Notes under the pieces: generated by a model | Database searches by the model: none | Told to the model about the DNA's origin: nothing | The model's input: only the letters and a program-made list of their open reading frames with translations | In this document: piece by piece, positions 1 to 64,000 of the stretch | Layout of the letters: the number at the start of each line of letters is the position of its first letter | How positions within the stretch are numbered: the stretch's first letter is position 1 | Source of the DNA: Eubacteriales bacterium | GTDB lineage: Bacteria; Bacillota; Clostridia; Lachnospirales; Lachnospiraceae | Assembly (NCBI GenBank): GCA_030524175.1 | Contig: JAUNHC010000014.1 | Span: 1 to 64,000 of the forward strand | Direction of reading: 5' to 3' | Length of the DNA: 64,000 nucleotides | Made by a program: the position numbers and the translations under genes

Positions 1-951
1 GCCCATTGCGTCACTTACAATCATTGCGTCCTCACTCATAAACATAATTTTTGTGAGTGTCGTACCAATAACAGGCGTAATCACAATATAAAAAATAAGG
101 TTTAACAGCAAATCATTTGATACTCCGCCCCTTGTAAAGACAATACCTCCAGCAATCAGAAACGCAAATACGCCATTGATTGCAGTTGTATAGAACATCA
201 TAGGCAAACGTAATCCCCTTGTGTACGCCATTACCCATGTTTCGTAATTATCTATCGCATCTTTGAAGCGTTTAAAAGAAAAAATTGTCTGCCCAAAGGT
301 TTTTACTACGGGTACACCTCTTACATATTCAACGGCTTCATTTGACATATCGGATAGTGAATTTTGGTATTGTTCCATTCTCTGCTCCATATCTTTTCCG
401 GTCATTTTCAGCATAATCAGAAAACCAAGCACAACAGGAATAAGGCTTAAAAGCCCTAAGCGCCAATCAAATGCAAGCAGTAAAAAGAGTAGTCCTATGG
501 GCGTGGCAATCGCACCCGCTTTGTCGGGCAGTCTGTGTGCAAGATACGTTTCAGTAGCGGCACTGGAACTGTTTACGATTCGCCGCAACTTTCCGCTTCC
601 ATACTTTTCTGTGGTCCCAAGGGGCAGGGCTGTAATATGCCGCATAAGCTCTTTTCGGATATTAGCGGCAACTCGGAACGCAGCTATATGCGAGCACATC
701 AAAGCGGATATGTATACAACGATTGATATTACCGCAAACAATACAGCATACCAGCCGTAGCTTGTGACATTCCCCGCCTGCGAAAAATCCGGGGAAACTT
801 CCAGTATGTCATGAACGATACGCCATATATACAAGAATGGTACAAGTGCTAATAGTGCGCTCGTAACTGACAGTACCCATGAAAGATACGTTAAAATTTT
901 ATGTCTTCCGGCATACCCCATCAATCTTGATAGATTAGACTGTTTTTTCAT
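1..951 (-). CDS. ABC exporter, membrane domain (N-terminal part, runs off left edge)
   Basis: The reading frame is open from an ATG at 951 to base 1, giving 317 codons with no stop. The start follows a good GGAGG site. The protein begins MKKQSNLSRLMGYAGRHK and has a hydrophobic multi-span region. It then shows the cytoplasmic coupling-loop pattern of type I exporter transmembrane domains (residues near 'EYVRGVPVVKTFGQT'). The ATP-binding half would lie beyond the window. By family it is an inner-membrane multidrug or peptide exporter. It sits 57 bp downstream of a decayed MATE gene and downstream of a TetR regulator on the same strand, which suggests a drug-responsive efflux operon. The substrate is unknown. 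Confidence 0.85.
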   Translation of the reverse strand, partial: MKKQSNLSRLMGYAGRHKILTYLSWVLSVTSALLALVPFLYIWRIVHDILEVSPDFSQAGNVTSYGWYAVLFAVISIVVYISALMCSHIAAFRVAANIRKELMRHITALPLGTTEKYGSGKLRRIVNSSSAATETYLAHRLPDKAGAIATPIGLLFLLLAFDWRLGLLSLIPVVLGFLIMLKMTGKDMEQRMEQYQNSLSDMSNEAVEYVRGVPVVKTFGQTIFSFKRFKDAIDNYETWVMAYTRGLRLPMMFYTTAINGVFAFLIAGGIVFTRGGVSNDLLLNLIFYIVITPVIGTTLTKIMFMSEDAMIVSDAMG

Positions 952-1008
952 TTAAAAACCTCCTTCACATCTATAAGGGAGCAAAGTCTTTGTTTACTCA
1001 ATAAAAAG

Positions 1009-1606
1009 TTATTTTTTCTGTGTCGCCAACCGGGATATATTATGATATTCCCCTGCAAGCATTACGATAGCTAAAACTAAAACAAGCAAATCTGTTACGG
1101 CCGGTGCTAGAAATACACCATCTATACCCAGTCCGCCAATTTGTGGAAGAATGATTGCAACGGAACAAAAAGAATGATTTCCGCTCGAACTTTGTGAATA
1201 CGAACAAGTTTGCTTTTTTTCAAAAAGTACCAAAGAGTAATCGCAGCGGTAATAACTTGGGGGATAACTGTTGCATAGGCTGCACCTTCTACGCCCTTTC
1301 CCTGATGTTTCCCATAATCTTATTAATTATGTCTTGATTTTTTTTACCAACCGCCCGTGAAAGAACAGATGCCGAACCTACCCCAATCAATGTGGAAACG
1401 CCGGTATTTATCAGCGTAAAAGGATAGGAAATGGAAACCGCCCCCATTGCAACTTCATTGATGAGCTGTCCGACAAAAACCCTGTCCATAAAGTTGTATA
1501 GCCCGACAACTACCATGCCAATAATAGCCGGTATACTTAAAGACAGCAGTAGCTGGAACGGTGATTCCGTCAGCAGTTTTGTACGGGTATCTGTTTTTTG
1601 TGTCAT
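1009..1606 (-). pseudogene. MATE-family efflux pump, decayed remnant
   Basis: The first 100 or so residues (from ATG 1606 after AGGAGG) read as a normal MATE N-terminus, with 'PFQLLLSLSIPAIIGMVVVG' and 'FVGQL'. That frame stops at about 1289. A second frame continues with 'GAAYATVIPQVITAAITLWY', typical of the middle of MATE proteins. A third frame (to 1009) carries the C-terminal 'GIDGVFLAPAVTDLLVLVL'. An intact MATE protein is about 450 residues, but only about 200 codons of sequence remain. The gene has therefore lost internal segments and shifted frame at least twice. It lies between the TetR gene and the ABC exporter, and was probably co-transcribed with them. Confidence 0.85.
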
Positions 1607-1693
1607 GATAACAACCTCCTTTAAAATTTTTTATGATATGAGGGAAAAATAATCTCTCTAATATCCCTATCTTCGTTAACCGATTTTTTGCAA

Positions 1694-1709
1694 GTTAGTT
1701 TAAGCTAAC
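1694..1709. promoter_or_regulatory. Palindrome upstream of the MATE remnant, possible TetR operator
   Basis: GTTAG-N6-CTAAC is a 5+5 bp inverted repeat about 85 bp upstream of the MATE start and directly downstream of the TetR gene. It could be the operator of that repressor. The support is the symmetry and position only. Confidence 0.3.
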
Positions 1710-1722
1710 ACATGTGCTAAAT

Positions 1723-1750
1723 ATAATGGAAAGCATACACTTTCCATTAT
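1723..1750 (-). terminator. Hairpin after the TetR gene
   Basis: ATAATGGAAAG and CTTTCCATTAT form a perfect 11-bp stem with a 6-base loop, 16 bases past the TetR stop. Only a short AT-rich tail follows on the minus strand, so termination may be incomplete. Confidence 0.5.
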
Positions 1751-1765
1751 CATATCTAAATTTAC

Positions 1766-2380
1766 TTACTGCCCCATAATTTTCATCCATCCAGCCGTGT
1801 AAAAAGCTCTCATTTCTTTTAGGTAATATTCCGCTTTTTCAAGTGGCATTTCATGTATGATCAGCTCAAAAAATGTTTTAAACATTCCTGTTATCAACAT
1901 ATGCTCTAGTTGTTCATCAATAGGAGGGGAAGGCCTGCCCAGCCTTTTCAGTATTTCCAGATAGTCATGTGTCCCCTTTGTTTCTACTTCTGCCATTTCA
2001 TCAATGAGGTTTGAAAAACGTGTTCCCTCTGATTTGCAGAGAATGATTTTAAATTCATTCAGATGTTCGTAAGCATATACAAGCATATCGTGCATACATG
2101 CGCCGGAATCTGTAAGATGGTCTGGTTGTTCCTCCGGAGGTAAATCAGCAAACTCTTGCTGTGCCTTGCAAAATCTATTCATAATATAATCGTACTGTTC
2201 ACCAACCAGCGCTTCAAATAAGTCCTCTTTGCTGTTGTAATAGCCATAAAATGCGCCCGTTGTTACACCTGCTATTTTAACAATATTCCGCAAAGAAGCG
2301 GACTTAAACCCCTTTTCAAAAAACTCCTGCATAGCTGCATTATGTATCAGTTTTAATGTTGTATTCTCCTGTTCACTCAT
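1766..2380 (-). CDS. TetR-family transcriptional regulator
   Basis: A 204-residue protein. I start it at ATG 2380 (MSEQENTTLKL) because AGGAG lies just upstream of it; the in-frame ATG at 2416 has no such site. Residues about 10-55 carry the TetR helix-turn-helix with 'SLRNIVKIAGVTTGAFYGYY' and the following 'SKEDLFEAL'. The rest is the helical ligand-binding domain, whose ligand cannot be read. Its place ahead of a MATE remnant and an ABC exporter suggests it represses efflux genes and probably itself. Confidence 0.9.
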   Translation of the reverse strand: MSEQENTTLKLIHNAAMQEFFEKGFKSASLRNIVKIAGVTTGAFYGYYNSKEDLFEALVGEQYDYIMNRFCKAQQEFADLPPEEQPDHLTDSGACMHDMLVYAYEHLNEFKIILCKSEGTRFSNLIDEMAEVETKGTHDYLEILKRLGRPSPPIDEQLEHMLITGMFKTFFELIIHEMPLEKAEYYLKEMRAFYTAGWMKIMGQ

Positions 2381-2422
2381 AAAATTGCTCCTGTATATAA
2401 CGCCGTGATATAGCACTGTTAT

Positions 2423-2451
2423 ATTTTATGATGCATTAAGATATTTGTCAA
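2423..2451 (-). promoter_or_regulatory. Promoter of the TetR gene
   Basis: On the minus strand TTGACA (2446-2451), a 17-base spacer and TAAAAT (2423-2428) form a good vegetative promoter about 40 bp ahead of the gene. Confidence 0.65.
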
Positions 2452-2489
2452 TAGTATTTTGAATTTTTCTAAAATGGGAAGCGAGAAAG

Positions 2490-2634
2490 GTTACTGTTCA
2501 CTGGTAATATCCCGCGAGGTGTTTTCATGCATATATGCATGAAAATCCCGAGACATACAACGTGCGAAATTATGCAGTATGCATAATTTCTGTACATCGC
2601 GAAGCGTGTTACTGGTCACGGAGTGAACAGTAAC
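2490..2634. mobile_element. 145-bp palindromic MITE-like element, copy 1
   Basis: The ends are perfect 13-bp inverted repeats (GTTACTGTTCACT / AGTGAACAGTAAC). The element is flanked by an exact 8-bp direct repeat, CGAGAAAG, at 2482-2489 and 2635-2642. Inside are a 24-bp perfect palindrome around ATGCATATATGCAT and a 10+10 bp hairpin (GAAATTATGC...GCATAATTTC). The central 97 bases are identical to the copy at 33326-33470. There is no coding capacity. It reads as a non-autonomous transposable element. Confidence 0.8.
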
Positions 2635-2642
2635 CGAGAAAG

Positions 2643-2977
2643 AATTCTTGCAAGCAATGGAAAGACTCACCTTTATTTTTGATCTACTTTAAGAAGATGG
2701 GTGCAGCACCCGTTTAGAATGCCGCGTCCGGTCAGCTTTTTTGTATCAAATAGATTTCATTATATGGTTAAAGTCCGCCACCCGGACGGCATAACCGTCC
2801 ACCGCCATCTTGTCTTAAACCCTTGCCCGTTTAGCCGTCTGCCGTATTATTTTTTTAGTTTCCTTAATCGGTACCAGCTAAAACTGTCGGGGGTTTTGTT
2901 TGTTTGAAAAAACTGGTTATGTGAAATATTGGGGTGGTGGAGACCCGGAAGGTGGTCGAACGGTGAGGATAAGGGAA
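2643..2977. other. Gene-free stretch, no recognisable gene
   Basis: No reading frame here looks like a protein. Two small hairpins are visible: GGGTGCAGCACCC at 2699-2711 and GGACGG...CCGTCC at 2784-2800. I see no promoter or RNA family that I recognise. Confidence 0.5.
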
Positions 2978-3201
2978 CCTTCCTCTACGTTTTCACCCCA
3001 TTGAGCGTTTGCGACATTTACCGCGTTTGTGATATTTACGGCATTTATAATGTTTGCCGGGATATTTGTGCGTGAAAATAACGTGAATCGTGTGTTGATG
3101 CATTGGACAACATTAATAAAAAATTGCGGGTACATGGTACTACGTCCCGCCTTCTCTCCCCCAGCCCTCCCTGCCCGCAGCCTTACACGAAAGCGTCCCC
3201 C
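2978..3201. repeat. Composite intergenic repeat, related to 19592-20064
   Basis: Three blocks recur in the same order in the gene-free region at 19.6-20.1 kb. They are a 25-base identical string at 2978-3002 (from CCTTCCTCTACG to CACCCCATT), TACGTCCCGCCTT at 3141-3153, and CGAAAGCGTCCCCC at 3188-3201. In this copy the long inverted repeat between the last two blocks is reduced to one arm-like segment of about 35 bases. Confidence 0.6.
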
Positions 3202-3223
3202 TACACATTTCCCTTCCCACCTC

Positions 3224-3252
3224 TTGACAATACGCTCTTACGATATTATAAT
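3224..3252 (+). promoter_or_regulatory. Promoter of the isomerase-lactonase-aldolase-dehydrogenase operon
   Basis: TTGACA (3224-3229), 17 bases, TATAAT (3247-3252): a consensus vegetative promoter. The shared operator begins 5 bases after the -10 box, the place expected for a repressor. Confidence 0.85.
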
Positions 3253-3256
3253 GTAG

Positions 3257-3272
3257 CTATGTTATGACATAG
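3257..3272. promoter_or_regulatory. Operator of the sugar-acid regulon, site 1
   Basis: CTATGTTATGACATAG is an inverted repeat (CTATGT...ACATAG) lying on the expected transcription start. Its core ATGTTATGACATAGT recurs exactly at 14675-14689 and in variants at 8848, 9804 and 15776. The likely ligand is the GntR protein at 9012-9770. Confidence 0.75.
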
Positions 3273-3317
3273 TAATTTACCATTGACTTTATATCTTTCC
3301 CAAGGAGGTACATATTT

Positions 3318-3896
3318 ATGAACAATTTTAACTGGGACACCAGTTTTTTGGTGGACTTTGACTTAAAAACAGGTTTTTCCCAAACTGCAGAGACAACACC
3401 ACGCCGTCTTTCTCAGATGAAGGATATGTTTTATGACCGGGAGGCTGCAGCTCAGATTTTATCAGAAGACGATCCTGTCATCTATGAATTCTATGAGCTT
3501 GGCTGTCCGGAACGTGCCGGGGATCTGGCTTTCGGCACAACGATTCTCTATCCTGGCAGGATCGGCAGCGAATACTATTTTACAAAAGGACACTTCCACA
3601 CAATCCTGGACACTGCTGAAGTGTATTACACCCTTTCCGGTGAGGGGTATATGGTTATGGAAAGTCCTGAAGGGGACTGTATTGAAATGCCTTTGTCACC
3701 GAACCAGGCAGTCTATGTTCCCAGAAGATATGCACATCGCACCGTCAACACAGGCAATACCCCCCTTGTGCTTTTCTACACCTTTAACGCAGATGCCGGA
3801 CATGATTACGGCACCATTGAATCAAAAGGATTCCATCGGTTGATCGTGGAGAAAGACGGGAAACCGGCAGTCATCAGCAACCCTAACTGGAAATAG
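3318..3896 (+). CDS. Cupin-type glucose-6-phosphate isomerase
   Basis: A 192-residue cupin of the archaeal-type phosphoglucose isomerase family, a metal-dependent enzyme that interconverts glucose-6-phosphate and fructose-6-phosphate or a related pair. The metal ligands are visible: GHFH gives His92 and His94, with Glu101 in 'AEVYYTLSGEG' and His140 in 'YVPRRYAHRTVN'. The start at 3318 follows AGGAGG. It is the first gene of a four-gene operon (2-base gap to the next gene) under a consensus promoter and the shared operator. In this setting the true substrate could be another hexose or sugar-acid phosphate. The family assignment is firm and the substrate is inferred. Confidence 0.88.
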   Translation: MNNFNWDTSFLVDFDLKTGFSQTAETTPRRLSQMKDMFYDREAAAQILSEDDPVIYEFYELGCPERAGDLAFGTTILYPGRIGSEYYFTKGHFHTILDTAEVYYTLSGEGYMVMESPEGDCIEMPLSPNQAVYVPRRYAHRTVNTGNTPLVLFYTFNADAGHDYGTIESKGFHRLIVEKDGKPAVISNPNWK

Positions 3897-3898
3897 CC

Positions 3899-4882
3899 AT
3901 GAAAAATGTGATGACAGTTCAAGGGCCTGTGGCACCGGAGAGTCTGGGTTTCTGCCAGAGTCATGAGCATCTGATGCTCACAAAAGGGGTGTCCTGGAAA
4001 AAAAATCCGGTCCTGCTCATTGACGATGTAGAAAAAAGTACCCTGGAAGCCTCCCGGCTTATCAATGCCGGCGGCGGGACAATCGTAGACGCACAGCCGG
4101 GAGGCTGCAACAGAGCAGAGGGTGCACTCCTTGCGATTTCCCGGGAGACAGGACTTCATATCGTCGCCTCCACAGGTTTTCACAAGCTATGCTTTTATCC
4201 CAGCGGCCATTGGCTGTATACAAAAACTGAGGAGGAAATCTTTTCTGTTTTTTATCATGAACTGACGGAAGGCATGTACACAAATATTGATACCCGCTTT
4301 CATCCCGATACCATATCAGCAAAGGCCGGTATCGTAAAAATGGCGCTGGACTGCGAAGGTCTTACCCCTGTTTACCGGAAACTGTTTTCCGCCGGGGCCG
4401 CAGCTTCCATAAAAGCTTGTGTTCCCGTCATGGTCCATATTGAACAGGATGCAGATCCCCTGTCTCTTTTTCATTTTCTGAAGGCTCAGGGTGTGATGCC
4501 CCAGCACATGATATTCTGCCATCTTGACAGGGCGATCCAGGATTTATCAATCCATAAAGAGCTTTTGAAAGAAGGAGTTGTCCTGGAATACGATACCATA
4601 GGCAGATTCAAATACCACAGTGATATGAGAGAAATTGAAATATTTCTCTCCATGCTTGAGGACGGTTATGAAAGCCAGCTCCTCTTCTCCCTGGACACCA
4701 CCCGTGCCCGGCTGAAATCCTATGATAAAAACGGGGTGGGACTTGATTATCTTCTCACCACTTTTGTTCCTCTTATGAAAAAAAACGGGATCACTATAGA
4801 ACAGATCCGGAAAATATCCCATGACAATTTCGTGAGGGTATTCACTCAAATGAATGGAGAAAATTATTATGAATATAAATGA
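3899..4882 (+). CDS. Phosphotriesterase-family metal-dependent hydrolase, probable (phospho)lactonase
   Basis: A 327-residue TIM-barrel amidohydrolase of the phosphotriesterase family. The metal centre looks complete: HEH at residues 22-24, a bridging lysine in 'AGIVKMALD', His in 'VMVHIEQD', His in 'IFCHLDRA' and Asp in 'LFSLDTTR'. Characterised relatives include sugar-lactone and phospho-furanonolactone hydrolases. Next to a KDPG aldolase, opening an aldonolactone is the natural guess, but the substrate is not shown by the sequence. It follows the isomerase by 2 bases and overlaps the start of the aldolase gene, so the operon is translationally coupled. Confidence 0.85.
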   Translation: MKNVMTVQGPVAPESLGFCQSHEHLMLTKGVSWKKNPVLLIDDVEKSTLEASRLINAGGGTIVDAQPGGCNRAEGALLAISRETGLHIVASTGFHKLCFYPSGHWLYTKTEEEIFSVFYHELTEGMYTNIDTRFHPDTISAKAGIVKMALDCEGLTPVYRKLFSAGAAASIKACVPVMVHIEQDADPLSLFHFLKAQGVMPQHMIFCHLDRAIQDLSIHKELLKEGVVLEYDTIGRFKYHSDMREIEIFLSMLEDGYESQLLFSLDTTRARLKSYDKNGVGLDYLLTTFVPLMKKNGITIEQIRKISHDNFVRVFTQMNGENYYEYK

Positions 4883-5501
4883 TTTATTAGCAGAAGTAGA
4901 AGCAAAGAAAATTGTGCCGGTAGTAAAGCTGGACCGTGTATCTGATGCAAAGCCATTGTGCCAGGCCTTATGTGAAGGCGGGCTTCCGGTAGCAGAAATC
5001 ACATTCCGGACAGATGCTGCAGAAGAATCCATCCGGATTGCTGCAAAAGCATTTCCTGAAATGATGATCGGTGCAGGTACCATCGTGAATACAGAACAAG
5101 CCAAACGGGCAGTGGATGCAGGCGCGAAATTTCTGGTTTCCCCAGGACTCTCCCGCTCAGTGACAGAATGGGCCTTAGACCACGAAATACTTATCTTTCC
5201 AGGCACCTGTACCCCCTCGGAAATCATGACAGCTATGGACTACGGTCTTTCCGTAGTTAAATTCTTCCCGGCAAGCCAATACGGCGGCCTTGCCACCATC
5301 AAAGCATTGTCCGCCCCCTTCCCCTCCATCCGTTTCATGCCCACAGGGGGAATCAATGCAGAAAATATCAATGACTACCTGAAATTTGACAAGATCATTG
5401 CCTGCGGTGGAAGCTGGATGGTAAAGGATTCTCTCATTAATGAAGGCAGCTTTGATAAAATCCGTGAGCTGACAGCCCAGGCAACCGCTCTTGTAAAGTA
5501 A
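4869..5501 (+). CDS. eda: 2-keto-3-deoxy-6-phosphogluconate (KDPG/KHG) aldolase
   Basis: A 210-residue class I aldolase that splits KDPG (or a related 2-keto-3-deoxy acid) into pyruvate and an aldehyde. The Schiff-base lysine is in 'LSVVKFFPAS', the catalytic Glu in 'VAEITFRTDAA', and the phosphate-binding turn is 'FMPTGGINAEN'. I choose ATG 4869 because GGAG sits 10 bases upstream; the in-frame ATG at 4854 has no site. The gene overlaps the end of the lactonase-like gene. No KDPG-forming dehydratase and no KDG kinase lies in this operon or regulon, so the aldolase substrate must come from elsewhere or differ from KDPG. Confidence 0.9.
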   Translation: MNINDLLAEVEAKKIVPVVKLDRVSDAKPLCQALCEGGLPVAEITFRTDAAEESIRIAAKAFPEMMIGAGTIVNTEQAKRAVDAGAKFLVSPGLSRSVTEWALDHEILIFPGTCTPSEIMTAMDYGLSVVKFFPASQYGGLATIKALSAPFPSIRFMPTGGINAENINDYLKFDKIIACGGSWMVKDSLINEGSFDKIRELTAQATALVK

Positions 5502-5514
5502 GGAGGAAACTTTG

Positions 5515-6468
5515 ATGAAAATTTTAGTGACACCTACTTCTCTCCAGCCAGGTAAGAATGAGGCAGCCCTTGCACCTTTGCGAAGCTTTGCCGATGAGTT
5601 GGTTTTTAACCCCACAGGCCATCCTCTCACCGAAGATGAGCTGATTCCTCTGCTGGAGGGCTGCGATGGTTTTATCGCAGGGCTTGACACAATAACAGAC
5701 AAGGTGATCTCATCCTGTCCCACTTTAAAAGTAATCTCCCGCTATGGCGCCGGATATGACCGCGTAGATATCCAGGCAGCAAAAGAATGCGGCGTGGCAG
5801 TTACCAACACCCCCGGCGTCAATGCCCAGGCTGTGGGGGAACTTGCCTTCGGGCTTATTCTGGCCGCTGCCAGGAAGATTCCCTACTTAAACACCAAGAC
5901 AAGAGAAGGTGAGTGGGTACGTTCCTCCGGTATGGAGCTTAAAGGAAAAACCCTGGGTATCCTGGGGCTTGGAGCAATCGGAAAGGTAGTTGCCCAGTGT
6001 GCCCAGGGCTTCGGTATGAAAGTAATCGCATATGATCCCTATATCAACAAAGCCTACTGCGCAGAACATGAAATCGAAAATGTATCCTTCCAGGAGCTGA
6101 TGAGCCGTTCCCATGTCGTGAGCCTACACCTTCCTCTGCTGGACTCCACCCGGCATTTGATCGACAAAGAGGCTATCGACCGGCTTCCTGACGGGGCAAT
6201 CATCGTCAATGCCTCCCGGGGCGGGATCATTGACGAAGATGCTGCCTATGAAGCCCTCAGAAGCGGCAAACTATCCGGCCTTGGCCTGGATGCCTTCGAG
6301 GTGGAACCGCCTGTAGATTCCAGGCTGCTTACCCTGGATAATGTAATATCCACTCCGCACACAGGCGCACACACAAAAGAAGCCACAGAAAACATGGCAA
6401 ACGCGGCAGTAAAAAATCTTATTGATCTATTGTCCGGAAAAGATTGTCCATACATAGTAAATCAGTAG
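5515..6468 (+). CDS. D-2-hydroxyacid dehydrogenase (phosphoglycerate dehydrogenase-like)
   Basis: A 317-residue NAD-dependent dehydrogenase that interconverts a 2-hydroxyacid and a 2-keto acid. The Rossmann motif is 'LGILGLGAIGK'. The catalytic Arg is in 'NASRGGIID', the Glu in 'FEVEPPV' and the His in 'STPHTGAHT'. ATG 5515 is preferred over the overlapping TTG because AGGAGG (5501-5506) lies 8 bases ahead. It is the last gene of the four-gene operon. Its stop codon is a composite: TA comes from the gene and G is the first base of an inserted 53-bp element. Removing the insertion gives the same protein with a TAA stop. Confidence 0.9.
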   Translation: MKILVTPTSLQPGKNEAALAPLRSFADELVFNPTGHPLTEDELIPLLEGCDGFIAGLDTITDKVISSCPTLKVISRYGAGYDRVDIQAAKECGVAVTNTPGVNAQAVGELAFGLILAAARKIPYLNTKTREGEWVRSSGMELKGKTLGILGLGAIGKVVAQCAQGFGMKVIAYDPYINKAYCAEHEIENVSFQELMSRSHVVSLHLPLLDSTRHLIDKEAIDRLPDGAIIVNASRGGIIDEDAAYEALRSGKLSGLGLDAFEVEPPVDSRLLTLDNVISTPHTGAHTKEATENMANAAVKNLIDLLSGKDCPYIVNQ

Positions 6469-6520
6469 TAACTATTCAGCAGGCAGCGGAGCGGTAACTA
6501 TGAAGGTACTGAATAGTTAC
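6468..6520. mobile_element. 53-bp palindromic element with 8-bp target duplication
   Basis: The ends are GTAACTATTCAG and CTGAATAGTTAC, a perfect 12-bp inverted repeat. The flanks are an exact 8-bp direct repeat, AATCAGTA, at 6460-6467 and 6521-6528. The left flank is the last codons of the upstream dehydrogenase. The ends resemble those of the 145-bp and 28-bp elements in this window. Confidence 0.75.
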
Positions 6521-6548
6521 AATCAGTAATAGAAAACTTGCAGGACAT

Positions 6549-6590
6549 AAAAGAGGAAAGACGCTTACTCAGTGTCTCTCCTCTTTTTTA
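6549..6590 (+). terminator. Terminator of the isomerase-dehydrogenase operon
   Basis: AAAAGAGGAAAGAC pairs with GTGTCTCTCCTCTTTT and is followed by more T residues, a standard intrinsic terminator downstream of the operon. Its A-rich left side could also serve the convergent minus-strand gene. Confidence 0.8.
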
Positions 6591-6668
6591 CTGCTCCTTA
6601 ATCCGAAGACTTGGGAGCAGCTTCTTTTTATTTCCATTCATTCACAGGCATTAACAACTCAGTTTCTT

Positions 6669-8813
6669 CTACTGGGGAATATCCATCTGAGCCATAGTTG
6701 CAGGCATATCATGTCCTGTATTTACCTTCAGATCATCTGCCACATTGTCAAAACAGGAAAGAATAAGTTTACCATTCCATATGATGGGTTCACCAGGCTG
6801 GTCCAGTTCACCGTTGGCACCGTCTGAGTCCGGGCTGGCTGCAATTCTCTCCACAGTTCCATCCGGAAGGATTCTTGCCACTGCATTTTCCTGGAAATCA
6901 GCCACATAGAGGATACCATTTTCGTCCATGAACATTCCGTCTGTGGTTGCAAGCTGTGTCCAGTCTTTTGCATAAGAAGTGATTTCTTTCACAGAGCCGT
7001 CCTCATTAAATACTATCTTTTCCACTTCTCCGTCACCAAAATCGCCTACAAGAAGGTTGCCTTCCTTGTCAAACTCAATTCCGTCAAGACCGTACTGGCA
7101 TCTGGGATTGTCTGTGATAAAGGTCTGGAGCAGGTTTTCATCCTCAAGAGTGTTTGTCACCTTGATTCCTTCTCCGTCACAGGGGAATTTATATACCCCG
7201 CTCACAAGATGTCCGGAACCGTCCTCTGCCTCAATTCTGGCCAGGCTGCTCATTGTCATATACACAAAACCATCTTTAACACGGATACCATTGGGATGCT
7301 CCATTCCTGTTGCGATTTCCTTACACTCTTTAAGCTCTCCCTTCTCATCAAAGGTGATTTTCAGAAGACGTCCCTGGTCCTTTGTCAGATCCTCGCCTGT
7401 CCATGGCTGGTTGTCTACCAGATACATATTCCACTCATCATCAAAGGCCACACCCATAGGATTGGCGCGGCCTGTGGTTTCATTTACAGGTACGTCAAAC
7501 CATTTTGTAATGTTTTTATCCTTATCAATCTTCAGAACACAGCCGGGAACGGAAGTATCTGCAAAATTAGGTACTGTAAGGATAAGGTTTCCGTCTTTGT
7601 CCACAGTCATACTGTCGGGTACATTAACCATATCTTCAGGAAGACTTGCAAATAATTCTGTTTTATTCATAACCTCTTCCACCGGCGCATATACATCCAG
7701 CTCACAGAGAGTAAATGGTGCGTCATGAGCAGTGTTCACTTTAAATTCATCTGTCACATTGTCAAAACAGGAGACAATCAACCTGCCGTCCCAGATGATG
7801 GGCTCTCCGGGCTGATCCAGCTCGCCGTCTGCACCGTCGGAATCAGGACTTGCGGCAATTCTGGTCACTGTTCCGTCAGGCCTGATCTTCGCGATTGCAT
7901 TGGCGGAAAAATCTGCCACATAAAGAGTGTTGTCAGCATCCATAAACATACCGTCAGTAGTTCTTAAATTTTCAGAATCTTTTGCATAGGAAGAAATATC
8001 TTTCACAGAGCCATCTTCATTGAAGGTTATCTTCTCCACCTCACCGTCTCCGAAATCTCCCACCAGGAGATTGCCGTCTTTATCAAACTCAATTCCGTCA
8101 AGACCGTACTGGCAGTCAGGATTATCCGTGATAAAGGTCTGCAGGAGATTCTCATCTTCCAGAGTATTTGTCACTTTGATCCCTTCTGCATCACAGGGGA
8201 ACTTGTACACGCCACTCACAAGATGGCCGGAGCCGTCCTCTGCCTCGATACGCGCAAGACTGCTCATAGTCATGTAAACATATCCGTCTTTGATACGGAT
8301 TCCGTTGGGATGCTCCATTCCTGTTGCTATTTCCTTGCAGTCTGCAAGCTCACCGTTCTCATCAAAGGTGATTTTCAGCAGACGTCCCTGGTCCTTTGTC
8401 AGATCTTCCCCTGTCCATGGCTGGTTGTCCACAAGGTACATATTCCACTCATCGTCAAAGGCCACGCCCATAGGATTGGCACGGCCCGTAGCCTCATTTA
8501 CAGGCACATCAAACCACTTTGTCACATTTTTCTCTTTATCGATCTTCAGTACACAGCCCGGCATTGAAGTGTCGGCAAAATTAGGTACTGTGAGGATTAA
8601 ATTGTCATCCTTATCAATGGTCATACTGTCAGGTACATTCACAATATCTTCGGGAAGCTCCATAAACAGCTTCGTTACATTTATAATACTTTCATTTTCT
8701 GTCTCCGCAGGTTTCACACCTGTCTCCTTAGCTGCCACTGTCTGGGCACCTGCCAGTGCCATCATCATGGCTGAAGATACAGCCACTGCTTTCCACAAAT
8801 TTCGTTTTCTCAT
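6669..8813 (-). CDS. Secreted protein with two tandem SMP-30/gluconolactonase-like beta-propellers
   Basis: A 714-residue protein. Residues 1-28 form a signal peptide ending near 'QTVAAKET' with no lipobox cysteine, so it should be exported and released or loosely held. Two repeats of about 330 residues (roughly 50-385 and 391-714) are nearly identical, about nine residues in ten by eye. Each begins 'LPED-VNVPDSMT-DKD' and contains 'GYLDGIEF'-like turns ('CQYGLDGIEFDK') and 'TDGMFMD', as in SMP-30/gluconolactonase propellers. The family hydrolyses sugar lactones or binds ligands. The gene has its own promoter and copy of the shared operator, linking it to the sugar-acid regulon. It converges with the upstream operon. 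Confidence 0.85.
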   Translation of the reverse strand: MRKRNLWKAVAVSSAMMMALAGAQTVAAKETGVKPAETENESIINVTKLFMELPEDIVNVPDSMTIDKDDNLILTVPNFADTSMPGCVLKIDKEKNVTKWFDVPVNEATGRANPMGVAFDDEWNMYLVDNQPWTGEDLTKDQGRLLKITFDENGELADCKEIATGMEHPNGIRIKDGYVYMTMSSLARIEAEDGSGHLVSGVYKFPCDAEGIKVTNTLEDENLLQTFITDNPDCQYGLDGIEFDKDGNLLVGDFGDGEVEKITFNEDGSVKDISSYAKDSENLRTTDGMFMDADNTLYVADFSANAIAKIRPDGTVTRIAASPDSDGADGELDQPGEPIIWDGRLIVSCFDNVTDEFKVNTAHDAPFTLCELDVYAPVEEVMNKTELFASLPEDMVNVPDSMTVDKDGNLILTVPNFADTSVPGCVLKIDKDKNITKWFDVPVNETTGRANPMGVAFDDEWNMYLVDNQPWTGEDLTKDQGRLLKITFDEKGELKECKEIATGMEHPNGIRVKDGFVYMTMSSLARIEAEDGSGHLVSGVYKFPCDGEGIKVTNTLEDENLLQTFITDNPRCQYGLDGIEFDKEGNLLVGDFGDGEVEKIVFNEDGSVKEITSYAKDWTQLATTDGMFMDENGILYVADFQENAVARILPDGTVERIAASPDSDGANGELDQPGEPIIWNGKLILSCFDNVADDLKVNTGHDMPATMAQMDIPQ

Positions 8814-8847
8814 ATTGCGCCTCCTTTATTCGTTATATTATAACATA

Positions 8848-8862
8848 ACTATGTAGTAACAT
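8848..8862. promoter_or_regulatory. Operator of the sugar-acid regulon, site 2
   Basis: Read on the minus strand this is ATGTTACTACATAGT, differing at two central positions from the consensus ATGTTATGACATAGT. It lies about 10 bases past the -10 box of the SMP-30 gene. Confidence 0.65.
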
Positions 8863-8872
8863 TGGTATGTTT

Positions 8873-8901
8873 AGTATAAGCTTTTTTATCAAATACGTCA
8901 A
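8873..8901 (-). promoter_or_regulatory. Promoter of the tandem SMP-30 gene
   Basis: TTGACG (8896-8901), 17-base spacer, TATACT (8873-8878) on the minus strand, with the operator just downstream. Confidence 0.7.
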
Positions 8902-8941
8902 TGATTTCTCATCAAAACAAAACCGATTCAGCGTTATACAC

Positions 8942-8988
8942 AAAAAACAAGCCGCAGATTTTGCCATTATTTAAGCAAAAACTGCGGC
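8942..8988 (-). terminator. Terminator of the GntR gene
   Basis: On the minus strand GCCGCAG...CTGCGGC with an inner TTTTTGC/GCAAAA pairing is followed by TTGTTTTTTG. It lies 23 bases past the regulator stop. Confidence 0.8.
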
Positions 8989-9011
8989 CTGGGAAAGTCA
9001 CATCTATATTT

Positions 9012-9770
9012 TTATTTATTTGGTTCCACATACACATTCAGCTGAAAACTGCTCATATCGCCACGGTAACGGGCAATGGAATATTCCAGGGGCAGTCCGT
9101 CCTTATTGGAACCTACAGTATGAAACAACTGTACCGGAGCGCCTTTTTTTATGTGCAGATACTGGGCATCCCTGCTTGTGGCCTCCACAGCCTCCACAAA
9201 ACGTCTTGCGCTGTAGATCCTTGTGTCCTCACGGGATGCAAGACTGTCATAAAGAGAAATCTTCTCAAAGTCGTAATCCTTCATAAAAGAACATTTCCCG
9301 AAGGGAAGATAAGTTTCCACTGTTACCACCGGTTCTTTATCTCCGAATCTTCTCCTGAACAGATAGATCACCTGATCTCCCTCTTCTAACTGAAGATTCT
9401 CCGCTACTTCTCTTGTTGCTTTCGTAATCTTAAAATCCAGGACCTCTGTACTTGGTTCCACTCCGATCCGGGTCATCTGCTCCGAAAATGTCTCCAGACG
9501 CTGCAGGAAATCCTGCTTGATCTTCTGCCGCGCTATAAATGTCCCCTTACTCTTCACTCTGTAGAGCCAGCCTTCCTGCACAAGCTCCGTGATAGCCTGG
9601 CGCACAGTAGTCCTGCTGATATCGAACTGTTCGCTCATTTCCTTCTCTGTAGGGATCAGACTGTCCACCTCATATTTTCCGCTCTTAATCTCTTCCACGA
9701 TCAATTCTTTTAACTGAAAATACAGTGGAATGGGGACGTGCTTATCCAGTTCTTTGTTTTCCAAAAACAT
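9012..9770 (-). CDS. GntR-family regulator with UTRA effector domain (HutC type)
   Basis: A 252-residue regulator. The winged helix-turn-helix at about residues 12-80 includes 'LIPTEKEMSEQFDISRTTVR' and 'ITELVQEGWLYR'. A UTRA small-molecule-binding domain (about 95-245) follows, with 'LFRRRFGDKEPV' and 'VQLFHTVGSNKDGLPLEYSI'. Such proteins repress uptake and catabolic genes and release DNA on binding a sugar phosphate or acid. Five palindromic sites of one type stand before this gene and the surrounding transporter, isomerase, propeller and oxidoreductase genes. I infer it is their repressor and controls itself. The start follows GAGG at 7 bases. Confidence 0.9.
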   Translation of the reverse strand: MFLENKELDKHVPIPLYFQLKELIVEEIKSGKYEVDSLIPTEKEMSEQFDISRTTVRQAITELVQEGWLYRVKSKGTFIARQKIKQDFLQRLETFSEQMTRIGVEPSTEVLDFKITKATREVAENLQLEEGDQVIYLFRRRFGDKEPVVTVETYLPFGKCSFMKDYDFEKISLYDSLASREDTRIYSARRFVEAVEATSRDAQYLHIKKGAPVQLFHTVGSNKDGLPLEYSIARYRGDMSSFQLNVYVEPNK

Positions 9771-9803
9771 AGCGTTACCTCACGATTTACTTTTTTATAA
9801 TAC

Positions 9804-9818
9804 TTATTGTCATTACAA
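9804..9818. promoter_or_regulatory. Operator of the sugar-acid regulon, site 3 (autoregulatory)
   Basis: On the minus strand this reads TTGTAATGACAATAA, close to TTGTCATGACATAAT at 15776. It sits about 50 bp ahead of the GntR start. Confidence 0.5.
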
Positions 9819-9838
9819 CAATACATAATCATGTACTA

Positions 9839-9866
9839 ATTATATCACGTTTTAGCGGCAGTGCAA
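9839..9866 (-). promoter_or_regulatory. Promoter of the GntR gene
   Basis: TTGCAC (9861-9866), 16 bases, and an extended -10 TGATATAAT (TATAAT at 9839-9844) on the minus strand. Confidence 0.55.
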
Positions 9867-9885
9867 GGTTATTTATTACATTTTC

Positions 9886-9913
9886 GTAACTGTTCATGAT
9901 TCTGAACAGTTAC
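9886..9913. mobile_element. 28-bp palindromic mini-element with 8-bp target duplication
   Basis: GTAACTGTTCA, six bases, TGAACAGTTAC: essentially only the two ends of the family. Exact 8-bp direct repeats, ACATTTTC, flank it at 9878-9885 and 9914-9921. Confidence 0.7.
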
Positions 9914-9970
9914 ACATTTTCTATGAAAGTCCCGGGCATGAAGCGGCTGGAAGGCAGTTCACAAATAAAC

Positions 9971-10942
9971 TTAAATCTTTCCCTGCTCCCGGAGTTTTTT
10001 AATATTCATGTATCCATCCATAGTGATAACCAATACGAGAATAATACCCACCACAATATTCTGTAATTCCGGACTCATCTCCAGAAGGTTGAACATATTA
10101 GTAAGGAGTGACATAAAGATGACACCAAGAACAGCTCCCACTACCGACCCTTTTCCTCCGGCAAAGCTTCCGCCGCCCACTACGCAGGCGATGAAGCAAG
10201 TCATATGGATTCCGTCACCCATATACTGTGTGGGTTTATGTACATATGCTGAACGGAAAACTGCTGCCAGTGATGCAAGCACTCCTGTCGCAGCGTATGC
10301 CAGAAACAGAATACGCTTGTCATTAAGTCCGATGAGCTTTGCAGCTTCCTTGTTTCCACCTACATAATACAGGCTTTTTCCTTTGGATGTGAATCTGAGG
10401 AACAGGCTGAATATGATGATCATTGCTATCAGAACCCAGGTCATAACATATAAACCGCCGAACTCCCCGTCTCCCAGCATGATATATGCATCATCAAAGG
10501 CCTGAAGAGTTCTCACTTCATTCCACAAGAGCATGGCAGCTCCGTAGCCTACGTACTGCATACCCAGGGTGGCGATCAAGGCGTTGATCCCCAGAATAGA
10601 TACAAGATATCCGTTGATACATCCCATCACCAGGCCTACACATAAAGTCACCAGGATCACTGCCGGAACCGGCACTCCCATCATAGTCAGCTTCCCGGCC
10701 ACAATGGCGGAGAGAAGCATGGTGGACCCCACCGACATGTCGAAATATCCGCAGATGAGAAGAAACATCATACCAAAAGCAATCATTGCCGTGGGTGCGA
10801 TACTCACCTGTAAGGAATGGAGATTTCTGCCGTCCCAGAATATGTCACTTTTAATAGTAAGTACAATAACAAGAAAAATACATAAGAGAGCGGCAATGGC
10901 CTCGTTCTTCTTTATTAATTTCTTTATAATACCCTGCTGCAT
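9971..10942 (-). CDS. Sugar ABC transporter permease, ribose/xylose (RbsC) type
   Basis: A 323-residue integral membrane protein of the CUT2 permease family, with about 8-10 hydrophobic spans and the conserved loop 'FIACVVGGGSFAGGKGSVVG'. I place the start at ATG 10942 (MQQGIIKKLIKK), which follows a G-rich site just upstream. The longer frame to 10999 would overlap the previous gene. It lies 13 bases downstream of a second, different RbsC-type permease and the ATPase, so it forms one transporter with them. Its partner binding protein is at 13615-14634. Confidence 0.9.
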   Translation of the reverse strand: MQQGIIKKLIKKNEAIAALLCIFLVIVLTIKSDIFWDGRNLHSLQVSIAPTAMIAFGMMFLLICGYFDMSVGSTMLLSAIVAGKLTMMGVPVPAVILVTLCVGLVMGCINGYLVSILGINALIATLGMQYVGYGAAMLLWNEVRTLQAFDDAYIMLGDGEFGGLYVMTWVLIAMIIIFSLFLRFTSKGKSLYYVGGNKEAAKLIGLNDKRILFLAYAATGVLASLAAVFRSAYVHKPTQYMGDGIHMTCFIACVVGGGSFAGGKGSVVGAVLGVIFMSLLTNMFNLLEMSPELQNIVVGIILVLVITMDGYMNIKKLREQGKI

Positions 10943-10955
10943 TTTCCTGCCCCCT

Positions 10956-11933
10956 TTATGCTTTCCTGGAACTGATCCGAATGTCCACAATAATGGCAAA
11001 AATCAGGATCAATCCTAATATGATCTGCTGTATGTAAGAATCAATGCGGTAAGCCGTCATACCATTTTTCAACATATAGATAAACAACAAGCCCAAAAGT
11101 GATTTTACCATGCTTCCCCGTCCGCCGAAAATACTGGCGCCTCCGATCACTGCTGCTGTGATCATGGTAACCTCAAGATCACTTCCCACAGTTACATTGG
11201 GAGCCTTTACTCGGGCTGTCATCAATGCTCCGCCGAAGGTTGACAGTGCCGCTGACAGGGAAAAGCATATGATTTTCACCTTGTTTGCTTTAATTCCGTA
11301 TAAAATCGTAGTTTCCAGATTATGTCCGATGTAATACATCTGTTTAAAAAACCGTGATTTGTTGAGAAGAATCTCCAGAATAACAGCGATCACGATCATC
11401 AGGAGGATTACCCAGGAAAAATCACCGATTTTCTCCATAATAAACTTTCTGCTGTCTCTGGGCAGCTGGCGTCCGCTCATTTTTGTGATCATCATCCAGT
11501 TGAAGCCCTTCACAGCCAGCATGACACCAATTGTGACCATCATAGAGTTCAGGCGGAATTTAGTGATAAGGAAACCTGCCACTGCTCCGATCACTGCTGC
11601 GATCACCATAGCCAGGATGATTGCAGGCAATACCGGCATTTTGTAGGTGATACAGAAAATCCCCATAATGGTTCCGCCGAAGCCAAACATAGATCCCACT
11701 GACATATCAAGCTCACCCATGATGATCAAAAAGGTAAACCCAATAATGGCAAAAAAGTTAACCGATACGTCAAAAAGTATGGAATGAATGTTGTTAAAAT
11801 TACAGAATGTGCTTCTGGTCAAAGACAAGAAGATAAATAAAGCTACTGTCAAATATATAATCGTCCAGCCGCCAAAATCAAATTTCTTTTTTTCCTGTTC
11901 GTTCAGCTTACGTCCTGTTGCCGCTGTGCTCAT
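10956..11933 (-). CDS. Sugar ABC transporter permease, RbsC type (second permease)
   Basis: A 325-residue CUT2 permease with the signature loop 'TAAVIGGASIFGGRGSMVK'. The start is ATG 11933 (MSTAATGRKLNEQ): AAGGAG lies about 10 bases upstream inside the end of the ATPase gene, and the start shares a base with the ATPase stop (TAATG), giving translational coupling. It and the next gene are different sequences, so the membrane part is probably a heterodimer, as in the AI-2 and some pentose transporters. Confidence 0.9.
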   Translation of the reverse strand: MSTAATGRKLNEQEKKKFDFGGWTIIYLTVALFIFLSLTRSTFCNFNNIHSILFDVSVNFFAIIGFTFLIIMGELDMSVGSMFGFGGTIMGIFCITYKMPVLPAIILAMVIAAVIGAVAGFLITKFRLNSMMVTIGVMLAVKGFNWMMITKMSGRQLPRDSRKFIMEKIGDFSWVILLMIVIAVILEILLNKSRFFKQMYYIGHNLETTILYGIKANKVKIICFSLSAALSTFGGALMTARVKAPNVTVGSDLEVTMITAAVIGGASIFGGRGSMVKSLLGLLFIYMLKNGMTAYRIDSYIQQIILGLILIFAIIVDIRISSRKA

Positions 11934-13468
11934 TATATATTCACTCCTTCCCCGGATACCCCTACTGCTGCAAACCTCATGATGGTCTGCTCGGTAAATT
12001 CCGTACACTCCACTTCTCCTACAATGGAATTGTCACGCATGATCTTTATTCTGTCTGAAAGCCTCATAAGCTCAGGAAGTTCGGAACTGAAAACAATCAC
12101 TCCCACACCCTTCTTTGCAATTTCAAGAAGGAATTTATGGATTTCCTCTTTTGCCCCTACATCAATTCCTCTGGTAGGCTCGTTGACGATCACCACTTCC
12201 GGCTCCGGTGCCAGACATGCTGACATCATAACCTTCTGCTGGTTTCCGCCGCTAAGCTTTCTGGGCTTTGTGCTGAGGGAGGGCAGGGCAATGGCAAATT
12301 TCTTAATATATTCCGTTGAAATCCTGCGAAGCTCCTTGTTGTTGATAAATCCTAATTTGTCTGACACCTTTCCCAGGATCGGCAGAGACACGTTGTCGGA
12401 AACCGGCATGTCCAGAAGAAGCCCTGCTACCTTACGGTTATTGTTCAGATACATGACATGCCTGTCTACCATGGTTTTAGGAGTAACCCGGTCAAGCTTC
12501 TGTCCTTTTATGTAAATTTCCCCGCTGTCCTTACGTTCCAGCCCATACATCATGCGGGACAATTTTGTGACACCGGAGCCTTCCAGCCCGAAAATACCAA
12601 GCACTTCACCTTTGTGGAGCTGAAGGCTGGATGAATTCAGGGCGTTAGCCTTGGCGAGATTTTTCACCTCAAAAATTACTTCATTGCTTTCCATAATATC
12701 TTCCGGTCTTTTAATTGAATACAAATTCAGATCCCGGCCTACCATATTATTGATCAAATCATTTTCCGTTAAATTTTCATCGTTTATTAAGGTTGTTACA
12801 TACTCCCCGTCACGCATAATGGTAACGCGGTCTGATATCCTCATGATCTCCTTCAGCCTGTGGGAAATGTAAATGATCGTCATTCCCTCTGACTTCAGGC
12901 GTTCAAGAATCTCCATAAGACGGTCTGCTTCCTCGTCATTCAGGCCGGAAGTAGGCTCATCTAAGATGATTACCTTTGGCTGTGCCACAATACAGCGGAT
13001 GATTTCTGTCATCTGCTGACCGGCCAGGGTCACTGCCCCCATCTGTTCCTCCGGCTTTACTGTCTTAAGGCCGAATTTCTCCAACTGTTTACGTGTTTCC
13101 TCATACAGGCGGCTGTAATCAATCCTTCCGCCCTTCTTAAAATCGTGGCTTGGATAAATATTCTCTGCCACTGTCATATTCTCAAATACCGCAAGCTCCT
13201 GGTGCACCATGCGGATTCCCATGGCCTGTGCTGCTGATGGAGTATATGTCTTGATCTGCTCTCCATCCAAGGTGATCGTTCCAGCGTCCGGTTTCTCTTC
13301 ACCCATGATAATTTTAACCAGCGTACTTTTTCCGGCACCGTTTTCTCCAAGTATTGTATGGATTTCTCCCTGCCTGATAGAAAAGGATACATCTGTCAAC
13401 GCTTTCACTACACCGTATGTTTTTGTTATATTTCTGATTTTTAAGAACTCCGCATTTTGTCCGGACAT
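11933..13468 (-). CDS. Sugar ABC transporter ATP-binding protein (RbsA/MglA type)
   Basis: A 511-residue protein with two fused ATPase domains, as is normal for CUT2 systems. The first has Walker A 'GENGAGKSTL', Walker B 'VIILDEPTSG' and a signature 'LAGQQM'. The second has the usual degenerate P-loop ('GLEGSGVTKLS') and a good signature 'LSGGNQQK'. It energises sugar uptake with the two following permeases. A hairpin at 13496-13522 separates it from the upstream binding-protein gene. That probably lowers expression of the transporter core relative to the binding protein. Confidence 0.93.
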   Translation of the reverse strand: MSGQNAEFLKIRNITKTYGVVKALTDVSFSIRQGEIHTILGENGAGKSTLVKIIMGEEKPDAGTITLDGEQIKTYTPSAAQAMGIRMVHQELAVFENMTVAENIYPSHDFKKGGRIDYSRLYEETRKQLEKFGLKTVKPEEQMGAVTLAGQQMTEIIRCIVAQPKVIILDEPTSGLNDEEADRLMEILERLKSEGMTIIYISHRLKEIMRISDRVTIMRDGEYVTTLINDENLTENDLINNMVGRDLNLYSIKRPEDIMESNEVIFEVKNLAKANALNSSSLQLHKGEVLGIFGLEGSGVTKLSRMMYGLERKDSGEIYIKGQKLDRVTPKTMVDRHVMYLNNNRKVAGLLLDMPVSDNVSLPILGKVSDKLGFINNKELRRISTEYIKKFAIALPSLSTKPRKLSGGNQQKVMMSACLAPEPEVVIVNEPTRGIDVGAKEEIHKFLLEIAKKGVGVIVFSSELPELMRLSDRIKIMRDNSIVGEVECTEFTEQTIMRFAAVGVSGEGVNI

Positions 13469-13495
13469 GTTTCACCCACTCCATCTTTTTGAAAA

Positions 13496-13522
13496 GAAAA
13501 CTGCGAAATTATCGCAGTTTTC
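13496..13522 (-). terminator. Intercistronic hairpin between binding protein and ATPase genes
   Basis: GAAAACTGCGA and TCGCAGTTTTC form an 11-bp stem followed by CTTTTC on the minus strand. It is probably a leaky terminator or an RNA-stabilising stem that gives excess binding protein. Confidence 0.7.
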
Positions 13523-13614
13523 TTTTATCTTTTATATTCCAATATGCCTGCTTCCTGTAAAGCATAGCATGCTTTCATTCTATTAGCCTACACTTCAGTG
13601 TCCCAGACTTATCA

Positions 13615-14634
13615 TTAGCCTTCGTAATTGTCTGCACCATATTCTCCAAGTGCATCATGATAGAAATTCTCTACATTGTCCTGTGTGATAACAACATTAC
13701 CTGTGTACATCTTCAGAGGCCATACGCTGATGTCAGAAGCTGCATTGTCACCTGTTACAGGTACATTGAGGAAGTCATGATTTGTAACATTTTCCAGAAG
13801 GGATACTGCGATATCCATCATTGCAGCTGTTCTGTTTGTAAGAGAAGCCTGGATATATCCGTCTGCAATATAATCTAACATTGCATCTTCACGGTCAGCA
13901 CATACGACTGTCATAGATCCCGGTTCCATTCCCAGTTCTTCCATTGCTCCGGCAATACCGCCGCCGCATGCGGAATCAAGTCCTACAAAAGCTGTCACAT
14001 CCGGATTGGAGCTTAAAAGGTCTTTTGCTGCCTGTAATGCAGTTGCAGCGTCAGCCTCACTGTCCTGATCTCCAACGATCTCCCAGCTTGTATCTGCCAG
14101 AACTTCTTTTAAGCCTTCAAATTTCTGGTCAATATTTGTGGAACCCCAGTTACCGATCACGAGAAGTTTGCCGGAATCTCCAGCCAGATCAATAAGAGTC
14201 TGTGCTGTTTCACGTCCTGCATCCACATTGTCAAGACCGATGTATAAATCCCCTAACTCTCCGCTCTCTGCCTCAACTACGATGATAGGAATTCCTGCTT
14301 CCTTTGCTTTCTGGATGCCAGGGTTCATGGCTGCGTCCCAGGCTGCTGTGATGATTCCGTCAGGATTCTTGGCAATAACCTGCTCCAATGATGCACATGC
14401 AGTGTCGGAATTCCAGTCATTAGCTCCCTGAGCGATAATCTTGCAGTCGTATTTCTCTGCTGCAAACTGAAGACCTTTGATCATGTCAATGCTGTAGGGC
14501 TGGCCAAGACCAGGTGCTACATAATAATAAGTTTTCTGCTCACTTCCGCCCTCATCTGCTGCCATTACAGGAACTGTGATCGCCCCAACCATTGCTACTG
14601 CCATTGTTGCTGCTAACGCTTTCTTGAAATTCAT
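13615..14634 (-). CDS. Sugar-binding protein, ribose (RbsB) type
   Basis: A 339-residue type I periplasmic-binding-fold protein, matching the CUT2 permeases downstream. It has two lobes and RbsB-like turns such as 'NPDGIITAAWDAA', 'VEAESGEL' and 'VTAFVGLDSACGGGIAGAM'. The N-terminus is a classical signal peptide ending at 'VPVMAADEGG'. There is no lipobox cysteine, which is unusual for a Gram-positive transporter binding protein that normally needs a lipid anchor. Its strong promoter and exact operator copy make it the leading gene of the transporter operon. Confidence 0.9.
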   Translation of the reverse strand: MNFKKALAATMAVAMVGAITVPVMAADEGGSEQKTYYYVAPGLGQPYSIDMIKGLQFAAEKYDCKIIAQGANDWNSDTACASLEQVIAKNPDGIITAAWDAAMNPGIQKAKEAGIPIIVVEAESGELGDLYIGLDNVDAGRETAQTLIDLAGDSGKLLVIGNWGSTNIDQKFEGLKEVLADTSWEIVGDQDSEADAATALQAAKDLLSSNPDVTAFVGLDSACGGGIAGAMEELGMEPGSMTVVCADREDAMLDYIADGYIQASLTNRTAAMMDIAVSLLENVTNHDFLNVPVTGDNAASDISVWPLKMYTGNVVITQDNVENFYHDALGEYGADNYEG

Positions 14635-14674
14635 TTTTCTTCCTCCTATAAATATTTATTGTTGTTTTTTACCA

Positions 14675-14689
14675 ATGTTATGACATAGT
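14675..14689. promoter_or_regulatory. Operator of the sugar-acid regulon, site 4
   Basis: ATGTTATGACATAGT is identical to the core of site 1. It lies about 18 bases after the -10 box of the binding-protein promoter. Confidence 0.75.
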
Positions 14690-14706
14690 GACATTTCTTA
14701 AATCGG

Positions 14707-14735
14707 ATTTTACTATATCTCCATATAAGTGTCAA
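14707..14735 (-). promoter_or_regulatory. Promoter of the sugar transporter operon
   Basis: TTGACA (14730-14735), 17 bases, TAAAAT (14707-14712) on the minus strand. Confidence 0.8.
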
Positions 14736-14801
14736 TCCGTTTTTAACAATTTGTTAATTTAAATAATATTTTATTGTTATTTTTATGCAACATACACAAT
14801 T

Positions 14802-15737
14802 TTAGTTTTTCGCAATTTCGCTTAGATTGTCCAAAACCTCTCCCTCAATGGGGGTATGGAATACTTCTGAAACCACCTGTGTCCATCCATGGATAAAATA
14901 TACCCATCCATCCTCGATGAGAAGATTCTTCTCCTGCTGCTGTGCCTCAGCCTGATCCTTGAAAACCAGATCTCCTCTGTAATTAATTTCCCATACAAGG
15001 CTGTCCTTGGGGAATTGGCAGTTGTCAGTGAGAGGACTGCCGGGGCCGTCTTTTCCAAGTCCCGTCGCGTTAACGATGAGAGAATGAGGGGGCAGGGCAG
15101 CCAGCGTCTTATCATTATCCTCCGGTGTGGGATTCAGCACAAAATTAAATGTAGTCTTCTCGTTCAAACCGGACAGGATTTTCTCTGCCTCTTTAAGTCT
15201 TGGCAGGCTGCGGTTGGCAATTGTGATTTTTACAGGTACATTGTCACCGAATTTTTTCTGGGTGAAATATACAGACATTGCCAGGGATGCGCCTCCGGCT
15301 CCCAGCAGAAGCACTTCTCCGCCGTAATCCTTCCAATAATCCTCCGGTACAAATGCCTCCAGGGCAAGTCCGCTGGATATTGGGTCTTTGGCATGGGCAC
15401 GGAATTCTCCGTCCAACTTGGAAATACAGGATATCTCACCAAGCTGATCTGCAAAGGGGTCTATGTAATCAAACAAATCTTTGCAGCTGTTATACAAATC
15501 AATCTTGTGTGTGGTAACCAGCGCTCCCAGAGAAAGGGGATCTTCCTTTATGAACTCGACAGCTTCCCGGTATTCCTCTGCCGGGGAATGGGGTTTGAAA
15601 TCAATCCCCTTGATCACCGCATCCTTAAGCCCCAGAGCCTTCGCCCATCTTGGAAAAACCTTCATAATAGAAGAACTTCCCGTAGTCACACCAATAAAAT
15701 AAATTGTAGGCTGTGTGGCCTTTTCGTACTTACACAT
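14802..15737 (-). CDS. Shikimate-dehydrogenase-like oxidoreductase
   Basis: A 311-residue protein resembling the AroE/shikimate-quinate dehydrogenase superfamily. The N-terminal catalytic-type segment has 'LGALVTTHKIDLY' (the conserved lysine of the family lies in this position). A Rossmann segment follows with 'VLLLGAGGASLA' and 'IVNATGLGKDGPGSPL'. I start at ATG 15737 (MCKYEKATQP), 9 bases after AAGGA. The upstream in-frame ATG at 15782 lies inside the operator. With its own promoter and copy of the regulon operator, it is probably a catabolic NAD(P) dehydrogenase for a cyclic polyol or sugar acid rather than an aromatic biosynthesis enzyme. Confidence 0.75.
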   Translation of the reverse strand: MCKYEKATQPTIYFIGVTTGSSSIMKVFPRWAKALGLKDAVIKGIDFKPHSPAEEYREAVEFIKEDPLSLGALVTTHKIDLYNSCKDLFDYIDPFADQLGEISCISKLDGEFRAHAKDPISSGLALEAFVPEDYWKDYGGEVLLLGAGGASLAMSVYFTQKKFGDNVPVKITIANRSLPRLKEAEKILSGLNEKTTFNFVLNPTPEDNDKTLAALPPHSLIVNATGLGKDGPGSPLTDNCQFPKDSLVWEINYRGDLVFKDQAEAQQQEKNLLIEDGWVYFIHGWTQVVSEVFHTPIEGEVLDNLSEIAKN

Positions 15738-15775
15738 AATCACCATTCCTTCTTTGTTTATGTCTTTATATACCT

Positions 15776-15790
15776 TTGTCATGACATAAT
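15776..15790. promoter_or_regulatory. Operator of the sugar-acid regulon, site 5
   Basis: TTGTCATGACATAAT, with perfect central symmetry TGTCATGACA. It overlaps the -10 box of the oxidoreductase gene. Confidence 0.65.
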
Positions 15791-15817
15791 GATATTATAA
15801 AAATAGGCTATTGTCAA
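15789..15817 (-). promoter_or_regulatory. Promoter of the shikimate-dehydrogenase-like gene
   Basis: TTGACA (15812-15817), 17 bases, TATCAT (15789-15794) on the minus strand. The -10 region overlaps the operator. Confidence 0.65.
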
Positions 15818-15901
15818 GATTGATTTAAGAGAAATACGCCACTGCCCCCATTTTTGTGATAATTAGACAAAATCCGGATGGTAATTTTAGATGATAAAGC
15901 G

Positions 15902-15931
15902 AAAAAGGGAGATGCCTTTTCCGGCACCTCC
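15902..15931 (-). terminator. Terminator of the CorC/HlyC-type gene
   Basis: On the minus strand GGAGGTGCC, loop GGAAAA, GGCATCTCC, then CTTTTTC: an intrinsic terminator 19 bases past the stop. Confidence 0.85.
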
Positions 15932-15949
15932 TATTTTACACACGGATAT

Positions 15950-17248
15950 TTAAATCTGTTTCTGCATAACTGTTGCAGCCCCAATCATATGATTCACTAC
16001 CTCATGTACCTCTATGGTCAATTCTTTGGTTTCACAGGTGAACTGCTCTCCGTCATTAGGGATACGTCCTATCACTCCGCACACAAATCCACTGAAGGTA
16101 TCATAGGTTTCCACTGGCAGAGAAACTTTGAGAGCGTCTGCTACATCATCAAGAAGCGCACAGCCCTGTATGTTCCATTTTCCCTGTCCTGCCTCTTCTA
16201 TGTCCTCCGGTTTCCATGGCTCTTCCTTTTCATTCAGTTCTCCCACAAGGGATTCCATTAAATCATGTAGAGTAACTATACCCGACAATCCGCCGTACTC
16301 ATCCAGTACAATTGAAAAATAGATACGGCTTTCTTTCATTTTCCGGAACAGGACATTTGCCCTCATTGTTTCCGGTACAAGAAAAGGCTCATCTACAGCA
16401 TTTTCCAGAATATTGGCTCTGGATTTATCGCTGCTGCGGAAATAATCCTTCGTATCCAGAACACCTATGATATCATCCAGATTTTTTCCGTACACAGGAT
16501 AATAAGTGTGACGGCTGCTGTGTATGGTTTCCGCCCACTCCCGGTCGCTGTCATCCATTGACAGGGCAGTGACTTCACGGCGGTGTGTACAGATTTCCTC
16601 CACGGAAATATCATCAAACTCAAACACATTCTGGATGATCTCATTTTCCTCTTCGTGAATGGTTCCCTGCTCATTCCCCTCCATAAGCATCATGAGGATT
16701 TCTTCCTCTGTCACCACCTCATCCTCCTCGTCCGGGTTCATGCCCAGGAGACGGAGAATACCATTGGTAGATGCAGTGAGCAGCCATACCAGAGGGGCAA
16801 AAACCTTTGCCACTGTGTACAGCATTCCTGACATACCAAGCGCCATGGACTCCGCCTTTTTCATGGCAATCCTTTTTGGCACCAGTTCTCCGAACACAAG
16901 GTTAAAATAAGCTAATATAAGGGTGATCACAACAATGGAAGCTGATTTCAGGATATTCTCCGGTATCGTCACACCTGCATCCACCAGTATCCTCACCAGA
17001 GGCCCGGCAAAATTCTCAGCTGCAAAAGCACTCTGCAGCAGTCCTGCCAATGTGATCGCCACCTGAATCGTAGCCAGAAACCGTGCCGGCTGTTCTGTGA
17101 GCGAGGTAAGCTTCTTCGCTCTTCGGTCCCCGTCCCCCGCCATCTTCCGAAGCTTGGCTTCATTCATGGAAATCACCGCAATCTCCGCACTTGCAAAAGT
17201 AGCATTTAAAAATATCAAAACTATCAACAATATTATTGGCTGTATCAT
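15950..17248 (-). CDS. CNNM/CorC-type membrane protein with CBS domains (hemolysin family)
   Basis: A 432-residue protein of the HlyC/CorC (CNNM) group. Residues about 1-190 are the DUF21 membrane domain with four hydrophobic spans ('ILLIVLIFLNATFASAEIAV', 'LARFLATIQVAITLAG' region). Two CBS motifs follow ('VCTHRREVTALS'-like segment and 'SIVLDEYGGLSGIVTLHDLM'). A C-terminal CorC_HlyC domain ends the protein. The family is linked to Mg2+ or Co2+ export; the older hemolysin label is historical. It is monocistronic, with GGAGGAG before the ATG and a terminator after it. Confidence 0.9.
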   Translation of the reverse strand: MIQPIILLIVLIFLNATFASAEIAVISMNEAKLRKMAGDGDRRAKKLTSLTEQPARFLATIQVAITLAGLLQSAFAAENFAGPLVRILVDAGVTIPENILKSASIVVITLILAYFNLVFGELVPKRIAMKKAESMALGMSGMLYTVAKVFAPLVWLLTASTNGILRLLGMNPDEEDEVVTEEEILMMLMEGNEQGTIHEEENEIIQNVFEFDDISVEEICTHRREVTALSMDDSDREWAETIHSSRHTYYPVYGKNLDDIIGVLDTKDYFRSSDKSRANILENAVDEPFLVPETMRANVLFRKMKESRIYFSIVLDEYGGLSGIVTLHDLMESLVGELNEKEEPWKPEDIEEAGQGKWNIQGCALLDDVADALKVSLPVETYDTFSGFVCGVIGRIPNDGEQFTCETKELTIEVHEVVNHMIGAATVMQKQI

Positions 17249-17356
17249 TTTTCTCCTCCATATATTTAGTGTTCAACAAAATAGTGTTCACCATACACCA
17301 TGGTGTCTGTCCATAACCTTAACGCTCCGGCATTCTGAGGTTAAAAAGCACAAAAA

Positions 17357-17394
17357 GGTATAATCCATCTTCCTTTCGGAAGACAGACTATACC
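17357..17394 (-). terminator. Terminator of the TrpB2 gene
   Basis: GGTATA...TCTTCC-loop-GGAAGA...TATACC pairs over most of its length. TTTTTG follows on the minus strand. The rest of the 312-base gap between the CorC-type and TrpB2 genes shows no gene or other recognisable site. Confidence 0.8.
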
Positions 17395-17560
17395 TTTAAC
17401 TATTCATAACACTACATGGTACAGCTGTATTTACTTTATTATGACTGTCACTGTCCGCACTGTCATCCATGTAAGAAATCACATCCTTTCCTGATTGCTA
17501 ATTAAGATATCACATTTCAGAAAAGTTGTCAAATCATTACAGCCTGAACTGTCAGCAGAA

Positions 17561-18949
17561 TTAAAACTCATTCCCCGGGAATTTCGGGATACCGTCAAAG
17601 CCTGCCTGCAGGTCTGCATCAGTAGGAATGTAATCAGACATCTCACCGTTATTGAATTTTTCGTAAGCGACCATATCAAAATATCCGGTTCCTGTAAGCC
17701 CGAATACAATGGTCTTCTCTTCCCCTGTCTCCTTGCACTTCATAGCCTCATCAATTGCTACGCGAATCGCATGAGAACTTTCCGGTGCCGGAAGGATTCC
17801 CTCCACTCTTGCAAACATTTCTGCTGCTTCAAACACAGAAGTCTGCTCAACAGAACGTGCCTCCATCAGGCCGTCAGCATAGAGCTGGGAAAGTGTGGAG
17901 CTCATGCCATGATAGCGCAGGCCGCCGGCATGGTTGGCTGACGGGATAAAGCCACTTCCAAGAGTATACATTTTTGCAAGAGGAGTGACCATTCCTGTAT
18001 CACAGAAATCATAGGCAAATTTTCCTCTTGTAAGACTTGGGCATGATGCCGGTTCCACTGCAATAAACTGGTACTTTCTCTCACCCCGGAGCTGCTCGCC
18101 CATAAACGGTGAGATCAATCCTCCTAAGTTGGATCCGCCTCCGGCACAGCCGATGATCATATCTGCCACAATGCCGTATTTATCAAGAGCTGCCTTTGTC
18201 TCCAGACCAATGATGGACTGATGGAGAAGTACCTGATTGAGCACACTTCCCAAAACATAACGGTAGCCCTCACTACCCACTGACACCTCTACTGCCTCAG
18301 ATATTGCACAGCCAAGACTTCCTGTGGTTCCGGGATGCTCTGCCAGAATCTTTCTGCCGATTTCAGTCGTCTCGGAGGGTGACGGCGTAACCTGGGCACC
18401 ATAGGTTCTCATGACCTCACGGCGGAAAGGTTTCTGCTCATAAGAGCATTTTACCATATATACACGGCAGTCAAGTCCCAGATATGCACAGGCCATAGAA
18501 AGAGCAGTTCCCCACTGTCCGGCCCCTGTCTCTGTTGTCACACCCTTAAGCCCCTGCTTTTTTGCATAATAAGCCTGAGCAATGGCAGAATTGAGTTTAT
18601 GGCTTCCGCTTGTATTGTTTCCTTCGAATTTATAATAAATCTTAGCCGGGGTCTGAAGCTTTTCTTCCAGACAATATGCACGTACCAACGGTGACGGACG
18701 GTACATTTTATAAAAGCTTCTGATTTCCTCCGGTATTTCAATATATGCATTATCGTTGTCCAGCTCCTGCTTAACCAGTTCGTCACAGAAAACAACGCCC
18801 AATTCTTCAGGAGTCATAGGCTTTAAAGTTCCGGGATTTAACAGAGGTGCCGGCTTGTTTTTCATATCAGCCCTGACATTATACCATTCCTTTGGCATCT
18901 CACTCTCTTCCAGATAAATTTTATAAGGAATCTTCTTTGCTTCACTCAT
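17561..18949 (-). CDS. trpB2: Tryptophan synthase beta-like protein, TrpB2 subfamily
   Basis: A 462-residue PLP enzyme of fold type II. The PLP lysine is in 'GSHKLNSAIAQAYYAKKQG', with 'TETGAGQWGTALSMACAYLG' and the phosphate-binding 'GCAGGGSNLGG'. Length (TrpB1 is about 400) and sequence place it in the TrpB2 group, which makes tryptophan from indole and serine, often without TrpA. No other trp gene is nearby, so indole salvage is the likely role. It is controlled by a Trp T-box leader, meaning it is made when charged tRNA-Trp is scarce. Confidence 0.92.
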   Translation of the reverse strand: MSEAKKIPYKIYLEESEMPKEWYNVRADMKNKPAPLLNPGTLKPMTPEELGVVFCDELVKQELDNDNAYIEIPEEIRSFYKMYRPSPLVRAYCLEEKLQTPAKIYYKFEGNNTSGSHKLNSAIAQAYYAKKQGLKGVTTETGAGQWGTALSMACAYLGLDCRVYMVKCSYEQKPFRREVMRTYGAQVTPSPSETTEIGRKILAEHPGTTGSLGCAISEAVEVSVGSEGYRYVLGSVLNQVLLHQSIIGLETKAALDKYGIVADMIIGCAGGGSNLGGLISPFMGEQLRGERKYQFIAVEPASCPSLTRGKFAYDFCDTGMVTPLAKMYTLGSGFIPSANHAGGLRYHGMSSTLSQLYADGLMEARSVEQTSVFEAAEMFARVEGILPAPESSHAIRVAIDEAMKCKETGEEKTIVFGLTGTGYFDMVAYEKFNNGEMSDYIPTDADLQAGFDGIPKFPGNEF

Positions 18950-19004
18950 AATTCATTCTCCTCTCTTTTACGTGGGCGGGATATTCACAATCATTCTTTT
19001 CTGG

Positions 19005-19265
19005 GAAATAAAAAAATACCCTCGTCTCCCACAACTACTGTTATGCAGGGACAAGAGTATAACTCCTGCGGTGCCACCCGGCTTGGTATTTACATACCCA
19101 CTCATAGCATACTGACATATGCTGAATTTGTTAACGGAGTGTTCTCTCCGGCTCGCATACTGAATTCTGCTTGCCCTCAGAAGCCCATTCCCCTCCACTT
19201 CTGATGCCGCGCTCCCACCGCCCGCAGCTCTCTGGATTCAGAAACATAAAAGGTACTTACTCTTC
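19005..19265 (-). ncRNA. T-box leader, specifier UGG (tryptophan)
   Basis: On the minus strand the conserved T-box GGGTGGCACCGC lies at 19079-19068. Stem I carries the AGAG motif after 'GAATCC' and a specifier loop reading GAA-TGG-GC, placing the specifier UGG (Trp) at 19187-19185. After the T-box an anti-terminator/terminator switch ends in CTCTTGTCCC...GGGAGACGAG and a T-rich run (TATTTTTTTATTT). The downstream TrpB2 gene fits the Trp specificity. Confidence 0.92.
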
Positions 19266-19291
19266 TTCAACGGTTTAACTTAATATGTTAT

Positions 19292-19320
19292 TTATAACAT
19301 AATATGGGGAGAGTTGTCAA
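19292..19320 (-). promoter_or_regulatory. Promoter of the T-box/TrpB2 transcript
   Basis: TTGACA (19315-19320), 17 bases, TTATAA (19292-19297), about 27 bases before the T-box stem I. Confidence 0.7.
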
Positions 19321-19353
19321 TAAGGGAATGGGATTCTCCGGAAAGTTGTCGTG

Positions 19354-19596
19354 CGGAGATGAGATGGGAACCCGGTGCGGGGGCATCGCTTGCGGCGGAC
19401 ATATCTAGGCTTTCATTTGTTGCTTGGGGACGGAAAAGGCGTGCGGCAACTCGCAGCGTTTGCTGATGCAAACGCTGCTCAGACAGGCCTTACTCCGTGC
19501 CGGGGCACGGCTTTTCCTGATCGCTCCAACTGAAAGCCAAGATCTGTCTCGTCCTCGCTCAAAGCCCCCGCACCGGGTTCCCATCTCATCCCCTTC
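19354..19596. repeat. Long inverted repeat A, about 240 bp
   Basis: The two arms match over most of their length. The outer block GATGAGATGGGAACCCGG is repeated inverted near 19590. Inner blocks (ATCT-GGCTTTCA, GGAAAAG-CGTGC) match with scattered changes. At the centre, GCAGCGTTTG and CAAACGCTGC (19453-19478) form a perfect hairpin. It has no coding sense. It could be a structured element or the remnant of a mobile one. Confidence 0.75.
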
Positions 19597-19664
19597 CTCT
19601 ACGTTTTCACCCCATTACTGCGTTACGTCCTCTGCCGGAAGATTCTTTGAATGTGGAAGTTAAT

Positions 19665-19750
19665 AATATTCATGTATTCGCAAACGTTACGGTTCCTAAT
19701 TCTTAGCAATATTCATGTATTAACAAACGTTACGGTTCCCAGTTCTTACG
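19665..19750. repeat. Two tandem copies of a 43-bp unit
   Basis: AATATTCATGTATT--CAAACGTTACGGTTCC recurs at 19665 and 19708 with a 43-base period and only a few differences. It lies between inverted repeats A and B. Confidence 0.8.
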
Positions 19751-19768
19751 TCCCGCCTTGAAACGTCA

Positions 19769-20057
19769 GCTTTCGCGGAAGGCTGGGGCTGGGACCGGGG
19801 GGAGCGGAATGCGGCGGTGCTTTGAGTGCGCATTTGGAATCACTTAGGGGGTGAGGCGGTCTGCGCCGAGGTGATTTTGTGCTACAGGCACAAAATCAAG
19901 GGAGCCCTGTCTGAGCAAAATTCTCATCAGAGAATTTTGCGAGTTGGCGACTGCTCCGACAAAGCAGGACGCCTCAGCCGCTTAGTGATTCCATGCAAAA
20001 CGAACGTACCGCCTCATTCCTCTCCCCCCGGTCCCAGCCCCAGCCTTCCGCGAAAGC
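19769..20057. repeat. Long inverted repeat B, 289 bp
   Basis: GCTTTCGCGGAAGGCTGGGG at the left is exactly inverted at the right, and pairing continues for roughly 95 bases per arm with few mismatches. Two perfect hairpins occupy the centre: GATTTTGTGC...GCACAAAATC and GCAAAATTCT...AGAATTTTGC. The right edge lies 10 bases from the stop codon of the racemase gene. Blocks just outside it are shared with the intergenic repeat at 2978-3201. Confidence 0.8.
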
Positions 20058-20066
20058 GTCCCCCCG

Positions 20067-20717
20067 TCAATCCCTAATTTTTTCGAAATATGCAAACAAT
20101 CCTTCCGCAATCACCGGATCTATGACCGGAAGTCCTACTGTCTCCTCCAGTTCTTTGGCGATTCCGATGGTGGCAAGGCCTGTGCAGGCAAGGGCGATCA
20201 CCTGGGCCCCTTGTTCTTTCAGGCGAAGTCCTTCTGCCATCATAGCTGCTCTGCCTGTGTCTGTCATTAAATCCAGGGTACTGTTTACGCAGTCCGGTTT
20301 GCCAAGGAGCATCCTGTGGGCAGGGATCATCCTGCGGTATGCAAGGGGGGCATAATCTGTAATGCCCAGCACGCCGATTTTTTCACCGTACTTCATGGCA
20401 AGAGCCACTGTGGTTTCCCCTCCTCCTGTGACGGGAATTCCGGGAAGCTCTCTGCGGATTTCTTCCACGCCGGGATCATCAGCGCAGCTTACTATGATCA
20501 TGTCCACATCTGTGAAACTCTTTGCTGTCTCTACAATTTTTGGTATGGCGGCTGCGCAGAGTTCCGGGCTGTGAATGCCCTCATACTGATCCGGGATACA
20601 CTTGGTTTCCACTGTGATCCCCGGAAAATTTCTCATGATCAGTTTTCCGTGGGAATGCAGAACTGTCTCGTCTTCTGTGGTGAGAACCCGGATAAGACCA
20701 ACCTTAAATATCTTCAT
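20067..20717 (-). CDS. Aspartate/glutamate/hydantoin racemase-family protein
   Basis: A 216-residue protein. The start is ATG 20717 (MKIFKVGLIRVL), 8 bases after GGAGG; the in-frame ATG 15 bases earlier overlaps that site. It has the two cysteines of cofactor-independent racemases, in 'IIVSCADDPGVEE' (about 80) and 'VIALACTGLATIG' (about 185). Glycine-rich turns follow, as in hydantoin and Asp/Glu racemases. It would invert the chiral centre of an amino acid or hydantoin-like substrate. It is the last gene of the catabolic run 26266-20067, separated from the M29-like gene by a hairpin. Confidence 0.82.
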   Translation of the reverse strand: MKIFKVGLIRVLTTEDETVLHSHGKLIMRNFPGITVETKCIPDQYEGIHSPELCAAAIPKIVETAKSFTDVDMIIVSCADDPGVEEIRRELPGIPVTGGGETTVALAMKYGEKIGVLGITDYAPLAYRRMIPAHRMLLGKPDCVNSTLDLMTDTGRAAMMAEGLRLKEQGAQVIALACTGLATIGIAKELEETVGLPVIDPVIAEGLFAYFEKIRD

Positions 20718-20736
20718 TGTCTCTTCCTCCATATAT

Positions 20737-20792
20737 AGGGGCTGTTCTATGAGATTTTAGACCTATCGGCCCCGCTCATAAATCCAGCCCCT
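20737..20792 (-). other. Intercistronic hairpin before the racemase gene
   Basis: AGGGGCTG...CAGCCCCT encloses a second pairing, TTTATGAG/CTCATAGAA. There is no T run after it. It probably protects or attenuates the polycistronic message. Confidence 0.55.
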
Positions 20793-20828
20793 TACAAAAT
20801 GCTTTACAGTTTCATAACTAATGTCAAT

Positions 20829-21773
20829 CTAGACCTTAAATTCACCATTTTCCATTACCAGGATATCATCCAGATAAAGTGTGGGTTTCAGGATAATTCC
20901 GTCCATATGGCACTGCGCCTTGTTGGTTCCCCCGAAAGAAGTATTTGTGCCAAAGGCAATATGCACAGTTCCGTATACCTTCTCGTCCTCAAGAATAATA
21001 CCGTTTAAAATTGCTGCCTCATTGGTTCCGATCCCAAGCTCACACAATGTGGCATTGTTGCTGTTCTGCAGCAGGATATCAAGATTTTCTTTCTTCTCTC
21101 CTGTGACGCTGCGCAGTTTTCCCTCTGAGATCACCATGCTAAGAGGGGAATCCAGTTTTCCTATGCCCACCATGGAACCATCGATGATCATTTCTCCGTC
21201 AGAGCCATCCTCTAATGGAGCGATATAAGCCTCTCCTGAAGGGAGATTACCGCACTTGCCGGGCTCTTTGTAAACTCCGGGACTTGGGATTCCCTCTCTT
21301 CCGGAAAGCTTAAGGTTCAGTACCTTTCCCTCTTTCTCGATTCTGGCATTTTCTGCCTTTGTGAGCATCTCTGTGATCCTGGCTGTGAGTTTTTCCACCT
21401 CACCGTAATCTGCAGTCATAGCGCCCCTGGTGAACATTTCCTCTGTGATCCCCGGCATGGTGGCTACTCTGGTACCTGCTTGAGCCGCATGGATCCTGGC
21501 ATTTGTATGTGTCAGGGATTTGGCTGTGGGCGCCACTACAATATCCGCTGCTTTCATGGCATCCGCCACAGCTTTTGGCGGTTCCTCACCGCTTAATTCC
21601 CGTTCCTTCATCACCATAAGAAGCCCCTCGCAGCCAATTCTATTGGCTGCGTCATATAGGGCTTGTCCGATCTTTACCCTGGTGTCGTCTGTGATGATCA
21701 GAACAACTTCTCCTACTTTTGCATCAAGGCAGGAAAGAAGAATATTTTTTGCTGTATCCACTAACTGAGTCAT
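20829..21773 (-). CDS. M29-type aminopeptidase-like metalloenzyme (AmpS/NicX fold)
   Basis: A 314-residue protein related to the M29 (aminopeptidase T) family. The same fold includes 2,5-dihydroxypyridine dioxygenase. Candidate metal ligands near the C-terminus are Glu in 'GTNEAAILNG', His in 'GTVHIAFGTN' and His/Asp in 'AQCHMDGIILKP'. I start at ATG 21773 (MTQLVDTAKN), 7 bases after GGGGAG; the longer frame to 21818 has no site. Length is below the roughly 400 residues of true M29 peptidases. A hydrolase or dioxygenase acting on a cyclic amide or small peptide is possible. It is embedded in the catabolic operon. Confidence 0.75.
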   Translation of the reverse strand: MTQLVDTAKNILLSCLDAKVGEVVLIITDDTRVKIGQALYDAANRIGCEGLLMVMKERELSGEEPPKAVADAMKAADIVVAPTAKSLTHTNARIHAAQAGTRVATMPGITEEMFTRGAMTADYGEVEKLTARITEMLTKAENARIEKEGKVLNLKLSGREGIPSPGVYKEPGKCGNLPSGEAYIAPLEDGSDGEMIIDGSMVGIGKLDSPLSMVISEGKLRSVTGEKKENLDILLQNSNNATLCELGIGTNEAAILNGIILEDEKVYGTVHIAFGTNTSFGGTNKAQCHMDGIILKPTLYLDDILVMENGEFKV

Positions 21774-21804
21774 AAATTTCTCCCCTTTATTCTTCAAACA
21801 TACT

Positions 21805-22485
21805 CTAGCTTTCCACATCTGTGAGTTCAGAAATCACACGGGCTAACAAGGTTCTTGGAAGGACAACCAGCTTGCCTGTTTTTTTAGCAAACATTTCTTT
21901 CATCTCCTGGGTATATCCGATACAGTCCATAACAATCAGGTCTGCATCCATATCCCTAACCTGTTCCGCAGCCTTCTCCAGTTCCTCACGTGGTCCGTAG
22001 GGTGACGCTGCCACAGATGTGACCTCTTTCACATAATTTTTCCATTTGGCTTCTGTCTGTGAAAGCTGAAGGGGTGATGGGGTAATGCACACAATACTTG
22101 ACTTCTTTGTCAAAAGAGGTACTGTGCGGTTTAAAATATCACAGGGATAAATAAGCGGTATCTTTTCTGCCGTCAGGTCTTCAGGAAAGGAGCCTGTGCA
22201 GAAAAACATGATCAGTCTGCAGCCTTCCTTTTCCATATGATGGATTGCCTCCTGAAGACGGGGCAAAATATGTTTTTCCGCAAAGGTCACAGAGCTTCCG
22301 TCCGTCAGGCGTGAGACAAGTACATAATCTCCCTCTTCCGGAGCGAACCCGGCAATCTCCTCTTTTGTCAGGCCGTCCAGCCCGCCTGCCTGGATGAGTT
22401 CCACCTTTCCGCCGAAAATATCCATAATATCTGCAGTCACGTCCGTCCTGGGCGCCTGTCCGATGGTGATGGCTCCTACCTTCAT
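21805..22485 (-). CDS. AroM-family protein
   Basis: A 226-residue protein with the AroM family start 'MKVGAITIGQAPRTDVTAD' and the conserved Cys-containing 'FFCTGSFPEDL' and 'IVMDCIGYTQEMK'. The name comes from an E. coli gene near aroL. The fold resembles Asp/Glu racemases, with a cysteine in each half, and the role is unknown. It follows DUF1177 by 12 bases and clusters with another racemase-like gene. The operon therefore holds two proteins of racemase type that could act on related substrates. Confidence 0.85.
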   Translation of the reverse strand: MKVGAITIGQAPRTDVTADIMDIFGGKVELIQAGGLDGLTKEEIAGFAPEEGDYVLVSRLTDGSSVTFAEKHILPRLQEAIHHMEKEGCRLIMFFCTGSFPEDLTAEKIPLIYPCDILNRTVPLLTKKSSIVCITPSPLQLSQTEAKWKNYVKEVTSVAASPYGPREELEKAAEQVRDMDADLIVMDCIGYTQEMKEMFAKKTGKLVVLPRTLLARVISELTDVES

Positions 22486-22497
22486 AAGTCTTCCTCC

Positions 22498-23436
22498 TTA
22501 TTCTTTCCCCAGAGTCTGAAGCTGTTTCATATCTCCGTATAATCCCACAAGACGGGCATATTCGTCTTCATCGTAGAAGCTGCATTTTCCCCGTCCGTAA
22601 GCTTTTGCCACTTCCAGCATGAATCTGGCTGCTTCTTCCACATCAGCCGCATGGGTAGCCCCTGTGGCGCATCCCGGCACCATGGTTTCCGCACAGACTG
22701 CCACGCCTACCACAGGTGCATCTGTAGCGGTGCAGGGCTGAAGGATACTGTTAAGATGATGTACGTCATTTCCATAAGGGGTGATGTCCTGGGTTGCCAG
22801 AGGGAATACATAGGGCAGACGGCCTGTGGTTATCTGCATTAAGTCCAGTAAATCCTCAGAAGTACGAAGAATATACCCTTCCTTCACAGTAGGTGAGATT
22901 GCAAATCCTCTTGTATTAATGACACGGTTTCCTTTTGTGGTGTCTACAGAGAGAATAGCATCCAGTTCACTGCTGACTTCTTCTTTGTTCACCTGTGACA
23001 TTTCAACAGGAGAACCCATGAAAGGTACGGGATCGTGGGGCGCTGTAGGTGCGTCAGGACAAATGTGAGTGGAAATAAACACATCCCCGTCCAGCACATC
23101 CCCTTTGTTCTGCATATCCAGGAGCTTAGCTGCCAGGGCTACAGCCACAAGAGCACCGTCTCCGTCTGATACAAAGCCGATTCTCTCAGGGCGGGCGCCG
23201 ATTCCTCCCAGTCTTCCCAAAAGTCCGATGGTAGGAGCGCTGCCGCCTTTTGTTTTTCCGCAGGAGCCCGGAATTCTGACTCTCACCATATCTGTAGTTC
23301 CTTTTGGTCCCTCAAGAGTATATACCTCAATATCTGCGTCCTTCTTAATACCCCGAAGATATTCTTCTACTTTCCTGCCGTTTACATAGCTGTCATCCAG
23401 TACGTCATAAGCCTCTATAATCTGTTTCATCAACAT
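22498..23436 (-). CDS. DUF1177 family protein
   Basis: A 312-residue protein matching DUF1177 as I recognise it, with 'APTIGLLGRLGGIGARPERI', 'HICPDAPTAPHDPVPFMG' and 'DTTKGNRV'. No function is established for the family that I know of. Conserved His and Asp clusters (HICPD, HDP) would suit a metal site. ATG 23436 has GGAGG 8 bases ahead. It lies in tight order between DUF917 and AroM genes (23- and 12-base gaps), so it very probably works in the same pathway. Confidence 0.85.
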   Translation of the reverse strand: MLMKQIIEAYDVLDDSYVNGRKVEEYLRGIKKDADIEVYTLEGPKGTTDMVRVRIPGSCGKTKGGSAPTIGLLGRLGGIGARPERIGFVSDGDGALVAVALAAKLLDMQNKGDVLDGDVFISTHICPDAPTAPHDPVPFMGSPVEMSQVNKEEVSSELDAILSVDTTKGNRVINTRGFAISPTVKEGYILRTSEDLLDLMQITTGRLPYVFPLATQDITPYGNDVHHLNSILQPCTATDAPVVGVAVCAETMVPGCATGATHAADVEEAARFMLEVAKAYGRGKCSFYDEDEYARLVGLYGDMKQLQTLGKE

Positions 23437-23459
23437 ATGATCATCCTCCCGTTATTCCT

Positions 23460-24542
23460 TTACTCTGAAAGATAGGAAATCATTTCTTTCCCAATCACAT
23501 CCTCAGTTGCTTTTAAAAGTTCAGGGGCATACATGGTAGGTGAAAGACGCAGGTGCTTTTTGTCCGCTGCGATCACATATACCTCAAGCCCCTCTCTCAT
23601 CATGGCTGTTGTCACAGGCTCGCCTGTCTTTGCATCAATGGTCATGATCAAATCCGGGAACGTGGCAAGACGTACCCCGTCCTTCTCTGCAGTGGCATAT
23701 TCATTCCAGAAGGTCAGCTCACAGCCGTCCACCTCTCCATATCCCACATCAAATCCCCCGGTTGTCTCAATGGAAAAATTCCTGACTTCTCCTTTTGCCA
23801 GAATCCTTCCATTTAAAAAAGCACATACATTTTTTACCCCTTCTTCCACAGAAACTTTCAGACCTTCACGGAAAGCCTTACCAGTCTCTATTGCCAGGCT
23901 TACTCCGCCCACTGCGCAGTTCTCCTTTGCATAAGCGGCTGTGACAGGGTTTCTTGCCACTGCCACAAGTCCTCCGGCTTCAATAGATGCCAGACGTACC
24001 AGCTTGGAAGTATGTTCGATATTTCCTTCAAAAAAACACTCAATATGATTTCCTGTCTCCGGATTTCCTCCTACACAGGCCTGTACTGTCTTATAATCTT
24101 TCATTCGGTGAAGATTCATACTTCCCATAACACCTGTGGGATGAGCACGCCCGTTACAAGGAGCATCTACCACAGGAAGACCCAGCATTGCAGCCTGAAG
24201 CCATCCGTTCACTGTGGCCTCGCCCCCCTGCTCATTGGTTATGATCCCGCCGATTGTAAAATCACAGTTTTCTCTGATCATTTCCACTGTGCGCACCAGG
24301 TCTTTTCCCGTCATAAACTGATTCTCAGATTTAGGTGCACCCACCAGGGATGCTGTAAGAAGGATGTTGTCATCCTTCACAGCCTCTATGGGGATCAGGC
24401 GCAGATCTGTATACTCAACTGCAATCTCTGCATACTTTCTGCCCTTCTTTGCATCTCCCCCTCCGCCGCCGCCAAGAATGGTTCCTCCGGTCAGCGCATC
24501 ATCCAGTATATCTTTTGTGAGACGTATTCCCTTATTGTCCAT
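23460..24542 (-). CDS. DUF917 / S-methyl-thiohydantoin desulfurase-family protein
   Basis: A 360-residue protein with the DUF917 hallmarks 'GGTILGGGGGGDAKKG', 'VVDAPCNGRAHPTGVMGSM' and a C-terminal beta-rich half. The family is related to the HyuA side of hydantoinase/oxoprolinase. As I recall, a member acts on S-methyl-thiohydantoin in bacterial ergothioneine breakdown. The glycine run near the N-terminus would bind a nucleotide or phosphate. It follows the OPT transporter by 32 bases. A hydantoin-like ring substrate for the operon is a reasonable guess, not proof. Confidence 0.85.
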   Translation of the reverse strand: MDNKGIRLTKDILDDALTGGTILGGGGGGDAKKGRKYAEIAVEYTDLRLIPIEAVKDDNILLTASLVGAPKSENQFMTGKDLVRTVEMIRENCDFTIGGIITNEQGGEATVNGWLQAAMLGLPVVDAPCNGRAHPTGVMGSMNLHRMKDYKTVQACVGGNPETGNHIECFFEGNIEHTSKLVRLASIEAGGLVAVARNPVTAAYAKENCAVGGVSLAIETGKAFREGLKVSVEEGVKNVCAFLNGRILAKGEVRNFSIETTGGFDVGYGEVDGCELTFWNEYATAEKDGVRLATFPDLIMTIDAKTGEPVTTAMMREGLEVYVIAADKKHLRLSPTMYAPELLKATEDVIGKEMISYLSE

Positions 24543-24574
24543 ATTTCCCTACCTCTTTCCTTTGTAATACACTG

Positions 24575-26266
24575 CTATTTCTTCTTGCCCAAGGCCAGAG
24601 TCGCAGTAAAGAAGCTGTAAAGAGCCGCTCCGGCTAATGCACCGGCACCAAGGATAGTAAGTGTTTCTTTGTTCTCCGGGTTTCTTTTTACTAATACATA
24701 ACGGATCAGCAGGGCCACAAGGATAGTCACACCATTGACCGTTGTTCCCACTAAAAGACCAGTGGCAAACAAGATTCCTACCTGTCTGGATCCGCCGATA
24801 AGCTGAATGACCGCTCCCGGAATCGCCCAGATCAGCAGCCACTTGGCAACATCTCCGCCTGCTCCTGCCTCAATGGTAGTGGCAAAGGTGGCATCCACCG
24901 GTGCAAATAATCCCTGGCTGAAATATTTGTTTGCAAGAAGAGCAACCATAACAGCAGCCACGGTAAAAGCCAGGATTTCAGAATAATACTGCTGCTTTCT
25001 TCCTTCTTTCTCAAGCTCCGGATCTGCTCCGCTTCCACGAAGAATGTAACCGCATTTCAAGTCATAAGCCATGTCGGAAAATGCAGGGCCTGTAGCTGCG
25101 GTATAGGCAACCAGAATTGCCAGCGGAATGGTTGGGAATCCCAAAAGCATTCCCACAAGAAGGAAAATCAGTGCTGTGGCAAATCCCGGAAACCATCCGG
25201 AATACATAGCGGAAATTCCTACGATCAGTTCTGATGCAATGGCTGCGAAGGCAGCGTAAATGATCCAGAGGATCAGTTTCGGTATTGACATATCAGAGTA
25301 GATACCTGTCACTACCGCCAGCAGGATCGCAAGGCCGAAATAAGCCACATAACCCCAGCCCAGTGCTTTTTTCATATTAGACATACTCTGGGTAAATTTC
25401 CCTGCAGCACTCTTGTCACTTCCTGATTTTGCGAAGAGCATCTTACATACCTGAAGCAGGGCAATCACGCCGGCACCGATCATGATACCGTGAGGCATAT
25501 ATTTAAACATTGACTGGGATGCCAGGTCTGCACCCTCCCCGAAAAGATTGGTCACAATCCCAAAGCTGCGGCCAAAAAGATCCAGGATAAATCCATTAGT
25601 CTTAATGACTCCGATCACAATACTTCCCACGCCGAGAGCTGCCATTGCGGCAAAATCACCAAACCAGGAAACACCCAGAAGGTCTGTGGGAATACCCATC
25701 ATCTTACCGCCCACACCAATGACACCGCCCACGATCAAGAGCATTGCTTTTTTACCTTTTTCCACTACTGCCAGGATCGCCTGGGCAGAAGCCACACCGG
25801 GAGGCCATGAGCCTGCTGCCGGAAACATCTCCGTGTCAAAGGTTTTATAAAGAATAGTGGCGTCGATCACAGTTGCAATAAACACACCGATCAGCATAGG
25901 AAACATCAGGTCAGGCCTTCCCATGATAACCGGAATACCGATAGGCAGCAGAAGACTGTTTGCCGCCGAAAAAGTTGCACCTGATATAGATGTCTGTATC
26001 AGGTTCTGGCTGTGGATACTTTTGTACTTCTGCAGGAACTTCAGGGGAATCCGTGATAAAATGATGGCAAATAAAGCACCGACAATTGAGGTATTGGGTG
26101 CAACGCCGGTACGCACGATCAATTCCAGACCTATAATAGCGCCGATCATACTCATCAAAATATTCAGAATCAGCACATTAGGCGAAAACGCCTTGGGATG
26201 TTCTGAAGCTTTGATCTTTATCTGTTCCAGTTGAAGCAGTTCTTTGTTGCGTTCTTCGTTTGTCAT
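24575..26266 (-). CDS. OPT-family transporter (oligopeptide-type)
   Basis: A 563-residue integral membrane protein with about 14 hydrophobic spans. Family features include the N-terminal 'ILSRIPLKFLQKYKSIHSQN', 'NLIQTSISGATFSAANSLLL' and 'GSWPPGVASAQAILAV'. OPT proteins import small peptides or metal chelates using ion gradients. I start at ATG 26266 because AGGAGGAGAG directly precedes it. The frame stays open 45 codons further upstream but passes through a perfect double hairpin. It is the first gene of the catabolic operon and its probable uptake system. Confidence 0.85.
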   Translation of the reverse strand: MTNEERNKELLQLEQIKIKASEHPKAFSPNVLILNILMSMIGAIIGLELIVRTGVAPNTSIVGALFAIILSRIPLKFLQKYKSIHSQNLIQTSISGATFSAANSLLLPIGIPVIMGRPDLMFPMLIGVFIATVIDATILYKTFDTEMFPAAGSWPPGVASAQAILAVVEKGKKAMLLIVGGVIGVGGKMMGIPTDLLGVSWFGDFAAMAALGVGSIVIGVIKTNGFILDLFGRSFGIVTNLFGEGADLASQSMFKYMPHGIMIGAGVIALLQVCKMLFAKSGSDKSAAGKFTQSMSNMKKALGWGYVAYFGLAILLAVVTGIYSDMSIPKLILWIIYAAFAAIASELIVGISAMYSGWFPGFATALIFLLVGMLLGFPTIPLAILVAYTAATGPAFSDMAYDLKCGYILRGSGADPELEKEGRKQQYYSEILAFTVAAVMVALLANKYFSQGLFAPVDATFATTIEAGAGGDVAKWLLIWAIPGAVIQLIGGSRQVGILFATGLLVGTTVNGVTILVALLIRYVLVKRNPENKETLTILGAGALAGAALYSFFTATLALGKKK

Positions 26267-26298
26267 TCTCTCTCCTCCTACTATATATAATGGGTTAG

Positions 26299-26360
26299 CC
26301 CGGACCATATCCATGAGACGGTGTATGCAGGCATGCACCGTCTCATGGCTGCCGTCCGGG
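26299..26360 (-). promoter_or_regulatory. Double perfect hairpin in the leader of the OPT operon
   Basis: An outer 7-bp stem (CCCGGAC...GTCCGGG) encloses a perfect 12-bp stem (CATGAGACGGTG / CACCGTCTCATG). It lies 33 bases ahead of the OPT start and inside the transcript from the promoter at 26422. There is no T run, so it is more likely an RNA structure or protein target than a terminator. Confidence 0.6.
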
Positions 26361-26421
26361 ACTTTCATAATAAAATAGCCAACGTGAGTTCTTGCGCCCA
26401 CATTGGCTTTGACACATTTCC

Positions 26422-26453
26422 ATTATATCACTTCAACCTGATGAATTGTGCAA
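26422..26453 (-). promoter_or_regulatory. Promoter of the OPT-DUF917-DUF1177-AroM-racemase operon
   Basis: An extended -10, TGATATAAT (TATAAT at 26422-26427), is clear on the minus strand. The upstream TTGCACAATT overlaps the -35 region and repeats the TTGTGCA-type half-site of the palindrome at 26481. That suits activation by the PucR regulator. Confidence 0.6.
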
Positions 26454-26480
26454 TCTGACGACTGAAACTACTCCGGGCTT

Positions 26481-26499
26481 ATTGTGCATCGTGCACAAT
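26481..26499. promoter_or_regulatory. Palindrome ATTGTGCATCGTGCACAAT, probable PucR site
   Basis: ATTGTGCA-TCG-TGCACAAT is a perfect 8+8 bp palindrome about 55 bp upstream of the -10 box. A second, partial copy (AATTGTGCAA, 26444-26453) sits at -35. Two spaced sites ahead of the operon suggest an activator; the adjacent PucR protein is the obvious candidate. Confidence 0.55.
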
Positions 26500-26589
26500 G
26501 ACAGATTTATCTCTGCTCCAAAGTCACTTGTCTGTTTTGCAAATACACCACAAGTGTGCTGACACATTCGTGTTTGGCACACTAGCAAG

Positions 26590-27816
26590 TTAATTCTTAT
26601 TGTCCTTCATATATTCCTTCACCCTGCAGGCAAAACCAAGGCGCATCAGATGTTCCGGGCTTGACAGATCACAATCCATCAGTTTCTCTATCTGTTTCAC
26701 CCGGTACGCCATGGAATTTCTATGTACATACAATTCCTCCGCTGCCAGCTTTTTTGATCCGCTGTGCCTGAGCAGGGCCTCCAGAGTCTGCTCAAGATTA
26801 CTTTCATGGTCACGGTCATAAATTTCCACACAGGCAAGGGTATCCTTCACATATCTCTGCACATATTCCTCCCCGCTGATCCGCAGCATAACCTGTTCGA
26901 AAAGCTCATCCTCAATCCACAGGATGTCCGCCCCGATGCGGGGGATCTTAGCAATTTTTACAGCGTCCTGTGCCTGACGGTATGCAGACTTAAGCTCCAG
27001 GTAGCTTCCGAAGAGGCTTGAAATCCCGGCCACTGCCTCATACCTGTACCGGACTGATATGCGGCGGCAGATTTCCCGGCAGATTTCAGTGAGCTTATCT
27101 TTATCCTTTAAATCCTTCAGAATACAGATACACTCATCCTTACGGTTTACAACTGTCCCCCATACATGGCTGGTATCGAGAAATATTTTCACATTGCGGT
27201 ATATTTTGTCCATATTTTCTTCTCTTGAGGCTGTGGCCTGACTGTCCTGTATAATACGGAACACCACAATGCGCATAGGCGCTGCGGGCCAGTGCAGTGC
27301 ATTCACCCTGTATTCCGCTTCCTCCTCCTGGGTGATTTTCCCGTTAAGAAGCTCTGTAAAAAGCTTGGAATCCAACTCCTTCTGGTTATATTCCCCCATC
27401 TGGTATCGTGTAAACAGCTCCACATTATTCTTCGCTTCCACGATCGCAACCATGATGGGATAAACCGCCTCTATAAATCCTGCGTCATTGTTGAGGAAAA
27501 ACAGGGGGAAATCAAGAGAATCTGCCAATTCCAGCGCCTCCCTGGGAAATTCTTCAAAAAATCTTGTCTTAATAGCCAGGGCTGCGGCATTGGCCTCATT
27601 CATGCTGCGGATCAAATCCAGAAGTGCACGTTTATTGTTTCTGATCGCATAGCCGGTAGTTATCATCAGCACATTTTCACGAAGCCATGGCTGTACATCC
27701 GGCTGTTCCATCATATCATAATACTCCACCACCCTGTCCAGCCCGCCGGTACCTGCCACCAGGGCTGCACTCTTGTGCTCCCACAATTTCTGTATATCCC
27801 GGACTGTCAATTCCAT
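26590..27816 (-). CDS. PucR-family transcriptional regulator
   Basis: A 408-residue regulator. The N-terminal PucR domain (about 1-120) has 'MELTVRDIQKLWEHKSAALV' and 'GYAIRNNKRALLDLIRSMNE'. A GGDEF-like central region follows. The C-terminal helix-turn-helix (about 345-400) has 'HSGSKKLAAEELYVHRNSMA' and 'YRVKQIEKL'. PucR proteins control purine, allantoin and amide breakdown in Gram-positives. ATG 27816 follows AGGAGGG; the ATG at 27834 precedes that site. It lies 323 bp upstream of the OPT operon in the same direction and probably controls it. Confidence 0.9.
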   Translation of the reverse strand: MELTVRDIQKLWEHKSAALVAGTGGLDRVVEYYDMMEQPDVQPWLRENVLMITTGYAIRNNKRALLDLIRSMNEANAAALAIKTRFFEEFPREALELADSLDFPLFFLNNDAGFIEAVYPIMVAIVEAKNNVELFTRYQMGEYNQKELDSKLFTELLNGKITQEEEAEYRVNALHWPAAPMRIVVFRIIQDSQATASREENMDKIYRNVKIFLDTSHVWGTVVNRKDECICILKDLKDKDKLTEICREICRRISVRYRYEAVAGISSLFGSYLELKSAYRQAQDAVKIAKIPRIGADILWIEDELFEQVMLRISGEEYVQRYVKDTLACVEIYDRDHESNLEQTLEALLRHSGSKKLAAEELYVHRNSMAYRVKQIEKLMDCDLSSPEHLMRLGFACRVKEYMKDNKN

Positions 27817-27849
27817 CTTGATCACCCTCCTCATGTTTTTCTTTTCCGG

Positions 27850-27880
27850 TAAAACAAAAGCCGCAGCATATGCTGCAGCC
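27850..27880 (-). terminator. Terminator of nrdD
   Basis: On the minus strand GGCTGCAGCATATGCTGCGGC is a near-perfect stem followed by TTTTGTTTT, 13 bases past the nrdD stop. Confidence 0.85.
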
Positions 27881-27892
27881 TCTGTTTATTAT

Positions 27893-30262
27893 TTATAAGC
27901 CTTCATCCACATATCTCTGGATGTTGGAGGCGTTTACATATTTTGTAGTGCTTTCTCCGTCTGTAATTACCAGGGTGGGGGCCTGCATGATCCCGAATTC
28001 TCTTGCAAGCTCAGGATTCTGCTCGGCATCTATCACTTCAAGTTCCTCACCTTCCAGCATTTTTTTTGCCATTTTGCAGTTAGGGCATGTGCTGGTGGTA
28101 AACAGGTATTTGTGTGTCTCCACAGGTTCCATCTTTACGTCTTCTTCCGTCATGGTCACCATACTGGTGTGAACTTTTTTCAGAGTAGAATTCATCACAT
28201 CGTAAAGTGTACGGTTCTTGTATTCCTGGGATTTACCGTCATTCCAGTTCTGCACCGGGCGGTAATAGCCGGTGATACGGCTGTATACCTCAGCCTTCTT
28301 GCCGCATTTCGGGCAGGTAAAGTGCTCACCGCTTAAATAGCCGTGCTCCTGACATACAGAGTAGGTAGGAGATATGGTGTAGTAAGGCAGTTTGTAGTTC
28401 TGTGCGATCTTACGTACCAGGGATGCTGCTGACTTCCAGTCAGGAAGCTTCTCTCCGATAAATCCATGGAAGACCGTTCCCGAAGTGTACAAAGTCTGTA
28501 ACTCGTCCTGCACATCAAGAGCATCAAAAATGTCGCTTGTGTATTCCACCGGCAGGTGAGAGCTGTTGGTATAATATGGAGTATCTCCCTTACTTCCTGC
28601 TGTGCGGATATCCGGCCAACGCTTTCTGTCGTGCTTGGCAAGACGGTAGGAAGTGGATTCTGCCGGAGTAGCTTCCAGATTGAAAAGCTCACCCTCATAT
28701 TCCACCTGATAGTCAGAAAGACGGCTGCGCATATGCTCCAGCACTTCCTTGGTAAACTGCTGGGTACGGCTGTCTGTCATATCTCTTCCAAGCCAGCATG
28801 CATTCAGACCAACCTCATTCATTCCCACAAGACCAATCGTTGAGAAATGGTTGGAAAAGCTTCCCAGGTATCTCTTTGTATATGGATACAGCCCCTCATC
28901 AAGAAGACGGCTGATCACTTCCCTCTTGATATGCAGGGACCGTGCGGACACATCCATCATATGGTCCAGACGGCGGTAGAATTCCTCCGGTGTCTTGGAA
29001 AGGTATGCGATCCTGGGCATATTAATGGTCACTACCCCTACAGAGCCTGTGCTCTCACCGGAGCCGAAGAAGCCGCCGCTCTTTTTGCGAAGCTCCCTAA
29101 GATCCAGTCGAAGGCGGCAGCACATACTGCGTACATCACTTGGCTGCATATCACTGTTGATATAATTGGAAAAATAAGGAGTTCCGTACTTGGCTGTCAT
29201 TTCAAAGAGAAGGCGGTTATTCTCAGTATCTGACCAGTCAAAATCACTGGTGATGGAATACGTAGGGATAGGATACTGGAATCCTCGTCCGTTGGCATCG
29301 CCCTCGATCATTGTCTCAATGAAGGCTTTGTTTATCATGTCCATCTCTTTTTTACAGTCTTTATATTTAAAGTCCATATTCTTGCCGCCCACAATGGCCG
29401 GAAGCTCTGCCAGGTCATTTGGTACTGTCCAGTCCAAAGTGATATTTGAGAACGGTGCCTGGGTTCCCCAGCGGCTGGGGGTGTTCACACCGTAGATAAA
29501 GGATTCAATACATTTCTTTACTTCCCCGTAGCTTAGTTTGTCAGCCTTGACAAAGGGCGCAAGATACGTGTCAAAGGAAGAAAAAGCCTGAGCCCCTGCC
29601 CATTCATTCTGCATGATTCCCAGGAAATTAACCATCTGGTTGCAGAGCACGCTTAAATGCTTGGCCGGTGAAGATGTGATCTTACCGGTAATACCGCCCA
29701 GTCCTTCCTGGATCAGCTGCTTCAGTGACCATCCTGCACAATAACCGGTGAGCATGGACAGATCATGGATATGGATATCTGCGTTTCTGTGAGCATCCGC
29801 AACTTCATTGTCATAAATTTCTGACAGCCAGTAGTTTGCAGTGACAGCACCGGAGTTGCTCAAAATCAAGCCTCCAACAGAATAGGTTACCGTAGAGTTT
29901 TCTTTTACACGCCAGTCTTCTACTTTTACATAACTGTTGACGATTTCCTTGTAGTCAAGGATGGTGGATTTCATATTGCGGACTTTTTCCCGCTGTTTGC
30001 GGTACAGGATATATGCTTTGGCCACATCTGCATAACCAGCCTGAATGAGCACATTTTCCACACTGTCCTGAATATCCTCCACTGTCACCTTATCATCATG
30101 GATTTTGCTCTGGAAATCAGAGGTTACCCGCAATGCCATAAGGTCGATCATATCCTTACTGTAATTCTTCTCTTTTGCGTCAAAAGCCTTGTCGATCGCG
30201 GCGGTGATCTTGTTCATCTTAAACTCAGCGATTTCTCCGTCTCGTTTTACTACTTGAAACAT
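27893..30262 (-). CDS. nrdD: Anaerobic ribonucleoside-triphosphate reductase with C-terminal glutaredoxin-like domain
   Basis: A 789-residue class III ribonucleotide reductase that makes dNTPs without oxygen using a glycyl radical. It has an N-terminal ATP-cone (about 1-95) and the catalytic barrel ('DIHIHDLSMLTGYCAGWSL'). A zinc site follows ('SVCQEHGYL', 'FTCPKCGKK'), then the radical loop 'RITGYYRPVQNW'. After residue about 710 a thioredoxin-fold segment appears ('LFTTSTCPNCKMAKKML', 'GIMQAPTLVIT') with a CPNC pair, probably its own reductant domain. The activating enzyme NrdG is not encoded nearby. A probable cobalamin riboswitch precedes the gene. Confidence 0.93.
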   Translation of the reverse strand: MFQVVKRDGEIAEFKMNKITAAIDKAFDAKEKNYSKDMIDLMALRVTSDFQSKIHDDKVTVEDIQDSVENVLIQAGYADVAKAYILYRKQREKVRNMKSTILDYKEIVNSYVKVEDWRVKENSTVTYSVGGLILSNSGAVTANYWLSEIYDNEVADAHRNADIHIHDLSMLTGYCAGWSLKQLIQEGLGGITGKITSSPAKHLSVLCNQMVNFLGIMQNEWAGAQAFSSFDTYLAPFVKADKLSYGEVKKCIESFIYGVNTPSRWGTQAPFSNITLDWTVPNDLAELPAIVGGKNMDFKYKDCKKEMDMINKAFIETMIEGDANGRGFQYPIPTYSITSDFDWSDTENNRLLFEMTAKYGTPYFSNYINSDMQPSDVRSMCCRLRLDLRELRKKSGGFFGSGESTGSVGVVTINMPRIAYLSKTPEEFYRRLDHMMDVSARSLHIKREVISRLLDEGLYPYTKRYLGSFSNHFSTIGLVGMNEVGLNACWLGRDMTDSRTQQFTKEVLEHMRSRLSDYQVEYEGELFNLEATPAESTSYRLAKHDRKRWPDIRTAGSKGDTPYYTNSSHLPVEYTSDIFDALDVQDELQTLYTSGTVFHGFIGEKLPDWKSAASLVRKIAQNYKLPYYTISPTYSVCQEHGYLSGEHFTCPKCGKKAEVYSRITGYYRPVQNWNDGKSQEYKNRTLYDVMNSTLKKVHTSMVTMTEEDVKMEPVETHKYLFTTSTCPNCKMAKKMLEGEELEVIDAEQNPELAREFGIMQAPTLVITDGESTTKYVNASNIQRYVDEGL

Positions 30263-30343
30263 GATAATGCCTCCCTCATTCTCTGCCTTCTTCAGAGGTT
30301 TCTTCTCTTTCTCTTATTTTTTGTCTTTTGTATGTTTTATCGG

Positions 30344-30486
30344 CAGGCCGGTAAGCTGCCTCCTGCGGCTACGTCTCCCCATGAGATTTATCCTCTCCGC
30401 AGTGTAGGCACGGCAGTCTTGCACCGGCTGTTCCGAGATTCCGCACATTCATAACCGGCAGCTTGCTATGCATGCTGCCGGCGGAA
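30344..30486 (-). ncRNA. Probable cobalamin riboswitch upstream of nrdD
   Basis: On the minus strand the leader shows a 5' hairpin (CCGGCAGC...GCTGCCGG), then GGTTATGAAT, then GGAACAGCCGGTGCAAGAC. This fits the conserved GGGAA-GGTGcAA core of cobalamin switches. Further on come AGCCGCAGGAGGCAG and a closing GGCCTGCC, resembling the A-GCCAGGA-ACCTGCC box. The central part fits less well. Control of a B12-independent reductase by B12 makes biological sense if a B12-dependent NrdJ exists elsewhere. A covariance search would decide. Confidence 0.55.
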
Positions 30487-30499
30487 TTGCTGTAGGACT

Positions 30500-30528
30500 A
30501 TTGTATCAAAGACTTCCTGGTACGTCAA
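30500..30528 (-). promoter_or_regulatory. Promoter of the nrdD transcript
   Basis: TTGACG (30523-30528), 17 bases, TACAAT (30500-30505). Transcription would begin just before the putative riboswitch, leaving a leader of about 230 bases. Confidence 0.75.
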
Positions 30529-30590
30529 TACAATAATACCATATATTGTGTTATTTTTCCGTTAATATACTACATGGTGTTTGTTTTTAC

Positions 30591-31826
30591 TTAAGTGACC
30601 CGGGTGTAAATTTCCATGGGAACCCGCGCTTTTACTACGATCCCAGCCTCTGTGTATTCCTCTGAGATAAGCTGTCCGTAGTCACGGATAAGTTGGATCT
30701 TGCCGGCCTCCTGGTAAGGAAACACACGCTCAATGTAAATCTGATCCTCTGCCAGCAGCTTCCCTAACAGCTCTTTTAATTCTGACAGACCCTCTCCTGT
30801 CTTTGCCGAAATCTTAAGGGTATAATCTGCCCGGAAATCCCTCACCTGCTCCACACTCACCGCATCCTGCTTATTGTACAGGGTGATAGTCTTTTTGCCT
30901 GTTGCTCCCAGTTCCTGCAGGGTTTCATAGACAATGTGCATCTGCATTTCTGCCTGAGGATTGGAAGCATCCACTACATGGATAATGTAGTCAGCATATT
31001 TTGCCTCCTCCAGCGTACTCTTAAACGCCTCCACAAGATGATGGGGCAGTTTGCGGATAAATCCCACCGTATCTGTGAGAAGGATCTGCTGTCCGTCGTC
31101 AAGATTCAAAAGCCTGGTGGTGGGGTCAAGGGTGGCAAAGAGCTTGTCTTCTGACAAAACCTCAGCCCCAGTCATAGTATTTAAAAGGGTAGACTTTCCG
31201 GCATTGGTATACCCCACAATAGCTGCTGTCTTTATATTTCCTCTGGCCCTCTTGGACCTGATAAGATCCCGGTGTTTCTCTACCTGGGAAAGCTCCTGCT
31301 TAAGGGCAGAGATCCTGGTACGGATCAGACGGCGGTCTGTCTCCAGCTTCTTCTCGCCCGGCCCTCTGGTTCCGATACCTCCCCCAAGCCTGGAGAGGGA
31401 ATTCCGAAGACCCACCAGCCGCGCAGAACGGTATCTGAGCTGGGCAAGCTCCACCTGTATCTTTCCCTCACTGGTAACTGCCCGCCTGGCAAAAATATCC
31501 AGGATCAGAAGTGTCCTGTCCATCACCTTACAGTCCAGTTCCCTTTCAAGATTATTAAGCTGGGCCGGAGAAAGCTCGTCATCACAGATGATTCCCGTGG
31601 CATCCATAGCCAGCGCCAAAGTCCGCACCTCTTCAATTTTACCTTTTCCAATATAAGTTCCGGGGTGTACGGCCTCACGGTTCTGAATTATCTTTCCCAC
31701 AGTGACAGCCCCTGCAGTTTCTGCCAATTCCTCAAGCTCCTCCAGGGATTCATAAGTGTCCTCGTTGTCATTGACCTGAACACCCACAAGAACCACACGC
31801 TCTTCTATTTCATTAAAATATTCCAT
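30591..31826 (-). CDS. hflX: GTPase HflX
   Basis: A 411-residue ribosome-associated GTPase that splits stalled ribosomes under stress. The N-terminal HflX domain has 'GTYIGKGKIEEV' and the 'GGGIGTRGPGEKKLETDRR' linker (about 150-170). The G domain has P-loop 'GYTNAGKSTLLN', 'DTVGFIRKLPHHLVEAF', and 'NKQD' for G4. Length and motifs match the family. It lies upstream of nrdD but is separated from it by the nrdD promoter and leader. Confidence 0.95.
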   Translation of the reverse strand: MEYFNEIEERVVLVGVQVNDNEDTYESLEELEELAETAGAVTVGKIIQNREAVHPGTYIGKGKIEEVRTLALAMDATGIICDDELSPAQLNNLERELDCKVMDRTLLILDIFARRAVTSEGKIQVELAQLRYRSARLVGLRNSLSRLGGGIGTRGPGEKKLETDRRLIRTRISALKQELSQVEKHRDLIRSKRARGNIKTAAIVGYTNAGKSTLLNTMTGAEVLSEDKLFATLDPTTRLLNLDDGQQILLTDTVGFIRKLPHHLVEAFKSTLEEAKYADYIIHVVDASNPQAEMQMHIVYETLQELGATGKKTITLYNKQDAVSVEQVRDFRADYTLKISAKTGEGLSELKELLGKLLAEDQIYIERVFPYQEAGKIQLIRDYGQLISEEYTEAGIVVKARVPMEIYTRVT

Positions 31827-32039
31827 CTTTTACTCCTTAATAAAGTTCCTGCAAACATGACACTGGTGAAAACAATTCTAGCATTTTTCCTTACAAAGGG
31901 CAACTGATTCTTTATAGTTTCTCCGGTGTAAAATTTCTCTCCTAAAGGAGCATCTGCTAAGACTCCAATAGAGACCTCCCATCAGGTCCTTGTTCACCTT
32001 CTCTGCAATGTAAGGCTGCAGTGTTCTTTTCTGTATAGT

Positions 32040-32077
32040 AAAAGGCAGCATGATCCACAGGAATCACGCTGCCTTTT
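32040..32077 (-). terminator. Terminator of the CotJ operon
   Basis: AAAGGCAGC-TGAT--CC and GG-ATCA-GCTGCCTTT pair over about 16 bp. TTTT precedes ACTATAC on the minus strand. Confidence 0.8.
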
Positions 32078-32091
32078 ACATTGATTTTGGG

Positions 32092-32712
32092 CTATGAACG
32101 TCCCTGTCTTGTAAACTGCCTGTCAAATTCAGGGTTAAAATAGTAGAAATTTTTCGCATCCAAGGTGGATTTGATCTTCTCCATTGCCTCCCCGAAACGC
32201 TGGAAATGAACAATTTCTCTTGTCCGCAGGAACTTCAGAGGCTCCCGCACCTCAGGTTCCGTGATCATACGGAGAAGGTTATCATATACCACCCTTGCTT
32301 TCTGTTCTGCTGCCAAATCCTCTGTTAAATCTGCCAGTGCATCACCTTTTGACTGGAATTCACAGGTGTTAAAAGGAAGTCCTGCCGCAGCCTGAGGCCA
32401 TAATGCCTTGGTATGGTCTATATAATAGGCGTCAAAACCTGCTGTCTTAGCTTCCTCCACTGACAGATCTCTGGTGAGCTGGTAAACCATGGCACAGATG
32501 ATCTCCATATGGGCCAGCTCTTCCGTACCGATATCTGTGAGCAGACCGCCTACTTCTTTTGAGGGCATGGTATAACGCTGGGCCAGATAACGCATGGAAG
32601 CTGATAATTCACCGTCAGGCCCGCCATACTGGCTGATAATAAGCTGGGCAATCTTAGGATTTGTTGTTGTTATTTTTACCGGAAACTGAAGTCTCTTTTC
32701 ATAAGTCCACAT
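32092..32712 (-). CDS. cotJC: Spore coat protein CotJC (manganese-catalase family)
   Basis: A 206-residue ferritin-like protein of the Mn-catalase family, starting at ATG 32712 (MWTYEKRLQFPVKI). Family motifs: 'NPKIAQLIISQYGGPDGELS', 'DIGTEELAHMEIICAMVYQL' with Glu and His metal ligands, and 'REIVHFQRFGEAM'. CotJC sits in the spore coat and may break down peroxide. The ATG shares a base with the preceding gene's stop (TGATG), so the two are translated together. It supports a spore-forming organism. Confidence 0.92.
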   Translation of the reverse strand: MWTYEKRLQFPVKITTTNPKIAQLIISQYGGPDGELSASMRYLAQRYTMPSKEVGGLLTDIGTEELAHMEIICAMVYQLTRDLSVEEAKTAGFDAYYIDHTKALWPQAAAGLPFNTCEFQSKGDALADLTEDLAAEQKARVVYDNLLRMITEPEVREPLKFLRTREIVHFQRFGEAMEKIKSTLDAKNFYYFNPEFDRQFTRQGRS

Positions 32713-33176
32713 CAGATGCACGCTCCTTCCCAGGGCATTGGGCCTTCGCCCCAAAGTCCTTCACAGTCTTTTGTCAACGGATAAAACTTCTCGTCAAAAT
32801 CCTTAAGAAGCTGTTTACGCTCCTCTATCAATTGAGTACGTAAGGCTGCTGCCTCAGCGTGGTTCGGATGAGTATCAATAAAAAGAACAATATCATCCAA
32901 TGCGAAACTTATTGCTGAAATGCGTGAGACCAATGTCTCCCTTTCCTTTTGTTCAGATGTTTTTCCCTCATCTGCGCCAAACAATGGATTAGCCGGCTTT
33001 CCGGGTATTTTTCCGGAAATAGGGACTTCTTCTCCCGGAAGGCTTTCCGCTGCAAAAAACGGCTTATTCAGTTCAGGAAAGATGGTTCCCACTTTAAGAG
33101 CCTGATCATATTCATAGAGCTTTCCGTCCCACTGCTGTACAGGAACTGATGCGATTGCAAGATGTTCTGTCTGCAT
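32712..33176 (-). CDS. Fused CotJA-CotJB spore coat protein
   Basis: A 154-residue protein that joins two normally separate small coat proteins. The N-terminal third resembles CotJA ('EYDQALKVGTIFPELNKPFF', about 23-42). The C-terminal half resembles CotJB ('RISAISFALDDIVLFIDTHP', about 84-103, then 'EERKQLLKDFDEKFYPLTKD'). The segment between them is polar, a likely linker. In Bacillus cotJA and cotJB are distinct genes of a cotJABC operon, so this organism keeps the order in a fused form. AGGAGG precedes ATG 33176. Confidence 0.82.
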   Translation of the reverse strand: MQTEHLAIASVPVQQWDGKLYEYDQALKVGTIFPELNKPFFAAESLPGEEVPISGKIPGKPANPLFGADEGKTSEQKERETLVSRISAISFALDDIVLFIDTHPNHAEAAALRTQLIEERKQLLKDFDEKFYPLTKDCEGLWGEGPMPWEGACI

Positions 33177-33325
33177 AAAAATCCTCCTTCTGCAAAAAAT
33201 ATAGTAGTTAGCAAGTTCAATATCATTTTTTATGTCGATAAATGTCGCTTACTGACTATATATAGTATGTGCAGAAAAAAAGGATGGCTTGCAGGATAGT
33301 TTTTCATAATTAGTTATAAGTTCCA

Positions 33326-33470
33326 GTTACCATTCACTGTTAATGTCCCGCGAGGTGTTTTCATGCATATATGCATGAAAATCCCGAGACATACAACGTG
33401 CGAAATTATGCAGTATGCATAATTTCTGTACATCGCGAAGCGTATAACTGGTCACGGAGTGATCAGTTAT
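33326..33470. mobile_element. 145-bp palindromic MITE-like element, copy 2
   Basis: Exactly the same length as copy 1, with a central 97-base identity. The perfect 8-bp direct repeat AAGTTCCA flanks it at 33318-33325 and 33471-33478. The ends (GTTACCATTCACT and, inverted, ATAACTGATCACT) have diverged from each other. The similarity of the flanks actually runs over 15 bases, because the element end also copies the neighbouring AGTTAT. The last bases supply the stop codon of the DUF815 ATPase gene. Confidence 0.8.
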
Positions 33471-34773
33471 AAGTTCCAGCTGTGCTAATAAGATAATTGA
33501 CAAACTGCTGGGCTGTGCGTCCCGAAATACCTCCATGGCTCATCTCCCACTTATTTGCTTCCGCTGTCAGTTCTTCATCTGACAAGGTAATCTCCGGATG
33601 CTTTCTTGCCAGAGTTATTACAATATTGAAATATTCCTTTTGTGAAGGCTTATAGTATCCAATGGTCACGCCGAATCTGGCCACAAGAGACAATTTCTCC
33701 TGCATGGTATCAGAACGGTGCATCTCATCCTGAGACATATCGGAACGGTCACTCCAGGTCTCACGGATCAAATGGCGCCTGTTGGATGTTGCATATATGA
33801 GAACATTTTCCGGTTTGGTCTCCAAACCGCCTTCAATCACGGCTTTTAAATATTTATATTCAATTTCAAATTCTTCGAAGGAAAGATCATCCATATAAAT
33901 AATAAAGCGGTAATTTCTGTTTTTTATTTCGCCAATGATTTTAGACAGTTCTTTAAATTCATGCTTGTAGACTTCAATGATACGCAGTCCTCTGTCATAA
34001 TACTGGTTTAAGATAGCCTTGATACTTGTGGACTTTCCGGTACCCGCATCACCGAACAGAAGTACGTTATTTGCTTTCCTGCCCTCCACGAAGGCTTCTG
34101 TGTTCTGTATCAGTTTCTTTTTCTGCAATTCATAACCCACCAGGTCATCAAGCACAACATCCCCGGTAGTGGTAACAGGTACAAGCCGTCCCATTCCCTC
34201 CTCTGACACACGGAACGCTTTATTCAACCCAAAAGTACCCACTCCGTATGCCTTATAGAAATCAGTGATGATCTGATACATTTCCTTTTCATCCTTAGCC
34301 TGCTCTATAGACAGACTGAGCTTCTGAACCTTCTCACTTACACTCTTATTATAAATCTGTTCCTTCTTCCCAACAGCCTTATAATTTTCTATAATGGTAA
34401 AGCAATTAATATCCAGTGCTCTTTCCATTTCAGTGAAATCATAGTCAAAAAGCTTCTTAAAAATAGCAAAATCATTTTTTGCAAACTCATTAACAGTCCC
34501 TTCATTTGCCCCTACTTTTTCTGAGACAAGGGTAAAAGGATTCTCTGTCATGGCAAGCAAAAACGCCAGATAATTGTGCCACAGGTTTTTGTCAAACCCA
34601 TACCTGGTGGCAAGATCCAGCAGCCGGTTGATCTGTCCCAGAATCTCTGTGATCAGATTCTCCTTCTTATAGCTGCCCTCTGCAAAACGCTGACAGATAT
34701 CTGCCAGCTGAAACAAAATACTGTCCTCACCGATATTCCTGTAAATAACCAGTTTTGATGTCAAACGGTACAT
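33463..34773 (-). CDS. DUF815-family AAA+ ATPase
   Basis: A 436-residue ATPase. Residues about 1-180 are a helical region without recognisable motifs. The ATPase core has Walker A '[16 protein letters not shown]', Walker B-like '[13 protein letters not shown]' and sensor '[15 protein letters not shown]'. That matches DUF815, whose role is not established. The start follows AGGAGG. The protein ends 'STAGTYN'. The TGA stop lies in the inserted 145-bp element; the duplicated flank shows the original gene also ended TYN but with TAA. Confidence 0.9.
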
Positions 34774-34905
34774 TCCTGATTCCTCCTTGATAGCTTATTT
34801 TCCTGCACCCTGATGCGTCTATGTATAAGAAATACGTCCTGCGGGTAATCATATGTGGTATTTATAGGAATTTTACATCATATCATCTTAGGTTGCAAGA
34901 TTAAG

Positions 34906-34960
34906 GTTACTGACAGCAGCATTGGTGCCCGTCAAAGTGTTGTCACAGTGTGAACAGTAC
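34906..34960. repeat. Possible degenerate member of the palindromic element family
   Basis: GTTACTG at the left and GAACAGTAC at the right resemble the element ends, 55 bases apart, close to the 53-bp type. There is no 8-bp flanking duplication, so it may be old or accidental. Confidence 0.3.
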
Positions 34961-34970
34961 CCGTCAATCA

Positions 34971-35642
34971 TCATGGCAGCCGGAGACTGCTTTTCCACAT
35001 CATATTCGTCGTAATAAGTTTTTGATAGAGTGATTTGGATTCGTAGATATTTACTCTCATTGTGGCAGCCGGAGACAGCCTTTTTATACCGTATTCGTCA
35101 TAATATATACGAGAGTGATAGGCAACTCTGCAATATGCACTTGGAAGCTCAGCATCCCATTGAAATGCCTCTTTGCCTTCTGGTAATTCTTTGCCGTTAA
35201 AAGCCTGATATACCTCTTCTTCGTTCTCAAAACCGCCATAAAGCAACGCAGCGAATACCATTTGTTTTTTCCAGTCCTCCCATACCAATTGGTCCGAAAC
35301 ATCTTTCTGCTGAAAAAATAGAGATAACCTCCGGCCTTCGATGACGGAGGAGGTAATTCCTGCGACTATAACCTTGCTTGTGGGATCAGAGTAATCTTCC
35401 ACAGGAAAGATCATATCAGAATAAATTTCCGTTTTGCTGCGCACCACATGCATTATTTGCTCTTCGACATTAGCAATTGTTTCTGACTCTGAGATCTCAC
35501 CTTCCAACCCTGTTTTTTCCAAAGCATCCGTGATCACCTCATCCTCCAACGGGAAAGTGTTCTGAGGCAGTGCATGTTTTCCGCAGGCAACAGTTAAACA
35601 AAGCATAGCAAGCACAAAATATACGCATTTAAACCTTTTCAT
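34971..35642 (-). CDS. Lipoprotein of unknown function, frame-altered C-terminus
   Basis: A 223-residue protein from ATG 35642 (MKRFKCVYFVLAMLCLTVAC). The signal sequence ends in a lipobox, LTVAC-G, so it is probably a membrane lipoprotein. I recognise no domain. The 3' end carries an out-of-frame duplication: the bases encoding 'YYDEYGIKRLSPAAT' recur 89 bases later as 'YYDEYDVEKQSPAAM' in another frame. The present C-terminus (from 'KLITTNMMWK') is therefore probably not ancestral. It stands alone, without operon partners. Confidence 0.7.
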   Translation of the reverse strand: MKRFKCVYFVLAMLCLTVACGKHALPQNTFPLEDEVITDALEKTGLEGEISESETIANVEEQIMHVVRSKTEIYSDMIFPVEDYSDPTSKVIVAGITSSVIEGRRLSLFFQQKDVSDQLVWEDWKKQMVFAALLYGGFENEEEVYQAFNGKELPEGKEAFQWDAELPSAYCRVAYHSRIYYDEYGIKRLSPAATMRVNIYESKSLYQKLITTNMMWKSSLRLP

Positions 35643-35797
35643 ACGATCACCATCCATATCCTTTCATCTATGACGAGTTACTAGACAAATCCCATGGTGA
35701 AATCAGTAAAATATTTTTTATATTTTCATTATATCTTATATATTCTCAGTTTTCAATTATATATTTATCTTATTTTCAAAAAATAGTAATAAAATAA

Positions 35798-37591
35798 TCA
35801 AAAGAGCAAATACTCCGCAATCTCCAGCCCTAAATTCCTGTCTTCCCTTTCAAGGAAACGTGCAGCTGCTTTAGGATTGTCAGTAATGATCCCGTCAGCC
35901 TGACAGCGGAGTATTTTCTCCATTGTTTTCTCCGAATTTGCAGTCCAGCCGTATACTTTTTTCCCCTGAAGCTGTGCTTGAAACACTAAACCTTTGGAAA
36001 GTGCAGTGGTCTCCACACTGTAAGCATCCACCTGTCCCAGATCATATTGTTCTGACAGCAGCAGCATGGAAATGTAACCTGTCTGCATTTGGGAATCATA
36101 TTCCTTCACCTGTGCCAGCAGCTTCTTACTCATAGACACCACCATGCACTGATCTTCCATTTCATAGTCCTTGATCAAGGCAAGGGTTTTCTCAACCATT
36201 CCCTGCTCAAAACCATCGTCTTTCAGCTCTATCATGAGACGGATTCTGCCTTTGGCTGCTTTCAGCATCTCTTCCAGTGTGGGAATCGGCTCACCTTCAA
36301 ATCTATGTGAAAAATAGGAACCGGCATCCAAAACTTTTACCTGCTCATAACCGGCCTTCTGCACAGACAGATCCACACCAGTGGTCCGTTTAAAATTATC
36401 ATCGTGCATCACGATCAAGGTACCATCCCTTAACTGCTGTACATCAATTTCCGCTGTATCCGCCTGTTCTGCTATGGATGCTTCAAGTGCTGCCAGAGTA
36501 TTTTCCGGTCCCAGGTCTGCCCCGGCCCGGTGTGCAACAATTTCAACAGGCATGTCTGCTGGCAGGAACATTTGTCCTCCCAGTTCTGTTTCACTGAAAA
36601 GTAAAAGAGCTGTTATTGTGCAGAAAATCACTGCTATCCTTCCGGCAAAACGCCTTACTGACCACTCCCGCCTACTTGCTTTCGGACGTATATCACCCCG
36701 GTATCTGTGAAAGAGCACAACAGCCGCCGCGTTCATAAAAGCTGACAATAAAGCCCCTCCCGCAATGTTCCACACCCCTTGGAAAGCAAGATAATTGAAA
36801 CGGAACCATTCTTGTGCCTCCCCTGGCTGTGCAAAGTAATCAGCTCCAAAGGCCAGAAGACACACCCCTATGATCACTGCAGCAGCAAAGACTACTGCGA
36901 ATATCAGTATATAGGAAGCCAGTGTTATTGCCGTATAGAGTTTCCGGCCCTTTAAAAGCCTCACACTCTCCCTCCAGGACTCCTGGAAAGATCTTCCCTC
37001 CATAAGAAATATAAAACCGAATAAATAAAAAAAGAGCAACAGATGAAAAATAAAAACAACTGCCGCAAGTCCTATAAAAAGATACCAATTCCCCTTGAGA
37101 TATTCCATAATAAATTCAGGTATCCGCACCAGCCGGAGATAACCGCTGGCATAGGCAAAAAATGAAAACATCATGGCCGGAAGCAGCAGAAATACAGGAA
37201 GACATCCCGGTTTCAGCATACTAATGGTCCTGGCGGCTGATTTCTTCCATATTCCCCAAACCGTAAGCCGTTCTCTCCTCCATCCTGCCTGGCAGTACAG
37301 GGTAAGTGCATTGATTTCAAAATATATAAATCCCCCTGCTGCCAAAAATATTACAAAAAGCAAAAACACAGCCAGCGGATGGTCCAGCACCACCAGGATA
37401 TTCTCCTGTCCAAGATAATTTTCGCCCGTCATGGCCGGAAGACGGCTGAGAAGATACTGCAGTCCGGGAAAAAGAAATATAAAGCCAAATCCTTTATACA
37501 GCATTTCAAATGATAACAGAACACTCCAGTTTCTTAAAATAATGCTGAAAACCGAAGAAATACCATATTTTTTGTCTGCTTTTCTCTTCAA
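35798..37591 (-). CDS. Membrane-anchored glycerophosphodiester phosphodiesterase
   Basis: About 597 residues. The N-terminal 320 or so residues hold about eight hydrophobic spans (glycerophosphoryl diester phosphodiesterase membrane domain). The C-terminal GDPD barrel shows 'VEIVAHRAGADLGPENTLAA', 'AEIDVQQLRDGTLIVMHDD' and 'ELKDDGFEQGM'. It would release glycerol-3-phosphate from phosphodiesters such as teichoic-acid or lipid headgroups outside the cell. I prefer a TTG start at 37591 (MKRKADKKYGIS) because GGAGGAGGAG lies just ahead of it. The ATG at 37648 would add 19 residues that do not look like a membrane protein start. Confidence 0.85.
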   Translation of the reverse strand: MKRKADKKYGISSVFSIILRNWSVLLSFEMLYKGFGFIFLFPGLQYLLSRLPAMTGENYLGQENILVVLDHPLAVFLLFVIFLAAGGFIYFEINALTLYCQAGWRRERLTVWGIWKKSAARTISMLKPGCLPVFLLLPAMMFSFFAYASGYLRLVRIPEFIMEYLKGNWYLFIGLAAVVFIFHLLLFFYLFGFIFLMEGRSFQESWRESVRLLKGRKLYTAITLASYILIFAVVFAAAVIIGVCLLAFGADYFAQPGEAQEWFRFNYLAFQGVWNIAGGALLSAFMNAAAVVLFHRYRGDIRPKASRREWSVRRFAGRIAVIFCTITALLLFSETELGGQMFLPADMPVEIVAHRAGADLGPENTLAALEASIAEQADTAEIDVQQLRDGTLIVMHDDNFKRTTGVDLSVQKAGYEQVKVLDAGSYFSHRFEGEPIPTLEEMLKAAKGRIRLMIELKDDGFEQGMVEKTLALIKDYEMEDQCMVVSMSKKLLAQVKEYDSQMQTGYISMLLLSEQYDLGQVDAYSVETTALSKGLVFQAQLQGKKVYGWTANSEKTMEKILRCQADGIITDNPKAAARFLEREDRNLGLEIAEYLLF

Positions 37592-37711
37592 TCTGCTCTC
37601 CTCCTCCGTGCAACCATACGCCTGCATCATTCCAATTATTATAAGCATGCACTTATCCTTAAAATAATATTCTCACAGGCATCTTTTGAATAGTGTACTT
37701 TCTTAGCAAAC

Positions 37712-37752
37712 AAAAAAAAGATTGGCAAGCACTAACAAAAGCTGCTTACCAA
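37712..37752 (-). terminator. Terminator of the mannosidase operon
   Basis: TTGGTAAGCA...TGCTTGCCAA followed by TCTTTTTTTTG on the minus strand, downstream of the GH2 gene. Confidence 0.85.
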
Positions 37753-37817
37753 CCTGTCATTTAATGTTTCTCATTTATGTATTATATACTATTTGCCGCC
37801 TATGACCTCATACTTAT

Positions 37818-40304
37818 TTACTTAATATCATAGACGCTTCTCACCGTCAGTCCCACCGGCTCTCCCCGGAGGATTTTCACCCGGCGTGTTCCGGCATTCA
37901 TATCAAAATAATTGTCCTCAAGGACAATATCCTGCTCTTCATTTAAGATTTCCACACTGCGCGCATAGGCAGATGCTGAGATTTCCACATAACCACCTTC
38001 CACACGGCAGGCAAGGTGTGGATTTTCATAACGGAAATATTTAGGATAAGAGAAAATCACTGTGCCTGATGAAATGCACTCTCCCTCTTCCCATCCTTCG
38101 TAGCTTACATATTCCCTGAATACATCAATCTCCGGCAATTCTTCCTTATCCAGCCATACAGCAGAAAGAGGCGGAACTTTCACCTGAGTCTCTTTTGGGC
38201 TATACCAGGCAACAGGTGTTCCAAATTCATCCCGCACTGCCCATTTCAAAGTGATGATACGCTCTGTCAGTGTCTCGTTCACAACATTAAGGCGGATGGA
38301 TTTCTCAAACCGGAAGTGTTGGCGGTTCATATTTGCCTCCTGGGTCATCCACCCCTCTTCGTGGCAGGATACCAGAACCGGCGCAAAAAAGCGTTTGGCA
38401 TAATAATGCAATGCTTTCCACCGACCGAAATAATCCACAGAGGACCAGGAGATCACAGGCCAGCAGTCATTGAGCTGCCAGTACACTGCCCCCATGCATC
38501 TGTTGTCATTGCGGTTTCTGCGGAAATGCTCCACACCGTAACGGATGGCATCTGCCTGGAGAAGCTGGGACGCATAAATAAAGAGATCAAAATCACAGGG
38601 ATAGCGGTACATCTGCTGCATATAATTCATGATCTTGCCGTTGGCGCCGTAATTCCTCTGATGTTTTTCCATAATATAGGAAAAGGGGTTCAAATCCTCT
38701 TGGTTGTCTGTGATAGTCTCCAAAGTCTTTCTTGCAGGAAAAGCCTGGAACCCAAATTCAGAAGCATAACGGAAATGGAATTTCCTGTACTCGGAGAAGG
38801 GACGGTTACCATGCCACACCTTCCAGTAATGTACATCTCCCCTGTCGGGGTCATTAGGCGCATCAAAGGATCCGCCGGAGGAAGGGCTTGCCGGCCAGTA
38901 AAAGGTCTGAGGATCATATTCACTGAGCACCTGGGGAATGATCCTCTCATACATGAGAAGATAGTCACGTACCTCAGAAGGCTTTGTCACCCAGCACCCT
39001 TCGTCCACAAACATTTCCATCTCGTTGTTTCCGCACCACAGGCCAAGACAGGCATGGTGGCGTATCCGTTTGATATTGTCAATAAACTCCCGGCGGATAT
39101 TTTCTTCAAACTCCGGCGTCAATTCATAGACAGAGCAGGCAAACATAAAATCCTGCCAAACCACAAGCCCCAGCTCATCACAAAGGTCATAGAACCAGTC
39201 ATCCGGATAGAAGCCTCCGCCCCATACACGGATAGAATTAAAATTGGCAAGCTTACAGTCAAGAAGAAGCTTTTCTGTCTTCTCCCTGCTCCTTCTCCCC
39301 AGAAGGTGATCTTCAGGAATATAATCCGCACCCATGGCAAAAACCTCTCTGCCGTTGATTTCATGGGCAAAGCATTCTCCCCACTGATCCTTTTCCCTCC
39401 GCATGGTCATTGTCCTGAGTCCGATGCGCTTTTCCCAGGAATCCAGGCATTTATCCGTACCTTCATACAGACTGGCATTCACCTTGTACAAGGGCTGTTC
39501 CCCCACACCGTTGGGCCACCAGAGCAACGGGTTGTCAATAGTGATCCGCCCCTGGCTGAAACCCTTGTGAACAGGCAGACGCAAAGTCTGTTCTCCTCCG
39601 TCCGGTGCAGTCACGGTAAAATTGATAAAGAGATCATCTTCTCCGGACGCCTCTCCCTGGCAGGCCAAAACCTCAGCCTGGGCTTTCACATCCAGATACA
39701 CCTTACCGTCCTTATGTTCCTGCTCCACGTAAACATTGTCAATACGTGCTGTTGTGATCCCCAAAAGGCTTACCGGACGGAAAATCCCGGCATCAGGCAG
39801 ATGTGCACCCCAATCCCAGCCGAACATATAATGGGCTTTTCTCAGATGCATAAATCCCTCATAGGTATCATCATTGCCGATATTTCCATATTTCCTGTGG
39901 GCATCGGCTATCCATTTCAGAGGAGAATGAAACAGCACACGGATTTCATTTTCACCTTCTGTGAGCAAATGCTTCACATCGCACTCCCAGATCCGGTGCA
40001 TATTCCAGGCACTTCCCGCTAATACTCCGTTGACAAAAACATCTGCAATGGTGTCAAGGCCTTGGAAACACAGCACCACCCTGTCACAGGACAGCAGCGC
40101 ACGGTCCACCTTCTCTTTCCGCAGATATTCATAGTCTTTTTCCATCAGAGCACAGATTTTGTCTTCATTGTCCTTGTAAAAAGGATCCTCCATACTGCCG
40201 TTTCTTAACAAATCGGTATATACACTGCCCGGGACTTCTCCTGTCTGCCAGCTTCCCCCTGCACAGCGCATCTCCCACGTCCCTGTTAATTCCTGCCGGA
40301 TCAT
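37818..40304 (-). CDS. Beta-mannosidase, glycoside hydrolase family 2
   Basis: An 828-residue enzyme of the GH2 beta-mannosidase type with no signal peptide, so cytoplasmic. The N-terminal jelly-roll has '[20 protein letters not shown]' and '[20 protein letters not shown]', which typify mannosidases. The barrel has the acid/base Glu in '[11 protein letters not shown]' and the nucleophile Glu in '[12 protein letters not shown]'. It removes beta-linked mannose from imported oligosaccharides. It is last in an operon after a lyxose/mannose isomerase (3-base gap) and a solute-binding protein, giving an uptake, cleavage and isomerisation chain. Confidence 0.93.
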
Positions 40305-40307
40305 CTT

Positions 40308-40991
40308 CTACTTCGCCTCTGGATATTCAGTACAGAGAAGACGGTAGGCCGGCTCGTCCTCCTCAATCGTTGGGAAACGGCCGATGGGTTCGTAGAAACG
40401 GTTGTCATTCTCGTCGTCGTTGCACATGGAAACCTCACCCAGAAGTACCGGACCTGTTCCCGGCTCCAGTTCAAAATCATGATACATATATTTGTAGATG
40501 GTAATACTTTCTCCGGGGCAAAGCTTCACCTGTGTTCCTGCCGGAACTGTGAACTCCCTGCCGTCACAGTTTACAGTCACATCTGTATCTGCAAACTGTC
40601 CGTCCTCTGTGGAGTTGTAAACACGGATCAGCACGTTTCCGCCGCCCCGGTTGATGATGTCCTCCATTTTCTGCCAGTGGAAATGCATGGGCGCACTCTG
40701 TCCCTCTTTAATATAAAGAAGCTTCTCGGCATAAGTCTTTGTGTATTTTTCCGGCATTTTCAGGTTTCCGTTTCTCAGGGTAATGAGAGAAAAACCGATC
40801 TCGTCAAATTTGCCCAGGCCGTAATCTGTGATATCCCAGCCCAGCATATTCTCTCTTACCTCATCATAATCATGTCCTTTGCCGGCCCATTCCTCCGGTG
40901 TGAAATGACAGAAGGGAGGAAGCTTGAAGCAGCATTTATCAAGCATTGCCTCCATCTCTTTTAAAGCTGCATTGATTTCTGAACGTTTCAT
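40308..40991 (-). CDS. D-lyxose (mannose) ketol-isomerase, cupin type
   Basis: A 227-residue cupin isomerase that converts D-lyxose to D-xylulose and, in this family, also D-mannose to D-fructose. Metal ligands are visible: His, His and Glu in 'SAPMHFHWQKMEDIINRGG', and a later His in 'YKYMYHDFELEPG'. Placed between a sugar-binding protein and a beta-mannosidase, the mannose-to-fructose reaction is the likely physiological one. GGAGA lies 7 bases before the ATG. Confidence 0.87.
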   Translation of the reverse strand: MKRSEINAALKEMEAMLDKCCFKLPPFCHFTPEEWAGKGHDYDEVRENMLGWDITDYGLGKFDEIGFSLITLRNGNLKMPEKYTKTYAEKLLYIKEGQSAPMHFHWQKMEDIINRGGGNVLIRVYNSTEDGQFADTDVTVNCDGREFTVPAGTQVKLCPGESITIYKYMYHDFELEPGTGPVLLGEVSMCNDDENDNRFYEPIGRFPTIEEDEPAYRLLCTEYPEAK

Positions 40992-41053
40992 AATTTCTGT
41001 CTCCTTTCCATAAGAGCAGATATCCGAAGATACCTGCCCTTTATTTTCTTATC

Positions 41054-42550
41054 TTACTTTGATGCTTTCCATTCGTCAATCTGTTTTTGCATTTCATCAA
41101 TAACTTCCTGGATACCTGTTGCCTCTAATTTTTTCAGAAGCTTAGGCAGATATTCATCCGGGTCCACAGAACCTGTATACAGAGATTTTCCAAACTCATC
41201 CAGTACATTTCGGAAGCCTGCCACCTGGGTAGTCACCGGATCCAGGTCAAAGTCAAATCCAAAGGAAGGTGCTTCCTTGGAAGCATCGTTAAACTCTTTA
41301 AATGTATTCCACTTATCAAGGGGATCTGTGTCCGGCACATAGGTGTTGAACAGTCCGCCCTGTACCCAGTAGGGAACCGCATAATCCTTCTTTTTCTCTT
41401 CTATAAGTTTTACCTTACAATCATAGATATAGTCCTTTCCTTCTGCTGCTTTTACTTCCTCAGCGTCCGGCTCAACTTTTTCCCAGTGTTCCCCTTCAAT
41501 ACCGTAGTTGAGAAGATTTCTCAAATACTCATCTGTGTTTACCAGATTCAGGAATTCCATGGCTTTCTCAGGGTGCTCGCTGTTTTTATTGATGGCGGTA
41601 AGAGCACCGCGGGCAGAAGCATTGGTAACCTGTGTATCCATGATTTCTGATGCAACCACCTCATATCCTAAGGTTTCTCCCCAGGTAAGCTCTGCATAAG
41701 GCTGTCCGTCTCCCTTTGTGACAAAACGCTTCACAGACTTATCATCAGATGCAGTTGCCGCATCCTTGTTGATGTATCCGGCCTGGTAATATTTGCGCAT
41801 GGTAGCCAGGGTATCTTTCATTTTATCCGTCTCAAAAACATTTTTCACTGTAAGTGTGTCATCATCATATTCAATTCCGATAGGATCCTGGATTTTATCC
41901 ATGTAGGTAGGGGCTGTATAATCCTTTGTCAGATAAAAAGGTGTCACCTCCGGTTCATTTTCTTTGATGACTTCAAGCCATGGTTCTAAATCCTCCAGGC
42001 TGTGGATGTCTTCATAGGGAATGTCATATTTATCCACATATTCCTTGGTAAATACCCACATAGGGCAGGAACCGATTTCCTTTTCGCTGGGTACGCCGTA
42101 GGTCTTTCCTTTTACCTTGGCTGCTTCCCAGAAACGCTTGTCAATGACGTCATACATTTCTTTTCCTTCTTTTTGAAGCATGTCGTCCAGCTCCAGGAAG
42201 GCACCCTTGTTGGCATTCTGAAGATAATCGTTAGCCCAGGAACAGGTGAAGCACATGTCCCATTTATCTCCTGTATTGATCACTACCTGCATTTTCTGGT
42301 TGTAGTCGCCCCATCCGATATTGATCACATTTAATTTTACACCAATCTTCTCTTCTGTATATTCATTCACTTTATCGATGACCTTTGGAGCATCCTTCTG
42401 GGTATCTCCCACCTGATACCAGGTCAGCTCCACCACTTCTTCACCTTTTTCGTTTGTCTCTGTTTTTTTACCGCATCCTGCCAGCATTCCGGCTGCCATC
42501 ACTGATGCAAGAGTCACTGCTGTAAGCTTTTTAACTATTTTAAATTTCAT
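41054..42550 (-). CDS. Oligosaccharide-binding lipoprotein of an ABC transporter (CUT1)
   Basis: A 498-residue extracellular solute-binding protein with a signal peptide and lipobox 'AAGMLAGCGKK', so it is a lipid-anchored receptor. It has the large two-lobe form of LplA/YtcQ-type proteins, for example 'GDKWDMCFTCSWANDYLQNA' and 'YGVPSEKEIGSCPMWVF'. I choose ATG 42550 because GGAG is 7 bases away; the ATG two codons earlier sits on the site. It belongs with the two permeases at 42810-44756. A 207-bp inverted repeat lies between it and them. Confidence 0.9.
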   Translation of the reverse strand: MKFKIVKKLTAVTLASVMAAGMLAGCGKKTETNEKGEEVVELTWYQVGDTQKDAPKVIDKVNEYTEEKIGVKLNVINIGWGDYNQKMQVVINTGDKWDMCFTCSWANDYLQNANKGAFLELDDMLQKEGKEMYDVIDKRFWEAAKVKGKTYGVPSEKEIGSCPMWVFTKEYVDKYDIPYEDIHSLEDLEPWLEVIKENEPEVTPFYLTKDYTAPTYMDKIQDPIGIEYDDDTLTVKNVFETDKMKDTLATMRKYYQAGYINKDAATASDDKSVKRFVTKGDGQPYAELTWGETLGYEVVASEIMDTQVTNASARGALTAINKNSEHPEKAMEFLNLVNTDEYLRNLLNYGIEGEHWEKVEPDAEEVKAAEGKDYIYDCKVKLIEEKKKDYAVPYWVQGGLFNTYVPDTDPLDKWNTFKEFNDASKEAPSFGFDFDLDPVTTQVAGFRNVLDEFGKSLYTGSVDPDEYLPKLLKKLEATGIQEVIDEMQKQIDEWKASK

Positions 42551-42595
42551 GATCATTCTCCTTCTTTATCAAATATTTATATAATACTATGTCAT

Positions 42596-42802
42596 GATGT
42601 CGGGGTCAAAAGGGAGCCGGGGCGGGTGCTGTCCTCTCCAGACAGACTTGCGGAAGCACGCCTGAAAATCCAGTGCTTACGAAGACTTAGGCGCGAAGGC
42701 TCTCCTGAGCGTCTTAGTCGCAGTTGGTACTTAGTTGAAGGGAAGCGAGTGTCTGTCTGGAGAGGACAGCGCCTGTCCCGGCTCCCTTTTGACCCCGACA
42801 TC
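42596..42802. repeat. Long inverted repeat C, 207 bp, with 7-bp flanking duplication
   Basis: GATGTCGGGGTCAAAAGGGA and onward is exactly inverted at the right end. GCTGTCCTCTCCAGACAGAC recurs inverted further in; only about six bases between these blocks fail to match. ATGTCAT flanks both sides (42589-42595 and 42803-42809). It starts 7 bases after the permease stop and ends close to the binding-protein start, so it sits inside the operon and its transcript would fold into a long stem. Confidence 0.75.
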
Positions 42803-42809
42803 ATGTCAT

Positions 42810-43775
42810 TTATTCTTTCACAGAGCCGATGGTCAGACCGTTGACAAAATATCTCTGGAAGAAAGGATAAGCGAAAATAATAGGCAGGGTGGAAATAACA
42901 ACAATGGCCATCTTGATTGTCTCCTTTGGCAGATTGGCTGCTGCCTTAATACCGTCCACACCCATCATGGACTTATTGCTTGCAAGCCAGTCAATGGAGC
43001 TTTCAATCTGGATCAGCAGATACTGAAGAGGCACCCATTCCTTGGAATCCATGTACATCATGGCATTGAACCAGTCATTCCAGTAAGCAAGTGTGAGGAA
43101 CAAACCAATGGTAGCCAGTCCCGGCAAAGCCATAGGTATGATGATCTTGAAGAAAAGCTTCCACTCAGATGCACCGTCAATCTTGGCGGATTCCACCACC
43201 GCATCCGGAATACTTGTCTTAAAGAAGGTCCGCAGCACAATGATGTTAAAGGAGTTGAGACATAGGGGCAGGATCAGCGCCCACACGGTATCCTTCAGCA
43301 TCAATACCTTGGTAACTACAAGATAATTGGCGATCATACCGCCGGAGAACATCATTGGAATTGTAATTACAGTGGTAAAAAATTTTCTGTACGCATAGGT
43401 CTTTCTGGAAATTGCATATGCATAGGTACCTGTGAGAAGAAGTCCCAGAAGAGTACCTGCCACAGTAACCAGGATGGTAACTCCATAGCTTCGGATAATG
43501 TTTTCCCCTGCCTGGACAATATACTTATAAGCATATAAGCTCCATTTCTCCGGAATAAACCGGTATCCATTCATGACAAGAGAATTTTCGTCGGTCAAAG
43601 AGATAATGATAACAAAGATGAACGGAATCACTGCTGCCAGAGAGCAGATAGCCAGGATAATATTAATGACCACGTTTGTAGGTTTCTTGACCATATTCCA
43701 CTCACACTGCTGTTCTTCAATTTTGCGGATTTCTTTATCTTTCTTTCTCTCCGCTCTTTTTTCTGCGAATGTCAT
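42810..43775 (-). CDS. Sugar ABC transporter permease, LplC/YtcP type
   Basis: A 321-residue CUT1 permease with six hydrophobic spans and the EAA loop 'ESAKIDGASEWKLFFKIIIP'. The N-terminus is long and charged ('KRAERKKDKEIRKIEEQQCE'), typical of the LplC group. It pairs with the permease 18 bases upstream and the lipoprotein downstream to import an oligosaccharide, probably a mannoside from the operon content. The ATPase is missing locally, as is usual when a shared MsmX-type ATPase is used. Confidence 0.9.
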   Translation of the reverse strand: MTFAEKRAERKKDKEIRKIEEQQCEWNMVKKPTNVVINIILAICSLAAVIPFIFVIIISLTDENSLVMNGYRFIPEKWSLYAYKYIVQAGENIIRSYGVTILVTVAGTLLGLLLTGTYAYAISRKTYAYRKFFTTVITIPMMFSGGMIANYLVVTKVLMLKDTVWALILPLCLNSFNIIVLRTFFKTSIPDAVVESAKIDGASEWKLFFKIIIPMALPGLATIGLFLTLAYWNDWFNAMMYMDSKEWVPLQYLLIQIESSIDWLASNKSMMGVDGIKAAANLPKETIKMAIVVISTLPIIFAYPFFQRYFVNGLTIGSVKE

Positions 43776-43793
43776 AGCTTTTCTTCCCCCTTT

Positions 43794-44756
43794 CTAAAAC
43801 AGTGCATTGTCATTGTCCACCTTAGATACTACCTTGTTGCATACCATAAGGAGTACAAAGCCTACCACCGACTGGAACAGTGCGGCAGCGGAACTCATAC
43901 CAAGCTCGCCGTTGGTTTTCAGCGCACGGAATATGTAAGTATCCAGAACGTTTGTCACATCGTACAGCGGGCCGGAATCCATAGGCAGCTGATAGAACAG
44001 ACCGAAATCCGCCTTAAAGATGCCTCCCATTGCCATGATCAGCAGGATTGTGATAACAGGCTTCAGCAGCGGCAAAGTAATATATTTGATCTGCTGCCAC
44101 TTAGTGGCACCGTCAAGGACTGCTGCCTCATAATACTCCTTGTTGATCCCGCAGATGGAAGCCAGGTAAACAACTGTGTTGTATCCCACGCCCTTCCATT
44201 GGCTCATGAAGATAATGATAAACGGCCAGTAGCTTTTCGTTGTGTACCAGGAAATCCCGTCTTTCCCAAACTGCTGCAGAACCCCGTTAAAATATCCCTT
44301 GGCAGGATTGAGAAACGCGAAGAGACAGTAGCTGACAACAACCCAGGAAAGGAAGTACGGCAGAAACATTGCACTTTGGTAAACCTTAGTCATTGCTTTG
44401 TTGCGAAGTTCATTGAGCAGCAGGGCCATAATGATCGGTAACACTACGCCGAGAATGATAAAACAGAAGTTATAGAGCACAGTATTGCGCAGGACGATCC
44501 ATGCATCGCCGCTGCTGAAGAGAAACTTAAAGTTTTCCAGACCTACAAATTCGCTGTTCCACAAACTTTCAAAGAAACCGCCTGACAGACGGTATTTCTT
44601 AAAAGCGACCAGAATACCGAATAACGGCAGATAGGCAAAGCACAAAAACCATATGGCACCAGGTAAGCTTAAAACTAAAAGTTCCTTATTCATTTTTAAC
44701 CGGGCCATAAAACTCAGCCCTTCTTTTTTAGCAGGAGCTTTCTTCTTGCTATTCAA
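43794..44756 (-). CDS. Sugar ABC transporter permease, LplB/YteP type
   Basis: A 320-residue CUT1 permease with six hydrophobic spans and the EAA loop 'YEAAVLDGATKWQQIKYITL'. The start is a TTG at 44756, chosen because GGAGG lies exactly 8 bases ahead and no ATG is close. It is the first gene of the transporter-isomerase-mannosidase operon and lies just downstream of the YesN/YesM pair at 44996-48257, the likely regulator of the operon. Confidence 0.88.
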   Translation of the reverse strand: MNSKKKAPAKKEGLSFMARLKMNKELLVLSLPGAIWFLCFAYLPLFGILVAFKKYRLSGGFFESLWNSEFVGLENFKFLFSSGDAWIVLRNTVLYNFCFIILGVVLPIIMALLLNELRNKAMTKVYQSAMFLPYFLSWVVVSYCLFAFLNPAKGYFNGVLQQFGKDGISWYTTKSYWPFIIIFMSQWKGVGYNTVVYLASICGINKEYYEAAVLDGATKWQQIKYITLPLLKPVITILLIMAMGGIFKADFGLFYQLPMDSGPLYDVTNVLDTYIFRALKTNGELGMSSAAALFQSVVGFVLLMVCNKVVSKVDNDNALF

Positions 44757-44908
44757 TACGATAACCTCCCTCTTTCTTGTACGTCAGAATGACCGCCGGC
44801 AGGACATGTGACGCAGCTTTTTTGTATATATTTACTATACTCAAAGTACGTCCTGATTCCTAGTTGAAAACTTTTAGGTTTCTTGTACATTTTCTAGGGG
44901 ATTATCCG

Positions 44909-44952
44909 GAAAAACAACAGCCAGTCCAATGCCTTCCACATTGTTCTGGCTG
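44909..44952 (-). terminator. Terminator of the YesM/YesN pair
   Basis: CAGCCAGAACAATG...CATTGGACTGGCTG followed by TTGTTTTT on the minus strand, 44 bases past the response-regulator stop. Confidence 0.82.
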
Positions 44953-44995
44953 TAATCACCGGGACTGGCACGCTGACACCTTCACGTTCAGCACG

Positions 44996-46534
44996 CTAAA
45001 TCCTGTCTCCCGGTTCTGTTTCATATTTCTTGATATCCCGCAAGGATGCAGGTGACACTCCGAAACACTGCTTGAATTTCCTGTAGAAATAGCTGGTGTC
45101 AGGATATCCTACTTCCCTGGCAATATCGTTGATCTTCATATTTGTATTCAGTATCAGATCCTTGGCAATCCCATTCTTTGTATTGTTCAGATACTGATTA
45201 AAGGAACAGCCTGTCTCCTTCTGGAAGATCTGTCCCAGATAAGATGCATTCATGTGATATTTGTAAGCCAGCGTCTTAAGGTTCATATCCTCCCGGTAAT
45301 TCTTGGCCACTTCTTCCATGAGCTGGCGCACTACAGGTGTATACTGGGAATTTTCCGTGTGCAGATAAGTGATGATATCTGTAACCTCTGCAATAAAAAT
45401 CTTTTTCAGGCCGAAGATATCCTCAGCACGGTAAATCTTCTCCAGCATCTCTGTAAGATCCTGCATTCTCCGCACTTTTTCCAGCTTATACTCCACTTTG
45501 ATGTCATTGAGGATAAGAGCAACCTTGAGGGCAAGCTGATACAGCACATCAACATCCACTGATTCCCGGATACTGTTGATGAACAGATCCTCAATATAAT
45601 CAAGGGCTCCCTCCCTGTCCTTTTTAAGGATCATTTTACGTAAGGTCATACTGTCTATGGCTACGTCTTGAGATGTACGTTCCTTTACGTGTTTCTCATC
45701 AATACAGCTTCCATAGCCGTCAATGATACGGTATTTCTGAAGGCGCTGGCAAACCTTATAGCTGTCCTGAAGTTCCTGATAAGAAGCAATGGGACGGCTG
45801 ATACTGATGAAGGTGAATAGCTGCAGGTTCTCCTCCACACCATTTTGGAAGGCTGAAAAATATTCTGCAGCGTTCCCGGCCCGGATTTCTGACATATATA
45901 AAAATAAGAGAAGACTGTCCGGAGAGAGATAAAGAGGGCGCATTGCCGGTTCTTTCTCCCTGATATACTTAAGCAGCTCCGCCATACCTCCCCGCTTGAC
46001 ACTGTCAGGTTCAAGGCTCATCATGGCAACTGCCACATATTCCTTCACAGGCGGCAAAAGGTCCAGATACTTATTCTCCTCTTCTTTGTTAAGCCTTCCT
46101 TCCAGAAAGCGCTTCCAGCCGAATTTCTCCTCCATATCAGCCGCTTTATTCCTGTCAGCCTGGTCAAGCTTCAAGGCAGCGGAACGCAGTACCTGGGTCA
46201 GCTTATCTTCGTCAATAGGCTTTAATATGTAATCCTCCACGTCCAGGGTGATCGCTTTTCTGGCATATTCAAATTCATCGTAGCCTGTGAGGATGATACA
46301 GCGGCTCCTTGTATTTTTCTCCCGCAAAGCCTTCATAAAGCCAAGTCCGTCAAGAACAGGCATCTCCACATCCGTGACAATGATATCCACAGGCTCTTTC
46401 TCAAAGAGTTCCAGAGCCTCCTTGCCGTTATGGGCCATATGGACCACCTTCAGTCCTATTTCCTCCCAGTCAATAATACTGCGGAGCCCCTCCAGGATAA
46501 ACTCCTCATCTTCCACCAACATCACTGTCTTCAT
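44996..46534 (-). CDS. Response regulator, YesN/AraC type
   Basis: A 512-residue regulator. The receiver domain (about 1-120) has 'VMLVEDEEFILEGLRSIIDW' and the phospho-acceptor Asp in 'DIIVTDVEMPVLDG'. A long middle region follows. A C-terminal AraC-type double helix-turn-helix ends it, with 'LKTLAYKYHMNASYLGQIFQ' and 'EVGYPDTSYFYRKFKQCFGV'. The start is ATG 46534 after GGAGGGG. It overlaps the kinase gene by 29 bases, so the pair is co-translated. It probably activates the downstream mannoside transporter operon on sugar sensing. Confidence 0.92.
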   Translation of the reverse strand: MKTVMLVEDEEFILEGLRSIIDWEEIGLKVVHMAHNGKEALELFEKEPVDIIVTDVEMPVLDGLGFMKALREKNTRSRCIILTGYDEFEYARKAITLDVEDYILKPIDEDKLTQVLRSAALKLDQADRNKAADMEEKFGWKRFLEGRLNKEEENKYLDLLPPVKEYVAVAMMSLEPDSVKRGGMAELLKYIREKEPAMRPLYLSPDSLLLFLYMSEIRAGNAAEYFSAFQNGVEENLQLFTFISISRPIASYQELQDSYKVCQRLQKYRIIDGYGSCIDEKHVKERTSQDVAIDSMTLRKMILKKDREGALDYIEDLFINSIRESVDVDVLYQLALKVALILNDIKVEYKLEKVRRMQDLTEMLEKIYRAEDIFGLKKIFIAEVTDIITYLHTENSQYTPVVRQLMEEVAKNYREDMNLKTLAYKYHMNASYLGQIFQKETGCSFNQYLNNTKNGIAKDLILNTNMKINDIAREVGYPDTSYFYRKFKQCFGVSPASLRDIKKYETEPGDRI

Positions 46535-48257
46535 TCTCTTTCCCCTCCTCAAATCTGATATCCAGCGTTACCTCAAGACCGCCCTCCGGCCTTGCCTTAA
46601 GCCTGACTCCGTACTGTGGTCCGTAAACAGCCTTCACTCTGCGGTTTACGTTGGACAATCCTATGGAACTGTGTTCTTCGTAAATATTTTCCTCCAGCAT
46701 ATGGTTCTGCCTTTCCACTTCCTCCCCGGGCATCCCTTTTCCGTTGTCTGTCATACGTATGAGCAGACGTTCCTCCACACGCTCTGCTGAAATGGCAATG
46801 TGATTATCGTTTGCTTCCATCCTGATTCCGTGGACGAAATAATTCTCGATCAAGGGCTGCAAAACAAACTTGATAACAGGGCACTGCATCAGTTCCAGAG
46901 GACAGTCCACCTGGGAAGTGAAACGGCCCTGATAGCGGTATTCAAACAATTCCAGATATTTCTTACAGTAGTGAAGCTCCTGAGCCAGGGTGATCACATC
47001 CTTTTCCTTAAGCTGTGCCCGGAAGGTTACTGCCATACTGTAGAGCATTTTTCCCACTTCCCTGTCTCCGTTTGTGATGGCCTTCATACGGATAGCCTCC
47101 AGGGTATTATAGAGGAAATGGGGATTTATCTGGCTCTGCAGTGCCTGCATCTGGGCATTCTTCTGCTCAATCTCAGCCAGGTAGCTCTTCTGGATATACT
47201 GGTCAAGCTGGCGGCACATTTCATTGAAATGAGAAGAGATCACATCAAGCTCATCTCCGTTTTCATTTACTGCCAGGCGGGCCGTGAGATCTCCTGTCAT
47301 AACCCGCTCCATTCCTTCCAGGATCAGGCTCAGGCGCTGGCTTAAACGATGCAGATACCAGTTGATCAGCAGTTCTCCCACCAGGATAAGACCTGTCCCT
47401 ATGCCCAGAACTGCCAGAATGGCAAGACCGCTTATATGTCCGGCCTTCTTCTTGTCCAGAAGAACATAAATCTGATACTCTTTTACGTTTTGTCTTGTGA
47501 CATAGGAATCAGTCAGTTTCTCAAGCTCTCCCTGTTCGTCAGCCAAACGGAACGCATCTTTGTCGTAGGAATCATCTCCCCATATCTTATCTCCGGCCTC
47601 ATCTGTGACAAGCAGTGTGGAAACTGCAGCCTCTCTGCTGATATTGTCCAGACGGGCAGTATCAAATATGACCATGATACAGCCGATGGGCTTCTGGGTA
47701 TCTGTACTGCGGATTTCCTTACGGAAATAAAATTCATTTTCTTCCCATGCCGTATTGTCCAGGATATCTTTGAAACGCTGTTCGTTTTTCTTGTATGGAT
47801 ACACCGTCTTTTCAGGATAACAATATGTGATTTCTTTCTTTGCATAGCTTACAAGCTCTACTCTTTTAATTGCAGAGTAAGCAGTGAAAGCGTCTTCCAC
47901 ATATGTGTATATGCTCTGGGACTCCAGAGAGTTAGAGTCCGAGTACCTGTCTAACCTTTTTTTCTGATATAATTCCGGCGCATAAAGAAATGCATTTTCT
48001 AAATCCTTCATCACCTCGCCGGACTGATAAAGATTCCCATACAAATAAGCTGCGATCTCATCGGCATCTGATATATATTCCGCGGCTGAAGCCTGAAGGC
48101 GTGCGGCTTCTTCCCTGTTTGCCTGAATTGTCCGGCTTCTGATCGCAGTGACAAAATACGCCATAAGACCTGCTGCTATGATCAATACTACAACGGTATA
48201 TGTATAGAACAGCTTCCGGTGAAGCTGGCGGGGATTGCGTGCTTCTATTGTGGGCAT
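46506..48257 (-). CDS. Sensor histidine kinase, YesM type
   Basis: A 583-residue kinase: N-terminal membrane span, extracellular sensor of about 240 residues, second span ('GLAILAVLGIGTGLILVGEL'), and a HAMP linker. The His_kinase domain has the phospho-acceptor in 'QSQINPHFLYNTLEAIRMKA', and the ATP-binding domain 'IRMTDNGKGMPGEE'. The type senses sugars or binding proteins at the membrane. AGGAG is 7 bases before the ATG. The regulator gene overlaps its end. Confidence 0.93.
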   Translation of the reverse strand: MPTIEARNPRQLHRKLFYTYTVVVLIIAAGLMAYFVTAIRSRTIQANREEAARLQASAAEYISDADEIAAYLYGNLYQSGEVMKDLENAFLYAPELYQKKRLDRYSDSNSLESQSIYTYVEDAFTAYSAIKRVELVSYAKKEITYCYPEKTVYPYKKNEQRFKDILDNTAWEENEFYFRKEIRSTDTQKPIGCIMVIFDTARLDNISREAAVSTLLVTDEAGDKIWGDDSYDKDAFRLADEQGELEKLTDSYVTRQNVKEYQIYVLLDKKKAGHISGLAILAVLGIGTGLILVGELLINWYLHRLSQRLSLILEGMERVMTGDLTARLAVNENGDELDVISSHFNEMCRQLDQYIQKSYLAEIEQKNAQMQALQSQINPHFLYNTLEAIRMKAITNGDREVGKMLYSMAVTFRAQLKEKDVITLAQELHYCKKYLELFEYRYQGRFTSQVDCPLELMQCPVIKFVLQPLIENYFVHGIRMEANDNHIAISAERVEERLLIRMTDNGKGMPGEEVERQNHMLEENIYEEHSSIGLSNVNRRVKAVYGPQYGVRLKARPEGGLEVTLDIRFEEGKENEDSDVGGR

Positions 48258-48308
48258 ATGAATTACTCCTGGTCTTCAAGTGTTTATTTTAATGTCTGTG
48301 AGAACCCC

Positions 48309-48355
48309 CTAGTAGTCCAGTCATTATGAAGGTTTCAAACTTTATAGACTACTAG
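48309..48355. promoter_or_regulatory. Inverted repeat upstream of the YesM gene
   Basis: CTAGTAGTC and GACTACTAG, 29 bases apart, lie about 50-100 bases before the kinase start and may be a regulator site. The spacing is large for a single operator. Confidence 0.3.
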
Positions 48356-48433
48356 ACATCAAGGGGCAAAATACCTTTTTACCCCTACATCATAACATAG
48401 AAATGGGAGAAAATGGAGGTTAAGTTTCATAAT

Positions 48434-48471
48434 AAAACGGGCATGTATGCTAACGCACATCTGCCCGTTTT
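48434..48471 (-). terminator. Terminator of the GH78-like gene
   Basis: AAAACGGGCA and TGCCCGTTTT, perfect 10-bp arms, with AT-rich sequence on both sides, 20 bases past the stop. Confidence 0.8.
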
Positions 48472-48490
48472 ATATGATAAGTTCAAAGTT

Positions 48491-50050
48491 TTAAAAAATC
48501 TTTTCTATTTTTCTGAGAAGAAATGCAGGCGTACAGCTCCAGGCATGGCAGTAGCTGTTGACAATACGGGAGCCGTAGGGGGATTCCTCTCTATTCTCCG
48601 GATTATATAATTCCCAGAAGGTATCCGCTCCCCCTTCCACCATACCGCCCCAGTAATATTTTATGTAATCCAGCGCCTTTTTTTCCTCCCCGCAGAGAAG
48701 GAGGGCCTCAACATAATGATGGTTCATATAGGGAGTTACCATTCCCATTTCAGGCTTCTCTTCGTCAAGGCGGTTTAAAAGTTCCCTTGCTTCTTTTCCT
48801 TTCACCACCTCTGCGAGAACCATCCATACCTGACTTGCATAGGAAATCTGTCTGTCCCTGCCGCTGATAAACATTCCCTTTGTACCATCCCACAGGTATT
48901 TCATTGCTGCTGCCGCTTTTTCCTCTGCCTCCCTTTCAAGCCGGGATGCCTCATCCGTACAGCCCAAAATCCTGGCAAGACACGCGCCGCGCCGCACACA
49001 GTAAATATACACTGCCTGTGCTCCCGCCTGCTTATCAAGTCCGGCCTTCCAGTCCAGGAAGCAGTCGTTAGCCTCCATCTCCCGTACCACATGGGTAGTG
49101 CCAAATTCCTGTGACGCAAGCTCGATCTGCCTTTTGGCACAGGGCCACAGCTCCTTCAGGGTATCTTCATCACCGGATTCCATATAATAATCATAGAGCA
49201 CCGGAACAAAAAACAGGGAATAATCAAAGAAGAACGTGTCATCCACAATGTAGTCAGGCTCCGTGAAAACACAGGCTCCCACTCTCCCATCGTCTCTTGT
49301 CAGTCCGGCAAAAAGATAAAGGCACCGTTTCACAAGCTTATAATCCCGGAATGTTTCATAATTTGCCAGCGCCTGAAGTCTCAGGTCACCAATCCACAGC
49401 CTCCTGTCCCTCTTAGGGCCGTCCTCAAAAACATCCTGCATACAGTTTGCAAGTGTACGCACGCTTACCCGGTCAATGTCCTTTAAGAGCTTATCCTGGG
49501 TGTGGAAAGGAAACACAGCCTCCGGATCTGCTGCCGACACTGCACTTAGCTTCGCCTCCTCCACCACCAGCTTCCACTTTTTCGAGGTATCCAAGGCTAA
49601 AATTTCCAAATACCGGAATGCATACCTCCTGGGAAGTCTTACCTCAGCCGGAAGCACGTCAAGGTGGATAAATTCCTCCTGTATCCATCCTCTGCTGATC
49701 CATCCGTGGTAATCTCCGGAATCATCCAGGATTTCCCCGGGAACCTCAGCAAATTTCAGTCTCAGAAAAGCCGGGGCATCCTGAGGGCTTCCCACAGAAT
49801 TAAATTTTAAGGTGACATAGCCCACATAGTGAGTACCAAAATCAAGACACAGGGATTCTCCCTTACCCAGAGAATACCGCGGCAGCATGCGGCCATCTGA
49901 TTTTTCCTGAATTTCTGCTGTGTCCCCTTTGGACGAAATAGCAACAATACGAAGGGGGGCCTTAACACTGCTCTTAAGCCTTGGCCGACACCTCTGCGCT
50001 TTTTCTATAAAACCAGCATTCACCAGCCGTTTCATTTCCTGATCAACCAT
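48491..50050 (-). CDS. Alpha-L-rhamnosidase-like glycosidase (GH78-type)
   Basis: A 519-residue protein without a signal peptide. A beta-sandwich region (about 60-170) precedes an alpha/alpha barrel. The barrel shows 'FEDGPKRDRRLWIGDLRLQ', the equivalent of the D-x-x-x-x-x-R-x-x-W-x-G-D motif of GH78, and a C-terminal 'SYCHAWSCTPAFLLRKI'. It is shorter than typical rhamnosidases (about 900), so the accessory domains are missing and the true substrate may differ. I start at ATG 50050, 7 bases after AGGAG. It closes an operon with DUF624, an unknown membrane protein and a CUT1 transporter. Confidence 0.8.
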   Translation of the reverse strand: MVDQEMKRLVNAGFIEKAQRCRPRLKSSVKAPLRIVAISSKGDTAEIQEKSDGRMLPRYSLGKGESLCLDFGTHYVGYVTLKFNSVGSPQDAPAFLRLKFAEVPGEILDDSGDYHGWISRGWIQEEFIHLDVLPAEVRLPRRYAFRYLEILALDTSKKWKLVVEEAKLSAVSAADPEAVFPFHTQDKLLKDIDRVSVRTLANCMQDVFEDGPKRDRRLWIGDLRLQALANYETFRDYKLVKRCLYLFAGLTRDDGRVGACVFTEPDYIVDDTFFFDYSLFFVPVLYDYYMESGDEDTLKELWPCAKRQIELASQEFGTTHVVREMEANDCFLDWKAGLDKQAGAQAVYIYCVRRGACLARILGCTDEASRLEREAEEKAAAAMKYLWDGTKGMFISGRDRQISYASQVWMVLAEVVKGKEARELLNRLDEEKPEMGMVTPYMNHHYVEALLLCGEEKKALDYIKYYWGGMVEGGADTFWELYNPENREESPYGSRIVNSYCHAWSCTPAFLLRKIEKIF

Positions 50051-50061
50051 AATCATTCTCC

Positions 50062-50682
50062 TTATGCCGCCTTAGCTGTCTCAAAACCTTGAAACACATG
50101 GCGGTAATAAATACTTGTAAGAAAAGCCGGACCTGCGATCCCCAGAAGCACCTCCAGAAACAATACCCTGAGAGACAGGAAAGGCAAGATCACCGGAATC
50201 AGCATTGTGATCAGCATTAAAACAGACTGGAAGGGATGTATGATGGAAAAAAGCAGCGCATTCTTTGCTGTATTTTTTGTTGTGTTCACAAATCTTGCAA
50301 GCACAGGAAACAAATAACACATATAAGTACCAAGCAGTATCAGGGCTGTGAGAAGAATCCCTTTATACACAGTCCACATGGTACCATTCTGTGTGCGCAG
50401 CACATAAAAATCAAGAATGATCAAAAGCAAAGCCCCAGCCGATACTCCAAAGAGCACGGTCGCCTGCCTGAAGTTTGCACGAAAGGCCCGGAAATATTCT
50501 GTAAGAATCTTTCCCTCTTCATTTTTCACCATCTTTAAGGTGACAGAATAGAGAGCAGTCAGTGCCGCGCCCGCAGTTACCACGGGCAGACAACAAAGAA
50601 TTGTGATCACATTAAGGACGATCAAATCCCCAATCCGGTTCAACACTGCGGCAAGCTTGCCCTCCGGTGAAAAAATACTCAT
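50062..50682 (-). CDS. DUF624 (YesL-like) membrane protein
   Basis: A 206-residue protein with about five hydrophobic spans and the DUF624 opening 'RIGDLIVLNVITILCCLPVV', then 'LFSIIHPFQSVLMLITMLIP'. The family always travels with sugar ABC transporters and polysaccharide genes, but its role is unknown. The start overlaps the stop of the preceding gene by four bases (ATGA), so the two are coupled. Confidence 0.88.
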   Translation of the reverse strand: MSIFSPEGKLAAVLNRIGDLIVLNVITILCCLPVVTAGAALTALYSVTLKMVKNEEGKILTEYFRAFRANFRQATVLFGVSAGALLLIILDFYVLRTQNGTMWTVYKGILLTALILLGTYMCYLFPVLARFVNTTKNTAKNALLFSIIHPFQSVLMLITMLIPVILPFLSLRVLFLEVLLGIAGPAFLTSIYYRHVFQGFETAKAA

Positions 50683-51308
50683 AGTCTGTTTCCTCCCATT
50701 TCGTTGTATAAATATTCAAGATATTGCACCGCTGTTTCTACATGTTGTGAATTATATAAAATCCCAAGCAAAGCAGTTTCATCCTCATAGCATCCCGCCT
50801 TCTTTAATCCCGGCAGTGCTTTTGCATCAATACCGATGGGAACACCATTTCGACAGTACAGATACTCCTTAAGCTCCTCAAGCATTTCCTTGCCAAGGCA
50901 GCTGCGCAGATCCATAAAACAGTCAGCTTTTGCATAATTTTTAAAGTCTGCCTCCAGCATTCCGCATACATCCAGCTCCTCATTGCCCACCTCCACATAG
51001 AATCTGGAAAGGCTTGTCATGGCATAGGTTCCTGTAGGGGAATCGGAAAGCAGGAAGGAGGTAAAAATAGATACCTCTCTGCTTTTGTCAATTCCTGCGT
51101 AAGCTCTGAACTCCTCATCCAGTATCTCTTCCTGGGTTCCCCCATGGCTGTCAAAGAGAAGGGCTTTAAAAGCCAGCTCCTTCTCCCCTGCAGCAGCGCT
51201 CACCCAATAAACCGTAATGAGCACCGCCGCCAGAACGGCTAAAAAAGGAAGCTTATAATACATCCAGAAATATACGGCTTTTTCTTTTGCATTTTTTCCT
51301 TTGAACAT
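50679..51308 (-). CDS. Unknown protein with one N-terminal membrane span
   Basis: A 209-residue protein. After a short charged N-terminus there is one hydrophobic span ('LPFLAVLAAVLITVYWVSAA', about 20-39), and the rest is polar and probably outside the cell. I do not recognise a family. Similar small proteins are sometimes found next to DUF624 genes in these operons, and the 4-base overlap with the DUF624 gene suggests they act together. A role in assembling or tuning the transporter is only a guess. Confidence 0.75.
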   Translation of the reverse strand: MFKGKNAKEKAVYFWMYYKLPFLAVLAAVLITVYWVSAAAGEKELAFKALLFDSHGGTQEEILDEEFRAYAGIDKSREVSIFTSFLLSDSPTGTYAMTSLSRFYVEVGNEELDVCGMLEADFKNYAKADCFMDLRSCLGKEMLEELKEYLYCRNGVPIGIDAKALPGLKKAGCYEDETALLGILYNSQHVETAVQYLEYLYNEMGGNRL

Positions 51309-51353
51309 TTCCTGCCCTTTCTGCCGTTTTTGTTCCCGGCGGCGGATATTTCG

Positions 51354-52229
51354 TCAGCCCTTCACTGCTCCGGCTGCGATACCGTTGATAAATTGTTTCT
51401 GAAGTACAGTGAAAATAAGGATGAGGGGCAGCGCACAGAGTACGCAGGCCGCAAACAGAATATTCCACTGTGCAGGGTTTTCTTTATCGCCCAAAAACTG
51501 AATCATTCCCACCGGAAGTGAATATTGGTTTTTCCTGGAGATAAACACCATAGGATAAAAATAATCATTCCAAATCCACAGTCCCTGAGTGATCACGGCT
51601 GAAACCGTTGCCGGCTTCAGCAGGGGGAACACCACAGAGAAAAATCTTGTTCCCAGTCCCGCTCCATCCAAATATGCGGACTCTTCAATCTCCACGGGAA
51701 CACTTTTCATGAATCCCGAAAACAGGAATACAGAAAATGGAAGAGAACAGGTGATAAACATAAGCATTGGTGTAAACCTTGTATTTGGAACATTCAGTCT
51801 TGAAATTGTCTGGGCCACAGGCACGATCACCATCTGGGACGGTACGATCAGTCCTGAAATAAAGAAGAAATACAAAAATCTTGCAAACTTCGTCTTGATC
51901 CTTCCAATGGGATAAGCCGCCATGGTGGCAAAAATAATGATCAGAAACACTGAGCCTACAGTAGTCATCACACTATTGAGAAACTCCATAGGATAGTTCA
52001 TGCTCGCCCATGCCTGCTTATAGCTCTCCAGTGAAAACTGGGTAAAAAGGATCAAGGGGGATGCCTGGTTTTCCGGTACTCTCAAAGAGCTGGAAAATAC
52101 GATCACAAGAGGAGAGATTACAATAACACAAAAAGCAATAATAGCCAGGTAAATAAAAAACACTCTGGGGCACATCTTTTCGTACCGCTCAGTTTCCTTA
52201 TAAGTATCTTTTTTTCTTCCAAATGCCAT
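51354..52229 (-). CDS. Sugar ABC transporter permease, MalG type
   Basis: A 291-residue CUT1 permease with six spans and the EAA loop 'EESAYLDGAGLGTRFFSVVF'. Its C-terminal 'QKQFINGIAAGAVKG' is typical of the MalG side. The start shares a base with the stop of the MalF-type gene. It imports an oligosaccharide with that partner and the binding protein at 53232-54563. The ATPase is again supplied from elsewhere. Confidence 0.92.
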   Translation of the reverse strand: MAFGRKKDTYKETERYEKMCPRVFFIYLAIIAFCVIVISPLVIVFSSSLRVPENQASPLILFTQFSLESYKQAWASMNYPMEFLNSVMTTVGSVFLIIIFATMAAYPIGRIKTKFARFLYFFFISGLIVPSQMVIVPVAQTISRLNVPNTRFTPMLMFITCSLPFSVFLFSGFMKSVPVEIEESAYLDGAGLGTRFFSVVFPLLKPATVSAVITQGLWIWNDYFYPMVFISRKNQYSLPVGMIQFLGDKENPAQWNILFAACVLCALPLILIFTVLQKQFINGIAAGAVKG

Positions 52230-53131
52230 TATAATTCCACCTCCCTCTTATTCAAAAAGTAAAGCATAAACATGGTGATCAGAATGATCACAAAGAATGA
52301 CACCACAGAGAATGCGCTTGCCCGTCCCATCTTCTGGTCGGTAAATGCAATCTCGTAAATCTGGAACATCAGGGTCTTTGTAGATTTGCCGGGTCCTCCG
52401 TTGGTCATGATAAACGCATAGTCAAAGGCTTTAAGCCCGGAGATCACGTTCAAGATCACATTGATGGTAATCGTGGAGGATATGAGCGGGAGCTTTACCT
52501 TTCTGATAAGCTGCCATTCCGTACATCCGTCAATCCTTCCCGCTTCCAGAAGGCTTTCGTCCACAGTCTGAAGCCCGGCCAGATAAATGATCATAGTAGT
52601 TCCAAAGCCTTTCCACACCTCCACAAAGGCAATGGCAAACAATGCCACCTTAAAATTTCCCAGCGGATTAAAGGCTGAACCGTCCATTCCCAGGGCATTG
52701 AGGATGCCCGCGATCATACCTGAGCTTGGCATATATACATAGGACCAGATGAACCCTACCACAATGGCGCTGAACAAAGCCGGAAAATACGCACATGTCC
52801 TGAAAACTCCTTTTGCCCGGATTCTCATATTTAAAAGCATGGCAATGGTCAGTCCGATAAGGTTGCTGGAAATCACCATCACAACCGCATATACAAGGGT
52901 ATTTTTAATGGAATTTCCTAAAGTGCCGTTCTCAAAAATCTTCACAAAGTTTTTCATTCCCACAAAATCAAAATCATAATTGATTCCATTGAAATTCGTA
53001 ACACTATAATAAAATAACTGGATAATAGGGAAAACCCAGAAGATTATGAAAAATGCCATCGCGGGTATGAGAAATGCATACATCTTATTGGGAAATACCA
53101 GCGACAGGTTTCCTTTTCTTTTCTTAGTCAT
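52229..53131 (-). CDS. Sugar ABC transporter permease, MalF type
   Basis: A 300-residue CUT1 permease with six spans and the EAA loop 'EAGRIDGCTEWQLIRKVKLP'. The conserved 'IMTNGGPGKSTKTLMFQIYE' near the C-terminus marks the MalF side. It lies 100 bases downstream of the binding-protein gene; a GC-rich hairpin in the gap may lower permease expression relative to the receptor. Confidence 0.92.
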   Translation of the reverse strand: MTKKRKGNLSLVFPNKMYAFLIPAMAFFIIFWVFPIIQLFYYSVTNFNGINYDFDFVGMKNFVKIFENGTLGNSIKNTLVYAVVMVISSNLIGLTIAMLLNMRIRAKGVFRTCAYFPALFSAIVVGFIWSYVYMPSSGMIAGILNALGMDGSAFNPLGNFKVALFAIAFVEVWKGFGTTMIIYLAGLQTVDESLLEAGRIDGCTEWQLIRKVKLPLISSTITINVILNVISGLKAFDYAFIMTNGGPGKSTKTLMFQIYEIAFTDQKMGRASAFSVVSFFVIILITMFMLYFLNKREVEL

Positions 53132-53179
53132 AAGGCCCCTCTCTTTCTAATCTGTAGTAATATATCCTCTTCTTTTAAG

Positions 53180-53213
53180 TACCGCCGGCCCTTATTTCAA
53201 GGTACCGGCGGTA
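53180..53213 (-). terminator. Intercistronic hairpin between binding protein and permease genes
   Basis: TACCGCCGG and CCGGCGGTA form a perfect 9-bp stem, extended inward by CCTT/AAGG with one bulge. There is no real T run, so it is likely an attenuating or mRNA-stabilising stem. Confidence 0.55.
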
Positions 53214-53231
53214 ACATTTTCCCTCTGCCTT

Positions 53232-54563
53232 TTAGTCGTCCAGAAGATCCTCGAATTTATCCTGCATTCCTTCTGTAATATCGGATACCTCCGTACCCTG
53301 ACCTCCTATCATTTCGCTGAACAGTTCCTCCATAGTACCCTCTGTACCTGCCGGCCACGCCTGGTTGCACCAGTGGAACGCGCATCCCTGGTCCATAAGA
53401 TCCACAAAGGGTTTGAACAATTCATAATTTTCAGAGGTTTCCACTCCGTTTCCATAAGGCATGTTATATTTTCCTGTGGCAATGAAAGCATCCCATATAT
53501 CAGATTCTCCATTGTGCCAGTAGTCAAGAAGTTCCTTGCACTCGTCGATATACTTGGAACCGGAATAAATGGCATTTCCTGCGGAAAGACAAGTTGCAGT
53601 GTAAACCTTACCATCGTCCCGATCTCCCGGAAGGGGGAAGTATCCGCGCTCGAAATTTCCTCCTTCTCCCTCTGCCTTAAGTGCTGTCACATTAAAGGAA
53701 CCGTCAAAGGTCATTGCAGCTTTTCCGTCAATAAACTGCTGGATTGCCTGGGATGCACCTGTTCCAAGGGACTGTGCCGCGTCAATGTAGCCTTCCTCAT
53801 AGAGCTGATTGTACATTTCCAACACCCGATCCCAGGTCCCCTCGTCTGTAAACTCCGTATCACCGGTGCGGAGCTGTTCATCATAATCCGGATTCTCGGA
53901 ATAAATCACATTGCACGCAAGCTGGTAAAGACCAAACTGCATCACATACTGATCCTTGTCTCCCATGACAATAGGGGTATATCCTTTTTCCTTGATCTTT
54001 GCACACGCATCCAGGAATTCATCCCAGGTTTTGGGCTCTTCTGTTATCCCGCATTCCTCAAACATATCTTTATTATAATAGGTTCCTAAAATAGAGATTC
54101 CGTTTGGCAGTGCATATACGGTATCCTCATAGGTCATGCCTGATACGTCAGGGTACAGGGAAAGACACTCCATGTCGCTTAAATCTGCAAGGTATCCTGC
54201 CTCCGCGAGTCCGTAGCAGGAATTGGAACCTGCATACATAGGCTGTACAAGAATGATATCCGGGCACTCACCGGAGGCCAGCCTTGTCTTTAAAGCTGTG
54301 TAATAGTTGTCATCCGGAAGCTTCGTCACCTCCAGAGTTACGTTAGGCCATTTTTTCTTCACCAGCTCAGGAAGTACGGTGGTCTCGAAATCATTCTGGG
54401 TCTCTGTCCCGGATACCATCATTGTCAGGGTAATGTCCCCTGCATTTTCAATTGCCTGTGTGTCATAGGTGTCTGCTGCCAGCACTGTACTGCTTCCCAC
54501 TGTAAGCAGGGATGCTGTCATGCCTGCTGCACAGAGAATGGATATGAGTTTTTTTCCTTTCAT
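53232..54563 (-). CDS. Sugar-binding protein of a CUT1 ABC transporter
   Basis: A 443-residue extracellular solute-binding protein of the MalE-like group, with 'GECPDIILVQPMYAGSNSCY', 'PKTWDEFLDACAKIKEKGYT' and 'FIDGKAAMTFDGSFNV'. The signal peptide ends 'SSTVLAADTYD' and has no lipobox cysteine, so like the protein at 13615 it is not an obvious lipoprotein. AAGGAGG precedes the ATG. It is divergent from the YesM/YesN pair at 54676-58004, which is the likely regulator of this operon. Confidence 0.9.
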   Translation of the reverse strand: MKGKKLISILCAAGMTASLLTVGSSTVLAADTYDTQAIENAGDITLTMMVSGTETQNDFETTVLPELVKKKWPNVTLEVTKLPDDNYYTALKTRLASGECPDIILVQPMYAGSNSCYGLAEAGYLADLSDMECLSLYPDVSGMTYEDTVYALPNGISILGTYYNKDMFEECGITEEPKTWDEFLDACAKIKEKGYTPIVMGDKDQYVMQFGLYQLACNVIYSENPDYDEQLRTGDTEFTDEGTWDRVLEMYNQLYEEGYIDAAQSLGTGASQAIQQFIDGKAAMTFDGSFNVTALKAEGEGGNFERGYFPLPGDRDDGKVYTATCLSAGNAIYSGSKYIDECKELLDYWHNGESDIWDAFIATGKYNMPYGNGVETSENYELFKPFVDLMDQGCAFHWCNQAWPAGTEGTMEELFSEMIGGQGTEVSDITEGMQDKFEDLLDD

Positions 54564-54593
54564 TGTTTCGTCCTCCTTGTTTTCTATGTTTAC

Positions 54594-54626
54594 ATTCTAG
54601 CACACCCATGGTATACTTTTGTTGGA
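54594..54626 (-). promoter_or_regulatory. Promoter and probable regulator site of the CUT1 operon
   Basis: A -10 box TAGAAT (54594-54599, minus strand) has no consensus -35. In its place is TGGTATACTTTTGTTGGA (54609-54626, given on the plus strand), which recurs exactly at 61538-61555 ahead of the GH3 gene. A weak promoter with an overlapping site is typical of activation by an AraC-type response regulator. Confidence 0.6.
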
Positions 54627-54675
54627 TAAACAAGTGTACTTTTTTTCTATTTTAAGCAGATAAGAGGAAAGCTAT

Positions 54676-56439
54676 ATGAAGCTTCGCACTAAAGTTTTTT
54701 GCATTTTTTCCGTGATCGCCATCCTGCCGCTTCTGATTCTGACCATGGCTGCGTACACCAGGTATGAGCAGAGCACATACCAGCGTATGGATGAAATATC
54801 GGGCAATCTTTTTGAAAACGCCTTAGTTAAAACCAATGATACTCTGGATAACATCAAGCAGACAGCAGGACTTTTTACCTTTTATTCTGACGGGGATTTC
54901 TCTATTGTGGAAAATCTGAAAAAATTCGCAGATCCGGATAAAGGCTTTGAACCATACGAGGAATTTAAATCAAACCAGAATATCAAATTTGTATGTCAGA
55001 ACGTGCTGTATTCTTATGATTACATTTACGGTGTGTATGTTTTCACTCCCTCCGGAGCAAAGCTTGGACACACAGCCGGAAAAAACGGCGACCTTAAGGT
55101 GGGGTATAAACCGGATACAGAACAGTGGTATCAGGACACTCTTGCACTGGACGGCCATTTATATGTGAGCTCCCGGGATAAGCATGAGATGTTTTCCGGC
55201 GGCCGGGATTCTGTCTTTTTCGCCCAAAGCCTTAAGGATGTTTACACTCATAAATTTCTGGGCGTGCTTGTGATCGACTGTGACCCGTCACTTTTTGATC
55301 TGAGCGTTGTCAATTCCATGCCTGACATTACCCTGTTATCTATAGACAATGAGACAAACGGCTGCGAACTGTACACAAACGAAGATTACATAAGCTCTGG
55401 TTTTTCAGCAGATAACCAGCAAACACTTACAGAAGCCCTGAGTGTTCCTTCCTTAAAGCTTACCGCTGTATTTGATTATGACGCACTCTTCCGTGAGTTC
55501 AGCTTTACCGGAGTGCTGCTGCTTCTCATTGCAGCCGCGTGTATTGCCGGGATTCTCGTCCTTTCTTATGTATTTTCCAAAAACCTGCTCCACCCCATCG
55601 AGCATTTAAGCCGGAAAATGGCCACACAGAAGGGGCATACCCTTGCTTCCACCAGCCAATACCTAAACAGGACAGATGAAATCGGCACACTTTATAATGA
55701 ATACAATGCCATGGTAGAGGAACTGAACACATCCGTCAAGCAGGATTATCAGGATAAGCTGATCATTCTGGACGCACAGATGAAATCACTGGAAGCCAGA
55801 ATCAACTCCCATTTCCTGTTCAACACCCTGGAGTCCATCAACAGCATGGCGGAGCTTGATGACAATGAGCCCATCGCCACCATGTCCCTTGCCCTTGGAA
55901 ACATGTTCCGCTACACCATCAAAACCCAAAGTGAGCTGGTCACTGTGGAGCAGGAACTTTCCCACGTAGCAGACTATGTGTCCATCCAGGAAATCCGTTT
56001 CAGCCACAAATTCCGCCTGGAAGTAAAGCTTGACCCTCAGGTACGAAGGCAGCTGGTGCTTAAGCTTATCCTGCAGCCCCTGGTTGAAAACTCTCTGTAC
56101 CATGGGCTTAATTACTGTTCTGCAGGAGACTGCATTTCCATTTACGGATATGTGGAAAATAATGTGATCTACCTCAATGTGGCGGATAACGGACAGGGCA
56201 TGACACCCCAGCAGCTTGATCTTGTGAGGGACCGGCTGAATGAGGAATCCTCCTTCACGGAGCTTGGACGCAGAAATAAACAGAGCATCGGACTTAAAAA
56301 TATCCATTCCAGAATTGAATTGTATTACGGACGGGGTTATGGCCTTTCCATTTTCAGCGAACAGAGAAAGGGCACCCGCATTGAAATCAAACTGCCAGTC
56401 ATTGCAAAGGAGGAACCGGATTCATGTACAGCTACCTGA
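54676..56439 (+). CDS. Sensor histidine kinase, YesM type (second)
   Basis: A 587-residue kinase: N-terminal span ('VIAILPLLILTMAAYTRY'), extracellular sensor to about 275, second span ('TGVLLLLIAAACIAGILVLS'), HAMP, then the His box 'EARINSHFLFNTLESINSMA' and the ATP-binding 'NVADNGQGMTPQQLD'. It is divergent from the sugar-binding protein gene and overlaps its response regulator by 16 bases. It probably senses the oligosaccharide carried by that transporter. Confidence 0.93.
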   Translation: MKLRTKVFCIFSVIAILPLLILTMAAYTRYEQSTYQRMDEISGNLFENALVKTNDTLDNIKQTAGLFTFYSDGDFSIVENLKKFADPDKGFEPYEEFKSNQNIKFVCQNVLYSYDYIYGVYVFTPSGAKLGHTAGKNGDLKVGYKPDTEQWYQDTLALDGHLYVSSRDKHEMFSGGRDSVFFAQSLKDVYTHKFLGVLVIDCDPSLFDLSVVNSMPDITLLSIDNETNGCELYTNEDYISSGFSADNQQTLTEALSVPSLKLTAVFDYDALFREFSFTGVLLLLIAAACIAGILVLSYVFSKNLLHPIEHLSRKMATQKGHTLASTSQYLNRTDEIGTLYNEYNAMVEELNTSVKQDYQDKLIILDAQMKSLEARINSHFLFNTLESINSMAELDDNEPIATMSLALGNMFRYTIKTQSELVTVEQELSHVADYVSIQEIRFSHKFRLEVKLDPQVRRQLVLKLILQPLVENSLYHGLNYCSAGDCISIYGYVENNVIYLNVADNGQGMTPQQLDLVRDRLNEESSFTELGRRNKQSIGLKNIHSRIELYYGRGYGLSIFSEQRKGTRIEIKLPVIAKEEPDSCTAT

Positions 56440-58004
56440 TCATAGACGATGAGGAATTAATCCGAAAAGGCACCATTAAAAAGCTCTCCACTATGGGGGA
56501 TATCATCTGCTGCATTGGGGAAGCCGAAAACGGTGCAGAGGGTATTGAAAAAATAGAAGTCCTTCACCCGGATATGGTAATCCTTGACATGCAGATGCCA
56601 GTGATGGACGGGACCCAGCTTCTGCCTTATCTGTCCCAGCATTACCCGGGCCTACCCCTCATTGTGATCAGCGGTTACCGGGACTTTGATTATGTGAAGC
56701 ATGCAATCTCTGCCCAGGCGATCGACTACATCCTGAAGCCTTTTAGCAGGGAGGCCATCCAGAAATGCGTGAGGGATGCCATCTCCCGTCTGGAGAGCCA
56801 TAATGCCCTCGAAAACCACATAACCAGTATTGAGGAAGAAAAAGAGGCGGCTTATTATGAATATGACCAGCAGATTTTAAAAAATCTGATTTTAGGCTAC
56901 CACACAGATACTACTGTAATCTCCTCCCAGAAACTTAACTTTATTAACCGCACCCATAACCTCATCCTTATGACCATTTATGGAGAACACATTTCCAGTG
57001 AAGCAGAAATCCGCCATTGGATTGAGGAAAATGAATACAGCGACTGGCTTCTCTATCTGTCCCACCCAAATGACAAGCATATGGGCTTTCTTCTTCTGCT
57101 TCTTCCGGATCAAAGTCCTTTTACCCTAAGCCAGCTTTCCCGGCAGGCCGGAAGCGCCTTTTTGTCTTTTAGCAAATCCCGGGATTTCGTTGTTCTCATA
57201 GGGGTGAGCCGGGAACACAGCAAACTTGAAGAGCTGGGTACTGCTTTTGAAGAAGCCTCGGAGGCCTTAAACCGCCGCACTCTTACAGATGTATCCTGTA
57301 AATGCTGGTACTATGAGGACACAGAGCCAAAAATCATAGAATGGGATAAGCTGGAGGAATTTCTCTTCCGTATTGAGTCCGGAATGGCCTCAGAGGTAGA
57401 AGCACTTACAAAAGAGTTGTTCCGGCATTTTTTATCCATCCCGGATTTTACTCTGGCAGACGCGAAATACTACTGCTATTTCCTCTCTAACCAATGCAGG
57501 ATGATCTTGAATGAATATTTAAACCAGAAGGATATTTCTTCCGTGTCCAACAGTATGCAGAATATTGTGACCCGCCTGTATCTTCTTGAGGATTTGGAGA
57601 ATTATTACCAGCAGTTTTTCGTAAATCTTGCTAATATGCTGAAAAGCCAGAGTGTCTACGCAGTGGATGATGTGATAGAAAAGATTAAAATCTATATGGA
57701 AAAAAATTATCAAAAGAACCTGACTCAGGATTTTATTTCTTATCTTTTTTACCTGAACAGAAGCTATCTCAGCACCCTCTTTAAGGCTAGGACCGGACAG
57801 AAATTTATCGATCATCTCAATGAAATCCGGATTGAAAAGGCCAAGGAGCTGCTGGCGGCCTCAGATAAAAAGATGTACCAGATTTCCAAATCCGTGGGCT
57901 ATGATAATGTGAAATATTTCTTCCGTATCTTCAAGAAAAAAACAGGCCTTACACCTGAACAGTACCGGCTGCAGAACGGAAAAATGAATGGGACATCCCG
58001 ATAA
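56424..58004 (+). CDS. Response regulator, YesN/AraC type (second)
   Basis: A 526-residue regulator with a receiver domain ('YLIIDDEELIRKGTIKKLST', phospho-acceptor Asp in 'DMVILDMQMPVMDG'), a long middle region, and a C-terminal AraC helix-turn-helix ('FISYLFYLNRSYLSTLFKAR', 'SKSVGYDNVKYFFRIFKKKT'). GGAGG is 10 bases before the ATG. It is a good candidate to bind the 18-bp motif shared by the promoters at 54609 and 61538. Confidence 0.93.
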   Translation: MYSYLIIDDEELIRKGTIKKLSTMGDIICCIGEAENGAEGIEKIEVLHPDMVILDMQMPVMDGTQLLPYLSQHYPGLPLIVISGYRDFDYVKHAISAQAIDYILKPFSREAIQKCVRDAISRLESHNALENHITSIEEEKEAAYYEYDQQILKNLILGYHTDTTVISSQKLNFINRTHNLILMTIYGEHISSEAEIRHWIEENEYSDWLLYLSHPNDKHMGFLLLLLPDQSPFTLSQLSRQAGSAFLSFSKSRDFVVLIGVSREHSKLEELGTAFEEASEALNRRTLTDVSCKCWYYEDTEPKIIEWDKLEEFLFRIESGMASEVEALTKELFRHFLSIPDFTLADAKYYCYFLSNQCRMILNEYLNQKDISSVSNSMQNIVTRLYLLEDLENYYQQFFVNLANMLKSQSVYAVDDVIEKIKIYMEKNYQKNLTQDFISYLFYLNRSYLSTLFKARTGQKFIDHLNEIRIEKAKELLAASDKKMYQISKSVGYDNVKYFFRIFKKKTGLTPEQYRLQNGKMNGTSR

Positions 58005-58014
58005 AGGATGTCCC
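57990..58014. terminator. Bidirectional terminator between the response regulator and the EamA-type gene
   Basis: GGGACATCC and GGATGTCCC, perfect 9-bp arms, with T-rich sequence on either side for both convergent genes. The response-regulator stop codon lies in the loop. Confidence 0.8.
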
Positions 58015-58021
58015 GCTTATT

Positions 58022-58909
58022 TTATCTTGGTTTTGCGGGTGAGCTTAAATTTGTAAGCACTCCTGCCACAATAAGCACCGCTCCCGCCAAAAAAGAGAGT
58101 CCCACTTTTTCATGAAGAAGAAGGATTCCAAGCAAGGTGGATACCAGAGGCTGAATGGGATAAAAGGCAGAGCAGGTTCCCGCTTCCAGTATGGACAGGC
58201 TCTTATTCCACAGGAAATACGCTGCCCCCGTACACACAATTCCCATATAAAGGAGCCCCGCCACGCAGGAAATATCTACGTGCATTTCCTGGCCGCCCGC
58301 GATTTCTCCCACACACACCGGAAGATACATCAGTGCCGCAAGTCCTGCCCCATAGCGTGTGATCTTCAGCGCATCGTATTTCTGTGTGATCCTTCTCGTG
58401 AGTACAGATACAAAGGACCATAAAAGCACTGAAAAAAGTGAGAAAGCAACACCAGAGAGGCTCACTTCCTGTGCACCGGTTCCTATGATAACATACACCC
58501 CGCCAAGTGCCAGCAAAATCCCCAGCACCTTGCGCAAGGTCATAGTCTCATGAAGCAGAATCGCCGCAAACACAGTCATGGTAACCGGATTAAGGGAGTT
58601 AATAAGAGATGCCAGGGAGGCTCCTGCATATTTTGTTCCCAGAAGCTGTGCACCCACTGCAATAAAATATCCGGCAAAACCGATGAAAACAATATATTTG
58701 TAGTCCTTTTTCTCAATCCTGCCTGTGTCCTTCCTGCAGGCTATGGTAAGAGCCACAAAGGCAAGTGCAAACCGGAAAAAAGAAATAGTAAAAGCAGGCA
58801 TTTTGCCAAGTACATATTTACTCACCACATAGAGACTGCCCCACAGGGTAAAGGTAAGGAGAAGATAAAAATATCCTTTGATCTTTGTATCATTTTTCAT
58901 TTTCCGCAT
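58022..58909 (-). CDS. DMT-superfamily (EamA) transporter
   Basis: A 295-residue membrane protein with ten spans in two EamA repeats ('YLLLTFTLWGSLYVVSKYVL' and 'FSLFSVLLWSFVSVLTRRIT'). It moves small metabolites across the membrane and the substrate is unknown. I take ATG 58909 as start, with GGAGAGG upstream; ATG 58900 is also possible. The start overlaps the end of the GH3 gene by about 20 bases, so it is translated from the same message. Confidence 0.87.
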   Translation of the reverse strand: MRKMKNDTKIKGYFYLLLTFTLWGSLYVVSKYVLGKMPAFTISFFRFALAFVALTIACRKDTGRIEKKDYKYIVFIGFAGYFIAVGAQLLGTKYAGASLASLINSLNPVTMTVFAAILLHETMTLRKVLGILLALGGVYVIIGTGAQEVSLSGVAFSLFSVLLWSFVSVLTRRITQKYDALKITRYGAGLAALMYLPVCVGEIAGGQEMHVDISCVAGLLYMGIVCTGAAYFLWNKSLSILEAGTCSAFYPIQPLVSTLLGILLLHEKVGLSFLAGAVLIVAGVLTNLSSPAKPR

Positions 58910-60806
58910 ACCTCTCCATTCCTTCAAATAGAGTGCTGTAGCTCACAGCATCCTCAAAGCAGGAGGACAGGCACACAAGTCTGAGCACTCTTATCCCACA
59001 CTCCTTCAGCTCCTCGTAGGTAAGATATCCCTTTGAAAGCGCGTCAAGGATTTCCTCCCTGTCCCCGGCACTTCCCGGCATGATCAGATCGTTTCCGGCT
59101 TTTATGCATTGGTGGGGTATGCTGCCCCCATTCTCACTGGTGGTGGTCCAGTCTGTCATGATGATCCCCTGAAATCCCCACTCCTGCCTTGCGGCTGTTG
59201 TACACAGGTCATAGCTGTTGGCAGCGTGAACACCGTTAATGAGATTATAGGAAGTCATCACTGCCATGGGCTGGGCAGTCTTTATGGCAATTTCAAATCC
59301 CCGGAAATAAATCTCCCGCAGAGTCCGTTCCGATATGATACTGTCCGACCCCTTCCGGTTATCCTCCTGATTGTTGCAGGCGAAATGCTTGATCGTGGTC
59401 CCCACACCCTTTTTTGACTGGACCCCTCTTGTGATCGCTGCCGCCATCACCCCGCTTACCACAGGATCCTCAGAATAATATTCAAAATTTCTGCCGCACA
59501 GTGGGTCCCGGTGGATGTTCATACCTGGGGCAAGCCACCAGGAAATATGAAATTCTTCCATTTCATCCGCCACAGCCCGTCCAACCTCCTCTAATAACTC
59601 CGGGTCAAAGCTCTGGGCAAGGAGAGTTCCCACAGGAATGGCTGTGGCATACTGATAATAGGTTACTGCATTTTCATATTCTCTGGCTTTGGCAAACAAG
59701 CCATGTTCCAGTGCGTCAAACAGCCCCTGGGTATAGAGATGTCCATCCTTTTTGCTTACCTGATACTTCCTTGTAAGCCTGAGTCCCGCGGGACCGTCAG
59801 CCATGGACAATCCGGGAATGCCGTATTCCTCTTCCAGCATGGAGGTAGTCTCACCCGCTGCACCCGGAACCATGATCCCCGCACTTCCAAGGGTATTTTC
59901 CGAAGCCTGGGTCTGTCCTTTTCCCACCTCTCCCATCACAAGTGCGGTGAGCTGTTCATGGGTAAGACAGTCTGCAATCTCTTTCGCAGTTTTCTCCATA
60001 GGGCATTCCTGATAATATTTACGTCTCTCCTTTTCCGGCTTAAAGGGTACCACTGGAAGTGCTTGTTCTTTCAGTCTTTGATGCCACTCTTTCTCAAAGG
60101 CAAATGCCTCCTTGGCAGGACGTACGATTTCCTTTAATTCCTCCTTTCGTTCACAAATATGTACCGTATCCTCTATGACACTTTCTTCAATACTCAATGC
60201 CCCTATCAGGGTGAGATTGTCACTGGAATTCCCTGTCCATATGCCATACAGCCCTTGTTCTGTGACCCAGGCACTTTTTTTCTCATCATAGGAAGCAAGT
60301 GCTTTTGCAGGAAAGGAGATACACAGTTCCTGGGCTTCGCCTGGTCCTAAAAGTCTTGTTTTTCCAAAACCGCAAAGCCGCATGTACTCTTTTGGCAATG
60401 GGTTCTGGGGACAGCTAGCATATACCTGTGCCACCTCCCGCCCGGAATACTGGTTTCCCGTATTTGTAACTGTAAGCCGGACATAAATCCTTTGCTTATC
60501 CTCATCCACGCAAATAGGTACGGCCCCGGGCTTTATGGTAAAGTCCGTATAGGAAAGCCCATAGCCGAAGGGGTACTGGGGCTTAATTCCAAAGCTCTGG
60601 AAATAGCGGTACCCAACATAAATCCCCTCTTGATAATATTCTTTTTCCACGTCTCCGTTATTGTGGCTGAAGGTTTTTGACGCGGGATAATCCTCGTAGC
60701 TTTTGGCCCAGGTGTCCGTAAGCTTTCCGCAGGGATTCACCTTCCCTCTTAAAATATCCCCAAGGGCGTTTCCGCCCTCCATGCCTGCCTGGACAAAGTA
60801 GATCAC
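58890..60806 (-). CDS. Permuted GH3 glycosidase, downstream part of a frameshifted gene
   Basis: A 638-codon frame that can begin only at a GTG (60806) overlapping the stop of the upstream frame. It completes the GH3 C-terminal domain ('QAGMEGGNALGDILRGKVNP'), then has a fibronectin-like domain, then the GH3 catalytic barrel ('PGMNIHRDPLCGRNFEYYSE', 'GTTIKHFACNNQEDNRKGSD') with the nucleophile Asp in 'IIMTDWTT'. This is the circularly permuted GH3 order (C-domain first). The barrel is intact, but the protein lacks the first 220 residues of the sandwich domain unless the frameshift is bypassed. Confidence 0.85.
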   Translation of the reverse strand: MIYFVQAGMEGGNALGDILRGKVNPCGKLTDTWAKSYEDYPASKTFSHNNGDVEKEYYQEGIYVGYRYFQSFGIKPQYPFGYGLSYTDFTIKPGAVPICVDEDKQRIYVRLTVTNTGNQYSGREVAQVYASCPQNPLPKEYMRLCGFGKTRLLGPGEAQELCISFPAKALASYDEKKSAWVTEQGLYGIWTGNSSDNLTLIGALSIEESVIEDTVHICERKEELKEIVRPAKEAFAFEKEWHQRLKEQALPVVPFKPEKERRKYYQECPMEKTAKEIADCLTHEQLTALVMGEVGKGQTQASENTLGSAGIMVPGAAGETTSMLEEEYGIPGLSMADGPAGLRLTRKYQVSKKDGHLYTQGLFDALEHGLFAKAREYENAVTYYQYATAIPVGTLLAQSFDPELLEEVGRAVADEMEEFHISWWLAPGMNIHRDPLCGRNFEYYSEDPVVSGVMAAAITRGVQSKKGVGTTIKHFACNNQEDNRKGSDSIISERTLREIYFRGFEIAIKTAQPMAVMTSYNLINGVHAANSYDLCTTAARQEWGFQGIIMTDWTTTSENGGSIPHQCIKAGNDLIMPGSAGDREEILDALSKGYLTYEELKECGIRVLRLVCLSSCFEDAVSYSTLFEGMERYAENEK

Positions 60807-61471
60807 GCATCAGGACCTGTATGCTCTTGTATAAAAGATAAATCTATCTGTGCACCGGTATTGACCACAAGAATCACATGGGCATAGCTTCTGCACACAT
60901 ATTCCAGATTGTCTCTTTCAGCCTTGGTAAAATAATAATCCCCCTCACTGAGACAGCGGTCTGATGCTTCCCCGGCGATTCTGCTGATTACAAAAACTGC
61001 GGTATCCGTATTACTCTTCAGCACATCTGCCTCTGTAATTTTTCTGCCGGAGGGTATCTGAAAGGGATGAGAAGTGTAAACAGAAAAAAATTCTGCCCCG
61101 CCTAGTCCCTGGGCTTCCCGGATGATCTGCTCCTTCCAGGTATTCCGGGCACTCTCATAGTCTGCCTGAAAGCTTTTAAGCCAGTCCTCTGTAGTGATCT
61201 GAAAGCCAGCCTCTTTTAATCCCTGCCAAATAGACACATTCTCCCGTTCATTGACATCGCCGGAGCCGGTTCCTCCCTTGACTGTATTTACTGCTCCGCC
61301 TCCGTACAGTGCAATGGATTTCCCCTGGCTTAAGGGCAGCGTTTGGTTATCATTTTTCAAAAGCACCATGCCCTCTGCCGCTGCCCTTCTCGCCAGAAGC
61401 CTGTTCCGCTGCTCCCGGGGACTCATGTACTGGCTTTGGGTGCCGCTGTATGTTCTTGTCTTTTTACGCAT
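60803..61471 (-). CDS. Permuted GH3 glycosidase, upstream part of a frameshifted gene
   Basis: A 222-residue frame from ATG 61471 (MRKKTRTYSGTQSQ), with GGGAG ahead. It carries the first part of the GH3 C-terminal domain: 'AAAEGMVLLKNDNQTLPLSQ', 'ALYGGGAVNTVKGGTGSGDV' and 'VILVVNTGAQIDLSF'. It ends at '...HTGPDA' with TGA just where the family continues into 'VQAGMEGGNAL'. Adding one G (GCG-GTG-ATC in place of GCGTGATC) restores a single reading frame of about 860 residues. The break is therefore a one-base deletion, or a sequencing error. Confidence 0.85.
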   Translation of the reverse strand: MRKKTRTYSGTQSQYMSPREQRNRLLARRAAAEGMVLLKNDNQTLPLSQGKSIALYGGGAVNTVKGGTGSGDVNERENVSIWQGLKEAGFQITTEDWLKSFQADYESARNTWKEQIIREAQGLGGAEFFSVYTSHPFQIPSGRKITEADVLKSNTDTAVFVISRIAGEASDRCLSEGDYYFTKAERDNLEYVCRSYAHVILVVNTGAQIDLSFIQEHTGPDA

Positions 61472-61537
61472 TTTACCACTCCCGTCCTTTTTTCTTAAAG
61501 GATAGCATGAATGCCGGTGCACTTTTGCCGTGGATTT

Positions 61538-61555
61538 TGGTATACTTTTGTTGGA
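61538..61555 (-). promoter_or_regulatory. Shared 18-bp motif upstream of the GH3 gene
   Basis: TGGTATACTTTTGTTGGA (plus strand) is identical to the motif at 54609-54626. It sits about 67 bases before the GH3 start. It is probably a binding site of the YesN-type regulator at 56424-58004. Confidence 0.6.
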
Positions 61556-61585
61556 ACTCAAATACATAACAAGATGAAATCAACA

Positions 61586-61622
61586 AACAAAAATCTCCCG
61601 GCAATGATTATATAGCCGGGAG
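61586..61622 (-). terminator. Terminator of the GH38-DUF624 operon
   Basis: CTCCCGGC and GCCGGGAG, perfect 8-bp arms, then ATTTTTGTTTG on the minus strand. Confidence 0.85.
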
Positions 61623-61697
61623 AATAGTAAAATCTGTTCTGTTGTGCTGCCGCCTGAAGCGGCTCAATATAATCCGTTCACTGCACCAGGTACCTGC

Positions 61698-62402
61698 TTA
61701 CGGCCGGCTCACCTGTGAACCGTTGCTGCCGGGTTCACCGCTTTCTAATTCCTTCAGCAGGCGGCGGCTCATGTAGGTTACAAGAAACCCGTATACACTG
61801 GCCATAAAGAGAACTGTGGTTCCGGCCTGGATTTCCAGGCACATAAGGATAAGTGCCAGGGCAGCCAGATTACCCAGCGTCATCACCGGACGAGTGATAA
61901 GCAGAATTACTGCATCCTTGATGATCTGCCGGTTCGTCATCTCATATCGTGAGGAAAGGAGGTAAAGTGTGGGTGTCATACATACAACCGCCCCAAAAAA
62001 CAGCGCAAATAAAATCATAAGCAGCATGTTAGGAACCTGAAAACGGAAGAACTCTACATTTGTCCACAGAATAAGAATTGTAAGCATCTGTATAAAACAA
62101 AGCCCTGTTTTCTGAACCCAGTCAGATTTATATCCATGCCAGTAATTCTTAAATACCCCTGTCTCCGTATTGTCAATGAGCCGTCCCATACAGTAAAAAA
62201 CTGCACTCAATGCCGGGCCGAAGGGAACCATGCACAGCAGAAACAAAGGGAGACAAGCCCGCACCTGGCTGATTCCCGCAAACAGGAAAAACAGCAGTAC
62301 CGGAAGATTGCTTATGAGAAAACATAAGTTCACTCCCAGAAAATACATAAGCTTTTCACACATACCCAATATCTTCTCAATACTAAAAGCTCCGCTTTGC
62401 AT
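61698..62402 (-). CDS. DUF624 (YesL-like) membrane protein (second)
   Basis: A 234-residue protein with about five hydrophobic spans ('LMYFLGVNLCFLISNLPVLL', 'MVPFGPALSAVFYCMGRLID', 'LITRPVMTLGNLAALALILM') and the DUF624 pattern. It follows the alpha-mannosidase gene after three tandem 54-bp repeats, the last of which supplies its AGGAGG site. Its role is unknown; the family accompanies oligosaccharide uptake operons. Confidence 0.87.
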   Translation of the reverse strand: MQSGAFSIEKILGMCEKLMYFLGVNLCFLISNLPVLLFFLFAGISQVRACLPLFLLCMVPFGPALSAVFYCMGRLIDNTETGVFKNYWHGYKSDWVQKTGLCFIQMLTILILWTNVEFFRFQVPNMLLMILFALFFGAVVCMTPTLYLLSSRYEMTNRQIIKDAVILLITRPVMTLGNLAALALILMCLEIQAGTTVLFMASVYGFLVTYMSRRLLKELESGEPGSNGSQVSRP

Positions 62403-62404
62403 AA

Positions 62405-62566
62405 TTACCTCCTATGCCGCATTTACTGCGGCTACATTCTGGTATAAGGCTCTGCCTGTTACCTCCTTTGCCGCATTCACTGCGGCTACATTCTGGTACA
62501 AGGCTCTGCCTGTTACCTCTTTTGCCGCATTTACTGCGGCTACATTCTGGTACAAGGCTCTGCCTG
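62405..62566. repeat. Three tandem copies of a 54-bp unit
   Basis: Units at 62405-62458, 62459-62512 and 62513-62566 differ at only a few positions. A partial fourth (TTACCTCC) follows. Each unit has a small hairpin (GCCGCA...TGCGGC) and, on the minus strand, an AGGAGGTAA or near variant, so the DUF624 ribosome site has been triplicated. Confidence 0.92.
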
Positions 62567-62579
62567 TTACCTCCGATTT

Positions 62580-64000
62580 TTATATATTCAATAAGATCGT
62601 CTTAATTTCATAGGGGTGAAGCTCCAGTTCAACAGGCTGCCTTTTAAATCCTTCTATGGCTCTCTCCCTCAGGTCGCTCTCTGCCCAGTCCGTATAAGCA
62701 AATCCAGGGGTCAGGGTTACCTTCTGGCGTGAACCTGCATATTCATGGAATCGGATAACAAGAGCATTGCTGTCCTCAGCCTTTTTCACTGCATCCACTT
62801 CCACAAAAGGATTGTCAAGAGTGAAGAAATTCTTATAAGGCAGAGCAGAAGCCCCTTTCACCACTTTCACCGGATTATTGAGCTGGTAAGCGCTCTGTAC
62901 TGTATTACCTTCCACAAAATCTCCTCCGTGAGGCAGAAGAGAATAGGTGAAGAAATGCTCTCCCTGGTCCTGTAAATGGTCTGGCTGCAGACCTGCACGG
63001 ATAAGGGAGATACGGATCACATTATCCTTTATGTCATGTCCGTATTTGCAGTCATTCAGCAGACTGACACCGTAGTTCCGCTCAGACAGGTCAGCGAAAC
63101 GATGAGCCACTGATTCAAATCTTGCCTGATCCCAGCTTGTGTTCCAATGATTAGGTCTGCGGACATTTCCATACTGGATATCATATGTTCCGTAGGTGCT
63201 GCGGATATCCACCGGGAATGCAGCTTTTAACAACTGCTGTCTCTCATGGTAGTCCACATAGGTCTTAAAATCAATTCTTCTGTCATCCCGATAGAGGATC
63301 ATATCCTGGGCAATCCGTGAATTCATATAAATCCATTCCATGTGGATGACAAGGCGCAGTGCACCGCATTCTGTCACATCAAACTCTGTGAGCTCTGTGA
63401 TCTCCCTCATTTTTTCCTGATAGAAGATATCAATATCCCATGCGTCATTGTCAATAGGCTTGTCCTCAAACATTTGAAGTACATTGGCCTTTTCTCCCTT
63501 TGGAAGAACATCCCTGGAGAATGTCTTGTCATACAGCTTGGTAATCTGTCCGTACTGGTTCAATGTGATACTGTAAAATGGAGTCTCCACTTCTCTTCCG
63601 CTGACCATAAAACTGCTTGCCGTTTGGGGTGCCTGGACGGAAACTCCCGCTTTTGCCGCTGCCTCTTCCGGCTGGAAATGGACAACGGCACATCCCATGG
63701 CCGGAATCTTATCCAAAGCCACATAAGTAAGGCCGTCACTTCTCTGTGACTCAAGTACATTCCCTTGTTCGTCCGTAAACACACCTTTTCTTGTTTCAGG
63801 TACGGCTGCCAGCTCACTGATCTCCCAGCCCGATGCATTCCATACCGTGTAGGAATCTTCTTTTTCTGAGAGAAGACTGCTCAGTGATTCTCTCTCCACA
63901 CAGTCGGCAATGCTTTCAATGATTCCATAGTCTTTATGACAATCCTCATATACATCATGGATGGAAGAACCGGGGATGATGTCATGGAACTGGTTTGTAA
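62580..64000 (-). CDS. Alpha-mannosidase, GH38, C-terminal part (runs off right edge)
   Basis: The frame is open from the right edge to a stop at 62580. A GTG at 63899 is not a start: in-frame sequence continues upstream as 'NQFHDIIPGSSIHDVYEDCH', a hallmark of the GH38 alpha-mannosidase middle domain. Then follow the beta-sandwich domains ('NQYGQITKLYDKTFSRDVLP', 'YGVSLLNDCKYGHDIKDNVI', 'YSLLPHGGDF'). The catalytic barrel lies outside the window. The enzyme trims alpha-linked mannose, as from N-glycans, complementing the beta-mannosidase at 37818. Confidence 0.9.
   Translation of the reverse strand, partial: TNQFHDIIPGSSIHDVYEDCHKDYGIIESIADCVERESLSSLLSEKEDSYTVWNASGWEISELAAVPETRKGVFTDEQGNVLESQRSDGLTYVALDKIPAMGCAVVHFQPEEAAAKAGVSVQAPQTASSFMVSGREVETPFYSITLNQYGQITKLYDKTFSRDVLPKGEKANVLQMFEDKPIDNDAWDIDIFYQEKMREITELTEFDVTECGALRLVIHMEWIYMNSRIAQDMILYRDDRRIDFKTYVDYHERQQLLKAAFPVDIRSTYGTYDIQYGNVRRPNHWNTSWDQARFESVAHRFADLSERNYGVSLLNDCKYGHDIKDNVIRISLIRAGLQPDHLQDQGEHFFTYSLLPHGGDFVEGNTVQSAYQLNNPVKVVKGASALPYKNFFTLDNPFVEVDAVKKAEDSNALVIRFHEYAGSRQKVTLTPGFAYTDWAESDLRERAIEGFKRQPVELELHPYEIKTILLNI

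Follow-up and report, generated by a model that had tools for sequence, protein, structure and literature searches.

Small transposase-free elements with inverted ends and perfect 8-bp target duplications occur at four loci of the window, i.e., the whole stretch of 64,000 nucleotides analyzed here. They are probably best understood as MITEs with ISBst12-like ends that are moved in trans, with a folded core in the full-length forms and with the short loci as remnants. All of these mini-elements are non-autonomous: they carry no transposase, and those from the selected part of the present genome measure 27 to 145 bp, with a 233-bp variant in genome G394. They combine small size with terminal inverted repeats, a duplication of fixed size, multiple copies, and empty sites, the latter all coming from G102 and G394, two related species of another genus.

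Mini-elements of the window and their copies in the genome

A sequence-only reading had proposed four loci with inverted GTWAC-type ends and perfect 8-bp duplications, and direct rereading of the sequence recovered all of them. Their parts are as follows (the subfamily letters A to D were assigned in the present analysis):

2490 to 2634, + strand: full-length 145-bp element, subfamily A
2482 to 2489: target duplication CGAGAAAG, left copy of element 2490-2634
2635 to 2642: target duplication CGAGAAAG, right copy of element 2490-2634
2513 to 2552, + strand: conserved hairpin 1 of the RNA-like core (CCGCGAGGTG...CCCGAG)
2562 to 2595, + strand: conserved hairpin 2 of the RNA-like core (GTGCGAAA...TTTCTGTAC)
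2608 to 2634: terminal palindrome of 27 bp, in which the inner copy of the end faces the outer one; "solo" forms consist of this part by itself
6468 to 6520, + strand: 53-bp element, subfamily C derivative with an internal deletion; 52 of 53 bases equal the two ends of L028:9970-10113
6460 to 6467: target duplication AATCAGTA, left copy of the 53-bp element
6521 to 6528: target duplication AATCAGTA, right copy of the 53-bp element
9886 to 9913: 28-bp solo terminal palindrome, subfamily B; 27 of 28 bases equal the end of a 135-bp copy
9878 to 9885: target duplication ACATTTTC, left copy of the 28-bp solo
9914 to 9921: target duplication ACATTTTC, right copy of the 28-bp solo
33326 to 33470, + strand: another full-length subfamily A element of 145 bp, with partly mutated ends
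33318 to 33325: target duplication AAGTTCCA, left copy of element 33326-33470
33471 to 33478: target duplication AAGTTCCA, right copy of element 33326-33470

When the window was scanned for inverted GTWACTRTTCA pairs (up to 2 mismatches per end, less than 4 kb apart), these four pairs were the only ones with a perfect octamer; one further pair, of 3,577 bp, had poor ends and an octamer matching at 7 of 8 positions. The 53-bp insertion (6460 to 6528) sits between converging ORFs and falls on the stop codon of a gene assigned by Pfam to the D-2-hydroxyacid dehydrogenases; its first base completes a TAG stop, which leaves the protein nearly unaltered. A DUF815 gene likewise extends at its 3′ end into element 33326-33470, which provides the stop codon (33463 to 33478).

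We further tested 1.42 Mb of the 5.95-Mb genome, window included, picked around end-motif matches. Among the 3,641 inverted end-motif pairs less than 3 kb apart in this part, a perfect octamer in exact register marked 38 elements (the count for the selected 1.42 Mb and not a genome total), against 6 for 24 shifted registers summed. This bears out the earlier argument that the duplications are beyond chance. By length, the 38 elements comprise 12 solos (27 to 30 bp), 6 intermediate or trimmed forms (45 to 125 bp), and 20 full-length copies (135 to 145 bp). None of the 38 exceeds 145 bp, and hence no transposase-bearing element with such ends and a perfect octamer came to light in the selected 1.42 Mb. 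At least 20 matches to the 145-bp element, each of at least 129 bp and at least 94% identity, were obtained in this genome with 40 of 91 candidates scored, along with 25 palindromes of 28 bp, some being ends of 135-bp copies.

The right end in subfamilies A to D is a palindrome, in which the outer end is paired with an inverted copy of itself further inside. Subfamily A, with the window members 2490-2634 and 33326-33470, and subfamily C have a common interior and different ends, subfamily B (full length, 135 bp) has another two-hairpin interior, and subfamily D occurs in forms of 137 and 30 bp. The earlier reading of the four window loci as transposed units is upheld, with one correction: they represent three subfamilies, and the 53- and 28-bp loci are more likely, if not proven, collapsed remnants than units that moved in their present length. 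In locus L382 (G379), subfamily-A-like ends surround a subfamily-B-like interior, from which ends and folded interiors may be exchangeable. Three contigs of this genome (C13, C63, and C89) and two of G051 (C19 and C22) start inside an element; the element seems to break assemblies, and more copies or a transposase could hide there.

Insertion, empty sites, and short forms

The mini-elements insert with an 8-bp target duplication. Across 15 genomes of the genus, this one included, full-length A/C copies had a perfect octamer in 40 of 64 cases and at least 7 of 8 matching bases in 50 of 64, the ends being free to slide by 2. For A/C copies from other genera, the corresponding figures were 35/66 and 47/66, with sliding of up to 8 allowed, which raises chance matches. 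A covariance model of A/C located the element in 33 of 397 family genomes (this one included) and 29 of 334 genera; no more than 8 candidates were scored in any genome. With positions 1700 to 11000 of the window as the query, 63 further genomes of this genus were searched, and at least 13 of them yielded whole-element matches, few candidates being scored in each.

Uninterrupted sites with a single octamer copy emerged from a comparison of the related species G102 and G394. Comparison of 11 G102 elements with G394 revealed four empty sites (two exact, one with two octamer differences, and one with a 4-base indel in the flank), four shared insertions, two ambiguous cases, and one element without a homologous site in the compared part. 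Conversely, 12 G394 elements included four shared with G102, two 27-bp solos absent from it, two ambiguous cases, and four without a homologous site in the compared part. The same elements also occupy dozens of unrelated places, each flanked by a different octamer; together with the empty sites, this confirms the sequence-only reading that these are transposed units. Solos are palindromes in intergenic DNA and as such could pass for chance palindromes or regulator binding sites, but the register control and the non-homologous flanks around the same element speak against that reading, and the empty sites refute it; its probability is practically nil. For the window's own four copies, no empty site was obtained: the flanking genes align in G450 but the intergenic parts do not; G400 and G451 yielded no homologous sites in the parts compared.

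Target octamers (n = 150) are AT-rich, with A favored at the first position and T at the last. In two genera, a 28-bp palindrome is bounded by the octamer ACATTTTC, at positions 9878 to 9921 of the window and at positions 1493 to 1536 of L030 (G214). One shared ancestral insertion was rejected as the source of both sites, since their flanks are non-homologous; we hence read them as two separate insertions. Two 233-bp elements of G394 with perfect octamers (C1:92189 and 110155; loci L430 and L431) contain closely similar 91-bp extra stretches within hairpin 2. This variant appears to have moved, and the added 91-bp piece itself looks structured.

To trace the short forms, seven solos of 27 to 30 bp were compared with longer relatives. 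Six of them equal the terminal palindrome of a longer relative, beginning at the inner end copy, and the repeat between left end and inner copy was 6 to 11 bp in these six; the seventh (L221) was without a well-matched parent. Junction repeats elsewhere were 5 bp (41-bp form of G394), 3 bp (57-bp form), 1 bp (53- and 69-bp forms), or 0 (45- and 125-bp forms), with random deletions giving a mean of 0.68 bp. The 48-bp, 67-bp, and G102 41-bp forms have no good parent and say little. The solos fit a deletion that runs from the left end to the inner copy of the end, although direct movement of the palindrome would look alike.

Such movement would imply that the 27- to 28-bp terminal palindromes are mobile themselves, with the inner end copy used as a second end. 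Several observations agree with it: solos with a perfect octamer occur in four subfamilies and account for 12 of the 38 elements in the selected part of the genome, six of the seven compared solos begin at the very first base of the inner copy (junction 0), and the G102 sites of the two 27-bp G394 solos lack the 27 bp, with ragged neighboring sequence. However, the deletion just described yields an identical product, and intermediate deletion forms exist. Moreover, solos in this genome are common in subfamily B (9 solos and 7 full-length copies), where the inner copy forms a perfect repeat of 11 bp, and rare in subfamily A (1 solo and 11 full-length copies), where it matches over 7 bp. Synapsis of two ends only 27 bp apart would also be difficult. 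We therefore regard a mobile palindrome as unlikely and favor deletion, by which the 27- to 28-bp solos would have arisen. As deletion remnants, the 53-bp locus more likely derives from an insertion of ∼144 bp and the 28-bp locus from one of ∼135 bp, both probably left after loss of the hairpin-rich interior. This origin route shows how 27- to 28-bp palindromes with perfect target duplications can arise; in intergenic DNA, such palindromes can be mistaken for regulatory sites.

The folded interior

The interior of the 145-bp form consists of a two-hairpin core with conserved flanking bases. Covariation was assessed for a 24-pair core on 35 chosen sequences, in a MAFFT alignment made without the model. 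Core cells were paired in 93.4% of cases, as compared with 77.6% in shuffled and at most 54.8% in slid versions, although the tested structure was derived from the same alignment, which favors the core over the slid versions to some degree. Seventeen of the 24 pairs changed on both sides, and none of 500 shuffles reached the core's value on any of five measures. The core thus exceeds both shuffled and slid controls, as is demanded of covariation in a structured RNA, and the predicted fold is shown by the alignment to be preserved across genera through compensatory changes. The subfamily B interior also exhibits paired changes when copies of this genome are set against those of other genomes. 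An outer helix, CGCGA/TCGCG, was predicted within the genus; it is not retained in distant genera and was for this reason omitted from the structure tested. Searches with Rfam 15 gave no match to the whole window at gathering score. In a search of seven loci at E values up to 10, the sole match to attain its gathering score was a T-box leader in L311 (542 to 785, G448), which adjoins an A-type element. Phage carriage was also considered and rejected: 12 IMG/VR stretches fit a core pattern, but none fit the RNA model at E values up to 1.

Three elements folded singly gave z-scores from −6.1 to −10.6 on both strands, and single-sequence folding alone therefore does not pick the strand. G-U outnumbered A-C among the core cells (63 versus 11, or 33 versus 10 minus one fixed G-U pair) and, to a lesser extent, among pair positions (13 versus 8). 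The G-U pair at columns 90:121 of alignment A4 was kept in 30 of the 35 sequences. This G-U excess suggests that the folded molecule is an RNA, predicted to be read from the + strand of 2490-2634.

The position of the elements relative to genes was assessed in a simple count with rough ORF calls and small numbers (22 A/C and 9 B or D full-length elements placed). Nineteen full-length elements lie in tandem gaps, 12 in divergent gaps, and none in convergent ones, the latter representing ∼16% of gap length. In tandem gaps, 9 are oriented along the genes and 10 opposite, which gives no sign of a directional host role. Of the 28-bp solos, 13 lie in tandem, 3 in divergent, and 1 in convergent gaps; the count covers full-length elements and these solos, and the 53-bp form of the window falls outside it.

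This lack of strand bias would also suit an interior made of DNA hairpins only, i.e., cruciform or single-strand signals for the transposase without an RNA role, and the terminal palindrome and hairpins could indeed work as DNA. Against this stand the conserved 90:121 G-U pair and the preference for G-U over A-C, clear by cells but slighter by positions, as well as the conserved bases that flank the helices. We consider a DNA-only interior rather unlikely. Tentatively, full-length elements might be mobile genes for a new structured RNA that is useful to the element and that their IS66-type ends would spread between genomes, with the 135-bp subfamily carrying a second, different domain. Such an RNA could, for example, bind the transposase or a host factor or process transcripts of the insertion site. 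It might be made via read-through from host promoters and would then serve the element, most probably through a folded domain by which the transcript of the insertion point is shielded or processed; these are the steps of which we are least sure. Bacterial MITEs are usually regarded as leftovers. Retention of the predicted core fold by wholesale compensatory change, in 29 of 334 genera, suggests selection on the activity of the interior, and the copies offer a natural variant set for testing why a gene-free transposon would keep a fold.

IS66-type ends and comparison with known systems

The ends of the mini-elements are of the GTWACNNTTCAS type and match those of the divergent ISBst12-like class of IS66. 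Like IS66/ISBst12 elements, mini-elements have GTWACNNTTCA-type ends and an 8-bp duplication, but no transposase gene lies inside them (maximum, 145 bp in this genome and 233 bp in G394). They are IS66-ended elements and not an IS. An ISBst12-like transposase, present now or formerly, would cut the ends and insert the element in trans.

Six divergent-class IS66-type loci of the genus were inspected (L045, L046, L047, L048, L062, and L064), and the GTWACNNTTCA end is present on one or both sides of each. L046, L047, and L048, from sister species, are transposase-bearing and have both ends with a perfect octamer; a full-length element with such ends and 8-bp repeats, the search for which had been suggested earlier, does therefore exist. 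Both loci scanned with Pfam, L046 and L048, encode DDE_Tnp_IS66 (PF03050) plus DUF6444. L046 contains a single long ORF, whereas in L048 a 137-amino-acid ORF precedes the transposase ORF, and the single-ORF plan of ISBst12 is not established there. L062 has both ends with a nonmatching octamer, L045 is cut by the contig, and L064 has one end only. Outside the genus or in unplaced genomes, both ends are present with nonmatching octamers in L403, L405, and L406, whereas in L187 an agreement of no more than 7 octamer bases appears, and this only after a shift by one. Classical IS66 was rejected as the source of the ends, because strong-PF03050 elements of relatives end in GTAAGCGTC where ends were found (L035, L039, L052, and L060).

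The sequence-only reading had noted no transposase with these ends in the window, and searches of the whole genome assembly found no cognate one either. Neither PF03050, nor a transposase protein query, nor transposase profile A3 found a match in this assembly, and a second protein query gave a chance match only (E value, 2.91); the assembly is 90.7% complete, so the absence of a cognate transposase is not final. Profile A3 was likewise without matches in G102 and G394, where recent insertions occur. PF03050 was present in four of eight genomes with the 28-bp palindrome and absent from the other four (G436, G437, G438, and G440). A3-type transposases (E ≤ 1e-10), mostly fragments, were found in 5 of 33 carriers and 4 of 32 hand-picked non-carriers, i.e., carriage of the element does not correlate with this transposase. 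These absences and the missing correlation would be expected if an unrelated transposase or recombinase moved the elements and the ISBst12-type ends had arisen by convergence. Yet the end sequence and the 8-bp duplication agree with same-genus IS66-type elements and with ISDge4, as described in an excerpt of PMC12898284, and we find convergence quite improbable. The ISBst12-like transposase may be gained and lost repeatedly or may be hidden in gaps of the assembly; alternatively, a different enzyme acts.

Among the open-access papers searched, we recognized no description of these mini-elements. They tie IS66-type ends to a class of small repeats. According to the excerpt of PMC12898284, ISDge4 of the ISBst12 group has ends GTGACTACTCAGCA / GTAACTGCTCAGCA, an 8-bp repeat, a single ORF, and observed transposition; two IS66 elements with 8-bp repeats are listed in an excerpt of PMC3281130. 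The mini-elements share with ISDge4 the GTAACTGCTCAGCA-type ends and the 8-bp duplication, but they are devoid of a transposase, and their folded core was not found in 52 loci retrieved for IS66 transposases. Among small repeats covered in excerpts of PMC2229807, the Correia/NEMIS elements of Neisseria are alike in being small and non-autonomous, with inverted ends and structured transcripts, on which a role of RNase III has been proposed. By description, they differ from the mini-elements in that TA termini are given there as typical of bacterial repeat elements, whereas ours combine 8-bp duplications with IS66-type ends. CIR of Caulobacter and Brucella, as described in the same source, resembles the mini-elements in its two inverted-repeat arms, linker, and proposed conserved RNA structure, in other hosts. 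Finally, YPAL/RU-2 of Yersinia is in that source a 168-bp mobile element that makes target duplications, which range from 3 to 26 bp, in contrast to the 8 bp of the mini-elements.
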